DNA from: Gammaproteobacteria bacterium
GTDB taxonomy: Bacteria > Pseudomonadota > Gammaproteobacteria > Steroidobacterales > GCA-2729495
Length of the DNA stretch: 64,000 nucleotides
NCBI GenBank assembly: GCA_024277915.1
Contig: JAJRUG010000009.1
Span: forward strand, 1 to 64,000
Direction: 5' to 3'
Shown here: positions 1 through 64,000 of the stretch, in pieces
How positions within the stretch are numbered: position 1 is the stretch's first letter
How the letters are laid out: the number at the start of each line of letters is the position of its first letter
Made by a program: the position numbers and the translations under genes
Notes under the pieces: model-generated
What the model was told of the DNA's origin: nothing
The model's input: only the letters and a program-made list of their open reading frames with translations
Database searches by the model: none

Positions 1-1
1 A

Positions 2-559
2 GCCAGTGCACTTGAGGGGATGGAGCAGGAAACTGCTGAAAAGAACCAGCTACGGGAAGAACTGGCTGTCGCCAAAGTTAATATTGATACACTGAATTCC
101 CGCCTTCAGGAGCTTGAACTGGAACAGAGTGTCAACAATTCCGGCGCCATGCTGGATGCCTCGCAATTGACTTCTGATGAAGAGGCTAAGGATGGTGGCC
201 TGGGCCAAACATCGCTGATACAGACATTGGACGAGGAAGCACAGCGATGGAAACGACACTGCAAGGTTCTCGGAGACGAACTCAAATTGCAGCGTGAAAA
301 AATGCAGCATGCCATCGAAACCGCATCAATAACTCCGTCACATGTTAGTAGCGATCAACTCTCGGAAATACGCGGCATCGGTGCTGTGCTCGAGCGCAAG
401 CTTAATCAGCTTGGTATCCGTCGCTTCGAAGAGCTGGCAGATATCAGCCCTGAGGAAATGAAACAGGCCAGCGTGCTGATTCCGGATCTCAAGGCCCGGC
501 TGCGCCGTTACGACTGGGTAGATCAGGCGCGCAGTCTTCATTCTCAAAAATACGGATAA
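2..559 (+). CDS. Helix-hairpin-helix protein with coiled coil, 5' end outside the window
   Basis: The reading frame is open from the first bases, so the true start lies left of the window. The visible 186 residues split into two parts. The first part is charged, rich in Glu, Leu and Gln, and looks like a coiled coil (LREELAVAKVNIDTLNSRL). The last 60 residues resemble a helix-hairpin-helix fold of the kind often found at the C-terminus of such proteins (SEIRGIGAVLERKLNQLGI, then FEELADISPEEM). Proteins of this shape bind DNA non-specifically or act as scaffolds, but no catalytic domain is visible here. The gene ends with TAA and is followed by a hairpin element between it and the convergent AAA gene. 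The family is inferred; the specific role is unknown. Confidence 0.75.
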   Translation, partial: ASALEGMEQETAEKNQLREELAVAKVNIDTLNSRLQELELEQSVNNSGAMLDASQLTSDEEAKDGGLGQTSLIQTLDEEAQRWKRHCKVLGDELKLQREKMQHAIETASITPSHVSSDQLSEIRGIGAVLERKLNQLGIRRFEELADISPEEMKQASVLIPDLKARLRRYDWVDQARSLHSQKYG

Positions 560-660
560 GCAATTTAGCCTGGCATTCTTCTTGTTGTAGTCGAGAAGCA
601 ATCTCGCAATCAATGTCCGACAATACTCTCCGGAAACCTGCTATTTACCGTTAATGTCAG

Positions 661-745
661 AGGCCAGGTACTGCAGACCCTTGCAGGCGGAGTAAAGCGG
701 ACCGCAGGGAGCCATCCGCCAGCAAGGGTCTGCTGTGCCTGGCCT
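661..745 (+). repeat. Long hairpin element, copy A
   Basis: The arms at 661-691 and 715-745 are 31-base inverted repeats with three mismatches. The loop at 692-714 contains the core AAAGCGGACCGCAGGGAGCC, shared by all four copies in the window. The outer arm begins AGGCCAGG, as in copy C. The element sits in the 348-base gap between the HHH gene (plus) and the AAA gene (minus), which converge. No T-run follows either arm, so it is not a standard intrinsic terminator. I see no gene in this gap. Confidence 0.85.
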
Positions 746-798
746 CGGGGTACACCGCCTTGGCATTTGTGCAGGGTCACGCACCAGTTTGAATCATA

Positions 799-855
799 GT
801 GCCAATAGCCCGGACAGACCTGGCCGGGGTTTGCCGCGAGATTTTTATATCGGGG
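799..855 (+). repeat. Collapsed second hairpin, flanks only
   Basis: This stretch matches the two flanks of hairpin copy D. It has GTGCCAAT followed by CCGG on the left, and GGGTTTGCCGCGAG then TATATCGGGG on the right. Copy D has GTGCCAAT and CCGG, then GGTTTGCTGCGGGG and TGTATCGGGG. The long arms and the loop core are absent here. Only a few arm bases remain (about 811-825), which suggests precise loss of a hairpin. Confidence 0.55.
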
Positions 856-907
856 GAATGGTGATGTCTCAGACACTGATAGCTCGATCAAGTCTCGAGG
901 GGCATGC

Positions 908-2392
908 CTAGTCCGCGGCAACGGTACGGTCAGCGGCCCAGGTTCGTAGCGCCTGTACTTTCTCGGCCATGACAACCGATAACGGCCGGGTGCGTTCAAA
1001 CTCCGCAAGAACATGCCGGGTAGCCGGCACTTCGCCCAATGCATTTGCAGCATATAATGCGGCCACCACGCCCTGTTCTATCTCCGCCCCGGAAAACCCG
1101 TCACTGGCAGCGACCAATACCGGTAAGTCGAAACCGGCTGGATCAAGCTCCCGGTTCCGGAAGTGAATCTGCAAAATTGTTGCGCGTACTTTTGGTGAGG
1201 GCAGATCAACAAAAAATATCTCATCGAACCGGCCTTTTCGGATTAGCTCCGGGGGTAGTTGGGTGATATCGTTTGCCGTAGCAACCACAAATACTGACTG
1301 ATCCTTTTCCGCCATCCAGGTCAGGAATGTACCCAGCACACGCCTTGATACATCACTGTCAGATGAACCGGAAGAAATACCCTTTTCGATTTCATCTATC
1401 CACAATACACAGGGACTCATCACTTCTGCCTGCTGCAATGATTCTCTTAGATTACGTTCTGTCTCGCCATGATATTTGTTGTACAGGGTGCCGAAATCCA
1501 GCCTTAGCAACGGAACATTGAAAATCCCTGCTGCAGCTTTTGCTGCCAGACTCTTGCCACAGCCTTGAACACCAATCAGCATTAATCCTTTCGGGGGATC
1601 AAGATGAGTGGAACCGGCATCGTTTCTCATCGGGAGAACGCGGTGTTTCAGCCAGGTTTTCAGATGGTTTAATCCTCCCAGCTCGGAAAACCTGGCAGTC
1701 TCGTACTCGTAGGAAAGGACACCCTGCCGGTTCAGCAACTGGTACTTTGCCTGCATGGCTGCCGGCAGATCCGCCTCACCAATGACCCCATCGCGTACTA
1801 CATTTCTGGCCAGACGTTCCGTATCTGCCCGGGTCAGACCGGAAAGATTCGACACCAGCAGATCGAAAGCGGTTTTGTCCACCTTGACCAACCCTGAATT
1901 CGACTGGTTCCATTCATCCACAGCAGTGGTAACAATCATCGCCCGCTCGTTGTCCCCGGGCAAAGCCATTTCGAAACGAGCCGATAGCTGTTCCAGTTCC
2001 GAAGGCAATGCCAGTTCATGACTCACCAGAATTACGGTTCGAGAGCCGCCAGGCATTCCAAGTGCTATGTCTTTTAACAGCCGTGTATGAACAGGATCTT
2101 CAAGGTAGGGATGAAAATCCAGCAGTACGTAGATGCCCGGTTGCTCTACCGAAAGAATATGCCGCAGTACTTTCCCTGGCTCGGAATTGAGCGGCTGGGG
2201 GGGCATATCAATATCAATGCGCTGAAGGCCGCTGGTAACAACCCACCGGTAAAGCGGCTGATAGCGATCACGTGATGCCGCAGTGACAATACCCTTGAGC
2301 AGCTCAATAAACCGTGTTTCATCATGTGTTTCTACCAGAACTATGGGTAAACGCGATTCAAGAATCACTTTCAGATCATGGCGATTATCCAT
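908..2392 (-). CDS. AAA+ ATPase, Ycf46-like
   Basis: A 494-residue protein. An N-terminal domain of about 230 residues (starting MDNRHDLKVILESRLPIVLV) precedes one AAA+ module. The Walker A motif GVQGCGKS is near residues 274-281. Walker B is CVLWIDEIEKG, and the second region of homology ends RKGRFDEIFFVDLP with the expected arginine. This layout fits the Ycf46 family, named after a chloroplast-encoded protein and widespread in bacteria, whose biochemical role is poorly known. The upstream M28 peptidase gene ends five bases before this start, so the two are probably cotranscribed. The family call is strong; the function is open. Confidence 0.85.
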   Translation of the reverse strand: MDNRHDLKVILESRLPIVLVETHDETRFIELLKGIVTAASRDRYQPLYRWVVTSGLQRIDIDMPPQPLNSEPGKVLRHILSVEQPGIYVLLDFHPYLEDPVHTRLLKDIALGMPGGSRTVILVSHELALPSELEQLSARFEMALPGDNERAMIVTTAVDEWNQSNSGLVKVDKTAFDLLVSNLSGLTRADTERLARNVVRDGVIGEADLPAAMQAKYQLLNRQGVLSYEYETARFSELGGLNHLKTWLKHRVLPMRNDAGSTHLDPPKGLMLIGVQGCGKSLAAKAAAGIFNVPLLRLDFGTLYNKYHGETERNLRESLQQAEVMSPCVLWIDEIEKGISSGSSDSDVSRRVLGTFLTWMAEKDQSVFVVATANDITQLPPELIRKGRFDEIFFVDLPSPKVRATILQIHFRNRELDPAGFDLPVLVAASDGFSGAEIEQGVVAALYAANALGEVPATRHVLAEFERTRPLSVVMAEKVQALRTWAADRTVAAD

Positions 2393-2397
2393 GCGGG

Positions 2398-4098
2398 TTA
2401 TTTTGAAACTTCGGCAATGGCGCGCAGACGTGCCGCCTCAAATTCATCACCCGGATTCCAGACCGGCATCTCATCCGCGTTGGCGATCATCCATCCTGCC
2501 CAGAATCCAAGCAGGGCATCATCGACCATCCCTTCAAATGCCCAGCTATCATCCAGCTCGTCACTGGGCTGATGGTACTTCACTGCCTCGTGGATTTCTA
2601 TCTGCTCTCTCCCCCAGCCCTCCGGCCGCCCGACAAAATCTGTCCCTGATTTGAAGTACAGCGCAGGGACACCAATCTTGGCCAGATTGAATTGATCGGA
2701 GCGGTAGAACGACCCGCGGTGTGGAAACTGATCCTGTTTCAGTACGCGCCCCTGATGTCCGGTCACCGCAAGGGCGACTTTATCAAGAGAAGACTTGCCC
2801 ATACCTATCAGGGTGACATCGCGGGTTTCTCCCCAGATATTTCCGGAATCAAAATTGATATTGGCAGCTATTTTGCCCGGTTCTATTGTCGGGTGACCAG
2901 CGAAATATTCTGAGCCCAGAAGTCCCTGTTCCTCAGCCGCAACAAACAGAAACATCACAGACCGGCGTGGCCTCTCATCGAGTGCGGCAAATGAACTTGC
3001 GATAGCAAGAGCCTGGGAAACACCCACACCATTGTCCCGAGCGCCATTGTAAATGCGATCACCCGTATCATCCGGCTCGCCAATCCCCAAATGATCATAG
3101 TGTGCGGTGTAGATCACCACCTCGTCTTTCAACACCGGGTCGCTGCCTTCCAGAATGCCCAGAACATTGGCAGTTCTCGCCTGGCTCATGCTGTTTTCCA
3201 GAACCAGTGATGTGGTGATACCCAGAGGTACGGGTCGAAAATCACGCTGCTTTGCGGCTGCCAGTAATTCGTCGAGGTTCAGCCCGGACATTTCAACGAG
3301 TTGCCGGGCGGAATCTTCGGTCACCCAACCGGTCAACTGGACGCGTGGTTCACCTTCATCAGGCAACTCGAACTGCACCCCGGTCCACCCGGTCTGGACC
3401 ACCTGCCAGGGGTAACCGGCTGATGCGGCTGTATGGATAATGATTGCCCCTGCAGCACCCTGTCTGGCAGCGCTGGCATACTTGTAGTCCCAACGTCCGT
3501 AGTACAGCCGGGTATCACCGGCAAACAATTCCGGATCCCAGTCCGGGTCGTTGTTAACGATTAACAGCACCTTGCCGGTCAGGCTGTTATCTTCGCCATC
3601 CGGGCTCTTGAAGTCATCCCAGTCATATTCGGGTGCCTGAATAGCATATCCGGCAAATACCAGCTCCGCATCGGTAACGCGGGCCGACTCCTGCTGAACA
3701 CCGCTTGATACCACAAATTGATCCCAGCGATTGAGCACCAGTTGCCTGTCACCTTTGATGAATGACCAGCGCTCCGGCACAGCGGCATTGATACCGATAA
3801 CATCGAATGGTTGCTCCCAGCTGCCATCAGCGGCTGCAGGCTGATAGCCCATTGCCTGCAATTGACCGGTCAGGTAGGTTCGTGTGAGCAACCCGCCGGC
3901 AGAAGCGGTGCCCCTGCCCTCGTAGCGATCAGCCGATAATTCCTGTATCGGGGGGATCAATGCCTGCTTGCTGATCAACGCAGCAACCTCTGCGGCCTGA
4001 CCGGTGAATGGGCCTGTGGATTGGGCGGGATTCTGGCAGCCTGTAATGATCAGGCATCCGGCACACAGGAAAAATTGTAATTTTTTCAGGGCTATCAT
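2398..4098 (-). CDS. M28 family metallopeptidase lipoprotein
   Basis: A 566-residue exported aminopeptidase-type protein. The N-terminus is a lipoprotein signal with lipobox ITGC at about residues 18-21, so the mature enzyme should be membrane-anchored. A PA-like insert (residues about 130-290) comes before the catalytic domain. Zinc-ligand motifs of family M28 are visible in order: AHYDHLGIG, NGARDNGVGV, AAEEQGLLGS, NFDSGNIW, and a late His in VKYHQPSDE. M28 enzymes remove N-terminal residues from peptides using two zinc ions; substrate preference cannot be read here. It is the first gene of a probable two-gene unit with the AAA ATPase and is divergent from the J-domain gene. Confidence 0.92.
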   Translation of the reverse strand: MIALKKLQFFLCAGCLIITGCQNPAQSTGPFTGQAAEVAALISKQALIPPIQELSADRYEGRGTASAGGLLTRTYLTGQLQAMGYQPAAADGSWEQPFDVIGINAAVPERWSFIKGDRQLVLNRWDQFVVSSGVQQESARVTDAELVFAGYAIQAPEYDWDDFKSPDGEDNSLTGKVLLIVNNDPDWDPELFAGDTRLYYGRWDYKYASAARQGAAGAIIIHTAASAGYPWQVVQTGWTGVQFELPDEGEPRVQLTGWVTEDSARQLVEMSGLNLDELLAAAKQRDFRPVPLGITTSLVLENSMSQARTANVLGILEGSDPVLKDEVVIYTAHYDHLGIGEPDDTGDRIYNGARDNGVGVSQALAIASSFAALDERPRRSVMFLFVAAEEQGLLGSEYFAGHPTIEPGKIAANINFDSGNIWGETRDVTLIGMGKSSLDKVALAVTGHQGRVLKQDQFPHRGSFYRSDQFNLAKIGVPALYFKSGTDFVGRPEGWGREQIEIHEAVKYHQPSDELDDSWAFEGMVDDALLGFWAGWMIANADEMPVWNPGDEFEAARLRAIAEVSK

Positions 4099-4202
4099 GG
4101 CGGTGTCCTTGTAATTCTATAGCTCACTGATACCAGACGGTTTGTAGCAATGCAACGCAGTTCCGGTTAAAGAATAGTTTTGCGGCGTACGATAGTGTAG
4201 CC

Positions 4203-4979
4203 ATGAGTCAGAATCAGCCCAGAACTTACTACAATATCCTGCATGTTCTGCCGAATGCGCCGGACGAGATCATTCGTTCCAGCTATAAAACCCTGATGCA
4301 GGCGATGAAAAAACATCCTGACCTGGGAGGAGACCACAGCGAAGCATCCCTGATCAATCAGGCCTATGCCACTCTGTCGAATCCTGAAAAACGCTCGCAA
4401 TATGACCTGAAGCTCCAGAATGAGGCGCATATTGATCGCAAGATAGCCAGGAAAAAAGCCCCTGATCGTGCCCGGAGCCAGGTAAACCCTGCTGCAGAAA
4501 TCAGTCTGTATGCTACCGCGATATTCACGAAGGAAGATATCTGTCCATTTTGCAAGGCGCTACATGGTCGACATGGAATCGAACCGGACAGTATCTGCAG
4601 GGACTGTGAGGCACCTTTGTTCCGGGTACAGCAGAAGACTGATGATGCGATAGCCCAGGCAAACCCGGACTGGCAACGGGCAATCGAGCGTATCCCCAGC
4701 GATAAAACAATCAGTTTTTGTTCTCAGTGGCCCCAGCCATTGCCACATACCGGCCGACTGATGGATATCTCGCTTAGTGGCATGAGGTTTGCCACAGATA
4801 CTGCCATTGTGAAGAATCAGCTGTTAAAAATAAGCAGTCACCTTGGGAACTCGGTTGCAAAAGTTGTTTATTGCGAGAAAGACATCAATGAATCACGACC
4901 CAGATGGCTGGTCGGAGTAGAATTTCTCACCTTGCAATTCCAGCGTTCACGAGGCGCTTTTATTTCCACAAAAGCCTAG
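4203..4979 (+). CDS. J-domain / zinc-motif / PilZ fusion protein
   Basis: A 258-residue protein with three parts. Residues 8-72 form a J-domain with the HPD tripeptide at 38-40, which stimulates DnaK ATPase in known J-proteins. Residues 114-136 hold two CxxC pairs (CPFC and CRDC) likely to bind zinc. Residues about 155-250 form a PilZ domain with both c-di-GMP-binding motifs: RAIER at 159-163 (RxxxR) and DISLSG at 188-193 (D/NxSxxG). The visible motifs suggest a cytosolic co-chaperone whose activity or target choice responds to c-di-GMP; that coupling is inferred. It is divergent from the M28 gene and convergent with the DUF2189 gene. Confidence 0.88.
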   Translation: MSQNQPRTYYNILHVLPNAPDEIIRSSYKTLMQAMKKHPDLGGDHSEASLINQAYATLSNPEKRSQYDLKLQNEAHIDRKIARKKAPDRARSQVNPAAEISLYATAIFTKEDICPFCKALHGRHGIEPDSICRDCEAPLFRVQQKTDDAIAQANPDWQRAIERIPSDKTISFCSQWPQPLPHTGRLMDISLSGMRFATDTAIVKNQLLKISSHLGNSVAKVVYCEKDINESRPRWLVGVEFLTLQFQRSRGAFISTKA

Positions 4980-4999
4980 CGGTTCACCTGGCAGGCTCT

Positions 5000-5821
5000 T
5001 TAATCTTCCCCGGGTCTTGCTGTTGAAGTAACCCCTTCTTTGTGCCGGGGAAACTCACTGGCATCAATCGTCTCAAGATAGCCGTGCCAGGTAGCAAAAC
5101 CAATCACTGGCAGTGTAATCACAAAACCTAACATCGCAGTGGCAAACCCCACCACTACCGCCAGCAGGATCAACAGGCTCCAAACCAGCATCGCCAGCTT
5201 ATTACGCAATACTGCATTAATACTTGAGACAACTGCCGTCACCGCATCAACATCCCGGTGCACAATCATTGGCAGGGAAAAGGCACTGATCATAAACGTG
5301 ATGCCGGCAAATACAGCCCCCACCGCCGAACCAATACCCAGAAAGGTGACGATGGCCCGCCAGTTCTGCTGAAATTCAATTGGAAAGAAAATATGCACCA
5401 TGGATGCTGCCCGCGCCCAAACCAGGAACAACACGAGCAGGATCAGTGCGAAGATCATCACATTGCCGATGTGCCGCTTTTCTGCGCGCAATGTCCGGCG
5501 AAGAGAGGTTTTTTGTTGCCTCTCCAGTGCTGCACTGATGGAGTAAAGCCCGATGGCCAGAACCGGGCCGAGAAAAACAAACCCGGACAAAACGCCCAGC
5601 AGAAGACCATAGTTTCCCATCTGGTAGGCCAGCAGGCTGATCAGCCAGCTAAGCAGGCACATCAAAACCCCGTAGGTAATGCTCTCCGGCCAGGCTCGCC
5701 GCATATCTGCCCAGCCAAGGCGCAACCAGCCAACAGGTGCAAAAGGAGCGAGCTGGCGACATGGGGCGACAAACGGAACTGCAGCCGCTTTGTCGGTGTC
5801 GTCACCGTGTTTTTCTACCAT
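5000..5821 (-). CDS. DUF2189 family integral membrane protein
   Basis: A 273-residue protein with a polar N-terminal stretch of about 35 residues followed by about six hydrophobic segments (for example YGVLMCLLSWLISLLAYQMG and LAMLVWSLLILLAVVVGFAT). The motif around GWLRLGWADMRRAWPESITYG and the length fit the DUF2189 family of predicted inner-membrane proteins, often seen near cytochrome oxidase genes. No such neighbours are present here. Function is unknown. It lies upstream of the broken ABC exporter's 3' end with an 80-base gap, in the same orientation. Confidence 0.75.
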   Translation of the reverse strand: MVEKHGDDTDKAAAVPFVAPCRQLAPFAPVGWLRLGWADMRRAWPESITYGVLMCLLSWLISLLAYQMGNYGLLLGVLSGFVFLGPVLAIGLYSISAALERQQKTSLRRTLRAEKRHIGNVMIFALILLVLFLVWARAASMVHIFFPIEFQQNWRAIVTFLGIGSAVGAVFAGITFMISAFSLPMIVHRDVDAVTAVVSSINAVLRNKLAMLVWSLLILLAVVVGFATAMLGFVITLPVIGFATWHGYLETIDASEFPRHKEGVTSTARPGED

Positions 5822-5901
5822 GGTATCCCCGCCACTATAGAAGCCGGCTGATCATAGCCACCGTCAGGGGGATCGTGCAAGTTCAGGTCTATGGTGCCGG
5901 T

Positions 5902-7659
5902 CTACATATCTTCATAGCCTTCCCCGAACTGCAATTCTGCCAGACGCGCATAAAGAGGGGTTCGGCGCACGATTTCTTCATGCCTGCCAACATCCACAAT
6001 CCGGCCATGGTCCATCACAACAATTCGATCAGCTTTAAGCACAGTCGCCAGCCGATGGGCAATAATGATTGTAGTGCGGTTTTTCATCAGCCCTTCCAGC
6101 GCTACCTGCACAGCACGTTCACTTTCCGCGTCCAGCGAACTGGTCGCCTCATCCAGCAGCAATATCGGAGGATCCTTCAGAATTGCGCGTGCCAGGGCCA
6201 TACGTTGTTTCTGTCCGCCGGAAAGCCGGGAACCCCGTTCGCCGAGAAACGTATCATAGCCATCGGGCAATCGGCTGATAAACTCATCCGCCGCTGCCGC
6301 CCGGGCTGCCTCTTCGATTTGTGAATCACTGGCGGCCGGATTGCCAAACCGAATATTCTCGCGTGCAGATGCGCCAAATATCGTTGTCTCCTGTGGCACC
6401 AGCCCGATACGACGGCGAACATCTTCCGGGCGTGCTGTTGCGATATTCACACCGTCTATTCTTATAGTTCCCGATAGAGGGTCATAGAAACGCAGCAATA
6501 GCTGGAAAGCTGTCGATTTTCCAGCACCAGACGGGCCTACAAACGCGATTGTTTACCCAGGTGCAATATCAAGACTGAAATTCTTGATCGCCGCATCATC
6601 AGGTCGGGAGGGATAAGAAAAGCAAACCTGTTCAAACCGGATCGAGCCGGCACCCGGCTCAGGCATATCAACCGGAGTACTAACGGCTTTTATTTGCGGC
6701 TCGGCATCAAGCAACTCCATCAGGCGTTCCGCTGCTCCCGCCGCTCTTTGCACTTCTCCCCACATCTCGCTCAGGGAAGCAGCGCCCGTCGCTACAAACA
6801 TTGCATAAAGAACGAACTGACCCAGTTGTCCGGCAGACATGTCCCCGGCGAGTACTTCATGAGCACCGAATCTCAATACAACGATCAACGCAGTGAACAG
6901 CAACAGAATAGCCGCCGCAGTCATCAGCGCCCGGACACGAATTCTGCTTATAGAGGTAGTAAATGCTTCCTTTACAGCAACGGCAAATCGTCGGGATTGC
7001 TGGTCTTCCGATGTAAACGCCTGGATAATTTCTACCGCATTCAGCGTCTCGCCCGCCATCCCGCTGCTATCTGCGATGCGGTCCTGGCTCGCTCTGGACA
7101 GCACCCTGACACGACGGCCGATCAGAATAATCGGGACAAGAACCAGCGGCACCAGCACGATGATCATCCCGGTCAGCCTCGGACTGGTGATCATCAGCAT
7201 TATCAGGCCACCTGCCAGTTGCAGCGATGATCGCAGGGCAATGGAAATCCCTACACCGGAAATTGACTGTATGAGAGTGGTATCCGTAGTCAGCCTGGAA
7301 AGCACTTCTCCGGTTTTGGTCACTTCAAAGAAGGCCGGATCCATACGAATAATGTGGCTGAAAACCGCATTGCGAATATCAGCAACCACTCGCTCTCCAA
7401 GCCAGCTGACAAAGTAGAACCGCAGTGAGGAGAAAGTGCCGAATAACACCGTTGCCCCAAGCAGCCAGAGGAAATACCGGTCGATCGTGGCACCATCCTG
7501 CCCCGCCATTCCAACATCTATGACATAGCGAACGGCAACAGGCAGTGCCAACAGCGCACCGGATGCTATAATCAGCGCCAGCATCGCAATGACCAGTGTG
7601 CCAGTATAGGGTCGGATGAAAGAGACCAGTGCCCGCAGCGGACCGAATGATCGATTCAC
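5902..7659 (-). pseudogene. ABC exporter (MsbA-related) with one in-frame TAA
   Basis: The full frame spans 585 codons and would encode a half-size exporter: six transmembrane helices (residues about 15-310) then an ATPase domain. All ATPase motifs are present: Walker [10 protein letters not shown], signature [14 protein letters not shown], Walker [13 protein letters not shown], and the H-loop IIAHRLATV. At codon 369 (6553-6555) there is a TAA where relatives carry Glu in the motif PG-E-T-(I/V)-A, just before Walker A. Sequence on both sides is in the same frame with no other damage, so a single GAA-to-TAA change explains it. It may be a real nonsense mutation or a sequence error. If real, the product loses its ATPase. 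The start is GTG at 7659. Confidence 0.88.
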
Positions 7660-7811
7660 AGGGATCGACTCACGGGCTGTGCGCCATCAGATTTACCCGG
7701 CATGACTGCCCGGTATATTGTTCAGGTGAAGTATTTGAACTCATAAGTGCTCATGATCACATTTTCAGAGCCACAGAGCATCTCCAATATTCCTGCCGGC
7801 AGGAGTACGGG

Positions 7812-8585
7812 ATGATGTTGAATGTCCCCGGCCACCGTGAACTGCGGAAGATTGTTGTGCTTAACCCCAAAGGCGGATCAGGAAAAACCACACTGGCGAT
7901 TAACCTGGCGGGTTATCTCGCATCCCGGCAACGCCCCGTTGCATTAATGGACTGTGACCCGCAGGGATCATCAACCCGGTGGCTGGAAAAACGTCCCTCA
8001 CACTATCCTGCCATTCACGGTATCGTCGCCTATACAACCAGCATGGTCACGACGCGAAGCTGGCAACTGCGGGTTCCACATGATATCCGCTATCTTGTTA
8101 TTGACACACCCGCAGCAGTGCCTGCACAGGAGCTGGTGGATTTTACCCGGGGCGCTCACGCCATCCTGGTGCCGGTACTACCGTCAAACATTGATGTACA
8201 CGCCGTCTCAAGACTGGTTGCCCATCTGTTGCTGACAGCGAAAGTCAGCCGTCGTATGGGTCGGCTGGGCGTCATCGCAAACCGGGTCAGAGAAAACACC
8301 CTGGCTTACAGAAAATTGATGTTATTTCTGGACTGCCTTTCTATCCCGGTTGTCGGTGTTCTTAGAGACAGCCAGAACTATGTCCGTTCGGCCGAGGAAG
8401 GCCTGTCTATCCATGAAATGGTGCCCTCGAGAGTCACCAAGGATCTGACCCGCTGGCAGCCTTTGATAGGCTGGCTGGAACAAAAGCTGGAAACCTCGCT
8501 CACGGCCCGCGATCTGCATCACCCGATACTTCAGCCTCTCCCCGGTCCGGTGGTACCATTCAGAAAAGCGCGGATCAAACCATAG
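7812..8585 (+). CDS. ParA/MinD-like P-loop ATPase
   Basis: A 257-residue ParA-family ATPase. The deviant Walker A is at the N-terminus (KGGSGKTT near residues 20-27). The Walker A' motif is MDCDPQGSSTRW and the later motif is LVIDTPAAVPAQ. I chose ATG 7812 because AGGAGT lies just upstream and the earlier part of the open frame has no family similarity. ATG 7815 is an alternative. ParA proteins use ATP-dependent dimerisation on DNA or membranes to position cargo. No ParB or parS-like partner is adjacent. The stop codon shares one base with the nnrS start, so translation is probably coupled. Confidence 0.9.
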   Translation: MMLNVPGHRELRKIVVLNPKGGSGKTTLAINLAGYLASRQRPVALMDCDPQGSSTRWLEKRPSHYPAIHGIVAYTTSMVTTRSWQLRVPHDIRYLVIDTPAAVPAQELVDFTRGAHAILVPVLPSNIDVHAVSRLVAHLLLTAKVSRRMGRLGVIANRVRENTLAYRKLMLFLDCLSIPVVGVLRDSQNYVRSAEEGLSIHEMVPSRVTKDLTRWQPLIGWLEQKLETSLTARDLHHPILQPLPGPVVPFRKARIKP

Positions 8586-9766
8586 TGGCCGGAGCACCCT
8601 GGACTATTCTGAATTTCGCGTTCAGACCATTTTTTCTGCTTGGCAGTCTGTTCGCTGTACTGGCGATGACCATCTGGATTGCCGCACAGCATGGAATCTC
8701 ATGGTGGACGCTGCCGGCTGACATCACATCATGGCATGCCCATGAAATGCTGCTGGGGTTCGCAGGCGCGGCAGTTGGCGGCTTCATTCTGACGGCAGTC
8801 GCTACCTGGACGGGACGCCCGCCGGTTCAGGGACCTTTGTTAGGGATATTGGTCGTCACATGGTTTGCCGGACGTCTGGCAATGAGCCTGTCCGGACTAT
8901 TGCCTGCAATCACTGTTGCGGTAACAGACCTGTCCTTCCCGGTGTTGCTGACGATTCTGGCGGGGCGCGAGATCATTGGCGGTGCCAGCAAGCGCAATTA
9001 CCAGATCGTAGTTCTTTTGGGACTGATCACATGCGCGAACGTTTTATACCATCTGGCGCCACTTGGGATTGATGCGATATCAGATCGCGCGCCTCTATAC
9101 CTGCTACTACATCTGTTCCTGATCCTGATCACCGTGATGGGTGGCCGGATCATTCCGGCATTTTCCGGCAACTGGCTACGGGCAAAGGGATCAACGACAA
9201 CACCGCACATATCCCCTGCAATCGAATCCCTGATCATTCCGGTCACCGCCGCTGCTGGAATTGCAGACAGTTTTTGGCCGGCAACACCTGTCACCGGAAT
9301 CCTGCTGATGATGACCGCCACAATCCATGGCCTGCGCCTGGCTCGCTGGAAAACACGGGCGGTTCTCAGTGAGCCCTTGCTGGCTGTACTGCACATTGCC
9401 TATCTGTGGTTTGTATTCGGATATGCCTTACTCGGCTTGAGCTCACTCGGAGCAGTGTTCCCACGAACACTGGCCATTCATGCGCTCGCCATGGGAGGCA
9501 TTGGTGGAATGATTGTTGCCATCGGAACAAGGGTCGGCCTCGCCCACACCGGCAGAGCACTGCATGTCGCGCGTTTAACAATCCTGAGCTATCTGATATT
9601 GGGACTGGCTGTAGTCATGAGGGTATTCGGCCCACTGACCGATGCGGATAGCCTGCTAATACTGGATATTTCCGCCTTTGGCTGGATAACGGCATTCGTG
9701 CTGTTTGCATGGGTTTACTGGCCAATGCTCTGCACACCGAGAGTAGACGGGCAACCTGAACGGTAG
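8585..9766 (+). CDS. NnrS family haem-copper membrane protein
   Basis: A 393-residue, very hydrophobic protein with about twelve predicted membrane helices. It starts at a GTG overlapping the ParA stop by one base. Family motifs include FRPFFLLGSLFA near the N-terminus and ITSWHAHEMLLGFAGAAVGG, whose His residues are likely metal or haem ligands. Later, GGRIIPAFSGNW and AIHALAMGGIGGMI also match NnrS. NnrS proteins bind haem and copper and are linked in several bacteria to tolerance of nitric oxide. No NO reductase or NnrR gene is seen nearby, so the NO link is from family knowledge only. Confidence 0.93.
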   Translation: MAGAPWTILNFAFRPFFLLGSLFAVLAMTIWIAAQHGISWWTLPADITSWHAHEMLLGFAGAAVGGFILTAVATWTGRPPVQGPLLGILVVTWFAGRLAMSLSGLLPAITVAVTDLSFPVLLTILAGREIIGGASKRNYQIVVLLGLITCANVLYHLAPLGIDAISDRAPLYLLLHLFLILITVMGGRIIPAFSGNWLRAKGSTTTPHISPAIESLIIPVTAAAGIADSFWPATPVTGILLMMTATIHGLRLARWKTRAVLSEPLLAVLHIAYLWFVFGYALLGLSSLGAVFPRTLAIHALAMGGIGGMIVAIGTRVGLAHTGRALHVARLTILSYLILGLAVVMRVFGPLTDADSLLILDISAFGWITAFVLFAWVYWPMLCTPRVDGQPER

Positions 9767-9851
9767 CTGTGATCACCAAGACTTGATATCACCATCAGCG
9801 CCGGAGCGCAGCATCATCCCCCCCCGATACCGAAACCTCGCGACAAACCAA

Positions 9852-9938
9852 GGCATCGCCTGTCTGATCTCTTTTTGAAGGAAATAAAGCGGACCGCAGG
9901 GAGCCATTCCGTCAAAAAGAGACCGGACAGGCGATGCC
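9852..9938 (+). repeat. Long hairpin element, copy B
   Basis: The arms at 9852-9878 and 9912-9938 pair over 27 bases with two imperfect positions. The shared core GCGGACCGCAGGGAGCCAT lies in the loop region. Flanks match copy D in inverted orientation: CCAATCGT-type sequence on one side, and CCCGATACCGAAACC then CAAACCAAGG on the other. Arm bases 9855-9860 (ATCGCC) pair with 9930-9935. The same place in copy D is CTGTTC with GAACAG, a compensated change. It lies between the convergent nnrS and RND genes (249-base gap, no gene seen). Confidence 0.88.
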
Positions 9939-10015
9939 GGACGATTGGCACGACGATTCAACCAGTATAGGTGGTTCAATCCCGAGGATAGGCGCCGGTA
10001 GCGAAACACCTGCTC

Positions 10016-12532
10016 CTACGATATCGGTCGTAACCATCTCAACAACAGCGGCAACAGGGTCAGATTGGCAACCAGTGCGATCAACATGGAAAATCCGGTG
10101 AATAGCCCGAAGTAGATAGTCGGGATAAAGCTGGAAAGCGACAGCATCGAAAAGCCTGCAATGATAATAACCGATGTGTAGTAAATGGCGCGACCAATAC
10201 TTTTATGGCACCGCTCAATGGCTGCAAGATAGCTCCGGTCTTTCGAAAACTCATCAATGAACCGGTGAACATAGTGAATCGAATGATCGACACCTATACC
10301 AATGCTGATAGCAGCGATCGTGATGGTCATAACATCGAGCGGTATGGACAAAAGGCCCATCATGCCCAGCACTGACCCGGCGGCCAGCATACTTGGAACG
10401 ATTGCGATAAAAGCAATTCTGACAGACCGAAACAAAGTAACGAACATCAGCATGATCGCAACAAACACGACCCCGATGGTCAATATCTGTGATCGAAACA
10501 GGCTTTGCAGTACGTTGTTGTAGAGAACCAGCATTCCCGTCAGGTGAATTCTTTCATCGGCGATTCCGAACTCTGATACGAGTTGCTGGCGAATCTTCTG
10601 CAGCAGCTCGGCGCGCCGGAGCGTCAGATCAGACTCAAAGATTCGTACGGAGAACCGCATCTGGTTGCCATCTTCGGACATATACGGAGAAAACATCACC
10701 TTTTTGATGCCCTCTGGAAGTCGCTGATACAAAAGAGACAGGAAAAATGTACTCGGCTCTTCGTCATCGTTGAGAACCTGCAGGGTTTTTAAGGTTGTAG
10801 CCATGGATAAAACCTTGCCTGTCTCCGGCAAACTTTCCAGATACTCGTGTATCTCATGCACCTGTCCGAGACGATAGGTGTTATACCAGTAACTGCTCGA
10901 GCCAAGATCACCTTCATCTGCAAATTCATCTGCAAATTCGTCCCCGAATTCATCAGCGAACTCATCATCAACCGTCCCGGATGTGCCCTGGGCATCCGCA
11001 GCACGAGCAGCAAGAAACTCCGGATCCGCATCAATAATCACGTCGAAAGGAGTGGTGCCACCCAGTTTTTCATCGATCGTGATCATACCCTGATAGATCT
11101 CGGTCGATTCCTTGAAATAATCGATGAACCGGTTTTCGACGGTCAGCGTTGAAATACCCCAGGCACTGATCAGCCCCAGTGCCAAAAACAATCCTGCCGT
11201 CAATTTCCCGAAGTGCTCAATAAAGCGGGCAAAATAATTCGTGATCCGGCCGGTAAAGTCCCTTCGTTCATGAGGCAACCCGGCGGGCAACAACATCAGG
11301 CCCAGAGGAAACAGGGTAAATGCCAGCACAAATATAACCAGCATGCCAATCACCATCATCCAGCCAAAATCGATCACCGGACGGATCCCGCTTACCAGCA
11401 AAGAGCCAAATCCAACCATCGTGGTGGCAGTCGTATACAGGCATGGACGCAATTTATCCCGTACCGTGCTACTCACCAGCCAAAACTGATCTCTGCCGGG
11501 GTTTAGCGCATGAAGTTCCCGATAGCGCACGACCAGGTGAACCGTGATGGAAAGACTGAAAATCAGCAGTAATGCGACAAAATTGGCCGATACGACCGTC
11601 ACAGGCCAATCGATTATGCCAAGCGCTCCCATCATCACCACTACGGCGAGCGTACAGCACAACAAAGGCAGAACCACCCATCGTGGTCGGCGAAAAATCA
11701 GTGCCAGCAACAATACAAGAAAGACCAGAATGCCGGCGCCGAACACTGTGACATCATGTTTGATATAGGAAACCATGTCGGAAACAATCAACGGCAAGCC
11801 GCCCAGGTGGATTTCCGCTGCAGAACGATGGGGGTCCAGTATCGTACGGATTGTGGCGATATCAGCCTGCTGCGCTGTGGTTCTGATCACACGCTGATCC
11901 CTGATCTGGTGACCCAGATCCTCCAGCTCCGCAGTTTCAACGACCGAGAGACCCGAAAAAAGATCCTGCTCTCTCAACTGTGCGCGCCGGGAAACCAGCG
12001 TACGGTATTGCGGATCTTCACGAAACGTCAGCAAGAGCATGGTTGTTAGACCATCCCTGCTCATGATCAGGTCGCTGTAAAGCGCGCTTTGTGTCAGCTC
12101 GATGCGTGCCAGGGCTACATCGGTTCGGTCACTGAGCAGTGTCGGTACTTCCTTTTGCAGCTCCCGGAATGACGTCCTTGGACTGTTCACCAACGGTACA
12201 TCAAGAATGGTAATAACAGATTCGACATTCGCCAGGCCCGCAAGCTTGTCCCTTAGCACCTGAATATCTTTCAGGCTTTCAGGCGCAAACAGATCCTCTG
12301 TGGTCGTATAGGTAATCAGCAGATAGTCATCGGATCCATAACGTGCCCGTGTTCCCCGGTAGTAACGGAGATCCTGATCATTCTCGAGCAGCAAGGTATC
12401 AGCGGAAGCATCCAGTTTGAATTCAGTTGCGTGCCAGGCGAAAAAACCGGCTACCGCAACCAAAACCACCAATGCTGCAAAAGCGTGTCCAAGAACCAGG
12501 CGTTCGTAGACATCCATCAGGTATTTTTTCAT
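10016..12532 (-). CDS. RND superfamily (MMPL-type) exporter
   Basis: An 838-residue membrane protein with two repeated halves. Each half has one leading helix, a large periplasmic loop, and a cluster of about five helices (first cluster near FGAGILVFLVLLLALIFRR; second near ILTIGVVFVAIMLMFVTLF). The motif GIGVDHSIHYVHRF in the second half is typical of the RND/MMPL and sterol-sensing-like group. Such proteins export lipids, hopanoids or other hydrophobic cargo using the proton gradient; the cargo is unknown. The second periplasmic loop contains an odd acidic run of DEFADEF-like repeats (about 10911-10972). ATG 12532 is chosen; GTG 12538 is possible. No membrane-fusion partner is adjacent. Confidence 0.85.
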   Translation of the reverse strand: MKKYLMDVYERLVLGHAFAALVVLVAVAGFFAWHATEFKLDASADTLLLENDQDLRYYRGTRARYGSDDYLLITYTTTEDLFAPESLKDIQVLRDKLAGLANVESVITILDVPLVNSPRTSFRELQKEVPTLLSDRTDVALARIELTQSALYSDLIMSRDGLTTMLLLTFREDPQYRTLVSRRAQLREQDLFSGLSVVETAELEDLGHQIRDQRVIRTTAQQADIATIRTILDPHRSAAEIHLGGLPLIVSDMVSYIKHDVTVFGAGILVFLVLLLALIFRRPRWVVLPLLCCTLAVVVMMGALGIIDWPVTVVSANFVALLLIFSLSITVHLVVRYRELHALNPGRDQFWLVSSTVRDKLRPCLYTTATTMVGFGSLLVSGIRPVIDFGWMMVIGMLVIFVLAFTLFPLGLMLLPAGLPHERRDFTGRITNYFARFIEHFGKLTAGLFLALGLISAWGISTLTVENRFIDYFKESTEIYQGMITIDEKLGGTTPFDVIIDADPEFLAARAADAQGTSGTVDDEFADEFGDEFADEFADEGDLGSSSYWYNTYRLGQVHEIHEYLESLPETGKVLSMATTLKTLQVLNDDEEPSTFFLSLLYQRLPEGIKKVMFSPYMSEDGNQMRFSVRIFESDLTLRRAELLQKIRQQLVSEFGIADERIHLTGMLVLYNNVLQSLFRSQILTIGVVFVAIMLMFVTLFRSVRIAFIAIVPSMLAAGSVLGMMGLLSIPLDVMTITIAAISIGIGVDHSIHYVHRFIDEFSKDRSYLAAIERCHKSIGRAIYYTSVIIIAGFSMLSLSSFIPTIYFGLFTGFSMLIALVANLTLLPLLLRWLRPIS

Positions 12533-12606
12533 AAACACAGTGGCCGAAGAGCGTGGAAGGCTGCTATTGTCGCTGCGCTATCGTATGAACGCAAAAAATT
12601 ATCGCC

Positions 12607-13758
12607 ATGCGTAACGTTTTCGTATTGACTATCGCCCAATTCCTGGGGTCTTTTGGCCAGGTTACGATGGTCATACTAGCGGGTATTATCGGAGCAGATC
12701 TGGCGCCGAATGCGAGCATGGCCACGCTCCCTGTTACCTTCGGCGTACTGGGCATAGCTGCTGCAACGATACCGGCTGCACTTTTCATGCAACGCGTGGG
12801 TCGCCGGGCTGGTTTCATTACAGGTTGCATCGTGGCGGCGGGAGGCTCTCTGCTTGCCGTCCAGGCTGTCACAGCCGGTAACTTTATCTTTTTTTGCACA
12901 GCCAGTTTCCTGATGGGCACCAACCTCGCGTTGATCGCACAATATCGATTTGCTGCGGCCGAAAGCGTAGCCACCGAGCAGGTAAGCAAGGCCATCGGAA
13001 TATTGATGATGGGCACTCTTGCCGGAGCAGTGACGGGACCCTGGTTAGCGGTACATGCCCGCTGGTGGCTGGAAGTAGAGTTTGCAGGTTCATTCATGGC
13101 CGTCGCTGCAATATATGCTCTGTGCATTGTGTGCCTGATTGCCTACCAGGAGCAGGTGGTCGATGCACCAGCAGATGCCCTCCCTCAGCGACCCATGAAA
13201 GTACTCGCACGTCAGCCCAAATTTATCGTTGCGATCATCATGGCTGCCGGCGCCTATGCAGTCATGTCAATGATCATGACCGCAACGCCGCTCAGTATGC
13301 ATGTTCTGGACGGACACTCAGTTGAAGCTACCGCCATGGTTATTCAAGGCCATGTTCTGGCGATGTACCTGCCATCACTTGCCAGCGCGTGGATTATTGC
13401 GCGCATGGGTATCACAAAGATGCTCAGTGCCGGCCTTATCATCGAAAGCCTGTGCATACTCTTTTCGCTGTCGGGCAATGAGATCATCCACTATTGGGGC
13501 GGGCTGGTTGCCCTGGGGCTTGGATGGAATCTGCTATTTATTGCGAGTACCACATTGCTGACCCAAACCTACCAACCCTCGGAACGGTTTAAAGTCCAGG
13601 CGCTCAACGAGTTCAGTATGTTCGGCATCATGGCCATCGCGTCCTTGCTGGCCGGGTGGCTGATCAGCCTGGTCGGCTGGCAGATGTTGAATCTGCTCGC
13701 ATTGCTGCCGCTCGGAATAATGGCAGGTGGCATTGCGCTACTGATCGCCAGACGCTGA
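12607..13758 (+). CDS. Major facilitator superfamily transporter
   Basis: A 383-residue protein with twelve predicted membrane helices in two sets of six. The conserved MFS loop between helices 2 and 3 appears as FMQRVGRRAGF near residue 60. A central cytoplasmic loop (EQVVDAPADALPQRPMK) separates the halves. Substrate cannot be assigned from sequence. It is divergent from the RND exporter with only 74 bases between starts, so the two promoters must overlap or lie close together. Confidence 0.9.
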   Translation: MRNVFVLTIAQFLGSFGQVTMVILAGIIGADLAPNASMATLPVTFGVLGIAAATIPAALFMQRVGRRAGFITGCIVAAGGSLLAVQAVTAGNFIFFCTASFLMGTNLALIAQYRFAAAESVATEQVSKAIGILMMGTLAGAVTGPWLAVHARWWLEVEFAGSFMAVAAIYALCIVCLIAYQEQVVDAPADALPQRPMKVLARQPKFIVAIIMAAGAYAVMSMIMTATPLSMHVLDGHSVEATAMVIQGHVLAMYLPSLASAWIIARMGITKMLSAGLIIESLCILFSLSGNEIIHYWGGLVALGLGWNLLFIASTTLLTQTYQPSERFKVQALNEFSMFGIMAIASLLAGWLISLVGWQMLNLLALLPLGIMAGGIALLIARR

Positions 13759-13876
13759 TATTTAACATAACCCAAGATGACTGTCTGATGGGTTCGTGAT
13801 CCATCGCACGCCAACATTTCCTGTTTAGTTCTAGGATGTTAGCGAATTCTTTACCCGGGCGAACACCATCGAACTA

Positions 13877-16270
13877 ATGCACAGCTTGCGCTTCAAAATT
13901 CTGGCGGGTGTTGCCGTAATCGTATTGTTAACGCAGGCCGGCACGATTGGAACTGTGTTAGTCACCGCGAACGAGGAAGTATCTGTACGAACGGAAAAAG
14001 AACTCACAACCGGTGCTGAGCTATTCGAGCGACTGATGAATGTTCGTGCCACCCGGCTGAAAAACTTTCTTCGGGCTGCATCAGCTGACCCCGGGCTGGT
14101 AGCCGCTATAGAGTCGCAGGACACAATGCTGATCAGCAAACTGCTGGCCATACACGGGAAGCGCGTGGGTGCTGATCGGGCACTGGTGCTTGACCATGCC
14201 GGCCAGGTCGTCGCCACTACCAATACCATCGCCCGGGATCTACCGGGCATGCTCGAATTAATCGATTACACCGAAGCGGACGGGATGGCTCGCTCGGTAG
14301 TTTCGTCCGGCGACCAGTCGTGGGAAATGCTTACCGTCCCCATTAAGTCACCCGAGCATCTTCTGTGGTTATCGATGGGGTTTCTCATCAGTGATGAACT
14401 GGCACAATCAATGGCGACCTATACCGGGCTCAACATTGCACTGGCTCTTCGCGAAGGCAATTCTGTTCGTGTGCTTGGGAGCTCATTACATGTTGCAGAT
14501 GAAGCACTGGCGAAAGGGCTTGCCGATCTGAACCGGCCCGCCCGATCCAGCAAATCAGAATCGATGAGTATCGGTGACATCCGGTCTCTTGCGCTGGAAA
14601 TACCATACTTGTATGCCTCCAGTGGCGTTAGTGTAGTGCTGCACAAATCAATGTTTGCAGCAATGGCGCCCTACCGTGCTCATCGAAATGTAATGATTTC
14701 ACTTGGTTTGTTCATGCTGGGCATTGCATTCTGCGGAGCGCTGGTACTTTCCACGAAAGTGACGCAACGATTAAGAAAACTGATTAACGCGGCACAAACA
14801 ATAAGCGTTGGCGACTACGGTGCTCCAATCAATATCAGCGGGAAAGGTGAGCTGGCCGAACTGGCCAAAGCCTTCAATGCCATGCAGCAGATACTCGCTG
14901 AGCGGGAAGAACATATCACTTACCAGGCACAGTTTGATGTACTCACCGGTCTCCCCAACCGCATTCTGGGAATGCAGCGGCTGACGGAGATCATCGACAA
15001 TGCACAGAACACACAGGAACCGGTCAGCATCCTGATTATTGATCTCGACAGTTTCGACGATATCGGTTCCTCGCTGGGCCATGAGTTCGGTGATGCCCTG
15101 CTATGCCAGGCTGCCGAGCGGTTACGTGCTGGCCTGGAATCAGAACATACACTGGCCAGGCTGGAAGCCGACAATTTCCTGGTCGTTATGAAAGATACCA
15201 ATATTGAAGCGGCCGAACTGGCTGCCAATGAGTTACTCCGCAGCATCGAAGGGGGGCTCGGCGTCCGAAACGTCAATATCAGTCTCGATGCAAGCATCGG
15301 TATCAGCGCTTTCCCTGATCACGGAAAAATCCCTGATCAGCTGGTGCTCCGGGCAACAGTTGCAAAAAATGATGCCAAGCAAGCCCAGGACGGAATTCAC
15401 CGGTATGAGGAAGGCCAGGAAACCTGCCATCTGCGTCAGCTGACTATTCTCGGGGATCTGCGCCGGGCAGTAAACGGTGACGAGTTGAAACTATTCCTGC
15501 AACCCAAAATTCACCTTGGTATCGGCGTTGTCTGCGGTGCAGAAGCGCTGGTTCGCTGGGATCACCCGGTACTCGGGTTTTTGCCTCCCGGTGAATTCAT
15601 ACCCATTGCCGAGAAGTCCGGGAATATCTCCTTGATCACCCACTGGGCTCTGGCTGCTTCGATCCGGGAATGTCGACTTTGGCAGGAGGAAGGCATCAAC
15701 CTTCCTGTTTCAGTCAACTTGTCCGGTAGGGACCTGCTGGATCGCAATCTGCCCTGTCTAATTCTTGAGCTACTTCGTGATCACGACCTGGATCCTCATA
15801 AGCTGATTCTGGAAATCACCGAGGAAGCACTGGTCAGCGACCTTTCTCACGCCAAACTGGTGCTGGAATGCTTGCGGGAAATCGGGATTAAAGTATCTAT
15901 TGACGATTTCGGCACAGGTTATTCATCACTGGCTCAAATCAAGAACCTGCCGGCCGATGAAGTCAAAATTGATCGATCGTTCATCATGGATCTGCCGGGC
16001 AACCGGGCTGATGTGGCAATTGTTCGCGCCTCAGTCGAGCTGGGACATAGTCTTGGTCTTGAGGTGCTTGCTGAGGGTGTTGAAACACAAGAAGCCCTGG
16101 ACTGGCTGACTGCACAGGGATGCGAACGCGCTCAGGGGTATCTGATTGCCCGGCCAATGCCAGCTGAAAGCTTCCCTGCCTGGGTCAAACAATACAAGGC
16201 TTCACAGATCGAGGCTGCAGATACAAACGGTGTGACATTCCTGCACCCGGCGATCAAACCCGCCAGCTGA
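13877..16270 (+). CDS. Membrane sensor with degenerate GGDEF and intact EAL domain
   Basis: A 797-residue protein. Helix 1 (about residues 8-28) and helix 2 (about 270-295) flank a periplasmic sensor region, then a HAMP-like linker (297-340), a GGDEF domain (355-510) and an EAL domain (530-780). The cyclase motif GGDEF is replaced by EADNF near residue 429, so cyclase activity should be lost. The EAL domain keeps its catalytic signature: EALVRW near 555, DDFGTGYSSL near 675, KIDRSFI near 696 and AEGVET near 731. It therefore likely degrades c-di-GMP in response to a periplasmic signal. The PilZ fusion at 4203-4979 could be a c-di-GMP reader in the same cell. Confidence 0.92.
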   Translation: MHSLRFKILAGVAVIVLLTQAGTIGTVLVTANEEVSVRTEKELTTGAELFERLMNVRATRLKNFLRAASADPGLVAAIESQDTMLISKLLAIHGKRVGADRALVLDHAGQVVATTNTIARDLPGMLELIDYTEADGMARSVVSSGDQSWEMLTVPIKSPEHLLWLSMGFLISDELAQSMATYTGLNIALALREGNSVRVLGSSLHVADEALAKGLADLNRPARSSKSESMSIGDIRSLALEIPYLYASSGVSVVLHKSMFAAMAPYRAHRNVMISLGLFMLGIAFCGALVLSTKVTQRLRKLINAAQTISVGDYGAPINISGKGELAELAKAFNAMQQILAEREEHITYQAQFDVLTGLPNRILGMQRLTEIIDNAQNTQEPVSILIIDLDSFDDIGSSLGHEFGDALLCQAAERLRAGLESEHTLARLEADNFLVVMKDTNIEAAELAANELLRSIEGGLGVRNVNISLDASIGISAFPDHGKIPDQLVLRATVAKNDAKQAQDGIHRYEEGQETCHLRQLTILGDLRRAVNGDELKLFLQPKIHLGIGVVCGAEALVRWDHPVLGFLPPGEFIPIAEKSGNISLITHWALAASIRECRLWQEEGINLPVSVNLSGRDLLDRNLPCLILELLRDHDLDPHKLILEITEEALVSDLSHAKLVLECLREIGIKVSIDDFGTGYSSLAQIKNLPADEVKIDRSFIMDLPGNRADVAIVRASVELGHSLGLEVLAEGVETQEALDWLTAQGCERAQGYLIARPMPAESFPAWVKQYKASQIEAADTNGVTFLHPAIKPAS

Positions 16271-16324
16271 TAGCGCCTGGCACATTCCTGCTCAGCGAAA
16301 GCCGAAATTTACTATTGATCTCAG

Positions 16325-16407
16325 AGGCCAGGTGCTGCTGACCTTTGCGGCGGAGTAAAGCGGACCGCAGGGAGCCATCCGCGGCAAAGGTCAGCAGCAC
16401 CTGGCCT
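16325..16407 (+). repeat. Long hairpin element, copy C
   Basis: The arms at 16325-16354 and 16378-16407 pair over 30 bases with one mismatch. The loop 16355-16377 is identical to that of copy A. Outer arm bases AGGCCAGG and the following sequence (CGGGG, ACCGCC, then GCAGGTCACGC-like) match copy A. Inner arm changes relative to A are compensated: A has AGACCC with GGGTCT, while C has TGACCT with AGGTCA. It is the first half of a composite with copy D in the 378-base gap between the EAL gene and a convergent small gene. Confidence 0.88.
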
Positions 16408-16476
16408 CGGGGGCGTACCGCCATTTTAGCTTTGGAGCAGGTCACGCCATGGCTAATAATACCGTGCCAATGATCC

Positions 16477-16563
16477 GGCCTGTTCTGTCCGATCCCTTTT
16501 TGACGGGATGGCTCCCTGCGGTCCGCTTTATTCCCTTCAAAAAGGGATCGGACAGAACAGGCC
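16477..16563 (-). repeat. Long hairpin element, copy D
   Basis: The arms at 16477-16503 and 16537-16563 are a perfect 27-base inverted repeat. A shorter inner pair (16505-16508 with 16532-16535) encloses the shared core, which here lies on the minus strand, opposite to copy C 70 bases away. Flanks match copy B and the collapsed site at 799-855. No T-run follows on either side. The rest of the 16271-16648 gap holds no gene that I can see. Confidence 0.88.
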
Positions 16564-16648
16564 TTGGTTTGCTGCGGGGTTTCTGTATCGGGGCGCATGG
16601 CATAACTAAGTTTCGACTATTGCGCTCGAGCTTCATTCGTTTGTCAGG

Positions 16649-16876
16649 TCATGTGTCCAGCAGGTACTTGCCAAGATCGTTGTCCCGAAGAATCTGACAT
16701 GCCCTGAGCCTGTCGTCTGGTACGACCTCGATGAAATAGCCCTGATCTGCACCAGCGATTGCCAGATGCCCGCCAATCGCCAGGTCCAAAGCCGTAACTC
16801 CCCGGCTCCCCAGGAGTGCTTTCATCGCTGCGAAAGACCCTATGTCATAGGTATGAGCTATCCGTAGCGAGGACAT
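16649..16876 (-). CDS. Small protein, possibly DUF2007-like
   Basis: A 75-residue protein. The pattern of an N-terminal strand (IAHTYDI), a helix with MKALLGSRGVTA, a Gly-rich turn, a strand YFIEVVPDD and a last helix RACQILRDND resembles DUF2007-type small putative signalling proteins. The match is by shape, not a firm motif. Its start codon shares one base with the stop of the gene at 16876-17430, which suggests coupled translation. No function is proposed. Confidence 0.6.
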   Translation of the reverse strand: MSSLRIAHTYDIGSFAAMKALLGSRGVTALDLAIGGHLAIAGADQGYFIEVVPDDRLRACQILRDNDLGKYLLDT

Positions 16877-17430
16877 TAGTCCTCCGGAATCTCCAGTCCT
16901 GCGGGCAACGCGTTGAATACAGTTTCAAACAACCGCTCCTCACGCTCCATGTCCTCATCGGTAATACCCGCCATGTAGACCCAGTCTTCCTGACTGAACA
17001 AATCTGCGGCCAGTTCAGTCGTGGCACCATGGTGACCCATGCTGGAGGTAATGTAATCGGTGTATGCGTTGCTGACCTGCTCAAAGTTCTCCAGACCCTC
17101 AGTACCTGATATCTCCAGCTCTTCACGGCTGCGCAGAAAATTTTTCAGGTGTATCTGGTTGCCGCTGAGCCGGTCATCCAGCTCTTTGAGTGCCAGCTGT
17201 ACTTTGGGATCAGCGTCACCCAGCTTTTCCTTGATCATCTCGCCCATTCGAACATCCTGAATGTGCAATCTGCCCATTGATGCTTCGAAATAGTTGGCAA
17301 TGGCAATATAAAAAGGCACAAATTTCTCATTGCCTGCCGAACCGTCTGTCAAAGCGGCCGACAATGCCTGACGGACCTTTCTTAATCGGCGACGCTCGTT
17401 ACCTATTTTTTCTCTTAGTGATGAATCCAT
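16876..17430 (-). CDS. Uncharacterised helical protein
   Basis: A 184-residue, mainly helical, soluble protein that I do not recognise. Several His and acidic residues fall in helices (MGRLHIQDVRMGE, then NQIHLKNFL, then SSMGHHGATTE). This could fit a four-helix metal-binding bundle of the hemerythrin type, but the spacing is not a clear match. I chose ATG 17430 because AGGGA lies upstream; the longer frame begins with TTG at 17544 and its extension looks unlike coding sequence. It overlaps the next gene by one base and lies 143 bases downstream of the broken protease. Confidence 0.65.
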   Translation of the reverse strand: MDSSLREKIGNERRRLRKVRQALSAALTDGSAGNEKFVPFYIAIANYFEASMGRLHIQDVRMGEMIKEKLGDADPKVQLALKELDDRLSGNQIHLKNFLRSREELEISGTEGLENFEQVSNAYTDYITSSMGHHGATTELAADLFSQEDWVYMAGITDEDMEREERLFETVFNALPAGLEIPED

Positions 17431-17573
17431 GGCTGATATCCCTGCTGCATCTATCGTGCATTCCTGACAATGTGGTGGTTTCTTTGCACAGTATAACCCC
17501 AGCCGACGTGGATGTTCGCCGGGATCCGTCCATAGCTCGGACAAGAATGGTAAAGGTCAGTTGGCATATTGAT

Positions 17574-20423
17574 TCAGTCGATCGGCACGCGGCGCCAATC
17601 ATTATTCTCGAAAACAATCTCATATGCCGGCCAGTAGGTTTTATCCAGCTTCAGGGTGATCACGTCAACATTGTTGTTGGTAGTGACAGTCGTCAGGCGC
17701 ACCGACTCACCATCTTTTTTCCCGGAAACCATCTCCAGGAACTCATCAAGATCCGCTGCGACTACGCCATCCACCTGCACGATGCGACGCCCGGCGAACA
17801 AGCCAAATCGCGATGCAGGTGACCCGTAACCAAAATAGGATATATACACCCCGTCAGACTCGACACCTCTTTGTGCAGCCATGTCGCGATAGGGAGCCTG
17901 TCATAGCGCACCACCCCACATCACGGCGCGACGAATGCCACGTCCATCCAGTTCTTCGGTATCCAGAACGATGTCCCGAACAAGCTTGTCGCGCAATATC
18001 TGCAAGGCAACCGATTTTTTCTGAACGGCATGTTCCATTTCCCGGAATCGGGTTACCGGCTGGCCATCAATGCTCAGTAACAAATCACCTGGCTGCAACT
18101 CGCGACCGGCAGCGGTACCTGGTATTGTCCGCATGACAGCCAGCACCTGGCGGCGCTCCTTGTCATGGGCCTCAAGGCGCTCTACCCAGTAATCAGGCAA
18201 GCCCAGCTTTCGTGCACTCGCCAGAGGCATTTGTCGCCATTCCACTTCGAGTGAGTACAGAGGTTTTTTGTCTCTGACCAGTTCCAGCAACTCCTGCACC
18301 AGCTCCGCTGGTACCCCCTTGTTCATTTGCCGGGTCTCGCCACCGGTCTGAAAACTGAAGCTGGACCATAATGCCACCACCTCGCCACGACGACCCACGA
18401 CAACCCCGTCGATATCTTTCGGCCCGTTGACCAGATCAAGGGTTTCCAGATTGGTATCCCGAAAACGCATGGTTCGGGACATCGGGAAAAATACCGGCTC
18501 GATTGAGGCCACTTCGGTCGCGCGGTGAACAAGTTTGCTATCGCCCCGCAAACCAATCACCCACAATTTATCACCTGGTTCCGGTGTATCCGCACTGAGT
18601 CGAGCCGACCTGACAGGTGTATCCCCTATCAGCTGCGGATCATATGCGACCATTGCCAGATTGTGTGCAGGATGGATATAGACAACCCGACCGGGTATTT
18701 CCAGCGAGCCGGCGAAAGTGAGTCGCACATCACCCATCGCCTCGGGAACCGTATTACGGTCCACAACGACGTAGCCCCGGTCTGCATCAACTATAACGCC
18801 CGTGCCATAGTAATGCCGGTCCGAAACACCGGAGACTGCATAAGGCATATCGTAGTTGACCAGTACCAGCGATGGCGCCAGCTTTCGGGCTTTTGCATCA
18901 GACTGTCGAATGAAACTCGTTGACCCGGCTTTGATCGGCTGCGGTTCAGGACCGGCTGATAACTCCCGGCAGGGCCAGACTCCCAGCACATCATCTCTGG
19001 TACATCTCACAGCTGAATACCAGCGACGATCCATTCTGATGACGCGTATTTTACTGGTTGTGAAATCATCGAATGAAAAAAACCGGATCGAAGCACGCTC
19101 CCGGTCAGCCAGTTTATCCAGGGCGCTCTCGAGATCGTCCAGGTTACCTATCTCTGCCTCACCTACCCCGACGATAACGCTGCCGCGCGGAATCCCGGCA
19201 GAACCCAGAACGAAACCGGGTTTTGCAACATAGACTCCACTCAGCTTCCGGTTGGCATGACGCGCCTGCTGGTATGACAGATTGTTGACCACAGCATCAC
19301 CAAACTCCAGATACTCATCAGGTGTGATCGAATGCAAATTCATCACCGGCAATTCAATCTTGATACTTTCGCCATTGCGTTCGACTGTCAGGGTGATGCT
19401 CTGACCTACCTGCCCGTCAAGTATTACTTCCAGCGGGACGAAACCCGTGATCAGTTCACCATTGACCTCAACCAGGATATCCGCTACCTGCAAAAGCCCA
19501 TCAGCGGGGCTGTCTGGTATGGTCTGATCGACTACCAGCATTCCGGTCTGGTCGTTGTCACTGCTTCGAACCCTTGCCTCGGTCGTGTCCTGCAAACCAA
19601 GCCGCCGTAACTCATCGAATGCCCGGTGTATAAAAATGGTAGCCAGGGTTCCACGGGGGACTGCCTGTCCCTGCTGGATGAGCATCAACGCCCGCTTGAC
19701 CCGGTCCAGTGGCAGGAAAAAACTGGCGGCGGCCTGACTGCTGCCCCCGGCATTGAGCCCGATCACCTGGCCATCAACATCAATGACCGGCGAGCCGGAT
19801 GAGCCGCCTGAAGTGCCCGAAGCAGCCTGCATGTAAAAGGTGTTGAAATCATTGTAGCGCCCGCGACCATAGTCCGGTGCCTTGCGCCGCAGGCGAGCCA
19901 TGGTGCCTGAGAGAATCGCAAGCTGCTCCCCGGCATCATTGCCAACGACACGAATCTCGCGGCCGACCGACACAGCTTCCGGTACCAGCTTCAGTTCAGC
20001 CGGCTGAATGTATTTCAGCTTGGCCGGATCGTAGCGGAACAAACCGAAATCGTGCACCGGATCGCGATAAATCGCTGTCAGCTCTACCTCTTCCTGATTG
20101 AGGAATAACGCTTCGGCACGCACTGGTCCCGGTGTAACGACATGCCTGTTGGTTAGTATCAGTCCCTGCCCGGCATCCACCACAAACCCGGTCGCCTGGG
20201 TAGATGAATTCCATTCAGTATCAAATGCCCGCGTACTGTCTACCTTGATCGAAACAACCCCGGTGGAAATCCGCTCCAGTGTCGTGCTCCACGCGGTAGC
20301 TTCGCCATTAAGCCCCTGACCTGTTTCACCCAAAACCATCCCGCTGCCAAAAAGCAGTCCGGCCAGAACCCCTGGTATCAATAAAACCAGCGGTGGAAAA
20401 AGCCTAGCCAAGATCAATCGCAT
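17574..20423 (-). pseudogene. Giant HtrA/Nma111-like trypsin-PDZ protease with one in-frame TGA
   Basis: The complete frame is about 950 codons. A signal-anchor helix (residues 5-30) is followed by a trypsin-like domain: catalytic His in TNRHVV at about 94, Asp in DPVHDFGLF at about 126, and Ser in GSSGSP at about 209. PDZ domains, a second degenerate protease-like half and more PDZ sequence follow, a layout known from yeast Nma111 and large bacterial relatives. At codon 841 (17901-17903) a TGA interrupts the frame after MWGGAL. Sequence continues in the same frame (QAPYRDMAAQRGV) through a last PDZ domain (PASRFGLFAGRRIVQVDGV) to TAG or TGA near 17574. One substitution explains the split; an ATG at 17880-17882 could restart the tail. 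The start overlaps pfkB by 20 bases. Confidence 0.85.
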
Positions 20424-21345
20424 AACCAAACGCCGCCTGGAAATCAGTGATCAATGATGCACGGTCAAACTGATGATTCTGGGTACCTCTGTGCCCGATC
20501 TTTATGGCTCCAAGCAGTGAGGCCAGCCTGCCGGTGTCCGGCCACGACATCTTCTGCATCATCCCGAATAACAATCCTGCCCTGTAGGCATCACCACATC
20601 CGGTAGGATCCAGAATCTGCCGGGGTGTAGCAACCGGGATATCCAGCTGTTCGCCATCAACATGGATCAGTGATCCCTCGCTGCCGCGGGTAACAATCAA
20701 GGCCTCCACCTGTGCAGCAATCTCCGCCTGATCAAGCCCGGTTCGCTCCTGCAGCATCTGTCCTTCATAGTCGTTCACCGCAACCCATGTAGCCTGATCA
20801 ATAAACCGGCGCAGATCATCACCACCAAACATCGGCAAACCCTGACCGGGATCAAATATGAAAGGGATACCTGCATCCGCCAGTTGCTGTGCATGATCGA
20901 TCATTCCCTGACGGCCATCCGGTGAAACGATTCCGATAGTGACACCGGCATCTGTCGGCACCTTGTTTGAGTGAGAATAGTCCATCGCACCAGGGTGAAA
21001 TGCTGTGATCTGGTTATCATCCAGATCGGTTGTAATGTATGCCTGTGCCGTCAGCGACTCCTTGATTTCAGTCACTAGTGAGTCATCAATCCCGCTCCGC
21101 TGCATCCATTGACGGTAAGGCTCGAAATCGGTGCCCACCGCTGCCATCATGAGCGGATCACCGCCCAGCAAATGCAGGTTGTAGGCAATGTTTCCGGCGC
21201 AACCACCAAATTCCCGGCGTAGTTCCGGAACCAGAAAAGATACATTCAGAATATGAATCTGATCCGGCAAAATCTGCTCTTTGAATCGACCACCAAATAC
21301 CATGATGTTGTCATAGGCAAGAGAACCGCAAATGAGTGCTGACAC
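20404..21345 (-). CDS. PfkB family carbohydrate/nucleoside kinase
   Basis: A 313-residue ribokinase-fold kinase. The N-terminal family signature is FGGCAGNIAYNLHLLGG, and the C-terminal signature DPTGCGDAYRAGLLFGM contains the catalytic Asp in TGCGDA. The overall pattern, with a start like ICGSLAYDNIMVF, resembles adenosine-kinase-like members, but PfkB substrates are hard to predict. It sits between gcvPB (42 bases upstream) and the giant protease (overlapping), so it is probably expressed with the glycine cleavage genes. Confidence 0.93.
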   Translation of the reverse strand: MSALICGSLAYDNIMVFGGRFKEQILPDQIHILNVSFLVPELRREFGGCAGNIAYNLHLLGGDPLMMAAVGTDFEPYRQWMQRSGIDDSLVTEIKESLTAQAYITTDLDDNQITAFHPGAMDYSHSNKVPTDAGVTIGIVSPDGRQGMIDHAQQLADAGIPFIFDPGQGLPMFGGDDLRRFIDQATWVAVNDYEGQMLQERTGLDQAEIAAQVEALIVTRGSEGSLIHVDGEQLDIPVATPRQILDPTGCGDAYRAGLLFGMMQKMSWPDTGRLASLLGAIKIGHRGTQNHQFDRASLITDFQAAFGYAIDLG

Positions 21346-21387
21346 GTCGTATTTCCTCTATTAATTCGTTTTAGTGGGAGATCAGGG

Positions 21388-22860
21388 CTATCGGCCAGGC
21401 CAGGCCAGATCCAGTTGCCTGGCAGCGCGAACATCATCGAGCCTGCGTACAGGAGTAGATAGAGGGGCTTTTTTGACCTCTTCCGGATCCCGCAATGCCA
21501 GATCGCGAATTTCAACCATGGCATCGACAAACGCATCCAGCTCTTGCATGGTTTCAGTTTCAGTGGGCTCGATCAGCAGGCATTCAGGAACCAGCATCGG
21601 AAAATAGGTAGTCGGCGCGTGAAAACCACGGTCAAGCAATGCCTTGGCAAAATCCATGGTATTGACGCTCGTTTCCCTGGCGATGTCTTTTAAAGAAATA
21701 ATGAACTCATGGCTGGCTCGCCGCTCCGGGTATGCAGCCTGAAAACCGGCCTGCACCAGTCGGGCCATCAGGTAGTTGGCATTGAGGGTTGCATACTCCG
21801 AAACCCGCAGCATCCCCCGGGCACCCAGCAAACGCATATATACCCATGCACGCAGCAAAATCCCGGCATTACCCATGAAAGCTGACAACCGCCCGATACT
21901 CTGCGGCCGTTCCTTCCCGGTAAGCCAGATGTACTGATCGTTCCCGTGCTTTATCTCCCTGCGCCCGACGATTGGCACCGGGAGGTAAGGCTGTAATCTT
22001 TCGTTAACGCCAACGACCCCGGATCCGGGACCACCACCACCATGCGGAGTAGAAAAAGTCTTGTGCAGATTGATATGGATCACATCGAAGCCCATATCAC
22101 CAGGCAGCGCCCGACCGAGAATCGCATTGAGGTTTGCGCCATCGTAATAGAGCAGCCCACCGGCTTCATGTACCAGTGCTGCAATTGTCTCAATCTTTCG
22201 TTCGAACACGCCCAGTGTTGAAGGATTGGTTAACATGATGCCTGCTGTCTGCGGGCCCAGTACACCGCGCAGTGCTTCGATATCGACATCACCATCAGCC
22301 ATGGTCGGGATTTCAACCACTTCACAACCGCACATTGTTGCAGTTGCCGGATTGGTTCCGTGGGCAGCATCGGGAACAATGATCTGCCGTCGTTCGGTGT
22401 CCCCACGCGCCAGATGATAGGCACGAATCATGGCAACTCCTGCAAATTCACCCTGGGCACCCGCCATCGGTGTCAGGGATATTTCCGTCATCCCCGTTAC
22501 TGCCTTGAGCATGTCCTGCAGCTCAAACATACAGTGCAGAAACCCCTGACCATGCTCTTCCGGCCCCAACGGATGGCGGTTGATAAACGAGGGCATCATC
22601 GCCACCCGATTACATACCCTGGGGTTATATTTCATCGTGCAAGAACCCAGTGGGTAAAAATGGGTATCGATCGAAAAATTCTGCTGGGACAAACGGGTAA
22701 AATGCCGGACTGTTTGCAACTCGGATACCTCCGGCAGACCCGAAAGCTCGTCCCGCAACGCATCGGCAGGGAGGCCGTCCATAGCATCCATGGTGTCAGG
22801 AGCATGCGTAGGACCCCGGCGGCCGGGAAGCGAATACTCGAATATCAACGGCTCTTTCAT
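21388..22860 (-). CDS. gcvPB: Glycine dehydrogenase (decarboxylating) subunit 2, P-protein beta
   Basis: A 490-residue subunit of the glycine cleavage P-protein. The pyridoxal phosphate lysine lies in [17 protein letters not shown]. With GcvPA it decarboxylates glycine and passes the aminomethyl group to the lipoyl arm of GcvH. The start at 22860 ([10 protein letters not shown]) shares a base with the gcvPA stop, a typical coupled arrangement. The longer frame upstream lies inside gcvPA and is discarded. The split P-protein, rather than one gcvP as in E. coli, is common in other bacterial groups. Confidence 0.97.
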
Positions 22861-24224
22861 CAGACCGCCTGCACTCCTGCGAGCACATCCCGCATACAGG
22901 TGACATAGGTCTCGATTTCCTGTTCCGATCGTGCATCTGTGGCGCAAACCAGCATTGCATTACCCAGTTCCGGATAGTCGTCAGATAAATCGTAGCCACC
23001 GAGAATCCCGTGAGCCGAGAGAGCTTCAAGTACCGGCGCTACCGGTTGATCAAGACAGATAACCGCCTCATGAAAATACTGCTCGAACGCAATCGATACA
23101 CCATCGAGTTGAGCAAGCTTCGCCGCGAGACTCCGGGTGTTCGCATGACATCGGGCAGCGGTTCTGCGCAGACCCTCGGCACCAAGCAATGACATATGGA
23201 TCGTGGCGGCGGTCACCATGAGCCCCTGATTGGTACAAATATTTGATGTCGCCTTGGAACGACGTATGTGCTGCTCACGTGCCTGCAGCGTCAGCGTAAA
23301 TCCTGGCGTGCCATCGACGTCTACCGTCCGGCCGACGATGCGGCCTGGCATCTGGCGTACCAGCGACTTGCGACAGGTCATGTAACCAAAATAGGGGCCG
23401 CCGGAAGATAAGGGAATACCCAGCGGCTGACCCTCGCCACAAGCGATATCAGCACCCGCTTCGCCCCAGCTGCCGGGCGGCTTCAAGACAGCAAGCGCCA
23501 ATGGATTACATACGGCAATCACGAGACGATTGGCAGCATGCGCCTGATCGGTCATTTCATCTACCGCTTCGATGGTCCCCAGAAACCCGGGTTGTTGAAT
23601 GCAGACAGCGGCGAAATCCTCGCCTTCCAGGGCCGCTAACGCGTCGAGATCAGTCGTGCCATTCCTGATCGGCAATTCCACAAGCTCGATCCCCTGATTG
23701 GACAAAATGGTCTGTGCGACTGACCGATAAGCCGGATGCATTGCCCGTGTCGTGACCACCCTGCGTGATTGAGACTTGCGATTGGCACGTACCGCCATCA
23801 GGCAAGCCTCTGCAAAGGCCGTCGCACCATCATATAAAGAGGCGTTTGACACATCCAGACCCGTTAACGCCACCATCATCGACTGATATTCGTAGACGAG
23901 CTGCAAAGTCCCCTGACTTGCCTCCGCCTGGTACGGCGTATAGGCACTGTAAAATTCGCCGCGGGTAGCAAGATCCCAGACTGCCGCGGGAATATAATGC
24001 TCGTACGCTCCCGCGCCGATGAATGACACCACACCACCATCATGCGCTGCCCGTTGTTGCGCAAGCCGGCTGATGTCTGCTTCGGACATCCCCTCCGGCA
24101 CGCCGGCAAGTTCAGTGATGCGCAGGCTTGCAGGGATTTCCTGGAAAAGTTCTTCGGTACTTTGAGCGCCAATGATATCCAGCATCGCTGCCACGTCATC
24201 ATTGGTATGGGGAATAAAAGGCAT
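22860..24224 (-). CDS. gcvPA: Glycine dehydrogenase (decarboxylating) subunit 1, P-protein alpha
   Basis: A 454-residue subunit that pairs with GcvPB. It begins [19 protein letters not shown], the usual start of this family, so ATG 24224 is preferred over the upstream in-frame codon at 24311. Motifs include [16 protein letters not shown] and [14 protein letters not shown], which belong to the fold-type I PLP enzyme framework. It follows gcvH after 49 bases. Confidence 0.97.
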
Positions 24225-24273
24225 TTGGTAGTCCTGTTTGCCAGCGTCTGACAGAGTAAGTTTAAGTGGCCGG

Positions 24274-24669
24274 TCAGGCTCCTGACTCAGCCAGCATCTG
24301 CTGGTAAGCACCCGAATCCATCAACTGCTCCGCTTGAGTGGGGGCAGCAGGTTGCAGCCGGACAAGCCACCCGTCTTCATAGGGGCTGGAGTTGATCAGC
24401 TCCGGTGCATCCGCCAGCGCCTCGTTGACTGCCAGCACTTTGCCTCCCAGCGGGGCATATACATCGGAAGCAGCCTTGACCGACTCTACTACTGCAAATG
24501 CATCGCCCTCGGGGATATCCTGGCCAGACTCAGGCAACTCTACAAATACCAGCTCTCCGAGCGCCTGCTGCGCATGATCGGTCACTCCGATGACAACCGT
24601 GCCATCATCCTCTTCCCGAACCCATTCATGGTTCTCTGAATATCTCAGGTTTTCCGGTATACCGTTCAT
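24274..24669 (-). CDS. gcvH: Glycine cleavage system H protein
   Basis: A 131-residue lipoyl carrier of the glycine cleavage complex. The lipoylated lysine is in [15 protein letters not shown]. The start at 24669 ([17 protein letters not shown]) matches the family, and its first four bases overlap the gcvT stop. The longer frame upstream lies within gcvT. No lipoyl synthase gene is in the window, so lipoylation must come from elsewhere in the genome. Confidence 0.97.
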
Positions 24670-25772
24670 TGCTTTCCACTCCTCAAAATCTTCCCATGCC
24701 GAACGAAGGGCGGCCTGACAATACCGGCACGACAAGATGAGTTTCGAATTTGTACTTCACATTGATCAACCGCAGCAAAGGGCACCCTGGCCAGCGCGAT
24801 AGATCGTTTCATAGTCGGCGAAAACCCGCCACTGGTTACCACACCCGAACCAGCCTCGGTATTCACCTGTTGACCATGGCGCATGATACCCCGATCCTCC
24901 AGTATGAGTCCCACGAGTTTTTCATTCAGTCCTGCAGCGCGCTGCTCAAGCAGTGCCTCTCGGCCGATGAAATCACGATCTTCATCATCGAATGACACCG
25001 TCCAGCCGAGCCCGGATACCAGCGGCGAAGTTTCCGCATTCATATCCTGCCCATACAGATTGAGTCCGGCCTCGAGTCTTAGTGTGTCACGAGCCCCCAG
25101 CCCGACCGGAACGATTCCTGCCGCGATCACAGCATCCCATAGCTCCCGAGCAGTTTGTTGCTCCATGATCAGCTCCCAGCCATCTTCGCCGGTATATCCC
25201 GTCCGGGCCACAAAAAAACCGTTGGCTTCTGCGCAGCAGAACGGTTTGAGTCCCAGCGCCGCCTCATGCAGATCGGCTGGAATCAGCGACGCGGTAATGT
25301 CCCTTGCGACCGGGCCCTGAATAGCCAGCATAGCAACATCTTCCTGATACCGAATATCAACATCGGCGTCACCTGCCACTTTCTTCATCCATGCAAGATC
25401 ACGCTCGCCAGTCGCCGCGTTTACCACCAGCCGGTATTGCCCGGCTGTCTGGTCTGAAGCTCTTCTGTATGCGATCAGATCATCAACCACGCCACCCGAC
25501 TCATTCAGCATACAACTGTACAAACCCTTTCCTGGCCCGGTCAATTTATCGACATCATTGGCCAACAACTGTCGCAGATACTCTCGACTGCCGGAACCTG
25601 ATACATCCACAACGGTCATATGGGACACGTCAAACACACCCGCTTTGCTCCTGACCGCGTGATGCTCTTCGATCTGTGAACCGTAGTGTAGTGGCATATC
25701 CCAGCCACCAAAATCCACCATTTTCGCACCACTATCAATGTGGCGACCAAATAAAGCTGTTTTCTTACCCAT
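24666..25772 (-). CDS. gcvT: Aminomethyltransferase, glycine cleavage T protein
   Basis: A 368-residue T protein that releases ammonia from the aminomethyl-lipoyl H protein and forms 5,10-methylene-tetrahydrofolate. Family motifs are MVDFGGWDMPLHYGSQIEEH at the start, FDVSHMTVVDV, and the folate-binding region TGYTGEDGWELIM. It overlaps the upstream ATP-grasp gene by eight bases and gcvH by four. No glycine riboswitch can fit directly before it, because the upstream space is coding. Confidence 0.97.
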   Translation of the reverse strand: MGKKTALFGRHIDSGAKMVDFGGWDMPLHYGSQIEEHHAVRSKAGVFDVSHMTVVDVSGSGSREYLRQLLANDVDKLTGPGKGLYSCMLNESGGVVDDLIAYRRASDQTAGQYRLVVNAATGERDLAWMKKVAGDADVDIRYQEDVAMLAIQGPVARDITASLIPADLHEAALGLKPFCCAEANGFFVARTGYTGEDGWELIMEQQTARELWDAVIAAGIVPVGLGARDTLRLEAGLNLYGQDMNAETSPLVSGLGWTVSFDDEDRDFIGREALLEQRAAGLNEKLVGLILEDRGIMRHGQQVNTEAGSGVVTSGGFSPTMKRSIALARVPFAAVDQCEVQIRNSSCRAGIVRPPFVRHGKILRSGKQ

Positions 25773-26724
25773 ATTCTGTACTGGAAAAATGTTCCCGCGA
25801 GAACATTACCTTCTCCTCCATGCTGCCATGTCCATTCTGTGCCTCCACCAACTGCAATCGATTCCGCAATCCGCACTGATTGGCAATCTGAATATTCAAC
25901 CCGGGCCGGGCATTGAGTTCAAGAATCAATGGCCCAAACTCCCGGTCCAGAATAATATCCACACCGAGATAACCCAGGCTGGTCAGCGGATAACAGCTGG
26001 CAGCCAGTAACAGTAATTCCTCCCATTGAGGAATAGCCAGCCCTTTGACCGGAACCCCCGTGTCAGGATGTTCCCGGACCACCGTTTCATCCATAACACC
26101 ATTGAGTGTTGTACCAGTAGCGAGATCAATGCCGATCCCGACCGCTCCCTGATGGAGATTTGCCTTGCCTCTCGAACGACGCGTGGGCAAACGCGCCATG
26201 GCGATGACCGGATAACCACTGAATACAATCACACGGATGTCCGGCACACCCTGATAGCACAGACTTTCGAAAGTAGAATCCACACGAATGCACCGTTCAA
26301 CAAGAGCGCAGTCACGCGTACCGACGAGACTATACTGCCCACTGATAATATTAGAAACGTGATGTCCTATTTCCGGTTCACTAATGAATGAGCCATCAAT
26401 CAACTGATAGTACCTGTTTGACCGGGTGCGCCGGCCAGGAATCACCAGAATGCCATCACCACCGCTCCCATGAGCCGGTTTGATCACAAAGCCAGGGTGC
26501 CCTGCCACTATTTTTGAAAAATTCCGAATATCATGATGACTGGTCAGTACACCGTAGAGCTCCGGTACCGCCATGCCGGCTGCCAGAGCAAGCTGCTTGG
26601 TCTGGAGTTTGTTATCCACCAAAGGGAAGAGTGCCCGGGCATTATACTTCTGGATATATTCGATATTCCGTTCGTTAAGTCCCAGCACGCCACACTGACG
26701 CAATTGTCTGCTCCAGCTCAACAC
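25765..26724 (-). CDS. RimK-like ATP-grasp ligase (alpha-L-glutamate ligase-like)
   Basis: A 319-residue ATP-grasp enzyme. Nucleotide-binding motifs are FVIKPAHGSGGDGILVI near residue 80 and the metal-binding LILELNARPGLNIQIAN near residue 280. It begins LGLNERNIEYIQKYNARALF, as in the RimK-related family that is usually paired with an inactive transglutaminase fused to seven membrane helices, exactly the gene upstream here. RimK enzymes attach glutamate to protein or peptide targets; the target of this branch is not established. The start is GTG. It overlaps gcvT by eight bases. Confidence 0.9.
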   Translation of the reverse strand: MLSWSRQLRQCGVLGLNERNIEYIQKYNARALFPLVDNKLQTKQLALAAGMAVPELYGVLTSHHDIRNFSKIVAGHPGFVIKPAHGSGGDGILVIPGRRTRSNRYYQLIDGSFISEPEIGHHVSNIISGQYSLVGTRDCALVERCIRVDSTFESLCYQGVPDIRVIVFSGYPVIAMARLPTRRSRGKANLHQGAVGIGIDLATGTTLNGVMDETVVREHPDTGVPVKGLAIPQWEELLLLAASCYPLTSLGYLGVDIILDREFGPLILELNARPGLNIQIANQCGLRNRLQLVEAQNGHGSMEEKVMFSREHFSSTEYG

Positions 26725-26760
26725 CGAATGCTACCCGGTTCTGCTGAACCTGTACGGCCG

Positions 26761-28287
26761 CTAGCCATTGGACTGACGTATATCTCTAAAACGGTACAAC
26801 TCTACAAGCCGGTATCCGGTGTACCGCCCTATTAAAAGTGTCACTGCGAGAACGACGAGCAATAACTCCGGAAACACGAACACCAGATGTTCTGCATAGC
26901 TTAGCCCCATTACGAGATAACAAATCATCGCAACCAGCAGGCTGCCCAGACCCTGCTGAATAGCCTCACGAGACCCGCGCTCTTCCCAAACGACCGACAT
27001 CCGCTCGATGGTCATGGCCAGAATAACCATCGGAAACAAAGCGACTGACAGGCCTATTTCAAAACCAAGCTGATGACTGAGCATACTCGTCATCAGCATC
27101 AGCAACACAACGATGATCAGCACAGCGCCTAATCTTGGCACCAGCAGTAACCGAAGTCGCTCCAGCAAAAACCTGAAAGCAAGACCAAGGGCAACCAGCA
27201 CGGAAAAAAGCAGCACACCCCAAAGCAACTGGGTTTCCCGGAATGCCAAAGCAATCAGGACTGGCATGAATGTGCCAAAAGTCTGGACACCGATAATATT
27301 GCGAAGAACAATAACAACCAGTGCTCCTACCGGAACCAGAAGCAGAATGGCATAAACCGCCTGAGTCTGTATCGGCAAATCAAAAATAGAAAAACTTGCC
27401 AGACCAGCCCGCTTCCTTTCAGCCTTTCTCTGTGCGATTACAACAGGATCTGTCACGTTGCTTTGCACCGAAAACTTTACATCGACGTCACGGGCACCTT
27501 CAATTTCTACCAGGGGATCGGTACCACTCCACCAGAGCAGAAAATTATCCGGCAGCCCCTGGCTTCCTGTTTCGGGGTCAAAATACGTCCAGCCCCTGCC
27601 ATCATGAATTTCCAGCCATGGAACCAGTACAGCTTTGCGCTGCCTGTCCTGCAGGATGATGCCGCGAACCAGCCTCGCCGGGATTCTTGCGGCTGCGAGC
27701 AGTGTCGTTGCTGTTCTGGCCCTGTCCAGCAGACTGGCAGCCGGCCCCAGTAGCAACTCGACATTCTGATCAGATCGCCCGTCTGCCAGACGCTTCAATA
27801 ACTCTACTGTATAGGAGGCAGGATCCGCTGACTGGCTGCGCAGTTCGTCGACCAATACCTCCATAGCGGTATTAAAAGGCTCTCCTAACTCCGGCTTGGG
27901 CGGAAAAGGCGGGGTTGTGTCAGTTTCTCTTTGTTCAGGTTCACGGTAAACAATGGCGCGATAGTAGAGGGTTTGTGGCCCGCGCGCTCTGCGGATATGC
28001 CATTCAACTTCACGCCCGCCCCTGACATAACGTGGATTGAAGCCAAAGCCGCGAGACACAAAGTTTTCATCGAGTATCGCAAAACCAGGCGTTAATCCGG
28101 GAATATGCAAACTGGCTTTTACTGGTCCTGGCCCGGCATTGAGATTGACCATTGCCTCGACAGTCCAGACCCGCGTTTCCGCATCAGGCTGGACGGGAAA
28201 CCCAAGCACTCGATATTTGTACAAAAAAAGCGAGCCACCTGCCAACACCAGAAACAATGCCAGCAATGGAACCTGGAAATGACTCAT
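26761..28287 (-). CDS. Inactive transglutaminase-like protein fused to seven membrane helices
   Basis: A 508-residue membrane protein. An N-terminal helix (residues 6-25) leads into a periplasmic domain. A transglutaminase-like region (about residues 160-260) lacks a clear Cys-His-Asp triad; ATTLLAAARIPARLVRG marks its core. The last 200 residues contain seven hydrophobic helices. This two-part design is a known conserved pair with a RimK-like ATP-grasp ligase, which follows 36 bases downstream. The pair may modify or sense a cell-envelope peptide, but this is only inferred. It overlaps pepP by four bases. Confidence 0.88.
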   Translation of the reverse strand: MSHFQVPLLALFLVLAGGSLFLYKYRVLGFPVQPDAETRVWTVEAMVNLNAGPGPVKASLHIPGLTPGFAILDENFVSRGFGFNPRYVRGGREVEWHIRRARGPQTLYYRAIVYREPEQRETDTTPPFPPKPELGEPFNTAMEVLVDELRSQSADPASYTVELLKRLADGRSDQNVELLLGPAASLLDRARTATTLLAAARIPARLVRGIILQDRQRKAVLVPWLEIHDGRGWTYFDPETGSQGLPDNFLLWWSGTDPLVEIEGARDVDVKFSVQSNVTDPVVIAQRKAERKRAGLASFSIFDLPIQTQAVYAILLLVPVGALVVIVLRNIIGVQTFGTFMPVLIALAFRETQLLWGVLLFSVLVALGLAFRFLLERLRLLLVPRLGAVLIIVVLLMLMTSMLSHQLGFEIGLSVALFPMVILAMTIERMSVVWEERGSREAIQQGLGSLLVAMICYLVMGLSYAEHLVFVFPELLLVVLAVTLLIGRYTGYRLVELYRFRDIRQSNG

Positions 28288-29603
28288 GATGAACGGAGTG
28301 TTGCACCCACCAGGCTTTCAATAGCGTCTGCATCGCGTGGCAAATCCTTGGTCAGGATATCGCAACCATCCCGTGTTACCAGAACGTCATCTTCGATTCT
28401 TATGCCTATCCCCTGCCATCGCTTTGCCACACCGCGAGTTCCGGGAGGAATATAGATACCAGGTTCGACGGTCATGACCATGCCCGGTTCCAGCACACGC
28501 CACTGATCGGCAACTTTATAGTCGCCCACATCGTGAACATCCATACCCAGCCAGTGACCGGTGCGATGCATGAAAAACTTTTTACTTGCTTCTGTACGAA
28601 GTAATTTAGCCAGCGGCCCCTTGAGCAGACCCAGCCGCTTCAACCCCTGGGTGACAACCCTGACTGCTGCATCATGTGGCTCGTTCCACATTCTGCCCGG
28701 TTCAACACATTCTATAGCGGCCTGATGAGCATCCAGCACAACATCATAAATAGCGCGCTGCGGTTCGGTGAATTTTCCATTGACCGGGTAGGTGCGGGTA
28801 ACATCAGCTGCGTAGTAATTATACTCACAACCGGCATCCACAAGCAGCAAATCACCATCCTGCATCTGCCGGTTATTTCCCGTGTAATGCAAGGTACAGC
28901 TGTTAGCACCGGAACCCACGATGGACGGATAAGCAGCACATACACCGTTGCGGTGAAACTCATGCAGAAACTCCGCCTCGATCTCATACTCGAACAACCC
29001 CGGCTGACAAACGTTCATAGCTCGCTTGTGCGCTTTTGCCGTGATTCTGGCGGCGGACCGCATCGCGGAGACCTCTGCACGACTCTTGTATAACCGAAAA
29101 TCATGCAGTGGATGATCCAGACTGATGAACTCGTCCGGTCTATGAGCGCTGCTGCCACTTTTGTTGCGCAGAGTTGTCACCCAGCCGATTAATTGTTGAT
29201 CAAAATCAGGGTAGACACCCATAGTGTAGTAGATGCGATCACACTGCTCGATGAGACCCGGGAGAATATCGTTAATATCGGTAATGGGAAATGCATCATC
29301 AGCGCCATGCAGGGATATCGCCCGCTTTGGCCCGGCCCGATAGCCATCCCAGGTTTCACGAAGTTTGTTGCGCTCCCGGCAAAATAACAGATATTCACCA
29401 CTGGCCCTGCCCGGCACCAGAATCGCTACCGACTCAGGTTCTGCAAAACCCGTGAGATACTGAAAGTCACTATCCTGCCGGTAGGCATATTCAACGTCAC
29501 GACTCCGGATCTTGACCCTGGATGAGGGCAGGATGGCGATACTGCCCCGACCCATCATTCGCATCAGTTGTTTGCGTCGCCTGATAAATTCCTTTGGATT
29601 CAC
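28284..29603 (-). CDS. pepP: Xaa-Pro aminopeptidase P
   Basis: A 439-residue pita-bread-fold metallopeptidase that removes N-terminal residues preceding proline. Metal ligands are visible: Asp in LLVDAGCEYNYYAADVTRTY (two Asp), His in MHRTGHWLGMDVHD, Glu in VMTVEPGIYI, and Glu in IRIEDDVLV. The N-terminal creatinase-like domain begins FIRRRKQLMRMMGRGSIAI. It follows ygfB with a one-base overlap (29603), a pairing found in many gammaproteobacteria next to zapA and 6S RNA. Confidence 0.97.
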   Translation of the reverse strand: MNPKEFIRRRKQLMRMMGRGSIAILPSSRVKIRSRDVEYAYRQDSDFQYLTGFAEPESVAILVPGRASGEYLLFCRERNKLRETWDGYRAGPKRAISLHGADDAFPITDINDILPGLIEQCDRIYYTMGVYPDFDQQLIGWVTTLRNKSGSSAHRPDEFISLDHPLHDFRLYKSRAEVSAMRSAARITAKAHKRAMNVCQPGLFEYEIEAEFLHEFHRNGVCAAYPSIVGSGANSCTLHYTGNNRQMQDGDLLLVDAGCEYNYYAADVTRTYPVNGKFTEPQRAIYDVVLDAHQAAIECVEPGRMWNEPHDAAVRVVTQGLKRLGLLKGPLAKLLRTEASKKFFMHRTGHWLGMDVHDVGDYKVADQWRVLEPGMVMTVEPGIYIPPGTRGVAKRWQGIGIRIEDDVLVTRDGCDILTKDLPRDADAIESLVGATLRSS

Positions 29604-30172
29604 TAATGCACCCCGCTGTTTTTTCCGGTTCTGATTGAGTGCAGCTCCTCGTACACAAGCTGGACACTGACACGAACGTACTCCATCACTTCCAGATATG
29701 AAGCCTCGCCCTCTTCCTCTGTTTCCTGGTCACTGAAAGCAGCCCGGGTAATCTCGCTAAAATCCTGGACTATTTCCTGGGTAATCTGACTGTCAAATAA
29801 ATTGCGGCCTGTCTTCCCGCCGTGCGCTATTCCAAGCCCGTGCATAAAACCCTGACACCACTGAGAGAGGCTTTCTGTGCGCAATTCAAGCGCAATTTCA
29901 TCATCCGGTAACAGCAACGTAAAACTCATATCACCTTCTTCCAGAGACCGCAGAGTGTCCCGCGCAAGATCTTCCAATACCGGCAGAGAAGACGAACTGC
30001 CACTCTGCGCTTCCTTCAGAATCCCTGCGAGCCAGGGTGATGTCGCGTCCTGGCCGTGGACACACACCATTCCAGACAGGGTTCCGTGTGCCTCCGCGGC
30101 CCGCTCCATTGCCCCAATTTCCGCGAGTACTGCGTTGACCGCTTCATATTCAGTTGGTGAGAAATCGTTCAT
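29603..30172 (-). CDS. ygfB: YecA/UPF0149 family protein YgfB
   Basis: A 189-residue cytosolic protein of the UPF0149 family. The conserved core is EAHGTLSGMVCVHG and, later, LSQWCQGFMHGLG. ATG 30172 (MNDFSPTEY) is preferred over 30187. In Pseudomonas, YgfB has been reported to affect expression of resistance genes; its general role is not settled. It heads a long minus-strand gene run and is divergent from the TIGR02449-type gene and zapA. Confidence 0.93.
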   Translation of the reverse strand: MNDFSPTEYEAVNAVLAEIGAMERAAEAHGTLSGMVCVHGQDATSPWLAGILKEAQSGSSSSLPVLEDLARDTLRSLEEGDMSFTLLLPDDEIALELRTESLSQWCQGFMHGLGIAHGGKTGRNLFDSQITQEIVQDFSEITRAAFSDQETEEEGEASYLEVMEYVRVSVQLVYEELHSIRTGKNSGVH

Positions 30173-30286
30173 AATCCCATGCGTCAAGGCAAAAACAGGG
30201 AACCTGCCCCGGCTTTCCGCCGCCCTGTCAACCCCCTAGTTTGATACCGAAAACCTATCCTATCACCCTGATTCTGTGCTGCCCAT

Positions 30287-30316
30287 TTGACCCTGACGCC
30301 GCACTGACACTATATT
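30287..30316 (+). promoter_or_regulatory. Possible sigma-70 promoter before the TIGR02449-type gene
   Basis: TTGACC at 30287-30292 and TATATT at 30311-30316 are separated by 18 bases. The predicted start of transcription would fall at or next to the ATG at 30322, giving a leaderless or nearly leaderless message. The only purine-rich stretch (GGGG) is one base before the ATG, too close for a normal ribosome binding site. Confidence 0.4.
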
Positions 30317-30321
30317 GGGGT

Positions 30322-30552
30322 ATGTCAGATGAACTCGAAAAAACCTTCACTCAGGAACTGAGCCGTCTGGAGCGACGTTTGGATGAACTGGTCACCATCA
30401 CAGGTCAGCTGAAAGACGAGAACAGATCCCTGAAACAGCGCCAGGATACGTTGATTGCCGACCGTGCAACGATGCTGCAAAAGAATGAACAGGTCCGGGC
30501 TCGCGTGGAAGCCATGGTTGGACGCCTTAAAGCTATGGAGCATGGTTCATGA
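30322..30552 (+). CDS. TIGR02449-like small coiled-coil protein
   Basis: A 76-residue, strongly helical, charged protein (SRLERRLDELVTITGQLKDE). In many gammaproteobacteria a small protein of this type lies directly before zapA, and the TIGR02449 group resembles ZapB in size and coiled-coil character. A cell-division role is therefore plausible but inferred from neighbours. Its stop overlaps the zapA start by four bases. ATG 30322 is chosen over the upstream in-frame start at 30241, which lacks family similarity. Confidence 0.82.
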   Translation: MSDELEKTFTQELSRLERRLDELVTITGQLKDENRSLKQRQDTLIADRATMLQKNEQVRARVEAMVGRLKAMEHGS

Positions 30553-30863
30553 CCGATATGTACGCTCATGTAAACGTCAAGATCCTGGAAAAAGAATACC
30601 AGGTTTCATGTCCTGCGGAAGAACGCATGGATCTGCTCGACTCGGCAGAAATGCTGAACGCCCAGATGAGAGAAATTCGTGACAGCGGCAAAGTAATCGG
30701 ACTGGATCGTATCGCCGTAATGGCCGCGCTGAATATGGCCAACGAACTGCTCAAATCGCGACATGGTGGCGAGCTTCTGGAAACAGAGGCAAAGGCCCGG
30801 CTCCAGACCATGCGTGCGCGCGTAGAAAGCGCACTTCAGGCAGGCCAGCAGCTGGATTTCTGA
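30549..30863 (+). CDS. zapA: Cell division protein ZapA
   Basis: A 104-residue protein that binds FtsZ and promotes bundling of FtsZ filaments at mid-cell. The N-terminal part (VNVKILEKEYQVSCPAEE) is the ZapA head domain. The rest forms the long dimerising helix (IAVMAALNMANELLKSR). The gene order zapA, 6S RNA, fau matches E. coli. Confidence 0.96.
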   Translation: MTDMYAHVNVKILEKEYQVSCPAEERMDLLDSAEMLNAQMREIRDSGKVIGLDRIAVMAALNMANELLKSRHGGELLETEAKARLQTMRARVESALQAGQQLDF

Positions 30864-30934
30864 TCTCCTGGGTTTAAAGCCGTGAATCTATCGGGATTTG
30901 CGGCATGTCGCATATTTCTTGCTCCTTTCGGGTT

Positions 30935-30940
30935 TATAAT
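30935..30940 (+). promoter_or_regulatory. -10 box of the 6S RNA promoter
   Basis: A perfect TATAAT lies seven bases before the likely 5' end of 6S RNA. The -35 region is weak in sequence. Confidence 0.55.
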
Positions 30941-30946
30941 ACTGCC

Positions 30947-31140
30947 TGGGTTCCTCCTGCGGTGTTCGATGCAGATCGAAAGTCTTTCGACCCTAAATAT
31001 ACTACCCAGGGATCGAAATCTGTCGGCAGCTTTGTGCAAGTCCGCAAATAGCGGGAAGCCTGCTCTGTCACGGTTGATCCCACCTATTGCTCTGGATCGA
31101 GAGCAACGGTCTTCGACGGCACAGGCGGGAGGCACCTTTT
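30947..31140 (+). ncRNA. ssrS: 6S RNA
   Basis: The 317-base gap between zapA and fau is the usual site of 6S RNA, and the sequence can fold in its style. The 5' bases 30948-30967 (GGTTCCTCCTGCGGTGTTC) pair with 31118-31136 near a T-run, forming the closing stem. Internal hairpins follow on both sides of a long central bulge, for example TCGAAAG with TTTCGA in the 5' half and GCTCT with AGAGC near 31089-31104. 6S RNA binds sigma-70 RNA polymerase by mimicking an open promoter. Ends are estimates; the sequence is diverged from E. coli. Confidence 0.8.
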
Positions 31141-31180
31141 CCAGTGCGCCGAATATTAATGAGCATCGGATCTTGCCAGC

Positions 31181-31780
31181 GTGAACCTCGAAGACCACCG
31201 CAATCATTTGCAGAATATTCGCAAAAAAAACAAAGCACGTCGGATCGCATTAACACCGCAGCAAGTCGGTGAGTCATCACTACTGATTTCCAATCGACTT
31301 TGGCGCACAAGAAATATGATGCGCGCGCGTCGGATCGCATGCTACTTTGGTGTACATGGCGAGGTCTCCTGTCAGCACATTATTGATCAAGCCTGGTCAC
31401 GTGGTCGTGAAATATTTCTTCCGGTTATTTCGGGCACCAAACTGAATTTTGCGCAATATTCGGAAAAGTCCACCCTGACCAGCAATAGATTTGGAATTCT
31501 GGAACCTGTGTGTTTCGACGCAGATCTGGTGTCAGGAAGACTCATTGATGTTGTACTTGCACCATTGCTTGCATTCGATCAATCAGGCCATCGAATCGGC
31601 ATGGGCGGCGGTTTCTATGACCGAACCTTTCACTTTTTACTCAACCGCTCCACATGGAAGCATCCATGTCTGATAGGTCTGGCATATGACTTCCAATTGG
31701 TGAATCGCTTGCAACCAAACGCTTTTGACGTTCCGATGCAAAAAATTGTGACAGAAACAACTAACTACGGTTCAGTTTGA
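31181..31780 (+). CDS. fau: 5-formyltetrahydrofolate cyclo-ligase
   Basis: A 199-residue enzyme that converts 5-formyl-tetrahydrofolate to 5,10-methenyl-tetrahydrofolate using ATP. The late glycine-rich motif GMGGGFYDRTF is diagnostic. An early basic segment (NIRKKNKARRIALT) is also typical. The start is GTG 31181; a nearby ATG at 31159 is in another frame. Position directly after 6S RNA agrees with the family's conserved context (ygfA in E. coli). Confidence 0.95.
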   Translation: MNLEDHRNHLQNIRKKNKARRIALTPQQVGESSLLISNRLWRTRNMMRARRIACYFGVHGEVSCQHIIDQAWSRGREIFLPVISGTKLNFAQYSEKSTLTSNRFGILEPVCFDADLVSGRLIDVVLAPLLAFDQSGHRIGMGGGFYDRTFHFLLNRSTWKHPCLIGLAYDFQLVNRLQPNAFDVPMQKIVTETTNYGSV

Positions 31781-32008
31781 TGCGCCAACACCGGTAATCC
31801 CGTAACAACGGGAAAAATATTAAACCGGAAGTAGCAGCATCGCTCGCAATGAGTGAAAGTTTCACGCAATTGTCGTGAGTGCCAGAAAAATCCCGTCTTT
31901 TTCCAAGAGTTGCAAAGTTCACAAAGTGATAACTGGTTCACTGTTGCTGCTGGTTTTTTCAACCCCTTTGGGTATACTCACGGCGTTTATCCTGACACGG
32001 AGACTGCA

Positions 32009-32329
32009 ATGGCTAAGAAGACTGCTTCTAAAAAGAAGGTATCTCGCAAGAAGAAGGTTGCGAGTAAACGTAGGGTTACCAAGAAGAAAAAGGTAACTCG
32101 CAAAAAATCTGCTACCAGGAAGAAGGTAGCGAAGAAAAAGGCTAAAAAGAAAGCCAAGAAAAAAACCAAACGCAAGGTAAAGAAAAAGGCTAAAAAGAAG
32201 GCCAAGAAAAAAACCAAGCGCAAGGTAAAGAAAAAGGCCAAAAAGAAGGCCAAGAAAAAGGCCAAGCGCAAGGTAAAGAAAAAGGCCAAAAAGAAGGCCA
32301 AGAAGAAGGCATCGCGCAGGAGACGGTAG
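32009..32329 (+). CDS. Lysine-rich histone H1-like protein
   Basis: A 106-residue protein made almost only of Lys, Ala, Arg, Thr and Val. It begins MAKKTASKKKVSRKKK and then carries nearly four copies of a 16-residue unit (KKKAKKKAKKKTKRKV). Proteins of this type resemble the tail of eukaryotic histone H1 and bind DNA without sequence preference. I chose ATG 32009 because CACGGAG lies upstream and the longer frame from 31853 has normal composition unlike the rest. A strong intrinsic terminator follows at 32373-32407. It stands alone between fau and rpiA. Confidence 0.88.
   Translation: MAKKTASKKKVSRKKKVASKRRVTKKKKVTRKKSATRKKVAKKKAKKKAKKKTKRKVKKKAKKKAKKKTKRKVKKKAKKKAKKKAKRKVKKKAKKKAKKKASRRRR
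32132..32311 (+). repeat. 48-base tandem repeat inside the H1-like gene
   Basis: Units begin at 32132, 32180 and 32228, with a shortened fourth at 32276. They differ by few, mostly silent changes (GCT/GCC, AAA/AAG). The unit length is a multiple of three, so copy number can change without breaking the frame. Confidence 0.9.
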
Positions 32330-32372
32330 GTTTCCTGCTACGGATCACCGACAGGTGACCGTATCGCCTGAT

Positions 32373-32407
32373 AAAGTGCCCGCCCACAAGCGGGCACTTT
32401 TCTTTCT
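32373..32407 (+). terminator. Intrinsic terminator after the H1-like gene
   Basis: AAAGTGCCCGC (32373-32383) pairs with GCGGGCACTTT (32390-32400) around a six-base loop, followed by TTCTTTCT. It is the clearest intrinsic terminator in the window. Confidence 0.92.
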
Positions 32408-32462
32408 GCAGGGTATAATTCCGTAGTTCAAGCCCATACCAGCGACCCATTCGGAGCTCCAG

Positions 32463-33125
32463 ATGCATCAAGCAGACAAGAAGCAAGCAGCCGCTGAAGC
32501 AGCACTGGATTTTGTCGAGCCAGGCGTCAACCTGGGGATCGGAACCGGATCCACAGTTAATTATTTTATTGACGCACTGCCGCAAATCCGGAATAAAATC
32601 AATTCACTGGTTGCCAGCTCCGAAGCCACAGAGAAAAGGCTGCGCGCACTCAATTTCGAGGTGTCTGAATTATCTGACGTAGGCGACATTGATCTCTACA
32701 TTGATGGCGCGGATGAGGCAAACAAGCATTTTCACCTCATTAAAGGCGGTGGCGGAGCATTGACCCGGGAAAAAGTACTCGCAGCCAGTGCACGGAAATT
32801 TATCTGTGTGATCGATGATTCTAAGTGGGTGGGCGTACTCGGGAAGTTCCCGCTGCCCGTCGAAGTTGTGCCAATGGCACAGTCCTACGTGGCGAGGCAA
32901 TTTGTGCGTGCTCGCGGCCAGCCTGTGTGGCGCAAGGGATTTATTACGGACAACGGGAACCATGTACTGGATATCTACAATCTGAGTATTAGTAACCCGG
33001 TTGAAATGGAATCACGGTTTAACCAGATTGCGGGAGTCGTGACGGTTGGGTTATTTGCCGGTCGACCGGCCGATGTCATGCTGATGGCAGATGATAATGG
33101 TGTAACGCGGCGAGACCGGGCCTGA
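32463..33125 (+). CDS. rpiA: Ribose-5-phosphate isomerase A
   Basis: A 220-residue enzyme interconverting ribose 5-phosphate and ribulose 5-phosphate in the pentose phosphate pathway. Motifs are GIGTGSTVNYFIDAL, YIDGADEANKHF and IKGGGGALTREKVLA, with catalytic Asp and Glu in these segments. The same pathway's rpe lies at 36441-37148 on the other strand. Confidence 0.97.
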   Translation: MHQADKKQAAAEAALDFVEPGVNLGIGTGSTVNYFIDALPQIRNKINSLVASSEATEKRLRALNFEVSELSDVGDIDLYIDGADEANKHFHLIKGGGGALTREKVLAASARKFICVIDDSKWVGVLGKFPLPVEVVPMAQSYVARQFVRARGQPVWRKGFITDNGNHVLDIYNLSISNPVEMESRFNQIAGVVTVGLFAGRPADVMLMADDNGVTRRDRA

Positions 33126-33179
33126 CTGCGAGTCTTCATATAACTAACTCTCAACTCAATTATGTTTTGGAGGGACACT

Positions 33180-33512
33180 GTGAATAAGCTATCTACGTCA
33201 CTCATGCTCGCTATCGCCCTTGCGGTATCGGCTTGTGGAAGCAAAGAAGGCAACCAGGTACCCGACGGCGATAAACTCGACTCCGGTACACAAAACACCA
33301 ACAGCATGCTTGACTCTGCGAAAGACAAGGCAAACGAAGTCGCTGATGAAGCGAAGAAAGCCGGGCAGGCAGCCCTGGAGGCCGGAGGCGATATGGTTGA
33401 TGCTTCAAAGGCAGCAGGTAAAGCTGCCATGGAGAAGGGTGCTGAGTTGGTCGATGATGCTAAAGATACTGTTGATGACGCCAAGGGGAAACTGGAGCAG
33501 CTTGAGAACTAA
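33180..33512 (+). CDS. Small Ala/Lys-rich lipoprotein
   Basis: A 110-residue protein. The signal sequence MNKLSTSLMLAIALAVSAC ends in a lipobox (VSAC), so Cys19 should be lipidated. The mature part is an amphipathic, Ala-, Lys- and Asp-rich helix with repeated 11-residue-like patterns (KDKANEVADEAKKAGQAAL) resembling LEA-type or YjbJ-like helices. The start is GTG 33180, with GGAGGG upstream; the ATG at 33162 lies before that ribosome site and is rejected. Function unknown; possibly an envelope stress helix. Confidence 0.8.
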   Translation: MNKLSTSLMLAIALAVSACGSKEGNQVPDGDKLDSGTQNTNSMLDSAKDKANEVADEAKKAGQAALEAGGDMVDASKAAGKAAMEKGAELVDDAKDTVDDAKGKLEQLEN

Positions 33513-33606
33513 GTCTGGCCTGATCCCCCTGCGCCAAGGCACCCTGCTCAAGTAAGCTCCGGAGGACCAGGATTGACGAGGCCGTGACGGCCTCGCCCCT
33601 GCGGGG

Positions 33607-33680
33607 TGGCTGGGGGACCAGGATTCGAACCTGGGTTGGCGGAGTCAGAGTCCGCAGTCCTACCGCTAGACGATCCCCCA
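33607..33680 (-). tRNA. tRNA-Gln (CTG anticodon)
   Basis: Read on the minus strand, the acceptor TGGGGGA pairs with TCCCCCA, followed by G and an encoded CCA. The anticodon arm GCGGA-CTCTGAC-TCCGC carries anticodon CTG. The T arm has GGTTCGAATCC. All arms fold, and the length is 74 bases with CCA. It is convergent with the small lipoprotein gene. Confidence 0.95.
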
Positions 33681-33722
33681 CTTATCCATTGTCGAACCGG
33701 GTTGGTATCCCGAGTGTGTTGC

Positions 33723-34115
33723 CTATCGCTTGGAGTACTGGGTAGCCCGGCGTGCTTTGCGAAGACCTACTTTCTTGCGCTCGACTTCTCGTGCATCACG
33801 AGTAACGAACCCTGCTTTGCGCAACTGGCCTCTCAGGCTTTCATCATAGGCTAACAGCGCTCGTGTCAATCCGTGACGAATTGCACCGGCCTGTCCCGTG
33901 GTGCCACCGCCGGCTACGTTCACCGAAATATCAAATTTCTCGCCCAGCTCGGTCAGATCAAGTGGTTGACGGACAATCATGCGGGCAGTCTGGCGTCCGA
34001 AAAACTGGTCCAGGGGCCGGGAGTTAACGGTGATCGCGCCCTTGCCAGGCCGTATGTAAACTCGAGCCGTAGATGATTTCCTGCGACCGGTACCGTAATA
34101 GACTTCTGTGCTCAT
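33723..34115 (-). CDS. rpsI: 30S ribosomal protein S9
   Basis: A 130-residue ribosomal protein ending in the characteristic basic tail RRATQYSKR, which reaches into the P site. The start [20 protein letters not shown] is at 34115; the longer frame extends into the rplM gap. It follows rplM by 16 bases, as in most bacteria. Confidence 0.98.
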
Positions 34116-34131
34116 GACCTGTTTTGCTCTT

Positions 34132-34560
34132 TCAGAGTTCAAGTAACTGGGGCTGCTGGGCGGCGTGCTTGTGCTCTGCCCCTGCATAGACATGTAATTT
34201 GCGAAACATCACAGCACCAAGACGATTCTTGGGCAACATGCCCTTAACTGCCTTGATCAGCACCTGCTCTGGCGACTTCTGCAATAGTTTCTCGAGGCTG
34301 ATCGACTTCAGGTTGCCAATATAACCTGTGTGATGGTAGTAGATCTTGTCCTTGAGCTTGTTACCGGTTACGCGAATCCGGGCAGCATTAACCACCACAA
34401 TGTAGTCGCCGGTATCAACGTGGGGGGTAAATTCCGGCTTGTGCTTGCCGCGCAGTCTGGTCGCTATCTCTGTGGCCAGCCGCCCCAATGTACGGTCTGC
34501 TGCATCCACAACGTACCAACCCCGTTTGACCTCTTCGGCCTTGGCATAAAATGTGCTCAT
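34132..34560 (-). CDS. rplM: 50S ribosomal protein L13
   Basis: A 142-residue protein starting [20 protein letters not shown], with the core [20 protein letters not shown] and the motif [22 protein letters not shown] 34560 fits the family length; the longer frame to 34665 is rejected. rplM and rpsI form the usual two-gene operon. Confidence 0.98.
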
Positions 34561-34698
34561 GAAAACGTCCAACTTCGATAGTTTCGGCAATAATGTTCTG
34601 GCGCCCGGAAACCTTCCGAACGCGGAAAAGGCGGCGATTTTACTGGGATGGCGGCCAATTAGCAATCCGTCCAGCCCATATAACCCTAGAATATGCCC

Positions 34699-35418
34699 CT
34701 AGAATGCATATTCCAAGGAAATGGCTGTAAACGTATCGGTTTTTTTAGTGCCAGGCAATACTTCAGTATTATGTTTCACAACATAGGCCAATGACATCGC
34801 AATATTTCCAATAATTCCAGCCTTGAGCTCTGTAATTGACTCAATATAGGTATTGTCGGAAGCCGGTGAGGCACTTAGCGCCTGATGAAACGAGGCATTG
34901 TCGCTTATTACCCAAGTGTAATTTCCGGCAATTCGGCCGGTGAACCCGCTCTCACTGGTACCATCTTGCAATTCTGCCTGCCTGAGGCCCGCACCAATTT
35001 CACCGTTCAACTTGTGCGTGTCGGTATCAATGAACCGATGACCAATACCAGCGTTTTCAAAGATTTGGTAATCATAGCTACTGAACCGGTCTTTATTCCA
35101 GTCAACCAGACCATAGACATAGGTTGCATCACTCAGGTCATACTTGGTCTGCCAGGCAACCTTATAGGCCTCTGCTGTTGTCTCTTCCGTCTGGCTGGAG
35201 TTGATCGCACTGGCCAGAAGTGAGTGGTGCCATTGATCCTGGTCATAAAAAACCTCTAGTTAAGCAACCAGCGACTCAGTCTCGGTATTGCCGCTGACCG
35301 CAGAATACCCCAAAGATGCTTTCCCTGACCATGGGTCGGGCTGTTCCTCGTTATCCTCACTGTATGCTGTCGTCCACAGGCAGGCCGCTATAATCATGAT
35401 CAATAGTCTGCTTCGCAC
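34699..35418 (-). pseudogene. DUF481 outer membrane protein with one in-frame TAA
   Basis: Reading from GTG 35418 (AGAGGT upstream) gives a signal peptide MRSRLLIMIIAACLWTTAYS, then a beta-rich domain starting WSGKASLGYSAVSGNTETES. This matches DUF481 (YdiY-like, salt-induced outer membrane) proteins. At codon 53 (35260-35262) a TAA interrupts the frame after SLVA. The same frame continues with LEVFYDQDQWHHSL to a final aromatic residue in ISLEYAF, as expected for an outer-membrane barrel. No frameshift or deletion is seen, so one substitution accounts for the break. Confidence 0.85.
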
Positions 35419-35555
35419 CAAGGGTTACCTCTGTTGGCTAGTAATATCGGAAGGTCCGTTTTTTGGAAGGCACATCATACGCATCAACCGAACTATTTCC
35501 AGTTTGAAAATGGCGCATTGCTGCGGAAACAGGGAGAAATGAGCGCCCGGATGAG

Positions 35556-35571
35556 TGTGACCAAAGTCACA
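35556..35571. promoter_or_regulatory. Perfect CRP-binding site
   Basis: TGTGACCAAAGTCACA matches TGTGA-N6-TCACA exactly. It lies 179 bases before crp and 138 bases before the DUF481 start, in the 331-base divergent gap (35419-35749). A TTGACA at 35575-35580 is next to it on the plus strand, but I find no convincing -10 at the right distance. Apart from this site the gap holds nothing that I recognise. Confidence 0.75.
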
Positions 35572-35749
35572 AAATTGACATGAGTATCGGCCTGAAACCC
35601 TCTGAAAGCCCTGTCAGGGCAAGCGATTAGACATATTCCCTTGCTCTACCGCAACGACTGTATTAGAAATAGCACCTCGGGGAATTCAAGGGCGAATTCC
35701 CGAACAATTTACAGAACCAATTTCAGGGCCAACTGGGGAGAAACAGTAA

Positions 35750-36418
35750 ATGACCAACAACGGAAATGCGAATAGCGACATACCTGCTATCAACCGGTTT
35801 CTGACATATTGTCGCGTGCGTTCGGTGCCTGCGAAAACAGTCATGATCCATGCTGGCGATATGCCGGACAGCCTTTACTACATCATGGAGGGCTCCGTCG
35901 AAGTGATGATTGAGGATGAAGATGGCAATGAAATGGTTCTCGCCTATTTGAACAAAGGACAGTTTTTCGGCGAAATGGGGCTGTTTCACGAACAACCCAG
36001 CCGTAGCGCCTGGGTAAGGACACGGGTAGCTTCGGAAGTCGCCGAAATGACCTATCCGCGCTTTCGCCAGATTGCCAGCGAAAGCCCCAATCTGGTATTC
36101 GAACTCGCAACACAGCTTGCCATCCGCCTCGACAAGACCAATCGAAAACTGGGCGACCTGGCATTTGTCGATGTCACAGGAAGAGTGGCCCACGCCATTA
36201 TGGATCTGTGTAACGAACCGGATGCGATGACTCACCCCGACGGCATGCAGATCAAGGTCAGTCGCCAGGAACTCAGCCGGCTGGTCGGATGCTCGCGCGA
36301 AATGGCGGGGCGGGTGCTCAAGGTTCTTGAAGAGCAGGGTCTTGTTTCTGCCAGCGGCAAAACCATCGTGGTTTACAACGCACGACCAAAACCTGTCGCC
36401 AGTATTCGGGCTCAGTAG
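35750..36418 (+). CDS. crp: CRP family regulator, cAMP receptor protein type
   Basis: A 222-residue regulator. The cyclic-nucleotide domain carries the cAMP-pocket motif GEMGLFHEQPSRSAWVRT, very close to E. coli CRP (Arg, Ser and the following Ala contact cAMP). A dimer helix follows, then a C-terminal helix-turn-helix SRQELSRLVGCSREMAGRVL whose Arg and Glu residues fit recognition of TGTGA. This makes it a CRP/Vfr-type protein rather than FNR, since no Cys cluster is present. The perfect site upstream suggests self-regulation. Ribosome site GGGGAGAAAC precedes the ATG. Confidence 0.93.
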   Translation: MTNNGNANSDIPAINRFLTYCRVRSVPAKTVMIHAGDMPDSLYYIMEGSVEVMIEDEDGNEMVLAYLNKGQFFGEMGLFHEQPSRSAWVRTRVASEVAEMTYPRFRQIASESPNLVFELATQLAIRLDKTNRKLGDLAFVDVTGRVAHAIMDLCNEPDAMTHPDGMQIKVSRQELSRLVGCSREMAGRVLKVLEEQGLVSASGKTIVVYNARPKPVASIRAQ

Positions 36419-36440
36419 CCTGACTCGTTAACCACCAAAG

Positions 36441-37148
36441 CTAGCTGTTCAATACAGCGACTGTGGCCGGCTCGGCCACAGTCGCGAGTTCATCTCTCAT
36501 CTTTCTGATAGTCGCAGTATAGTCATCACTTCCGAATATCGCTGAGCCTGCGACAAACACATCGGCTCCCGCCTCAGCTACGGCACGGATATTTTCCGAC
36601 TTGATACCGCCATCCACCTCAAGCAGGCATTCACTGCCTGCTTGATCCAATAGTGACCGGATACGACGAATCTTGTCCAGGCTGCCGGCAATAAATGACT
36701 GGCCACCAAAACCCGGGTTGACCGACATCACCAGCACCAGATCGAGGGCGGGCAGCGTGTATTCAAGACAGTCCAGCGATGTCGAAGGATTCAATGCCAG
36801 ACCCGGCCGACAACCCAAATCCCTGATCAGGGCAATGGTACGGTCAACATGCTCACTGGCCTCAGGGTGAAAACTGATAAAGCTCGCGCCAGCTGCTGCG
36901 AAGTCTTCCACCAGGCGATCAACGGGCTTTACCATCAGATGCACATCAATCGGTGCTGTGACTCCATGAGTGCGCAGGGCCTGACACACCAGTGGGCCGA
37001 TAGTCAGATTTGGTACATAGTGATTATCCATCACATCGAAATGCACGATATCCGCACCGGCGGTCAGCACGCTATCAACTTCTTCACCCAGACGGGCAAA
37101 ATCCGCGGATAATATGGAAGGGGCAATCATATAGCGACTGTTGGTCAT
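36441..37148 (-). CDS. rpe: Ribulose-phosphate 3-epimerase
   Basis: A 235-residue TIM-barrel enzyme converting ribulose 5-phosphate to xylulose 5-phosphate. Motifs include [47 protein letters not shown] and LLEVDGGIK, with metal-binding His and Asp residues. The last 15 codons lie in a 13-bp perfect inverted repeat (36457-36485). It is convergent with crp. Confidence 0.97.
36457..36485. repeat. Perfect 13-bp inverted repeat at the rpe 3' end
   Basis: GCGACTGTGGCCG pairs exactly with its complement around a GCT loop. It lies inside the rpe C-terminal codons and just beyond the crp stop. It may help end crp transcription or stop antisense reading, but no T-run follows on either strand. Confidence 0.6.
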
Positions 37149-37169
37149 GGAAGATGAGTCTACACGCCT

Positions 37170-37997
37170 CTATCTCATACCGCGATGCTGCTTGATCAGG
37201 TCGTAAGCTGAGCGAATCTCGCGGGTACGCTGCTTGGCAATCTCCATCATCGAATCCGGCAGCCCCCGGGCCAGCTGTTTATCCGGGTGATGCTGGTTCA
37301 TCAGTCGTCTGTATGCAGTCTTGACATCCTTGTCAGGTGCTGCGGGGGCAACGCCCAGAGCCTTATAGGCTTCATCGAGAGAATTATCACGCCGGGCTGT
37401 TGAGCGCCGCTGCCCGCTGAAGTTACGGCGTGCCAGCAACACGGCTTCCAGTTGCGCGAGCTCAACACGGCCGACGCCCAAATGACCAGCGATTCGCCAT
37501 AATAGCTCGCGCTCACTTGTGTTGATGGCGCCCTTGCTCAGGGCAAGATCCATCTGAATCTCAAGAAAGGTTCTGATCAACCCTGGCTGACCACGACAGG
37601 CTTGCCGAAAACGGGTGATCCGGGCATCTATATCAAAATTACTGTTCTTGCCTTTGCTGAACAATGCAATCGCATGCTGAACCTCCTCGGGGCGCAACCG
37701 CATCTGGTGCATCACGCTACGCGCCGCCCGGATCTCTTCCTCGGAAACGCGCCCGTCGGCTTTCGCCAGATGTCCCATCACCAGAAAACTGGTCTCAAAG
37801 AATATCTGCTGCAAACTGCTTCCGGACAGATTATCGAACCCGGTTCCGTCTCCGGCACGCCATCCGCGTGACGCCAGACTGCGATCAAACTGGTGGCCCC
37901 ATGCAACACCTATCATCGCACCGAGCACACCCAGCCCCAATGGCCCGAGTACTGCAGCACCAAGCAATCCGCCCCCCAGTTTTCCTATCCAGGCCAT
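37170..37997 (-). CDS. djlA: DjlA-type membrane J-domain co-chaperone
   Basis: A 275-residue protein with the DjlA layout. A Gly-rich N-terminal membrane segment (LGGGLLGAAVLGPLGLGVLG) is followed by a TerB-like helical domain (MGHLAKADGRVSEEEIRAAR). The C-terminal J-domain has HPD in NQHHPDKQLARGLP. Known DjlA anchors DnaK activity at the inner membrane and is linked to envelope stress signalling. It lies 21 bases upstream of rpe on the same strand. Confidence 0.93.
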   Translation of the reverse strand: MAWIGKLGGGLLGAAVLGPLGLGVLGAMIGVAWGHQFDRSLASRGWRAGDGTGFDNLSGSSLQQIFFETSFLVMGHLAKADGRVSEEEIRAARSVMHQMRLRPEEVQHAIALFSKGKNSNFDIDARITRFRQACRGQPGLIRTFLEIQMDLALSKGAINTSERELLWRIAGHLGVGRVELAQLEAVLLARRNFSGQRRSTARRDNSLDEAYKALGVAPAAPDKDVKTAYRRLMNQHHPDKQLARGLPDSMMEIAKQRTREIRSAYDLIKQHRGMR

Positions 37998-38114
37998 CTG
38001 TTACCCTGCATAATTAGCTATCCCGGTGAGCGATTATTGCCCACCAACTGATCCTTTGCCGCTACAATAACCGCCTTTGAATCTAACCCTCAACGCAGCG
38101 ATCAATATAACCAT

Positions 38115-39023
38115 ATGAAATCCAACAATACGCCCGACGCACTATACGAGTCCAAACTGCCAGCACTTGAATGCATCAACCGCGGAAAAGTCCGTGATAT
38201 ATATGCCGTGGACGATGACCATCTTCTGATCGTAACATCAGACAGGATATCCGCGTTCGACGTTATCCTGCCAGACCCTATTCCCGGCAAAGGCGAAGTT
38301 TTGACTCAAATCGCCAACTTCTGGTTCGATAAAACGGAAGATATTATTGCCAATCACCTCACCTCCATGCCACTCGAACAGGTTGTTCCGGATGACCTCG
38401 AGCGCGCTACCGTCGCCTCCCGGTCTATTGTGGTAAAAAGACTCAAGCCCCTGCCAATCGAAGCCGTTGCAAGGGGATATCTGATCGGCTCGGGCTGGAA
38501 AGATTATCAGGCAACCGGAAAGGTCTGCGGTATTCCACTGCCCTCCGGGTTGCGGCTGGCGGAGCAACTGCCCGAGCCACTCTTCACACCAGCAACCAAA
38601 GCAGAGGCTGGCGAACATGATGAAAATATCAGCTTTGCCACCATGGAAAACATGATCGGCACCGAGCTTGCGCAGCAGGTAAAAGACCTGACCATGAAGA
38701 TCTATTCGCGCGGTGCGGAATTTGCATTGGAACGGGGCATCATTATCGCTGATACCAAATTCGAGTTCGGCCAGGATGATGACGGCAAGCTCTATCTGAT
38801 CGACGAAGTGCTCACCCCGGATTCCTCCAGATTCTGGCCGGCAGAGTCCTATCGTGCCGGAATCAGCCCGCCGAGTTTTGACAAACAATTCGTCCGGGAC
38901 TACCTGGAAACACTGGATTGGGACAAGCAAGCGCCGGGGCCCGCCCTGCCGGCTGAAGTGATCCAGGGGACCGTCGACAAATACCGTCTTGCACACGATA
39001 TGCTCACCCGAAACCAGATCTAG
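38115..39023 (+). CDS. purC: Phosphoribosylaminoimidazole-succinocarboxamide synthase
   Basis: A 302-residue SAICAR synthase, the step of purine synthesis that joins aspartate to CAIR with ATP. The N-terminus has the glycine and lysine ATP-site motif [20 protein letters not shown], and DRISAFDV is diagnostic. At about 300 residues it is the longer form, rather than the roughly 240-residue E. coli type. purE is also in the window (41751-42239), but the two are not adjacent. Confidence 0.97.
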
Positions 39024-39038
39024 CGGCTCCAGAGAAAA

Positions 39039-40358
39039 GTGTCTCTATCGCTCACCGACACACTGGAAAATCTGCTCTGGCACAGCAGTATCGAGCGAAT
39101 GCCGACCATCCCGCGCCTGGCAATTACGATGGTACGTTTTGTCTATGCGGTGATCCGGGATGTGATGACCGGCAACCTGACGTTGCGGGCGATGGGTCTG
39201 GTCTATGTCACTATTCTTTCCATCGTGCCGGTCATCGCGATCAGCTTCTCGGTACTCAAGGCATTCGGGTTTCATCGCAGGCTCGAACCGCTGCTCTACC
39301 AATTCCTGCTGCCACTGGGAGAAAAAGGTGAGCAACTGACCAGCCAGGTCATGGGATTTGTAGACAATGTCAAAGGAGACGTATTGGCAGGTGTAGGACT
39401 TCTGCTGCTGTTTTTCACGGCAGTCTCGATGGCACAGCGAATCGAAGCAAGCTTCAATTTCGTCTGGCGAGTAGACCGGCCCCGGAGCCTCGCCAGACGA
39501 ATGAGCGAATACCTGAGTGTCATCCTGGTAGGCCCGGTGGTGATGGTCACGGCACTGGCACTGATCACGCGGATCAAAGGCACAGCACTGGTTCGCGGTA
39601 TGACCGAGTTTGAAACTGTCCAATCAACATTCACCTTCGGTGCCCAGCTTGCGCCGTATCTGCTCGTCAGCATTGCCTTCACTTTCGTCTACTGGTTTGT
39701 TCCCAATACGCGGGTAAAGTTGTCAGCGGCTGCCGTGGGCGGTCTGGCGGGTGGCGTCATGTGGTCTGCAACCGGCGCCTTGTTTGCTACTTTTGTAGTG
39801 GGCGCAACCAGGACGGCTGATATCTATGCGACATTCGCAATCGTGATTATTGCATTGATCTGGATCTACCTGTGCTGGGCGATACTGCTGATCGGTGCCC
39901 AGCTATCGTTCTACGTTCAGAATCCTGAATATCTCCGGCTGGGTTACCGTCCGCTTAGCGTCGGCAGCCGGCAACGAGAGCAACTGGCGCTGAGCCTGAT
40001 GTTGCTGGTCGCCAGCGCATTTCGTGATTCGGGAAAACACCCGACCGTTGCCACCATCGCATCCCGCCTGGGAATGCCCAATCTTGTGATCGTTCCGGTT
40101 CTGGATCGGCTGGAGGCCGCAAACCTGATTGCCAGAACCAGCAAGGATCGGCTGCTGCCAAGCCGTGAACCAGGCAATCTCCTGCTCAGAGAAATCGTCA
40201 GTGCCGTACGCGAACCACAGGCAACTGACATGTACTCAAACGTCAGGTGGCCGGAAGCCATTGATACGATTGGCCGACAGGTTCAGTCAGCGATGGACGA
40301 CACTTTGGGTGACCAGAGCCTGGATGATCTGATGCAGGAGCCGCCGAAATCAAGGTAG
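39039..40358 (+). CDS. YihY/BrkB-family membrane protein
   Basis: A 439-residue protein starting at GTG 39039. Six or so hydrophobic segments occur in the first 290 residues (for example GLVYVTILSIVPVIAISFSV and IVIIALIWIYLCWAILLIGA). A cytosolic tail of about 130 residues has winged-helix character (HPTVATIASRLGMPNLVIVP). The fold matches the YihY/BrkB family, once annotated as ribonuclease BN, whose function is unsettled. It follows purC by 15 bases. Confidence 0.9.
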   Translation: MSLSLTDTLENLLWHSSIERMPTIPRLAITMVRFVYAVIRDVMTGNLTLRAMGLVYVTILSIVPVIAISFSVLKAFGFHRRLEPLLYQFLLPLGEKGEQLTSQVMGFVDNVKGDVLAGVGLLLLFFTAVSMAQRIEASFNFVWRVDRPRSLARRMSEYLSVILVGPVVMVTALALITRIKGTALVRGMTEFETVQSTFTFGAQLAPYLLVSIAFTFVYWFVPNTRVKLSAAAVGGLAGGVMWSATGALFATFVVGATRTADIYATFAIVIIALIWIYLCWAILLIGAQLSFYVQNPEYLRLGYRPLSVGSRQREQLALSLMLLVASAFRDSGKHPTVATIASRLGMPNLVIVPVLDRLEAANLIARTSKDRLLPSREPGNLLLREIVSAVREPQATDMYSNVRWPEAIDTIGRQVQSAMDDTLGDQSLDDLMQEPPKSR

Positions 40359-40362
40359 CCGA

Positions 40363-41712
40363 TCAGTTACCGGCGAGGGTCATTCCCTCAACAAGAATTG
40401 ACCCGGTCCGGACACGCCCGCGACAATCAGTATCGGTACCCACCGCTACAATGTTGCGATACATATCCTTGAGGTTGCCGGCAATGGTGACTTCGCTGAC
40501 CGGAAACTGAACCGTGCCCTGCTCCACCCAAAACCCGGCGGCACCCATCGAGTAATCCCCGGTAACGATATTCACACCACTGCCCATCAATTCGGTGACC
40601 AGAAAACCGGTATCAAGCATTTTCAACAGCCCTTCCGGACTGTGGCCAGTATCGCTCACGACGAGGTTATGCACTCCTCCGGCATTCCCGGTGGTCACGG
40701 CACCGAGCTTTCGGGCGTAGTAGCTTCCCAAAACAAAACCTTTCAGTACGCCGTCTTCGACCAGCATTCTGTCTGCTGTTGCCACCCCCTCGCTATCATA
40801 GGAGGAACTGCCGAGTGCACCTGGCAGGTGTGGTAATTCCTCAATCCTCACACAATCGGAAAACACCCGGGTATCCAGACTATCGAGCAGGAACGTTGCC
40901 TTGCGATAGAGACTGCCGCCGCTGATTGCACCGATAAGATGGCCTATCAACCCGCGCGCAAGACGTGCCGGATACAAAACAGGAGTTGACCGCGTGTCCA
41001 GCTTTACCGAACCCAGCCTTCTCACAGCGCGTTCAGCGGCCTCACGGCCTATCTGTTGCCCCTCTGTGAGGTCGCCTGCTCTGCGCGCAACCGAGTATTC
41101 ATAGTCACGCTCCATCTGCCCATCCTCGGCTGCGATCACTGCACAGGACAGACTGTGTTGCGTCTCACGGCATCCTTCGAGAAACCCGTGACTGTTGCCA
41201 TAAACACGCAGACTCTGCTGCGTACCGACAGTCGCACCTTCGGAATTGCTGATACGAGATTCCGTATCCAGTGCCGCAGCCTCACACTGCGTCGCCAGCT
41301 CTATCGCTGCTGCCGGTTCCAGCGACCATGGATACCAAAGATCCAGGTCGGGTATATCCCTCGCCATCCGATCAGCATCTGCAAGACCGGCACAGTCATC
41401 CTCTGCGGTATACCGGGCCAGTGAACAGGCCTTTTTAACCGTCTCTGAAATCGCGCCAGGCGTCAGATCGGAAGTACTCGCACTGCCCTTTCGCTGACCG
41501 AAAAAAACCGTCACACCAAGACCCTGGTCACGGTGGTACTCCAATGTTTCAACATTTCGCATTCGCACGGTTACGGATAGCCCCATGCCAAAACTGGAAC
41601 TGGCAGCAGCCTGGGTCGCGCCCAGTTTTTTTGCCTGCTGCAAGACATTGCGAACTGTTTCTTTCAGTTCGTCTACCTGATTCTGCTGAATTATTCCCTG
41701 TTGGCTCGTCAT
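40363..41712 (-). CDS. pmbA: TldE/PmbA component of the TldD/TldE metalloprotease
   Basis: A 449-residue protein of the U62 family. It lacks the HExxxH metal site carried by its partner TldD. The heterodimer degrades unfolded peptides and matures microcin B17-type products in E. coli. Motifs include YSVARRAGDL and ATTGNAGGVHNLVV near the C-terminal half, with GDYSMGAAGFWVEQG. tldD lies at 42636-44099 on the same strand, with purE (opposite strand) and a small gene between. Confidence 0.95.
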   Translation of the reverse strand: MTSQQGIIQQNQVDELKETVRNVLQQAKKLGATQAAASSSFGMGLSVTVRMRNVETLEYHRDQGLGVTVFFGQRKGSASTSDLTPGAISETVKKACSLARYTAEDDCAGLADADRMARDIPDLDLWYPWSLEPAAAIELATQCEAAALDTESRISNSEGATVGTQQSLRVYGNSHGFLEGCRETQHSLSCAVIAAEDGQMERDYEYSVARRAGDLTEGQQIGREAAERAVRRLGSVKLDTRSTPVLYPARLARGLIGHLIGAISGGSLYRKATFLLDSLDTRVFSDCVRIEELPHLPGALGSSSYDSEGVATADRMLVEDGVLKGFVLGSYYARKLGAVTTGNAGGVHNLVVSDTGHSPEGLLKMLDTGFLVTELMGSGVNIVTGDYSMGAAGFWVEQGTVQFPVSEVTIAGNLKDMYRNIVAVGTDTDCRGRVRTGSILVEGMTLAGN

Positions 41713-41750
41713 ACTAGCCAGAGTAGCAAAGAACTATGTAGAATACGTCC

Positions 41751-42239
41751 ATGAAAAATCTTGTCGGTATCATTATGGGATCGCGGTCGGACTGGGAAAC
41801 CATGTCTCACACCGTTGAAACGTTAAACTCACTGGGTATTTCCAACGAAGCTCTGGTCATTTCTGCACATCGCACACCAGATAAGCTCATGGAGTACTGT
41901 ACAACTGCGCGCGACCGGGGAATAAAAGTATTGATTACCGGTGCTGGCCTCGCCGCCGGACTGCCGGGCATGGCGGCCGCAAAAACTTCCCTGCCGGTTC
42001 TGGGCATCCCAATGTATTCAAAATCATTTGGGGGAATGGATGCACTGATGTCAATGGTGCAAATGCCCGCCGGGATACCGGTTGGCACATTGGCAGTCGG
42101 CAAACCGGGTGCGATTAATGCAGCCGTTCTGGCCGCATCCATCCTTGCTCTCGGTGATGACAACATCCGGACTGCACTGGATGAATTCCGGGCGCAACAA
42201 ACACAGGCTGTCCTTGATCAGGAAGACCCGCGAGGCTAG
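41751..42239 (+). CDS. purE: N5-carboxyaminoimidazole ribonucleotide mutase
   Basis: A 162-residue class I PurE that converts N5-CAIR to CAIR in purine synthesis. The phosphate and base pocket motifs are MGSRSDWETM, SAHRTPDKLMEY and GAGLAAGLPGM. The usual partner purK is not adjacent. The start lies 38 bases from the divergent pmbA start. Confidence 0.97.
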   Translation: MKNLVGIIMGSRSDWETMSHTVETLNSLGISNEALVISAHRTPDKLMEYCTTARDRGIKVLITGAGLAAGLPGMAAAKTSLPVLGIPMYSKSFGGMDALMSMVQMPAGIPVGTLAVGKPGAINAAVLAASILALGDDNIRTALDEFRAQQTQAVLDQEDPRG

Positions 42240-42288
42240 GTAAAAGGGAACAGGCTTCCCTGGTGTATTCTCTCTGGGCGTCTTCTCC

Positions 42289-42510
42289 CTAGGCGTCTTC
42301 AGCGCTGGAGCTTGATTGAGAGTGGCGATGACCATGACGTTTCAGCCACACCACAAGACCAGCAATCAGAGCCAATAGCCCCACTGCCACGCAGATAACC
42401 GGCCAATACCAGAAATCCAGATAGGTGGAAGCCGCCAGCGATGCCACGCCGGCAATCAAGTAAGCATAGGGCAACAATTCATATATGGGTTTATTGATCC
42501 ATAAGCGCAT
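42289..42510 (-). CDS. Small two-helix membrane protein
   Basis: A 73-residue protein of unknown family. It has two hydrophobic segments (YAYLIAGVASLAAS and WPVICVAVGLLALIAGLVVW) and a polar tail rich in His and Ser. ATG 42510 (MRLWINKP) is preferred over 42549, because a likely promoter would start the transcript at about 42545 and AGGT precedes the later ATG. It may be a small bacterial membrane protein family between purE and tldD. Confidence 0.55.
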   Translation of the reverse strand: MRLWINKPIYELLPYAYLIAGVASLAASTYLDFWYWPVICVAVGLLALIAGLVVWLKRHGHRHSQSSSSAEDA

Positions 42511-42551
42511 GTGTCTGTACCTGATGCTGAGCCTGAAGTTGCATTTCATCC

Positions 42552-42579
42552 AGTATAGATGAGTCTTGCACAGTATTAA
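42552..42579 (-). promoter_or_regulatory. Likely promoter for the small membrane gene
   Basis: On the minus strand TTAATA (42574-42579) and TATACT (42552-42557) are 16 bases apart. The predicted start lies about 35 bases before ATG 42510. Confidence 0.4.
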
Positions 42580-42635
42580 CCGGGACTCGCCCGGATTCCG
42601 TGCCGGGAGTCACAAATCTCTGTCCGGACAAGCTC

Positions 42636-44099
42636 TTATGCGGTACCACCGACAGTTAATTTGTCGATCCGTAACGTCGGCTGGCCCACACCAACCGGTA
42701 CCGACTGCCCGTCCTTGCCGCAGACTCCGACGCCTGCATCCAGCTCCAGATCATCGCCGACCATCGACACCTCGCGCAGTACCGACGGACCATCGCCAAC
42801 CAGGGTCGCATCGCGTATCGGGGCACCCAGCTTCCCGTTTTCTATCAGGTAAGCCTCACTGGCGGAAAAAACAAACTTTCCCGATGTGATATCAACCTGA
42901 CCACCACCGAAATTCTTCGCATAAATTCCTTTTTCGACCGAGGCAATGATTTCATCAGGAGAATGCTCGCCGGGCAACATGTAGGTATTGGTCATCCTGG
43001 GCATGGGGATATGTGCGAAAGACTGACGTCGACCATTACCGGTCGGCGCGACGCCCATCAGCCCCGCATTCATCTTGTCCTGCATATAGGTTTTCAGGAT
43101 ACCTTTCTCTATCAGTACCGTCTGTTGCGTCGGCGTTCCTTCATCATCAATGTTCAAAGAACCTCGTCGCTCCTTCAGTGTCCCGTCGTCAACAATAGTG
43201 CATAGATCCGAGGCAACCTGCTGGCCGAGTCGTCCCGAAAAAGCAGAGGTCCCCTTGCGATTGAAATCCCCCTCCAGACCGTGGCCGATCGCCTCGTGCA
43301 GCAGCACTCCCGGCCAACCGGACCCAAGCACTACCACCATCTCGCCGGCAGGTGCGGGAACTGCTTCGAGATTGATCAGTGCCTGTCGCACCGCCTCACG
43401 TCCATATTCCAGCGGTCGTCCCGTATCGACAAAGTATTCGTAACCGGTACGCGCTCCACCGCCGCTGTAACCCTGTTCACGCTGGCCATCATCTTCCACA
43501 ATGACCGACACATTCATCCGCACCAGCGGGCGCACATCTGCTGCCAGCACGCCATCGCTTGAACAAACCAGTATGACCTCGTGGACGCCCGACAAGCTGG
43601 CCATTACCTGCTTGACTCGCGGATCGAGGGCACGGGTTGCCCTGTCGACATCACGCAGCAAATTGACTTTATCCTCATCAGCCAGATTCGACACCGGATC
43701 AACAGGCAGATACAACCGATGTCCTTCGCGTGCCTGCCAGGCCTGCACAGCCCCCTGCTGACCTTGTCGCGCAATGGCACCGGCTGCAGTTGCCGCCTGC
43801 ATCAATGCCGGCCGTACCAGTTCATCAGAATAGGCGAACCCGGTTTTCTCCCCGGCCATTGCCCGAACACCGACACCCTGTTCAATGCTATGGCTGCCTT
43901 CTTTGACAATGCCATCTTCCAGCGACCACGATTCATGACGACTGATCTGGAAATAAAGATCGGCGGTTTCGACGCCATTTTGCAGCAATGCATTCAAGGC
44001 GCTGTCCAGGTCTCTGTCAGTGAGACCAGAGGGCGCAAAAAGGCAGTCTCTGGCGGTTTGAATTGGCGAGTGATTGGCAATATTGGTATCAGAAATCAT
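42636..44099 (-). CDS. tldD: TldD metalloprotease subunit
   Basis: A 487-residue U62 peptidase subunit carrying the zinc motif [11 protein letters not shown] (HExxxH). Together with PmbA it forms a heterodimer with a shielded active site. Family motifs [17 protein letters not shown] and [19 protein letters not shown] are also present. It follows yhdP by four bases in the same direction, so it probably belongs to the long rng-yhdP-tldD transcript. Confidence 0.97.
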
Positions 44100-44103
44100 G
44101 GTG

Positions 44104-47100
44104 TCATTGTCCCATGGATCTGGTCAGGTCGACAGCCTCATTCGGTACCGGGGTCAACTCCGGAACCAACTCCATAAGGTACTGCTCACATTCCTTGAAC
44201 GGCTTTACATCGACGTCATTGCGTTGAATTTTGACGACTGCGGGCTGATCCCAATCACCGGAAATCTCATAATAGGAGCCCCCCAGTGAACTCAGTGGTT
44301 TGCGAAAAATCTGGGATATCAAAAATGCAGCAGCACCGACCCCGGGTCCACCAAGCACTGCAGCACCCAATGGGAAAACATTGGAGACATGCGGCCTGAC
44401 TACCACAAGTTGCTCATAGTCTCTTGCCTTGATGCCTGTTCGGCCTATGACGCCAATCGCCGCAACGTTACCCTCCAGATCGAGGTTGCAGGTATAAGCA
44501 TTGCCGTCGTCCAGGCGAAAATCACCGCTAAAAGTATCAAAACTCAAGCCTTCCTTGAATACATCGCTAAAATCCATCGACAGCCGCCTCGGTAATGCTG
44601 AAATACTCAGTAAACCCAGCAAACGCCCACCTCCAGGTTCGAGATTGATCAGGCGACCCTGTTTCAGTTTCACCGAAATGCTTCCTGATGCTCGCTGCAG
44701 AAACGAATCATCAGGCGCACCAGGCCAGCTTAGGTCAGCGGTAGCCTCTGCCTTCCCGCCCTTGATGACGGGATCGTAGCCCAGGGCTGCGAGGGTCGCT
44801 TCTACATCAGTACTATTCAAACGATAGGTCAGGCGACTGATTTGAGATTCAGGGCTCCGGGCATCTGCCAGCCAGCTGCCCTCTCCCTCCAGCACAAACC
44901 CCGACCCGCTGGCTGTGATTGACTCGGCGGCAATTCCCTGCGGCACCTTTACTGCATTCAGGTTAACCACTCCAAAACTCATCGTGCCAATCCTGAAATC
45001 TTCAATGTGGACTGTCATTGGAAATATGTTCTGCGGGTTCGCCATGCCCTCGAACCGGGGATCTGTCTCAACCAGCCACAGCCGTTCCATATTAAACGTG
45101 ACCGGGTTATCACCGCTGACAGCATCCGGAAAAATAATGACTCCCTTTGCCGCAGGTCCTTGTGTGTCAATCCGCCAGGAACCATTTTGGTACTCTGCAC
45201 GCAGTGTCGAATCACGAAACACCTGTCCAAAGGCAACAAATTCATCTATTTCGAAATCAATCTGCTTCTGTAATTTATTCAGGTTTGTGTTGTTTTCCAG
45301 CAATGACAACCAATCAGACAATCGCAATACAGCGTGCTGTCCGCTTATGCTGACCATAGGCTGATCCGGCATCAGTGCCGGCTCATGCCCCAGATGCACT
45401 GCGACACGCTCCATACTATACGCATCAGCATCCCGCTCGAATTGCACCGCCCAGCTGACCCCCCTGTCCAGCTGCCCGTACACATCAACAGTCCCTGCCT
45501 CCGGAGCGCCCGCCAACCCCTGAGAATACAAGTTGATTTCCAGATCCAGGCGTTCAGTCTGACCAGGCTCTTTTCCCAGTGGGACTGGTAATACACTGGT
45601 AATCCCTTCGAGATCCGAGTTCACCAGAATATGCAATGGTGAAGATGCGCCCTGGCGGTAACGCGGCAGGAATGCAGCAAGATTCCAGGTGAGATCACCG
45701 GTCAATTGTTCTGATGAAGGAAGCCCAAAAACACTGCTGAGCACCGGCAGAGAAGTAATTCCCTGAGCGTGTACGATTTGACTGTAACGACTATTACCCT
45801 CACCGGTCGGCTCAACAGAAATCTCAATCGGCCTGTCCAATAGAACCGCGGTCAGATTGTCAGCACTGAATTGTGTATTGTGAAGCCATAGCGTTCCCTG
45901 CAAACCGGCCAATCCGGGATCAAGATTCCTGAGAGAGACATCATTTTGTTGAAGGTTCACCTCGACATCCAGCTGATAGTTTTTCATCTCTTCAGGCTTG
46001 AATGGCAAATTCAGCTCCAGCCGTGTGTCGAGCAGGCCAGACACCTGGAGATCTTCAATCGTGGGGCCTATGGTTGCAGCGACCGGGCTTGCGCGCAGGA
46101 AATCCAGTACATCTGCGAATGGTACCTCCTGACTGGCGGATACCTCCAGCGCAGCATGTTTATAATCCCTGATCGAGATATCAGCATCCGTGAACTCGAG
46201 ATCCCCGATATGTCCATGATTCCGGGTGCTGGACAGGCTCATCCCCTCAAAAACAACAGTTCCTTTCGCGCCTGTCACATGAGGCCACCCTGCAGCATAG
46301 TCCAGTTCGGCATTCTCGAACTGGGCAGAAATTCTGAAAACCCCGTCACCATCAAGATAGGGAAAACCATCAACAGGGCCGCGTAGCTCAATCGCAGCAT
46401 GTGAGGCCTGGCCTTTGAGGATTGACCGATCCAGCCAGTTTCCAACTGCTTTGGGGAACAGCTGCAAAGGCAGGTACTGCACAACCTGCGTCACATCGGG
46501 TGAGCTGCCTACTGCATGTAAATCAATATAGGGCGAACTGCCATCATCGGGGAAATTGACTTCCAGGCGTGATTGCAAACGCATGCCTGGTCCCTGAATA
46601 ACCACATTGTCGCTGAGCAGCCGGATGCCGGCCATGCTCGCGCGCCAGACAAACAAGCCATCTACGCTATCGATCCTGATCGGTGCCCTGAACAGACGCG
46701 GCACACTGAATCCCGGATTTCGGCTGTTAATACTCATACGACCACCCTGCTGGTCGGCGGCGATCATTCCGGTCAGGCCACTGACCGAAAATTCCTCGTT
46801 CCTGGCTACTAACCCAAGGTATTCATATTCGGCCCGGATATTGAATACCGGACGACTACCAGTTTTTTGATTGAAATGAAACTCCAGATCGCGCAGGTCT
46901 CCTGCAATATCTGCAGGCAGCCGTGCTTCCGCCGACAGATGCCGTGCGAAAACCCGCACCAGCGGGTAGGCATCCTGCAGCCTTACAAAACCGGCGCTTG
47001 CCTCCACAAAGCGACTTCCATCATCCGGATCCGTACCTGTACTGAACCGAAAATCGGCTTTCGGAGAGGTGCGATTGTCACGGCGAATTCGAAGCTCGGT

Positions 47101-48060
47101 AACGCCGGCTACCCAGCCACCTTCTTCTGTGCTCCATTCGAACCGACCGGACAGCGCATCATATTCCTCAACTGCTCCTGATCCTGCTGCAACTATGAGT
47201 TCATCAAGATCCAGTTCTATCGTAATGCTGTGTGGCTGAAAGCCGGAAAATCCTGCCCACACAATAACGCCGCCACTGGACGAGGGAATAAATACGTCAA
47301 CATCCAGCCAGTTTTCCAGCAAAAGCGCGATGTCGATCTCTCCAGCTGAAAGATACATCTCCCATTCCGGACGCTGACCGTCTTCCCACGGATAACCACT
47401 CAGCAGTTCCGCCGGGATGTCGGCAGATATTTCCATATCGCTACCCAGGCTGCTGGAAAGCTCCATCTCGCCGGACACAAGGATGCCACCAGACGTAACA
47501 TCGATCTCCAACTGGTCGATCAGTAGTCCCAGTGACTGCTCGTCCCGGCTATGATCAATAAAAACGACATCGATCTCCTGAAACTCCAGCAGCACATCCG
47601 GAAGCCCTGACCCGCTCAAACTCCCCAAACGGCTGCGAAATTCGTCCAGAGCCCGTCCCTGCACCAGCAGGCTTCCATCCTGACTTCGTTCAAGCTTCAC
47701 CTGGGCATTCTTGAAAAACACCCGCCGCAAGGTAGGCTTTCGCTCGATGATCAGTTGCATGACACTGATGCCGATACCGAACTCTTCTGCGTCGAGTACC
47801 AGTGCTCCATCCACTGGTGAGGTAACACTGACATCATAGAAAAGCAGTTCCGGACCCGATAGTGGCCAGGTGGCTGTGATCTGCTGAAAAGCCACATCGA
47901 ATCCGGTCGCCTCACTGGCCCAGTTGCGAATATCGTCATGATACTCAGGAACCAGTGGCAGCAATAATCGAACCACACCGACCAGCAACGCAAGTATGAT
48001 GACTGCCGCGGCAGCAAGCGACATCAACCATCTGAACAACTTCCGGAATATCGAACTCAT
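44104..48060 (-). CDS. yhdP: YhdP family AsmA-like envelope protein
   Basis: A 1318-residue protein with one N-terminal membrane helix (residues about 10-35, [20 protein letters not shown]) and a very long beta-rich periplasmic part. It ends in a conserved segment ([20 protein letters not shown], then a Gly-rich helix [20 protein letters not shown]). This matches YhdP, an AsmA-like bridge protein thought to move phospholipids from the inner to the outer membrane. It lies 25 bases after rng, as in many gammaproteobacteria. Confidence 0.95.
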
Positions 48061-48085
48061 TGACTCATTTCAGCCCGAACGTCGT

Positions 48086-49555
48086 CTACATCAAGACGAT
48101 GTCGAATTGCTCCCGAAGATACAAGGCTTCAGCCTGGAGGCGAATTGGCCGACCGGTAAATTCCTCCAGTTCCGCAAGGCTCGCTGCTTCTTCATCCAGT
48201 AGCATTTCGATCACATCAGGATGGGCAAGCGCTACCATTTCGTCGACCTTGAACTGCCGGCTCTGTCGAAGAATCTCCCTGAATATTTCATAACACACGG
48301 TTTCCGCTGCCTTGATGTAACCCCTGCCTGTACAGGTAGGACAGGTCTCACACATCAGATGTTCCAAGCTTTCGCGGGTGCGCTTTCTGGTCATTTCGAT
48401 CAGACCGAGTGGAGATACACGGGTGATTTGATTACGGGCATGATCACCCGCCAGCTCGCTCTCCAGGGCTTCCAGAACCTGATTCCGATGGCCTTCCTGA
48501 TCCATGTCAATAAAATCAATAATGATAATTCCGCCTATATTTCTCAATCGAAGCTGACGTGCTATCACGACAGTAGCTTCGAGATTCGTTCGGAAAATTG
48601 TTTCTTCCTGATTACGGTAGCCCACATAAGCACCCGTGTTGACGTCGATCGTATTCATCGCTTCTGTCTGATCGATCACGACGTGCCCTCCGGATTTCAG
48701 TTCAACCTTGTGACCGAGAGCCTTTTGTATTTCATCTTCAATGCCGTACAAATCCAGTATTGGCTGGCGGCCGGTATAATGCTCAATCACCGGTGCAAGT
48801 TCAGGGATAAACTTATCTGCAAACTCTTTCATGCGGGTAAAGGTCATTTCCGAATCAACCCTGATTCGTTCGATCCTGGTGCTGGCGAGATCCCTGATCA
48901 TACGAATTGCCAGCGGCAGATCTTCATGGATGCGATCACCGCCCGACGAGCTGCCGGCTTTTTGCCGGATCTGGCCCCATAACTTGTGAAGAAAAATCAT
49001 ATCCGCGCGCAGCGCATCAATACTGGCTCCTTCTGCGGCCGTGCGCACAATGTAACCGCATCCTGACTCAGCGGGGCTGATTTGCTCCACAGATGCCTTG
49101 AGCCGTTGCCGTTCTTCCTCCTCGACAATACGGGAAGAAACACCGACACCCTCAGACTCAGGCAGCAAAACCAGAAAGCGTGACGGTATCGTAATATTCA
49201 TGGTGAGTCGGGCGCCCTTGGAGCCCAGGGGCTCCTTGAGGATCTGCACCAGTACTTCCTCGCCGTCATGCAGCAGTTTTTCTATCCGTGCCGGCGGGTC
49301 TTTCGGTTCACCATTCGCTGCCGCGACAGGCTTGACGATATTCGACGCGTGCAGGAAAGCGGTTCGCTCCAGGCCGATTTCAACAAACGCTGCCTGCATC
49401 CCCGGCAATACCCGGCATACCCGACCCTTATAAAGATTGCCAGTCAACCCGAGCCGGCTGGTCCGTTCGATCATCAGCTCACCCAGAATACCGTTTTCGA
49501 CGATCGCGGCTCTGACTTCCCTGGGCGTTACATTGATCAGTATCTCGGTATTCAT
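48086..49555 (-). CDS. rng: Ribonuclease G
   Basis: A 489-residue endoribonuclease that processes 16S rRNA 5' ends and some mRNAs. The N-terminus holds an S1 domain (NLYKGRVCRVLPGMQAAFVE). The DNase I-like catalytic part has acidic metal ligands in TIDVNTGAYVG and IIIDFIDM, and the zinc-link CPTCTGRG. It lacks the long RNase E tail. Its start overlaps the maf stop by four bases. Confidence 0.96.
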   Translation of the reverse strand: MNTEILINVTPREVRAAIVENGILGELMIERTSRLGLTGNLYKGRVCRVLPGMQAAFVEIGLERTAFLHASNIVKPVAAANGEPKDPPARIEKLLHDGEEVLVQILKEPLGSKGARLTMNITIPSRFLVLLPESEGVGVSSRIVEEEERQRLKASVEQISPAESGCGYIVRTAAEGASIDALRADMIFLHKLWGQIRQKAGSSSGGDRIHEDLPLAIRMIRDLASTRIERIRVDSEMTFTRMKEFADKFIPELAPVIEHYTGRQPILDLYGIEDEIQKALGHKVELKSGGHVVIDQTEAMNTIDVNTGAYVGYRNQEETIFRTNLEATVVIARQLRLRNIGGIIIIDFIDMDQEGHRNQVLEALESELAGDHARNQITRVSPLGLIEMTRKRTRESLEHLMCETCPTCTGRGYIKAAETVCYEIFREILRQSRQFKVDEMVALAHPDVIEMLLDEEAASLAELEEFTGRPIRLQAEALYLREQFDIVLM

Positions 49556-50199
49556 CCGGATGCCACATTATCCACTTGAGAACACTCCAGGCAGGTGACA
49601 TTAAAAGATTCCAGAAGAACTGCCGTTTCGAACAACGGCAGCCCCATCACTCCACTATAGCTGCCGTGGATTTCCTCAATAAAGACCGCGCCCAACCCCT
49701 GAATAGCATAGGCGCCGGCTTTGCCGGCCGGCTCTCCTGATCGCCAATAGGCCTGTATTTCCTGTTCCGCCATAGCACGGAATTTTACCCCGGTTCGGCT
49801 GACCATAACCTGCTCGGAATCGTGGTTCATGACAGCCACTGCTGTATATACCCAGTGACGGCTGCCTGACAGAATACCCAGCATGCGCGCTGCATCAGCC
49901 TCGTCAGCAAGCTTTCCCAGCATCTCATCACCTGATACAACGGTGGTATCAGCCGCCAGAACCGGCAACTGCGCAAAATCCGGGTGCCTGGTGCTGATCA
50001 GCGCATGAGCTGCTCTACCCTTTTCCAGCGCTAATCGCTCCACCATGTGCGCCCCTGTTTCTCCCGCCAGGCTCGCCTCATCAATCTCCACCGGCAGTTG
50101 CCGGACCGATATACCCAATTGAGTGAGCAGCTCCACCCGGCGCGGAGAAGCCGAGGCAAGCCAGATTGAGGCGGGGGCATGCCCCTCAATCGTGGTCAT
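49552..50199 (-). CDS. Maf family nucleotide pyrophosphatase
   Basis: A 215-residue Maf-like protein with the N-terminal signature LASASPRRVELLTQLG and the core AADTTVVSGDEMLGKLADEA. Maf enzymes hydrolyse non-canonical or modified nucleoside triphosphates such as dTTP or UTP. The start at 50199 (MTTIEGHAPASIW) overlaps the rlmH stop by four bases; the longer frame lies in rlmH. The neighbour order matches the E. coli maf-rng pair (yhdE). Confidence 0.95.
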   Translation of the reverse strand: MTTIEGHAPASIWLASASPRRVELLTQLGISVRQLPVEIDEASLAGETGAHMVERLALEKGRAAHALISTRHPDFAQLPVLAADTTVVSGDEMLGKLADEADAARMLGILSGSRHWVYTAVAVMNHDSEQVMVSRTGVKFRAMAEQEIQAYWRSGEPAGKAGAYAIQGLGAVFIEEIHGSYSGVMGLPLFETAVLLESFNVTCLECSQVDNVASG

Positions 50200-50666
50200 G
50201 ACCGATGATAGGGGTGTCCCTGCAGTATGGTCCAGGCTCGATAGATTTGCTCTGCAAGCACGACGCGAACCAGTCCATGGGGCAGGGTCAGGCGTGACAA
50301 AGACCAGCTCTGACCGGCACGTTGCCGGCATGCCTCGGACAGACCGTCGGGACCACCTATCATCAGCGCAACCTGGGAGTAATCATCCAGCCATGTCTGT
50401 AGCTGCCCCGCAAGTTCGGTGGAGCGCCATTGTTTTCCTGTCTCGTCCAATGCAATAACCAGGCCACCAGGCTTGAGACGACGCAGCTGTTGCTCGCCTT
50501 CTTTTTCGATGGCGGTTGCCACATTGCCCTGTGCTGTTCTGGTTCCGGCGGGAATTTCTGTCAATTGCAGATTGATGTGGCGCGGCAGTCGATTCTTGTA
50601 TGTTTCAAACCCTTCGTATACCCACGATTGCATTCGCGTACCAATCGCCAGCAAACTGATTTCCAT
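50196..50666 (-). CDS. rlmH: 23S rRNA pseudouridine-1915 N3-methyltransferase
   Basis: A 156-residue SPOUT methyltransferase that modifies a pseudouridine in helix 69 of 23S rRNA. The SAM-binding knot is LMIGGPDGLSEACR, and the N-terminus MEISLLAIGTRM fits the family. Start 50666 shares one base with the rsfS stop. The longer frame lies in rsfS. Confidence 0.96.
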   Translation of the reverse strand: MEISLLAIGTRMQSWVYEGFETYKNRLPRHINLQLTEIPAGTRTAQGNVATAIEKEGEQQLRRLKPGGLVIALDETGKQWRSTELAGQLQTWLDDYSQVALMIGGPDGLSEACRQRAGQSWSLSRLTLPHGLVRVVLAEQIYRAWTILQGHPYHRS

Positions 50667-51040
50667 CAGCCTGTGTCCCTGGCGGCGTTCTGTGTACTGG
50701 TTTTTTCGGCGGGTGTATTCCCCATGCTCCACAGGTTTTCCAACTTGTAGAAATCACGAGTCACCGGCTGCATCACATGCACTACGACATCATCCAGATC
50801 AACCAGCACCCAATCGCCGTATTCGTGCCCCTCGACGCCTATCGGTTCATAGCCCTGCTGTTTTGCTGTTTCGACGACATGATCTGCTACAGAACGAACA
50901 TGGCGATTTGATGATCCGCTGGCGATCACCATGTAATCGGTAATTTGGGTGATTCCATGTACATCAATCACAGTTACATCCTGTGCTTTCAGATCATTCA
51001 AGGCGATCTTTACCAACTCCAGAAGCTTGTTACTTTGCAC
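50666..51040 (-). CDS. rsfS: Ribosomal silencing factor RsfS
   Basis: A 124-residue protein that binds L14 and blocks subunit joining when nutrients are low. Motifs are KAQDVTVIDVHGITQITDYM, ASGSSNRHVRSVAD and the tail MQPVTRDFYKLENLW. It follows nadD after 39 bases and overlaps rlmH, the standard order. Confidence 0.96.
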   Translation of the reverse strand: MQSNKLLELVKIALNDLKAQDVTVIDVHGITQITDYMVIASGSSNRHVRSVADHVVETAKQQGYEPIGVEGHEYGDWVLVDLDDVVVHVMQPVTRDFYKLENLWSMGNTPAEKTSTQNAARDTG

Positions 51041-51079
51041 TGACTCTGTATCTCCTCAATATTGTTCGGGATTCCGCAG

Positions 51080-51748
51080 TTAACTACGATAGCACCCGGA
51101 GTTTTCAATAATAGTTTGTACTGCCCGCGATACCAGAAACTGCGGGTCTTCCCCACTTGCAATCAACGTTCTTATTGCAGTTGAGGAAATCTCGAGTTGG
51201 GTCACACCATGAATGAACAGGCACCCTGCCGGCTCCTCATGCAGTTTCCCGGCTCGATCTGTCAACTTGTCTGCGAGTAATTCACTCAGGGCTCCTTCCT
51301 GTGGTACCGACCAACCCGGACGATGAGCGACAACGATATGTGCAAGATCAATCACCTCCTGCCACCTGTGCCAACCGGGCAGACTTTCAAAAGCATCCAT
51401 GCCGAGAAACAGGCACAGTGGTATCAACGGAAACTCATTGCGCAATGACGACAATGTTGTCACGGTATATGAGGGGCTGCCTGTCTCCAGTTCTCTCGTA
51501 TCAAGACGGAATCGGCTACAGGGCGCAATTGCGGCCTCCACCATCGCCTGCCGGATCGATGCGGGTGCTACCGGTAACTCCCGGTGTGGAGGAATGCCAC
51601 AGGGAATAAACCGGACCTCGTCGAGCGATAGTGCGGCCATGAGTTCCCGGGCACTACGCAGGTGTCCCAGATGGACAGGATCAAATGTACCGCCGAGAAT
51701 CCCCATCGATTGAGGTTGGGTTATAGATTTTCCTGGTTCCTCGGACAT
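51080..51748 (-). CDS. nadD: Nicotinate-nucleotide adenylyltransferase
   Basis: A 222-residue enzyme converting nicotinate mononucleotide to NaAD in NAD synthesis. The nucleotidyltransferase signature GILGGTFDPVHLGHLRSA is near the N-terminus, and ISSTAIRTLI near the C-terminus. A start at the later Met before GILGG is possible. It lies three bases after holA. Confidence 0.97.
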   Translation of the reverse strand: MSEEPGKSITQPQSMGILGGTFDPVHLGHLRSARELMAALSLDEVRFIPCGIPPHRELPVAPASIRQAMVEAAIAPCSRFRLDTRELETGSPSYTVTTLSSLRNEFPLIPLCLFLGMDAFESLPGWHRWQEVIDLAHIVVAHRPGWSVPQEGALSELLADKLTDRAGKLHEEPAGCLFIHGVTQLEISSTAIRTLIASGEDPQFLVSRAVQTIIENSGCYRS

Positions 51749-51751
51749 CCC

Positions 51752-52780
51752 TCAGGCGGTCTCTGCCAGCATCTGGTCATTACCAGCCAGCGCCAGTGTT
51801 ATTTCTGCCAGGGCGTCCCAGACCTGGCCATGGCGAGCGCCCTTGATGATTCGGTCTGCTGCGGCAGTACAGGCAACCAGCCGACGCATCGATGCAAGAT
51901 CACGCCCGTTCGCTGCCCGCCCGATCAGGTTCTGCCGCTTGGCCCACACTTTTGCATCCTGCATCGCCCTGCCTGCTGAAGCACCCTGATCCATCCTTGC
52001 AACTACATCTGCAAGGGCAGTAATTTCCCGGGCGAGACTCCATAATACCAATGGTGGTGCGGTAGCTTCCCGTCTCAATCCGTGCAATATGCGCAGAGCA
52101 CGTGCGCTGTTTCCTGCGAGTGCTGCGTCAGCGAGCTGAAATACATCGTATCGGGCTCCATCAGCAACTGATTCACGAATCGCATCCAGGGTCACGTGGC
52201 CATCACCGGCAATCAGCACAAGCTTGTCGATCTCCTGTTTGACAGCCAGCAAATTCCCTTCGACACGTGAAGCAAGCATCTCCAGAGCTTCGCCATCAAT
52301 TGTCAAACCGGACTTGCGCAGCCGTGAGGTGATCCACCCGGGGATCTGTTCCTGGCCAGGGGATCTGACCGGAATCCAGACTCCCTGTTTGGCGACCGTA
52401 CTCGCCCACCTGGATTTCTCAGTCCGGCGATCCAGCTCCGGAGTAATAAAAATAGTGATCGAATCATCCGGCTTGCTATTGGCCAGTTCAACAATGAACT
52501 TCGACCCTTTGTCTCCCGGCTTTCCGGTTGGCAAACGGACTTCTATCAAGCGACGGGAGGAAAACAGCGACATGTTTTGCATGCCGGTACTCAATGATGC
52601 CCAATCAAACCCCCGATTAGTCACATGGAGTTCGCGTTCCTCGCACCCGGCTTTCCTTGCAGCCATCCTGATTTCATCCACCCGCTCATCCACCAGCAAC
52701 GGTTCGTTGCCGGATACCAGGTATACAGGCGCAACACCTGAAGACAAGTGGGATTCAAGTTGGCGAGGATCAAGCTTCAC
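51752..52780 (-). CDS. holA: DNA polymerase III delta subunit
   Basis: A 342-residue clamp-loader subunit with AAA-like N-terminal domain (VYLVSGNEPLLVDERVDEIR) and a C-terminal helical collar. Delta opens the beta clamp and lacks the ATP-binding motif, as expected. In E. coli lptE lies next to it; here five genes intervene (see lptE). Confidence 0.95.
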   Translation of the reverse strand: MKLDPRQLESHLSSGVAPVYLVSGNEPLLVDERVDEIRMAARKAGCEERELHVTNRGFDWASLSTGMQNMSLFSSRRLIEVRLPTGKPGDKGSKFIVELANSKPDDSITIFITPELDRRTEKSRWASTVAKQGVWIPVRSPGQEQIPGWITSRLRKSGLTIDGEALEMLASRVEGNLLAVKQEIDKLVLIAGDGHVTLDAIRESVADGARYDVFQLADAALAGNSARALRILHGLRREATAPPLVLWSLAREITALADVVARMDQGASAGRAMQDAKVWAKRQNLIGRAANGRDLASMRRLVACTAAADRIIKGARHGQVWDALAEITLALAGNDQMLAETA

Positions 52781-52809
52781 GAGATAACCTCCACCAGCAA
52801 GCTGGCCGA

Positions 52810-53064
52810 CTAATTGACCTGGCTCCAGTCAATCGACTCTTCTTCAAGCAGTATGGGGATAGAATCACGAACCGGATAAACCAGCCGACTATCGCGGGTC
52901 ACCAACGCCTCTTGTAACGGGGCCGTCAGATTCTGACCGCCACGATTCACGATATCGCCCGAAGCAATCGCATTATTGAGTCTGGCCAGCAGATCACTGC
53001 CAAGCAGTTCCAGGGGTAATTTTGTTAGTGGACAGCAAATGATATCCAGCAGCTTCTTGTCCAT
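52810..53064 (-). CDS. Trm112-like small zinc-type protein
   Basis: An 84-residue Trm112p-like protein beginning MDKKLLDIICCPLTKLPLEL and ending with YPVRDSIPILLEEESIDW. E. coli YcaR is of this type. Only two neighbouring Cys residues (CCP) are seen, so classic zinc binding is doubtful. Trm112-type proteins often assist methyltransferases. It lies 29 bases upstream of holA. Confidence 0.9.
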   Translation of the reverse strand: MDKKLLDIICCPLTKLPLELLGSDLLARLNNAIASGDIVNRGGQNLTAPLQEALVTRDSRLVYPVRDSIPILLEEESIDWSQVN

Positions 53065-53155
53065 ATTCGGTACTCGGCCACAACTCGACCATTACTCAGC
53101 AAAGGCACCCGAATATATCACACCAGGACTGTTCGAACCCGCGCCGGGCCTGAGG

Positions 53156-53431
53156 TTACCTGTGTATCCGGGTGTGGGTCTGATCCGGTTTTTCAGGAAC
53201 GGGATCCGGGCCGACCGGTCCGAACGGATGGCAACGCAGGATACGGCGAAAAGCCAGCCAACTGCCCCTTGCTGCGCCAAAACGCTCGATCGCCTGCCGG
53301 GCGTATTCCGAGCAAGTCGGGTGAAATCGACAATGGCCACCGGTCAGCGGTGAAATAAAAAGCTGATAGCCACGAATCAATGACATTGCGGCCCGGGCAA
53401 ACAGGCTATTGGCAGCTTGCTCATCGGTCAT
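53156..53431 (-). CDS. yidD: Membrane protein insertion efficiency factor YidD
   Basis: A 91-residue protein with the family core [20 protein letters not shown] and [15 protein letters not shown]. YidD helps insertion of some inner-membrane proteins with YidC. It is usually found in the rpmH-rnpA-yidD-yidC region, so its place here after sufE is unusual. ATG 53431 shares a base with the sufE stop and is preferred over a TTG start at 53440. Confidence 0.94.
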
Positions 53432-53844
53432 CACGTGCAAGTGCCGGCTGCCGACCGGATGGCCTGAATCATCGAGTTCAGGCCATTACTCCGCGTTGGG
53501 CTCAGGTGCTGGTCCAGGCCAATGGCAGCGATAAAGTCTGGTGGCGTCTGCAGAATTTCCCGAGGCGTTCTCCCGCTATAGACACGCATCAGAACTGCAA
53601 TCAGCCCGGCAACAATTGCTGAATCACTGGTTGCCTGAAAAACCAGTCGCCCGCTGTCCTGATGGGTAATGAGCCATACCTGAGACTGGCAACCACGCAA
53701 ACGATTGTCTTCGGTTTTCTGATCTTCGGGAAATTCCGGCAGTTGCCTGCCCATATCGATGATGTATTGGTAGCGATCAATCCAGTTATCAAAAAACTGG
53801 AACTCTTCAATCAACTCCTGCTGACTGTTCCCGATATCTGTCAT
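53431..53844 (-). CDS. sufE: SufE family sulfur-acceptor protein
   Basis: A 137-residue SufE/CsdE-like protein that takes sulfur from a cysteine desulfurase. The acceptor Cys is in [12 protein letters not shown]. The nearby DLI-like region [13 protein letters not shown] also fits. No sufS or sufBCD genes are in the window. It overlaps cysS by four bases. Confidence 0.93.
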
Positions 53845-55220
53845 CCGGAGCGCCGCCAGCGTGTACCGCCCGAACCATCCTCAATCGTAATACCGGCATT
53901 GTCGAGCTGCTCGCGAATCCTGTCGGCCGTCGCAAAGTCGCGTTCCTGACGGGCTGCATTTCTGTCCGCAATCAATGCTTCGATAGTTTCTTTGCTCATA
54001 GCTCCTTGTGGTTCGGAATGGAACCATTGCTCCGGGTCAGTGCCCAGCAGACCAAGGTACTCCGCGCTGGCTCTTAACCGTGCGGCCAGTTTCTTCCGTT
54101 GCTCCTCGACGTCGGAGCTGTTGGCTTCCCGGGCCAGATCGAACAATGCAGCGAGTGCGCGCGGCGTGTTGAGATCATCTTCCAGCGCAGACAGAAATGT
54201 ACTGTCTGCCTCGGTGACGGGCCAATCTTGTTGCCAGCCCTGTATATCGCGAAGAGTACCGTAGAGACGGTCGAGCTTGCGGCACGACTCGGTTAATACC
54301 TCATCCGTCCAGTCCAGAGGTTGCCGGTAGTGCGCACTGAGCAGCGCAAGGCGGATCGCTTCTCCAGGGGCATCCTCGAGCAGCTCACAGACTGTCACGA
54401 TGTTACCGAGTGACTTGGACATCTTGGTACTGTCTACATTCACAAATCCGTTGTGCAACCAGAATCGGGCAAATACCTGCCCACCATGTGCGCAGGTGCT
54501 CTGTGCAATTTCATTCTCGTGATGGGGAAAGATCAGATCATTGCCCCCACCGTGAATATCAATAGTGCGGCCAAGATGCCGGGCCGACATCGCGGAACAC
54601 TCGATGTGCCAGCCGGGGCGCCCTGTCCCCCAGGGACTCTCCCATCCCGGCAGATCTTCACTGGAAGGCTTCCATAATATGAAGTCACCCGGGTTTTGCT
54701 TATAGTCGGCAACTGCCACTCGTGCCCCGGCAAGCAGTTCCTTGCGGTCACGGCGCGAAAGCCGCCCGTACTGATCGAAAGACGTCACATCAAACAATAC
54801 ATGCCCGTCAGCCTCATAGGCATGACCGGTCGCAACGAGACCCTGAATCATGTCGATAATATCGCTCAGATGATCTGTCGCCCGTGGTTCGATATCCGGC
54901 GGAAGCACTCCCAGAGCCTCCATATCCTGATGGTAAAAATCAGCAAAGCGGGAGGAGATCTCTGCAATAGACTGCCCGGACTCAGCCGCCGCTGCATTGA
55001 TCTTGTCATCAATATCAGTGATGTTACGGGCATAGGTCAGCGTGTAGCGTGTGCGCAGCAACCGTGCGAGAACGTCGAATATGACCGGGGGTCGGGCATT
55101 GCCGATATGCGGCCGGCTATAGACTGTCGGGCCACAAACGTACATTGATACCTGGCCCGGATTGGCAGGCTCAAACGGCTCCTTGGTTCGGCTCAATGTG
55201 TTGTAAAGGTGGATTGACAT
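53841..55220 (-). CDS. cysS: Cysteinyl-tRNA synthetase
   Basis: A 459-residue class I synthetase. The HIGH motif is HIGNARP, KMSKS is KMSKSLGN, and zinc ligands are seen in CGPTVY, the Cys of [12 protein letters not shown], and HHENE. The start at 55220 ([16 protein letters not shown]) matches the family; the longer frame to 55277 crosses the divergent promoter region. TATTATTATAC precedes the start and may contain a -10 box. It shares a 70-base divergent gap with hisI. Confidence 0.97.
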
Positions 55221-55290
55221 AGCAGCCGGGTATAATAATAGGGACGGAACTGTTTTTCGCCCCCTATTTTCCCACACGGAGACACCAGCA

Positions 55291-55773
55291 GTGATTAAAA
55301 CCGGAATATTCGGTCAGCGGCACAGTATTGAGCAGGTTGAGGAAGGGACCGAACTGGCACCCAAATTCGATCAGCAGGGGCTGATCCCCGTCGTAACAAC
55401 AGATTTCAGCTCCGGTGAATTGCTGATGCAGGGGTATATGAATCAGGATGCCCTGATCAGAACTATCCGGACGGGAGAAGCGCATTACTACAGCCGCAGC
55501 CGGCAGGCTCTCTGGCACAAGGGTGCGACCAGCGGACTGGTGCAAAAGGTTTCAGAAATGTTGATCGATGATGATCAGGATTGCGTGTGGTTGAGAGTCG
55601 ATGTCGCGGGTGGCGCAAGCTGCCATGTCGGGTATCGATCCTGTTTCTATCGGAAAATCCCGATCGGCGAATCATCCGGAAAAGAACCATTGGAGCTTGA
55701 GTTTACTGAAACTGAAAAGATATTTGATCCTGAAGAAGTCTATGGAGACGCACCTAATCCGACGATTTTATAA
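55291..55773 (+). CDS. hisI: Phosphoribosyl-AMP cyclohydrolase
   Basis: A 160-residue HisI-type enzyme acting in histidine synthesis. Motifs are [38 protein letters not shown], and the metal Cys/Asp region [12 protein letters not shown] then [10 protein letters not shown]. It begins with an unusual 25-residue extension ([20 protein letters not shown]). Start GTG 55291 has CACGGAGA upstream. No other his gene is adjacent, so it stands apart from the main histidine operon. It is convergent with lptE. Confidence 0.93.
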
Positions 55774-55810
55774 GGGTCTCCTGACAGGGTCACTGTGATC
55801 TTCAAGACCT

Positions 55811-56338
55811 CTATTTCTCGCGGCCGGATACCGCTCCAGAAAAATCTATTCCGGTTTTGATCTGCCTGACGATCAGATCAACCAGATTCTCTGCGATGGC
55901 ATTCCTCAAGATCTGTGCTTCGTTACCCTTGCCCAGAACCTGAAGCTCATCGTAGGTATAATCCTGCGTTAGCGTCAACGTCTGCTCAGGAAGCGCTTCG
56001 CGGCCTTTCACTAATACAGAATACCGTACGATGTAATAAACATCGTATTCACGCGGAACGTTTCTGGCCGACACGGACAGTACCCGCTGACCGGTAAGGT
56101 CTTGATGAATCCGGATGATCGTATCTGCACTGACAGCATCATTGGTGACCGTGATCCCGCCACGATCAAGTGATTTTGTGAGCGCCCGATAAAAAGGGCT
56201 GTAACGATCGGAAGTATTGATGTAGGTGATCGCCATTTCCGGCGGGTAACTGACATCACCACTGAACCGAAACCCGCAGCCCTGCAGCAGTCCGGCGAAT
56301 GCCAGTATCAAAATACAGATTCGCCGACGATCAAACAA
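55811..56338 (-). CDS. lptE: LPS-assembly lipoprotein LptE
   Basis: A 175-residue lipoprotein that plugs LptD and helps place lipopolysaccharide in the outer membrane. The signal peptide ([18 protein letters not shown]) ends in a lipobox at LQGC, followed by GFRFSG, typical of LptE. No ATG lies in a good place. The likely start is TTG 56338, which overlaps the last eight bases of leuS and gives a normal signal length. The leuS-lptE link is the standard one. Confidence 0.92.
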
Positions 56339-58796
56339 CGATGCTGACCAGTTTGCCGGGTACAACAATGACCTTGCGAATTTCCTTGTCCGCGGTAAAC
56401 CGCTGGACATTTTCGTCCGACAAAGCTTTTTCCTTGAGGTCATTCTCAGCTATATCTGCCGGAACCTCGATACGCGCCCTCAGCTTTCCGTTAACCTGGA
56501 TCACAATATTCAGTGACTCCGCAACCAGAATGCCCGGGTCTGCAGCCGGCCAGCTTTCATCCACTACCGCTGAATCGTTACCCAGCATCTGCCAAAGACT
56601 GTGACATATATGCGGCACAATAGGTGAAAGCATCAGTACAACATTGTTCAGCGTCTCCCGGGCAACCAGAAAATCCGTGCCGTTCCTGACCTCGAATTTG
56701 GCCAGCCTGTTCATCAATTCCATATTGGCAGCGATGGCTGTGTTGAAAGTGTATCGCCGGCCAATGTCGTCGCTGACCTTCAGAATAGTTTGGTGCAGGG
56801 CCCGACGCATTGCCTTTTGACGATCATCCAGCTCACCCGGGTTCTTTCCTTCCTGGTCAAACTTCTGCACGGCTTCTGACCGATGGGCGCTGACTGCACG
56901 CCACAAGCGACGAAGAAACCGGAACGCCCCCTGTACACCCTCATCCGACCACTCCATGCTTTGTTCGGGTGGAGCTGCAAACATCACGAATAACCGAACC
57001 GTGTCAGCACCGTAAGATTCGATCAGCCCCTGCGGGTCAACGGTATTGCCCTTGGACTTGGACATCTTGGCACCATCTTTGAGCACCATCCCCTGGGTAA
57101 GGAGTTTCTTGAATGGTTCATCGCTGGATACCAGCCCTTCATCCCTCATCAGCTTGTGGTAGAAACGGGCATACAACAGATGAAGGATTGCATGCTCGAT
57201 ACCGCCGATATAAATGTCTACCGGCAGCCAGTAGTTGGCACGCTTATCGAGCATTGCTTCATCGCTGTCGGGGCAGGCAAACCGCGCGTAATACCACGAA
57301 GATTCCATGAATGTGTCAAAGGTGTCCGTCTCGCGGGTCGTCTTGTCACCGGTTGCCGGATCGAGAGTTTCATAGAAGGAGGACATGCTTTTGATCGGTG
57401 AGCCGGTTTCCTGAAACTCGACATCCTCCGGTAGTATCACCGGGAGATCCTGATCCGGTACCGGCACCTGCTCACCCTGTGTCGAATTGATCACTGGTAT
57501 CGGTGAACCCCAGTATCGCTGCCGGGACACCAGCCAATCGCGTAGCCGATAGTTAACCCTGCGACGGCCTTTCCCTTCACCGGCAAGTGTCTCGGCTATC
57601 GCATCAAATGCTGCGTCAAAGCTCATACCGGAATATTCGCCTGAATTGATCAGCACACCATGCTCAACAAAGGCGGCCTCCTCAATGTCGCACTGCTGCT
57701 GATCGTCTTCCGCCTCGATCACCTGCAAGACAGGTAAATCAAACTGCCGGGCAAATTCCCAGTCGCGCTGATCATGGCCGGGGACTGACATCACAGCACC
57801 AGTGCCATAAGTCATCAACACAAAATTAGCAACCCAGACCGGCACCGCTTCACCAGTAATCGGATGAATTGCATTGATACCAAGCGACATGCCACGCTTT
57901 TCCATTGTCTCCATGGCGGCTTCAGATACTGCGCTCTGCTGGCACTCCCTGAGAAACGCTGCCAGCTCCGGTGACTGCTCCGCTGCCTGAATTGCCAGTG
58001 GATGTTCTGCAGCCACGGCCATGTAACTCACACCCATGAGGGTATCCGGACGGGTCGTATAGATGCTTAATAATTCTTCCGAGTCTTCGATGGCAAAGTC
58101 GACTTCGATACCCTCGGACCGGCCAATCCAGTTTCTCTGCATGACTTTGACAGATTCCGGCCAGTCCAGGGAATCAATAGTTCCCAATAGTTCTTCTGCG
58201 TAGTCGGTAATTTTCAAAAACCATTGCGGAATTTCACGACGTTCTACCAGTGCGCCCGAGCGCCAGCCCCTGCCATCAATAACCTGCTCATTGGCCAACA
58301 CTGTCTCATCCACCGGATCCCAGTTCACGATGGCTTTCTTTTTGTAGGCAACGCCCTTTTTCATCAGGCGGGTAAACATCCACTGCTCCCACCGATAGTA
58401 CTCCGGGTCACAGGTTGCCAACTCCCGGCTCCAGTCATACCCGAAGCCCAGCAATTTTAGCTGCTCGCGCATATAGGTAATGTTTTCCCGGGTCCAGCTG
58501 GCCGGTGGCATACCATGTTTGATCGCGGCACCTTCGGCGGGCAGACCAAAAGCATCCCAGCCGATTGGCTGCAGAACATTCTTGCCCAGCATGCGTTGAT
58601 AGCGAGCGATGACATCACCGATGGTGTAGTTGCGGACATGCCCCATATGCAGTCGTCCACTGGGATAGGGAAACATGCACAGGCAGTAGAATTTCTCCCT
58701 GTCCGGATCCTCGGTAGCACGGAAAGTCTGATGTTCTTCCCACCACTTGTGTGCCTTCGCCTCGACCAGAGCCGGATTGTATTGTTTGTCAGTCAC
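56331..58796 (-). CDS. leuS: Leucyl-tRNA synthetase
   Basis: An 821-residue class I synthetase with [12 protein letters not shown] (HIGH region), the editing domain between about residues 220 and 410, and [12 protein letters not shown]. Its length is slightly short for the family but no domain is missing. It lies 57 bases from lnt and overlaps lptE. Confidence 0.97.
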
Positions 58797-58853
58797 TTTT
58801 TCATATTCAGATTGGTTGCGGGCGGACTAGGATAGCAGGGTCATCAGCCCCGG

Positions 58854-60362
58854 TCAGTCCTTCACTGCTTTGGCGCGACTCAAATAAAGCCCGATGGTGA
58901 TCAGTAGCAGGCTCAACACGACGATTGGTTCGTTGCCGAATCGTACATAGGGAGTTGCACCACTATAAGGCTGAATCGTGGTACTGAGCACGCCCGGCTC
59001 AAACTGTGGCAGCTGATCCAGAATATGCCCGGTTGGAGAAATCACTGCGGTAATACCGGTGTTGGTCGTGCGTAACAGATACCGCCCGGCTTCAAGCGCA
59101 CGCATTCGGGCGATTTGCAGGTGCTGGTGAGGGGCTGTCGAGTCACCAAACCAGGCATCATTGCTGACATTGACAATGATCTGTGCAGCCGGCAGAAAAT
59201 CCAGTTGCTCAGCCCCGAATGCATCTTCGTAACAAATACTGGCCGCGACCAAGATGTCTTTTACTTTGATCAACGACTGTACTCGTGGCCCTGCTGTAGT
59301 ATCAACAAAAGGCAGGCTCATCAGCCTCATCCAGTTGCGCACGAATCCCGGTACCGGAAAATATTCACCGAACGGCACCAGATGTCGTTTGTGATAAACG
59401 CCTGCCGCTGTGCCCAGTGCGATCAGCGAATTACTGAATTGCCCGGGCTCCTCGCCGGCGACCAGAATACCTATCAGCAACTGCATATCCCGGGCTCTTG
59501 CCTGCTCGGAGATCTGATTCAGGTAATCACTCACCCTGATATCGAGATCGGGCACTGCAACCTCGGGCCAGATCACCAGATCGCCATCTTTTTGAGCAAA
59601 AGTCAGGCGCTTGTATAAGTCCAGTGTGGGTTGCCGCTGCTCGGGCAACCATTTGCGATCCTGGGATACCGACCCTTGAATCATGCTGACCCGGAGATCG
59701 CTGTTGCCGGGGACTGTCCACTGCCTGTCCAGCAAAGACCAGCTAATAATGAGAATCCCGATAATAATTCCTGTGGCAAACTTTCTGTGTTGTTGTTCTC
59801 CTTTTATCAGAACTGTCAGTACACCAGCGATGACAGCAGTAATAAATGTCACGCCATAGACTCCAGCCACCGGCGCCCACCCGCGCAGTGCCCCGTCAAT
59901 CTGTCCGTAGCCCAGGCTAAGCCAGGGAAAGCCGGTGATCAGCCAGCCCCTTCCCCATTCAATCAACGTCCAGCATGCCGGAACAATCAAACACCAGCGT
60001 ATGATGTCATGGCGTATGTTCATGCGCGCGACCCAGTAGCCGCAGATCGCCACATACAACCCCATTGCAGTCACCAGCCCCAGCATCAGCATGATCGCTA
60101 TAGCCAGTGGTGCCTGACCAAAAACATGGATGCTGATATACAGCCAGTAAGTTCCGCTGAGAAATGCGCCGAAGCCAAACATGAAGCCACGCCACATTGA
60201 CTCTCTTACAGACTGGCCATCCCAGCACAGGAACAGGATGGTCAGCAGCACAGGAGCCAGCGGATACCAGTGGAAAGGAGCGAAAGAAAGGGGCAGACAC
60301 AGCCCCGCCAGGCCTGCTACCCAGCGTCCCCGATTCTCCAGCAATGTAAGCAAGCTATTCAA
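58854..60362 (-). CDS. lnt: Apolipoprotein N-acyltransferase
   Basis: A 502-residue inner-membrane enzyme that adds the third acyl chain to lipoproteins. About seven membrane helices surround a nitrilase domain with the catalytic triad: Glu267 in WPEVAVP, Lys near 335 in YHKRHLVPFGEYF, and Cys near 387 in SICYEDAFG. Several lipoproteins in the window (M28, LptE, the Ala/Lys-rich protein) would be its substrates. It lies between leuS and the small RHH gene. Confidence 0.97.
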   Translation of the reverse strand: MNSLLTLLENRGRWVAGLAGLCLPLSFAPFHWYPLAPVLLTILFLCWDGQSVRESMWRGFMFGFGAFLSGTYWLYISIHVFGQAPLAIAIMLMLGLVTAMGLYVAICGYWVARMNIRHDIIRWCLIVPACWTLIEWGRGWLITGFPWLSLGYGQIDGALRGWAPVAGVYGVTFITAVIAGVLTVLIKGEQQHRKFATGIIIGILIISWSLLDRQWTVPGNSDLRVSMIQGSVSQDRKWLPEQRQPTLDLYKRLTFAQKDGDLVIWPEVAVPDLDIRVSDYLNQISEQARARDMQLLIGILVAGEEPGQFSNSLIALGTAAGVYHKRHLVPFGEYFPVPGFVRNWMRLMSLPFVDTTAGPRVQSLIKVKDILVAASICYEDAFGAEQLDFLPAAQIIVNVSNDAWFGDSTAPHQHLQIARMRALEAGRYLLRTTNTGITAVISPTGHILDQLPQFEPGVLSTTIQPYSGATPYVRFGNEPIVVLSLLLITIGLYLSRAKAVKD

Positions 60363-60563
60363 GCAGCCAAGAATATAGAGACAGAACTAATTTACCAGTT
60401 TCCCCGACTGAGTCCGTCCAGAGATTGCGACTCTGCCACCTGTGCGCCGTTCAAATCCGGTGTCGCCGGACAGAAAGGTAATGAGATTCTGATCTGGTCA
60501 TTGGTTCAGGGGCATGCCAGCCTGACTTGCAGCAGACAGGTTGACACGGATGCGGTGCCGTTT

Positions 60564-60746
60564 TCATTTCTTCCTCCTGGCCCCGGTATCTTTTCCCGAT
60601 TCCAGGCGCCCCGCTTTACGTAGTGACTCACGCAGAACGAATTCGATCTGTGCATTCAGACTACGCAGATCGTCATCCGCCCAGCGATGCATGGCTGCCA
60701 GCGTCTTTTCATCAATTCGCAGCGCGAATGCTTTACGAGAGCTCAT
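60564..60746 (-). CDS. Arc-type ribbon-helix-helix DNA-binding protein
   Basis: A 60-residue protein with a ribbon-helix-helix fold pattern: strand KAFALRID, helix EKTLAAMHRWADDDLR, and helix LNAQIEFVLRESLRK, followed by a basic tail. Such proteins bind DNA as dimers and often regulate their own genes. GGA lies upstream of ATG 60746. It is inserted between corC and lnt, genes that are usually neighbours. A role in regulating this unit is possible but not shown. No toxin partner is adjacent. Confidence 0.8.
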   Translation of the reverse strand: MSSRKAFALRIDEKTLAAMHRWADDDLRSLNAQIEFVLRESLRKAGRLESGKDTGARRKK

Positions 60747-60843
60747 TGCTCATTCCATTTCAGGATGAATCAGGAATATAGAGAACCGGTGTTGACGACC
60801 GGTTGCGCGGCCTCATCACTGCAGCTATAGCCGAGCAGAAGCT

Positions 60844-61701
60844 TCAGTCGTCAGAGCGTCTGGCCGCTCGACTGACTTCCACGCTGTGAATGCGTCTCCG
60901 GTCAGCGTTCAACACTTTGAACACGAAGCCGCCAAACGGTACTTCATCGTCGCGACGGGGAAGGCGCCCGAGTTCATGCATCACCAGACCACCTATCGTG
61001 TCGTAGTCTTCATCATCAAGCTCCACTTCGAAAAATTCGTTGAATTCTTCCATACGGGTCAGCGCTTGCACACGAAACTGGTTTTCACTGATCTGCTGGA
61101 TTGGCTCAGCCTCCTGAGGATCGTGCTCGTCATCTATCTCGCCGACAATTTCTTCAAGTACATCCTCAATCGTGAGTAACCCGGCGGTGCCACCATACTC
61201 GTCGACGACAATAGCCATGTGATTCCGGCTGTTCCGGAATTCCTTCAACAATGTATTCAGCCGTTTGCTCTCGGGAATAAAGGTTGCCGGACGTAACCAG
61301 CGACTCAATTGAAACTCCTCATCGGGTGTATCGACAAAAAATCGCAGAATGTCCTTGGCAATCAGAATACCCACAACTTCATCCCGGTCATCTCCGATAA
61401 CCGGCAAACGTGAGTGCCCGCACTGGATAATCGTGTTGAGTATTTCTTCCCTGGCGGCGTCCTGCTCCAGGATCACCATATGGGCACGCGGTATCATGAC
61501 ATCGCGAACCTGGGTTTCCGCTACTTTGAGCACACCTTGCAGCATGGTGATCTCGTCACTATCAAGTGCCGGTTCCAGACGGCTTTTGCTGAACATCTCC
61601 AGCAAATCCTCACGTGAAGCGGGCTCGCCTTTCAGCAGATTCCGCATCCGCACATACCACTTGCTGGTAGCACTGGTGTCCGAAGATTGTTTGTCAGTCA
61701 T
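60844..61701 (-). CDS. corC: CorC/YbeX-type CBS domain protein
   Basis: A 285-residue cytosolic protein with two CBS domains (IPRAHMVILEQD, and LLKEFRNSRNHMAIVVDEYG) and a C-terminal CorC_HlyC domain (VQALTRMEEFNEFFEVEL). It lacks the DUF21 membrane part, as E. coli YbeX does. It is linked to magnesium efflux and ribosome fitness. ATG 61701 has the better-spaced ribosome site (CCGGA); ATG 61707 is possible. It overlaps ybeY by eight bases. Confidence 0.95.
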   Translation of the reverse strand: MTDKQSSDTSATSKWYVRMRNLLKGEPASREDLLEMFSKSRLEPALDSDEITMLQGVLKVAETQVRDVMIPRAHMVILEQDAAREEILNTIIQCGHSRLPVIGDDRDEVVGILIAKDILRFFVDTPDEEFQLSRWLRPATFIPESKRLNTLLKEFRNSRNHMAIVVDEYGGTAGLLTIEDVLEEIVGEIDDEHDPQEAEPIQQISENQFRVQALTRMEEFNEFFEVELDDEDYDTIGGLVMHELGRLPRRDDEVPFGGFVFKVLNADRRRIHSVEVSRAARRSDD

Positions 61702-62209
61702 TGGCATTATCCGGAGAATACGGGTCGGAAAACCCCAGCTTGCCCATTATTTCAGACTCCAGAGACTCCATCTTCCCGGCATCAGCTGCTCTATCGTGTG
61801 TGTAATTCACCAGGTGCAAAGTTCCATGTACAACCAGATGTGACAAATGAGCGAGCGGCAGAATTTGTTGCTGCTCTGCTTCAGAGTAGACCAATGGCAA
61901 GCAAATGACCAAATCACCCAACTCGGGCGGCTCACCGGAATTCGACTGTGGAGGCAGGGGGTCTTTTCCGGCGGGAAATGACAGCACATTGGTTGCGCTC
62001 TTGCTGCCCCGAAATGACTCGTTGAGCGTCTGGCTCTCCGCGCTATCAACAATCCGGATGGTGACAATACCTGGCCCCTGAACACCAGCGCACTCCAGGG
62101 TAGTTACCACCCAATGCTGAACATTGACGCCGTGTGGAAGCTCTCTTTCCCCGGCAACACATTGAAGGTCGGTAGTAATACCGGTCACCGGAGCAACTGC
62201 TGTGATCAT
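61694..62209 (-). CDS. ybeY: Endoribonuclease YbeY
   Basis: A 171-residue metalloprotein that matures 16S rRNA 3' ends. The zinc motif is HGTLHLVNYTHD, a slight variant of HGxLHLxGYDH with Asn for Gly. An earlier RGSKSATNVLSFP is also typical. It overlaps phoH by four bases, the standard arrangement. Confidence 0.95.
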   Translation of the reverse strand: MITAVAPVTGITTDLQCVAGERELPHGVNVQHWVVTTLECAGVQGPGIVTIRIVDSAESQTLNESFRGSKSATNVLSFPAGKDPLPPQSNSGEPPELGDLVICLPLVYSEAEQQQILPLAHLSHLVVHGTLHLVNYTHDRAADAGKMESLESEIMGKLGFSDPYSPDNAND

Positions 62210-63231
62210 GAATTTCTGTCACCCGGCGCTGATGACCTGTTGTTCTCGAACCTCTCGTAGGCCTCGACTATGGATTGCACCAGATTGTGGCGAACGACAT
62301 CAGTTGGCGAGAAAAAGGAGAAGCCGATACTCGGTACACTTTCCAGCACCTGCATGGCATGACGCAAACCCGATGCCTGGTGATGCGCCAGATCTATCTG
62401 GGTAATATCGCCGGTAACAACTGACCGTGAACCAAATCCCATTCTCGTCAGGAACATCTTCATCTGCTCTATGGTAGTATTCTGAGCTTCGTCCAGAATT
62501 ACGAAACTCTCATTGAGAGAACGCCCACGCATAAAGGCAAGCGGTGCAACTTCGATGATATTTTTTTCCACCAGTTTGGCAACTTTGTCGAATCCGAGCA
62601 TTTCATACAGAGCGTCATATATTGGCCGAAGATAGGGATCCACCTTCTGCGACAGATCGCCTGGCAGAAAACCCAGCCGCTCCCCGGCCTCGACGGCGGG
62701 TCTGACCAATACTATTCGTCGTACCTGTTCCTGCTCCAGCGCTTCGACCGCACTGGCAACCGCGAGATAAGTCTTGCCGGTACCAGCGGGGCCGATACCA
62801 AAACTCAAATCGAACTTGCGAATATTGTTCAGATACCCGAGCTGATTTTTACCTTTGGGCCGAATATGCAAACGTGAGGTCTTGATGACAACTTGCTGAG
62901 CCTTTTTTCGCCCGGTTGTATGACCAGTATCGCCAGACTGCTCTGATTGTGAATCGTTCATGGCTGACTCCCGCAGGCACATATGAACATGATGCGAATC
63001 CAGTGGTCCTCTGCCCGCCAATGTGAAGAGTTCACGCAACACCCAGTCACCGGCCAGACTGGACTGCGCCGACCCCGTCACACGGAAACGGTTTCCCCGG
63101 TTGCTGATACGTACACCGAGCTTCTCTTCTATTTGCCTGAGATGTTCGTCAAACTTGCCACAAAGATTGGCAAGCACTGAATTGTCGGCCAACTCCAGAA
63201 CCAGCTCCCGAGTGTCATCGATCGTGTTCAA
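62206..63231 (-). CDS. phoH: PhoH-like ATPase
   Basis: A 341-residue protein of the PhoH family (YbeZ in E. coli). An N-terminal KH-like region (residues 1-100) is followed by the Walker A motif [12 protein letters not shown] and Walker [12 protein letters not shown]. It is thought to act with YbeY in ribosome or RNA quality control. It overlaps miaB by four bases. Confidence 0.96.
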
Positions 63232-64000
63232 ACCACCTCCGCCAACGCGTCAATTTGTCCACGGAGGGAATTCGGTAAAGCCTCAGAGATAACGATATCC
63301 ACGAACTGTCCGATGAGGCTTGCTTCCGCCGGGAAATTTACCCATCGGTTATTCTCGGTCTTGCCGGCCAGATGATCCGGGTTCTTTTTGGATCGCCGCT
63401 CCACCAGAACCCGCTGCGTCGTACCAACCATCTCAAGACTGATCCGTCGGGCATTGCTATTGATGCATTCCTGCAGCCGGTTCAAACGCTGATGCTTGAC
63501 CTCTTTCGGTGTGTCATCGGCCAGGGCTGCCGCCGGGGTCCCGGGACGCGGACTGTATATAAAACTGAAAGATTGATCGAAGCCGATGTCCTCGATCAAT
63601 TTCATTGTCGCTGCAAAATCCTGATCGGTTTCACCCGGAAACCCTACAATAAAATCAGATGATAAACTGATTCCCGGGCGCGCCGCCCGAAGCTGCCGGA
63701 TTTTAGCCTTGTATTCCATTGCAGTATGGCCGCGCTTCATCAGGGAGAGGATGTGGTCGGAACCACTTTGCACCGGCAGATGAAGATAGCCGGCCAGCTT
63801 TGGCACTTCAGCGTAAGCCTGAATCAGTCGCCCACCAAATTCCAGCGGATGCGAGGTGGTAAAACGAATACGCTCAATCTGATTGATAGCAGCAACGTAG
63901 CGAATCAACGTCGCCAGATCAGCCACCACACCATCGTGCATCAGCCCACGATAAGCATTGACGTTCTGTCCCAGCAAGTTAATCTCTTTCACGCCCTGCC
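63228..64000 (-). CDS. miaB: MiaB, tRNA-2-methylthio-N6-isopentenyladenosine synthase, 3' part
   Basis: The last 257 residues of a radical-SAM methylthiotransferase that modifies A37 of tRNAs reading UNN codons. The frame runs past the right edge, and the first visible residues [18 protein letters not shown] are an internal MiaB motif. Other motifs are [30 protein letters not shown] and [13 protein letters not shown], then a TRAM domain near the C-terminus. The radical-SAM Cys cluster lies outside the window. Confidence 0.96.

Follow-up and report, generated by a model that had tools for sequence, protein, structure and literature searches.

A flagella-associated protein family joining a J-domain, a zinc ribbon and a PilZ domain: a candidate DnaK co-chaperone under c-di-GMP control

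Results

The locus and its product

The window, i.e. the whole stretch of DNA analysed here, comprises 64,000 nucleotides of contig JAJRUG010000009.1 from a gammaproteobacterium of the order Steroidobacterales. Close to its left end lies a gene whose predicted product carries a J-domain, a zinc ribbon and a PilZ domain in a single chain. An earlier note on this DNA had stated that the HPD motif, two CxxC pairs and both PilZ ligand motifs are intact, and this holds in every part: the ORF occupies exactly 4203-4979 (+), with HPD at residues 38-40, the first ligand motif at R159/R163 and the second at D188/S190/G193. The features of the locus are the following.

4168..4195 (+): FliA (sigma-28)-like promoter, TAAAG...CGATAG, 9/12 consensus positions, spacing 16, beginning 35 bp upstream of the start codon
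4203..4979 (+): J-domain, zinc ribbon, PilZ protein, ORF of 258 aa
4224..4406 (+): J-domain, residues 8-68; Pfam DnaJ 48 bits (cut-off 27.8), fold match 5nro_B
4314..4322 (+): HPD motif, residues 38-40; kept in 49/53 proteins of the order survey
4542..4607 (+): C4 zinc ribbon, C114, C117, C132 and C135; cysteines in 53/53, zinc presumed
4665..4943 (+): PilZ domain, six-stranded barrel, residues 155-247; Pfam PilZ, models and PDB matches
4677..4691 (+): RxxxR ligand motif, R159 and R163; in 51/53, R159 aligned with YcgR residue 114
4764..4781 (+): DxSxxG ligand motif, D188, S190 and G193; [D/N]xSxxG in 49/53
4944..4976 (+): C-terminal tail of the RSRGxFxSxxA type beyond the barrel; conserved, G251 in 79/80 and F253 in 71/80 sequences

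The two CxxC pairs (C114-x2-C117 and C132-x2-C135) lie between the J-domain and PilZ and make up a single C4 ribbon; DnaJ, by contrast, has four CxxCxGxG repeats. Pfam scans up to E 10 gave no match to DnaJ_C or to the YcgR N-terminal domain, a Pfam scan of the same chain gave none to HSP70, and no NCBIfam model exceeded its cut-off (TIGR02349 reached 37.6 bits against a cut-off of 377.2). Judged by its predicted architecture the protein is a class C (J-only) J-domain protein. The Pfam PilZ match covers residues 178-245 with 24.9 bits, barely above the cut-off of 22.5, and begins at profile position 22, so that RxxxR (R159, R163) falls just beyond the aligned part. For the zinc-PilZ half, three NCBIfam models each matched 1/51 members at E 0.01, and a profile of this half found nothing significant among PDB sequences, the best being the eS27 zinc ribbon at E 0.39. 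The tail at 4944-4976, with its near-invariant G251 and F253, follows the PilZ barrel in the window protein and in its relatives alike; it is possibly a docking motif.

Upstream lies a divergent M28 peptidase gene and downstream a convergent gene for a DUF2189 protein, and the gene therefore probably forms its own transcription unit. A likely c-di-GMP phosphodiesterase, which the earlier note had also placed in the window, is found at 13877-16270 (+): its predicted dCache_3-HAMP-GGDEF-EAL architecture, its EALVR motif and the degeneration of its GGDEF to EADNF make this activity likely. Since it lies about 9 kb off with other genes intervening, it shares no operon with the J-PilZ gene, and its proximity has no bearing on the cellular role of the J-PilZ protein. 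A second J-protein of the window, at 37170-37997 (-), combines TerB with a C-terminal J-domain in a DjlA-like architecture.

Predicted structure

An AlphaFold2 model built on 80 sequences had a mean pLDDT of 85 and a pTM of 0.60, with the last five residues poorly ordered; the domains are therefore predicted confidently, their mutual arrangement is not. The best Foldseek matches in the PDB were PilZ and J-domains, with E < 0.001 for only one of them. By VIA-align, J-domains were matched at Z of about 8-10 (for the DnaK-bound J-domain 5nro_B, Z was 9.5 and rmsd 1.4 over 59). Matches to c-di-GMP PilZ proteins had Z of about 8-9 (5y6f at Z 8.2, rmsd 2.0; 5vx6 at Z 9.1, rmsd 1.6). Modelled alone, the zinc-PilZ half reached a pTM of 0.80. 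Its top 30 structure matches, PilZ proteins as far as could be judged, cover mostly the PilZ part, and the fold of the zinc ribbon is barely covered by them. In the first aligned pair of the modelled structure, R159 falls on residue 114 of YcgR and on residue 136 of VCA0042, the latter (R136) presumably a ligand residue. In YcgR, R114 and R118 constitute RxxxR and R114 is a c-di-GMP ligand arginine, according to an excerpt of PMC7288161.

Spread of the family and conservation of its motifs

A species-wide scan yielded 202 stretches with tblastn E <= 1e-3, the best 80 of which were retained. That the domain order recurs in other genomes, a point which the earlier note had left to a survey, is borne out by these best 80 of 202 loci, which match the query from residue 9 or before to residue 244 or beyond. 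Their record titles span eight phyla, including Acidobacteriota, Nitrospirota and Myxococcota, and Legionella waltersii ATCC 51914 is one named cultured strain among them; at E 0.01, Pfam DnaJ matches 80/80 and PilZ 68/80 of the aligned members. Only 2/398 Pseudomonadota genomes in a survey of the phylum, the window's own among them, reached E 1e-22, and the family is thus sparse though widespread. One locus, L107 (CAMATU010000208.1), is titled as a Klebsiella pneumoniae MAG; its title or binning is doubtful because the tree groups it with betaproteobacterial-type rows.

Within the window's order, a sample of 196 genomes was surveyed, of which 158 are GGDEF-positive and 38 are not. A profile of the zinc-PilZ half found 56/196 genomes, the same set as the holders of the whole protein (G017 only as a fragment), and the only copies in which no J-like domain accompanies this half are damaged or truncated by a contig end (G005, G013, G017); the copy of G012 is frame-broken. 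In the order sample, the J-domain and the zinc-PilZ half belong together. All 56 holders are GGDEF-positive, with none among the 38 other genomes (Fisher 7e-7 for 55 holders without G017, a value that ignores relatedness); outside the window's GTDB family, 27/118 GGDEF-positive genomes hold the gene versus 0/38, with p 2e-4, which likewise ignores relatedness. In the window's genome there are 14 GGDEF matches, five PilZ stretches in four frames, and one full-length plus one partial HSP70 match. In its GTDB family, 29/40 genomes of the order sample are holders, with 5/29 copies damaged, altered or cut by a contig end.

The PilZ ligand motifs, which the earlier note had called intact, are more than chance matches: of the 104 well-filled columns of residues 150-258 in an alignment of 80 sequences, those of the five ligand residues take ranks 1, 2, 3, 5 and 6 in conservation, for which chance gives about 7e-8 if columns are assumed to be interchangeable. 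An alignment of 21 chosen members, 35-73% identical to the window protein, has HPD, the four cysteines, R159, R163, D188, S190 and G193 invariant; the invariance of RxxxR is limited to these 21 because the omitted G021 copy (L016), a near-duplicate of that of G008, carries Q at R159. The species-wide counts of 86/86 for RxxxR and 85/85 for HPD (one row being a fragment) are biased as regards HPD: HPDLGG-type patterns had served as seeds of the scan, which retained just its best 80 of 202 stretches.

The order survey is the fairer motif count. Its candidates were gathered by a whole-protein profile, and 59 rows were reduced to 53 proteins by dropping G297 (outside the order), G000b (a paralogue) and the broken or cut copies of G005, G012, G013 and G017; the 53 include the window protein and the second copy of G144, which a contig end truncates. 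The four cysteines are kept in all 53, RxxxR in 51, HPD in 49 and [D/N]xSxxG in 49. HPD is lost in four of the 53 (G131, G136, G151, G181), all from FliG-positive genomes and all with both PilZ motifs kept. The PilZ-motif exceptions are G021 with Q for R159, G075, where parts of both motifs are gone, and G051, G064 and G085 with T for S.

Several relatives depart from the single J-domain plan. Tandem-J members (L027/L032, L028/L033, L029/L034 and L187-L190) have a first J-domain with HPD and a second without, followed by the zinc ribbon and PilZ. The paralogue in the window's genome (L031 = G000:C147:5582-6253, minus strand), cut by a contig end, has the zinc ribbon, both PilZ motifs and an HPD-less J-like remnant. 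In L179, L181 and L183, from the single genus of G136, G151 and G181, DPD or HPG stands in place of HPD, RxxxR and DxSxxG are intact and FliG is present; this genus offers natural HPD-less variants for comparison.

FliA-type promoters

FliA promoters have the consensus TAAA-N14..16-GCCGATAA, and ycgR is under FliA control. Twelve consensus positions were scored in the 200 bp upstream of start codons assigned in the analysis. The site in the window matches 9/12; on its own it is only suggestive, because scores of at least 9 are also seen in 101/579 control regions. Sites of at least 10/12 precede 26/76 family genes versus 22/579 control regions of the same loci, 2/76 on the opposite strand and 1.5% of shuffles, and those of at least 11/12 precede 14/76 family genes versus 5/579 control regions. 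Fifteen of the 26 sites begin 32-41 bp before the start. When the genes were collapsed at 50% identity, a site was found in 15/37 clusters, with a member-weighted 13.1 versus 1.4 expected. Flagellin genes, one from every genome in a set of 12 of those with family genes, served as a positive control and scored 9-11, with 10/12 genes at 10 or above and that of the window's genome at 11. In the window's own family just 1/18 scored genes reaches 10/12, the window gene itself standing at 9.

Association with flagella

The flagellar lead arose post hoc, first from flagellin as a marker and then corrected with FliG. Among the GGDEF-positive genomes of the order, FliG is present in 47/56 holders versus 42/102 non-holders, and shuffling within GTDB families, which is not a full phylogenetic model, gives p 5e-6. 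The association is seen without the window's family (26/27 versus 40/91, p 2.5e-5), in that family alone (21/29 versus 2/11, p 0.003) and in the larger, more complete genomes outside it (21/22 versus 33/68, p 3e-4). Nine of the 56 holders lack FliG, one of which, G035, has flagellin and is counted by it among the flagellated holders below. FliG was found in 46/50 further holder genomes picked from the species-wide set of 80 loci and was missing from 4/50, some of the 50 possibly being species that are also in the order survey; of the 20 among these 50 that are titled outside Pseudomonadota or unclassified, 18 have it. In Acidobacteriota, the counts are 9/9 holders versus 83/291 others (p 2e-5), where the 291 are 297 genomes (FliG in 89) less six holders, may still include holders of the family, and contain about ten weak FliG matches. 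Type IV pili were also considered and set aside, since PilM_2 matches 179/196 genomes as well as control genomes and does not discriminate.

Among the holders of the window's family, FliG and flagellin are both missing from G005 (in whose copy no J-domain was found), G008, G012 (with a broken frame), G013, G017, G021 and G033. After removal of G013, whose copy ends with the contig, damaged or altered copies are found in 4/6 flagella-less holders of this family versus 0/22 flagellated ones (p 7e-4); G017 lacks the J-domain and DxSxxG, and G021 carries R159Q. A general rule that loss of HPD or of ligand motifs follows loss of flagella was dropped, as FliG revealed flagellar genes in G075, G136, G151 and G181. 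Because the altered members checked outside the window's family thus have FliG, decay of the copy without flagella is local to this family, and it is a post hoc observation.

Gene neighbourhood

No conserved neighbourhood or general synteny was found around the family genes, and no flagellar one outside a Halieaceae-type clade. The immediate neighbours comprised 131 listed genes (those of at least 750 aa left off), 113 of which were scanned; they are longest-ORF calls and some may be false. An operon-based function was abandoned, the commonest neighbour families being only alpha/beta hydrolases (5), MatE (3) and FliK (3). In the Halieaceae-type clade the J-PilZ gene follows a FliK-family gene (by Pfam in L043 and L044, by similarity in L100), genes homologous to motA, motB or both are located no more than about 6 kb away in L043, L100 and L111, and a PilZ gene is present in L043 and L100. 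No fliK was found in L111, and the contig of L044 ends early. As this is a single clade, its context counts as one event. Around the J-PilZ gene of L043, positions 1479-11083 hold two MotA/MotB-type sets, PilZ, a SPOR-domain protein, FliK and a downstream 7TMR-DISM GGDEF gene, a compact motility and c-di-GMP region.

Discussion

The best reading of this protein is that of a YcgR carrying a J-domain, i.e. a c-di-GMP receptor that would recruit DnaK to a flagellar client. Its likeness to YcgR, the flagellar brake of E. coli, and to MotI/DgrA of B. subtilis lies in the c-di-GMP-type PilZ fold, with R159 on R114 of YcgR, and in the link to flagella. Unlike YcgR, it has a J-domain and a zinc ribbon in place of the N-terminal domain, and its likely output would therefore be DnaK. 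With DnaJ and CbpA-type proteins it shares a J-domain with HPD and a matching fold, but as a class C protein it has neither the CxxCxGxG repeats nor a DnaJ_C match. We lean towards the view that it is a class C co-chaperone of DnaK, controlled by c-di-GMP and working for the flagellar programme, a view in which we infer the ligand binding, the stimulation of DnaK and the client.

Such a protein could work as follows. FliA would read the gene in many lineages, as the promoter-like sites in about one-third of the loci suggest, so that the protein would be made in flagellated cells. Rising c-di-GMP would then be bound by PilZ through R159/R163 and D188/S190/G193, as their conservation and the predicted fold suggest. 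Binding might shift the module of zinc ribbon, PilZ and tail such that it takes hold of a flagellar client or, alternatively, sets the J-domain free. The HPD loop would in turn stimulate DnaK and the client, for example a stator or export part, would be remodelled, unloaded or cleared at the change from swimming to settling. In its most specific form, which we put forward tentatively and would not yet back over its alternatives, this would be a family of the flagellar regulon whose members are Hsp70 co-chaperones gated directly by a second messenger: when c-di-GMP goes up, the module would seize a part of the motor or of the export apparatus, the J-domain would direct DnaK against that part, and the flagellum would be silenced or dismantled as the cell becomes sessile. 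Several points speak against the flagellar view, besides its post hoc origin. Strong FliA-type sites are rare in the window's own family, no flagellar neighbourhood is conserved apart from the Halieaceae-type clade, and 9/56 and 4/50 holder genomes are without FliG. HPD is lost in 4/53 proteins, all from FliG-positive genomes, and in the paralogue of the window's own, flagellated genome. M. xanthus has a DnaJ-bearing PilZ protein, which may or may not be of this family, despite its lack of flagella, and in its CsdK2 client binding persisted when the c-di-GMP motif was changed (PMC10313047).

Flagella could instead be a mere correlate of the motile-sessile change, the protein being a c-di-GMP-gated J-protein of general proteostasis or with another output such as polysaccharide or the cell cycle. 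The fact that there is mostly no conserved operon, the 9/56 holders without FliG and the PilZ-DnaK chaperones of M. xanthus, which serve heat stress and cell death in the part of PMC10313047 that describes them, would all fit this. However, the FliG association survives both within GTDB families and among GGDEF-positive genomes, and the FliA-type promoters and the Halieaceae context likewise point to flagella, such that we consider the proteostasis explanation rather unlikely. Less probable still, the J-domain could be mainly a docking or folding module; the zinc-PilZ half would then bind a flagellar or nucleic-acid target in a c-di-GMP-dependent manner that does not require DnaK. HPD is indeed lost with RxxxR kept in G131, G136, G151 and G181 and in the paralogue of the window's genome, and the second copy in two-J members is HPD-less, but HPD is kept in 49/53 proteins, a J-domain match is present in 80/80 of the best 80 of 202 members and the zinc-PilZ half hardly ever occurs without J. 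That the PilZ domain is purely structural and has lost c-di-GMP binding is highly improbable: the Pfam score barely above the cut-off and the M. xanthus protein PlpA, reported in an excerpt of PMC8316039 as non-binding despite intact motifs, would allow it, but conservation in the zinc-PilZ half peaks at the ligand residues and, in the order sample, all holders are GGDEF-positive genomes.

Myxococcus xanthus, where PilZ and the Hsp70 machine are known to meet, has no flagella. The earlier note had proposed that the protein would tie DnaK recruitment to c-di-GMP, a link that it called rarely described; conserved residues and the predicted fold favour the link itself, while its rarity needs qualifying, since it is not wholly undescribed: excerpts of two papers deal with PilZ-DnaK proteins (PMC10313047) and with PilZ proteins bearing DnaK or DnaJ (PMC8316039) in this species. 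On a role in the cell the earlier note had been silent; the present results point to flagella. The two PilZ-DnaK chaperones, CsdK1 and CsdK2, act in heat stress and cell death, and a change of the c-di-GMP motif of CsdK2 did not stop client binding, as far as the text excerpted from PMC10313047 goes. They resemble the protein described here in joining PilZ and the Hsp70 machine in one chain, but, on the same excerpt, PilZ sits on DnaK itself in CsdK1/CsdK2 and here on a co-chaperone, with a zinc ribbon, the reversed order and a flagellar association. The relevant passages of PMC8316039 list four PilZ proteins bearing a DnaK or DnaJ domain, and report from a screen of 24 mutants defects only for plpA, pixA and pixB (motility) and for pkn1 and pixB (development). 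With the DnaJ-bearing PilZ protein or proteins of M. xanthus, compared by this listing alone, the likeness is one of the domain-name pair (PMC8316039). No description of the J-zinc-PilZ family was found in a search of openly licensed PMC papers. Both modules are already known; what is new in the literature searched is the fixed three-part architecture and its association with flagella.

In E. coli, DnaK, DnaJ and GrpE regulate flagella positively according to excerpts of PMC2782266, a 1992 report, known by its title as cited there, found them to be needed for flagellum synthesis, and dnaJ mutants are without flagella (PMC10055731). The present family is a conserved candidate for aiming DnaK at flagella, with HPD, RxxxR and DxSxxG as the residues to mutate, the zinc ribbon and the conserved tail as the likely client-binding parts, and FliA-type promoter sequences upstream of a share of its genes. 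If this is true, the outputs known for PilZ receptors would gain a chaperone branch, and a J-protein would be switched by a nucleotide second messenger. In this way cells may bring their protein-folding machinery to bear on the apparatus for swimming as they change between swimming and settling.
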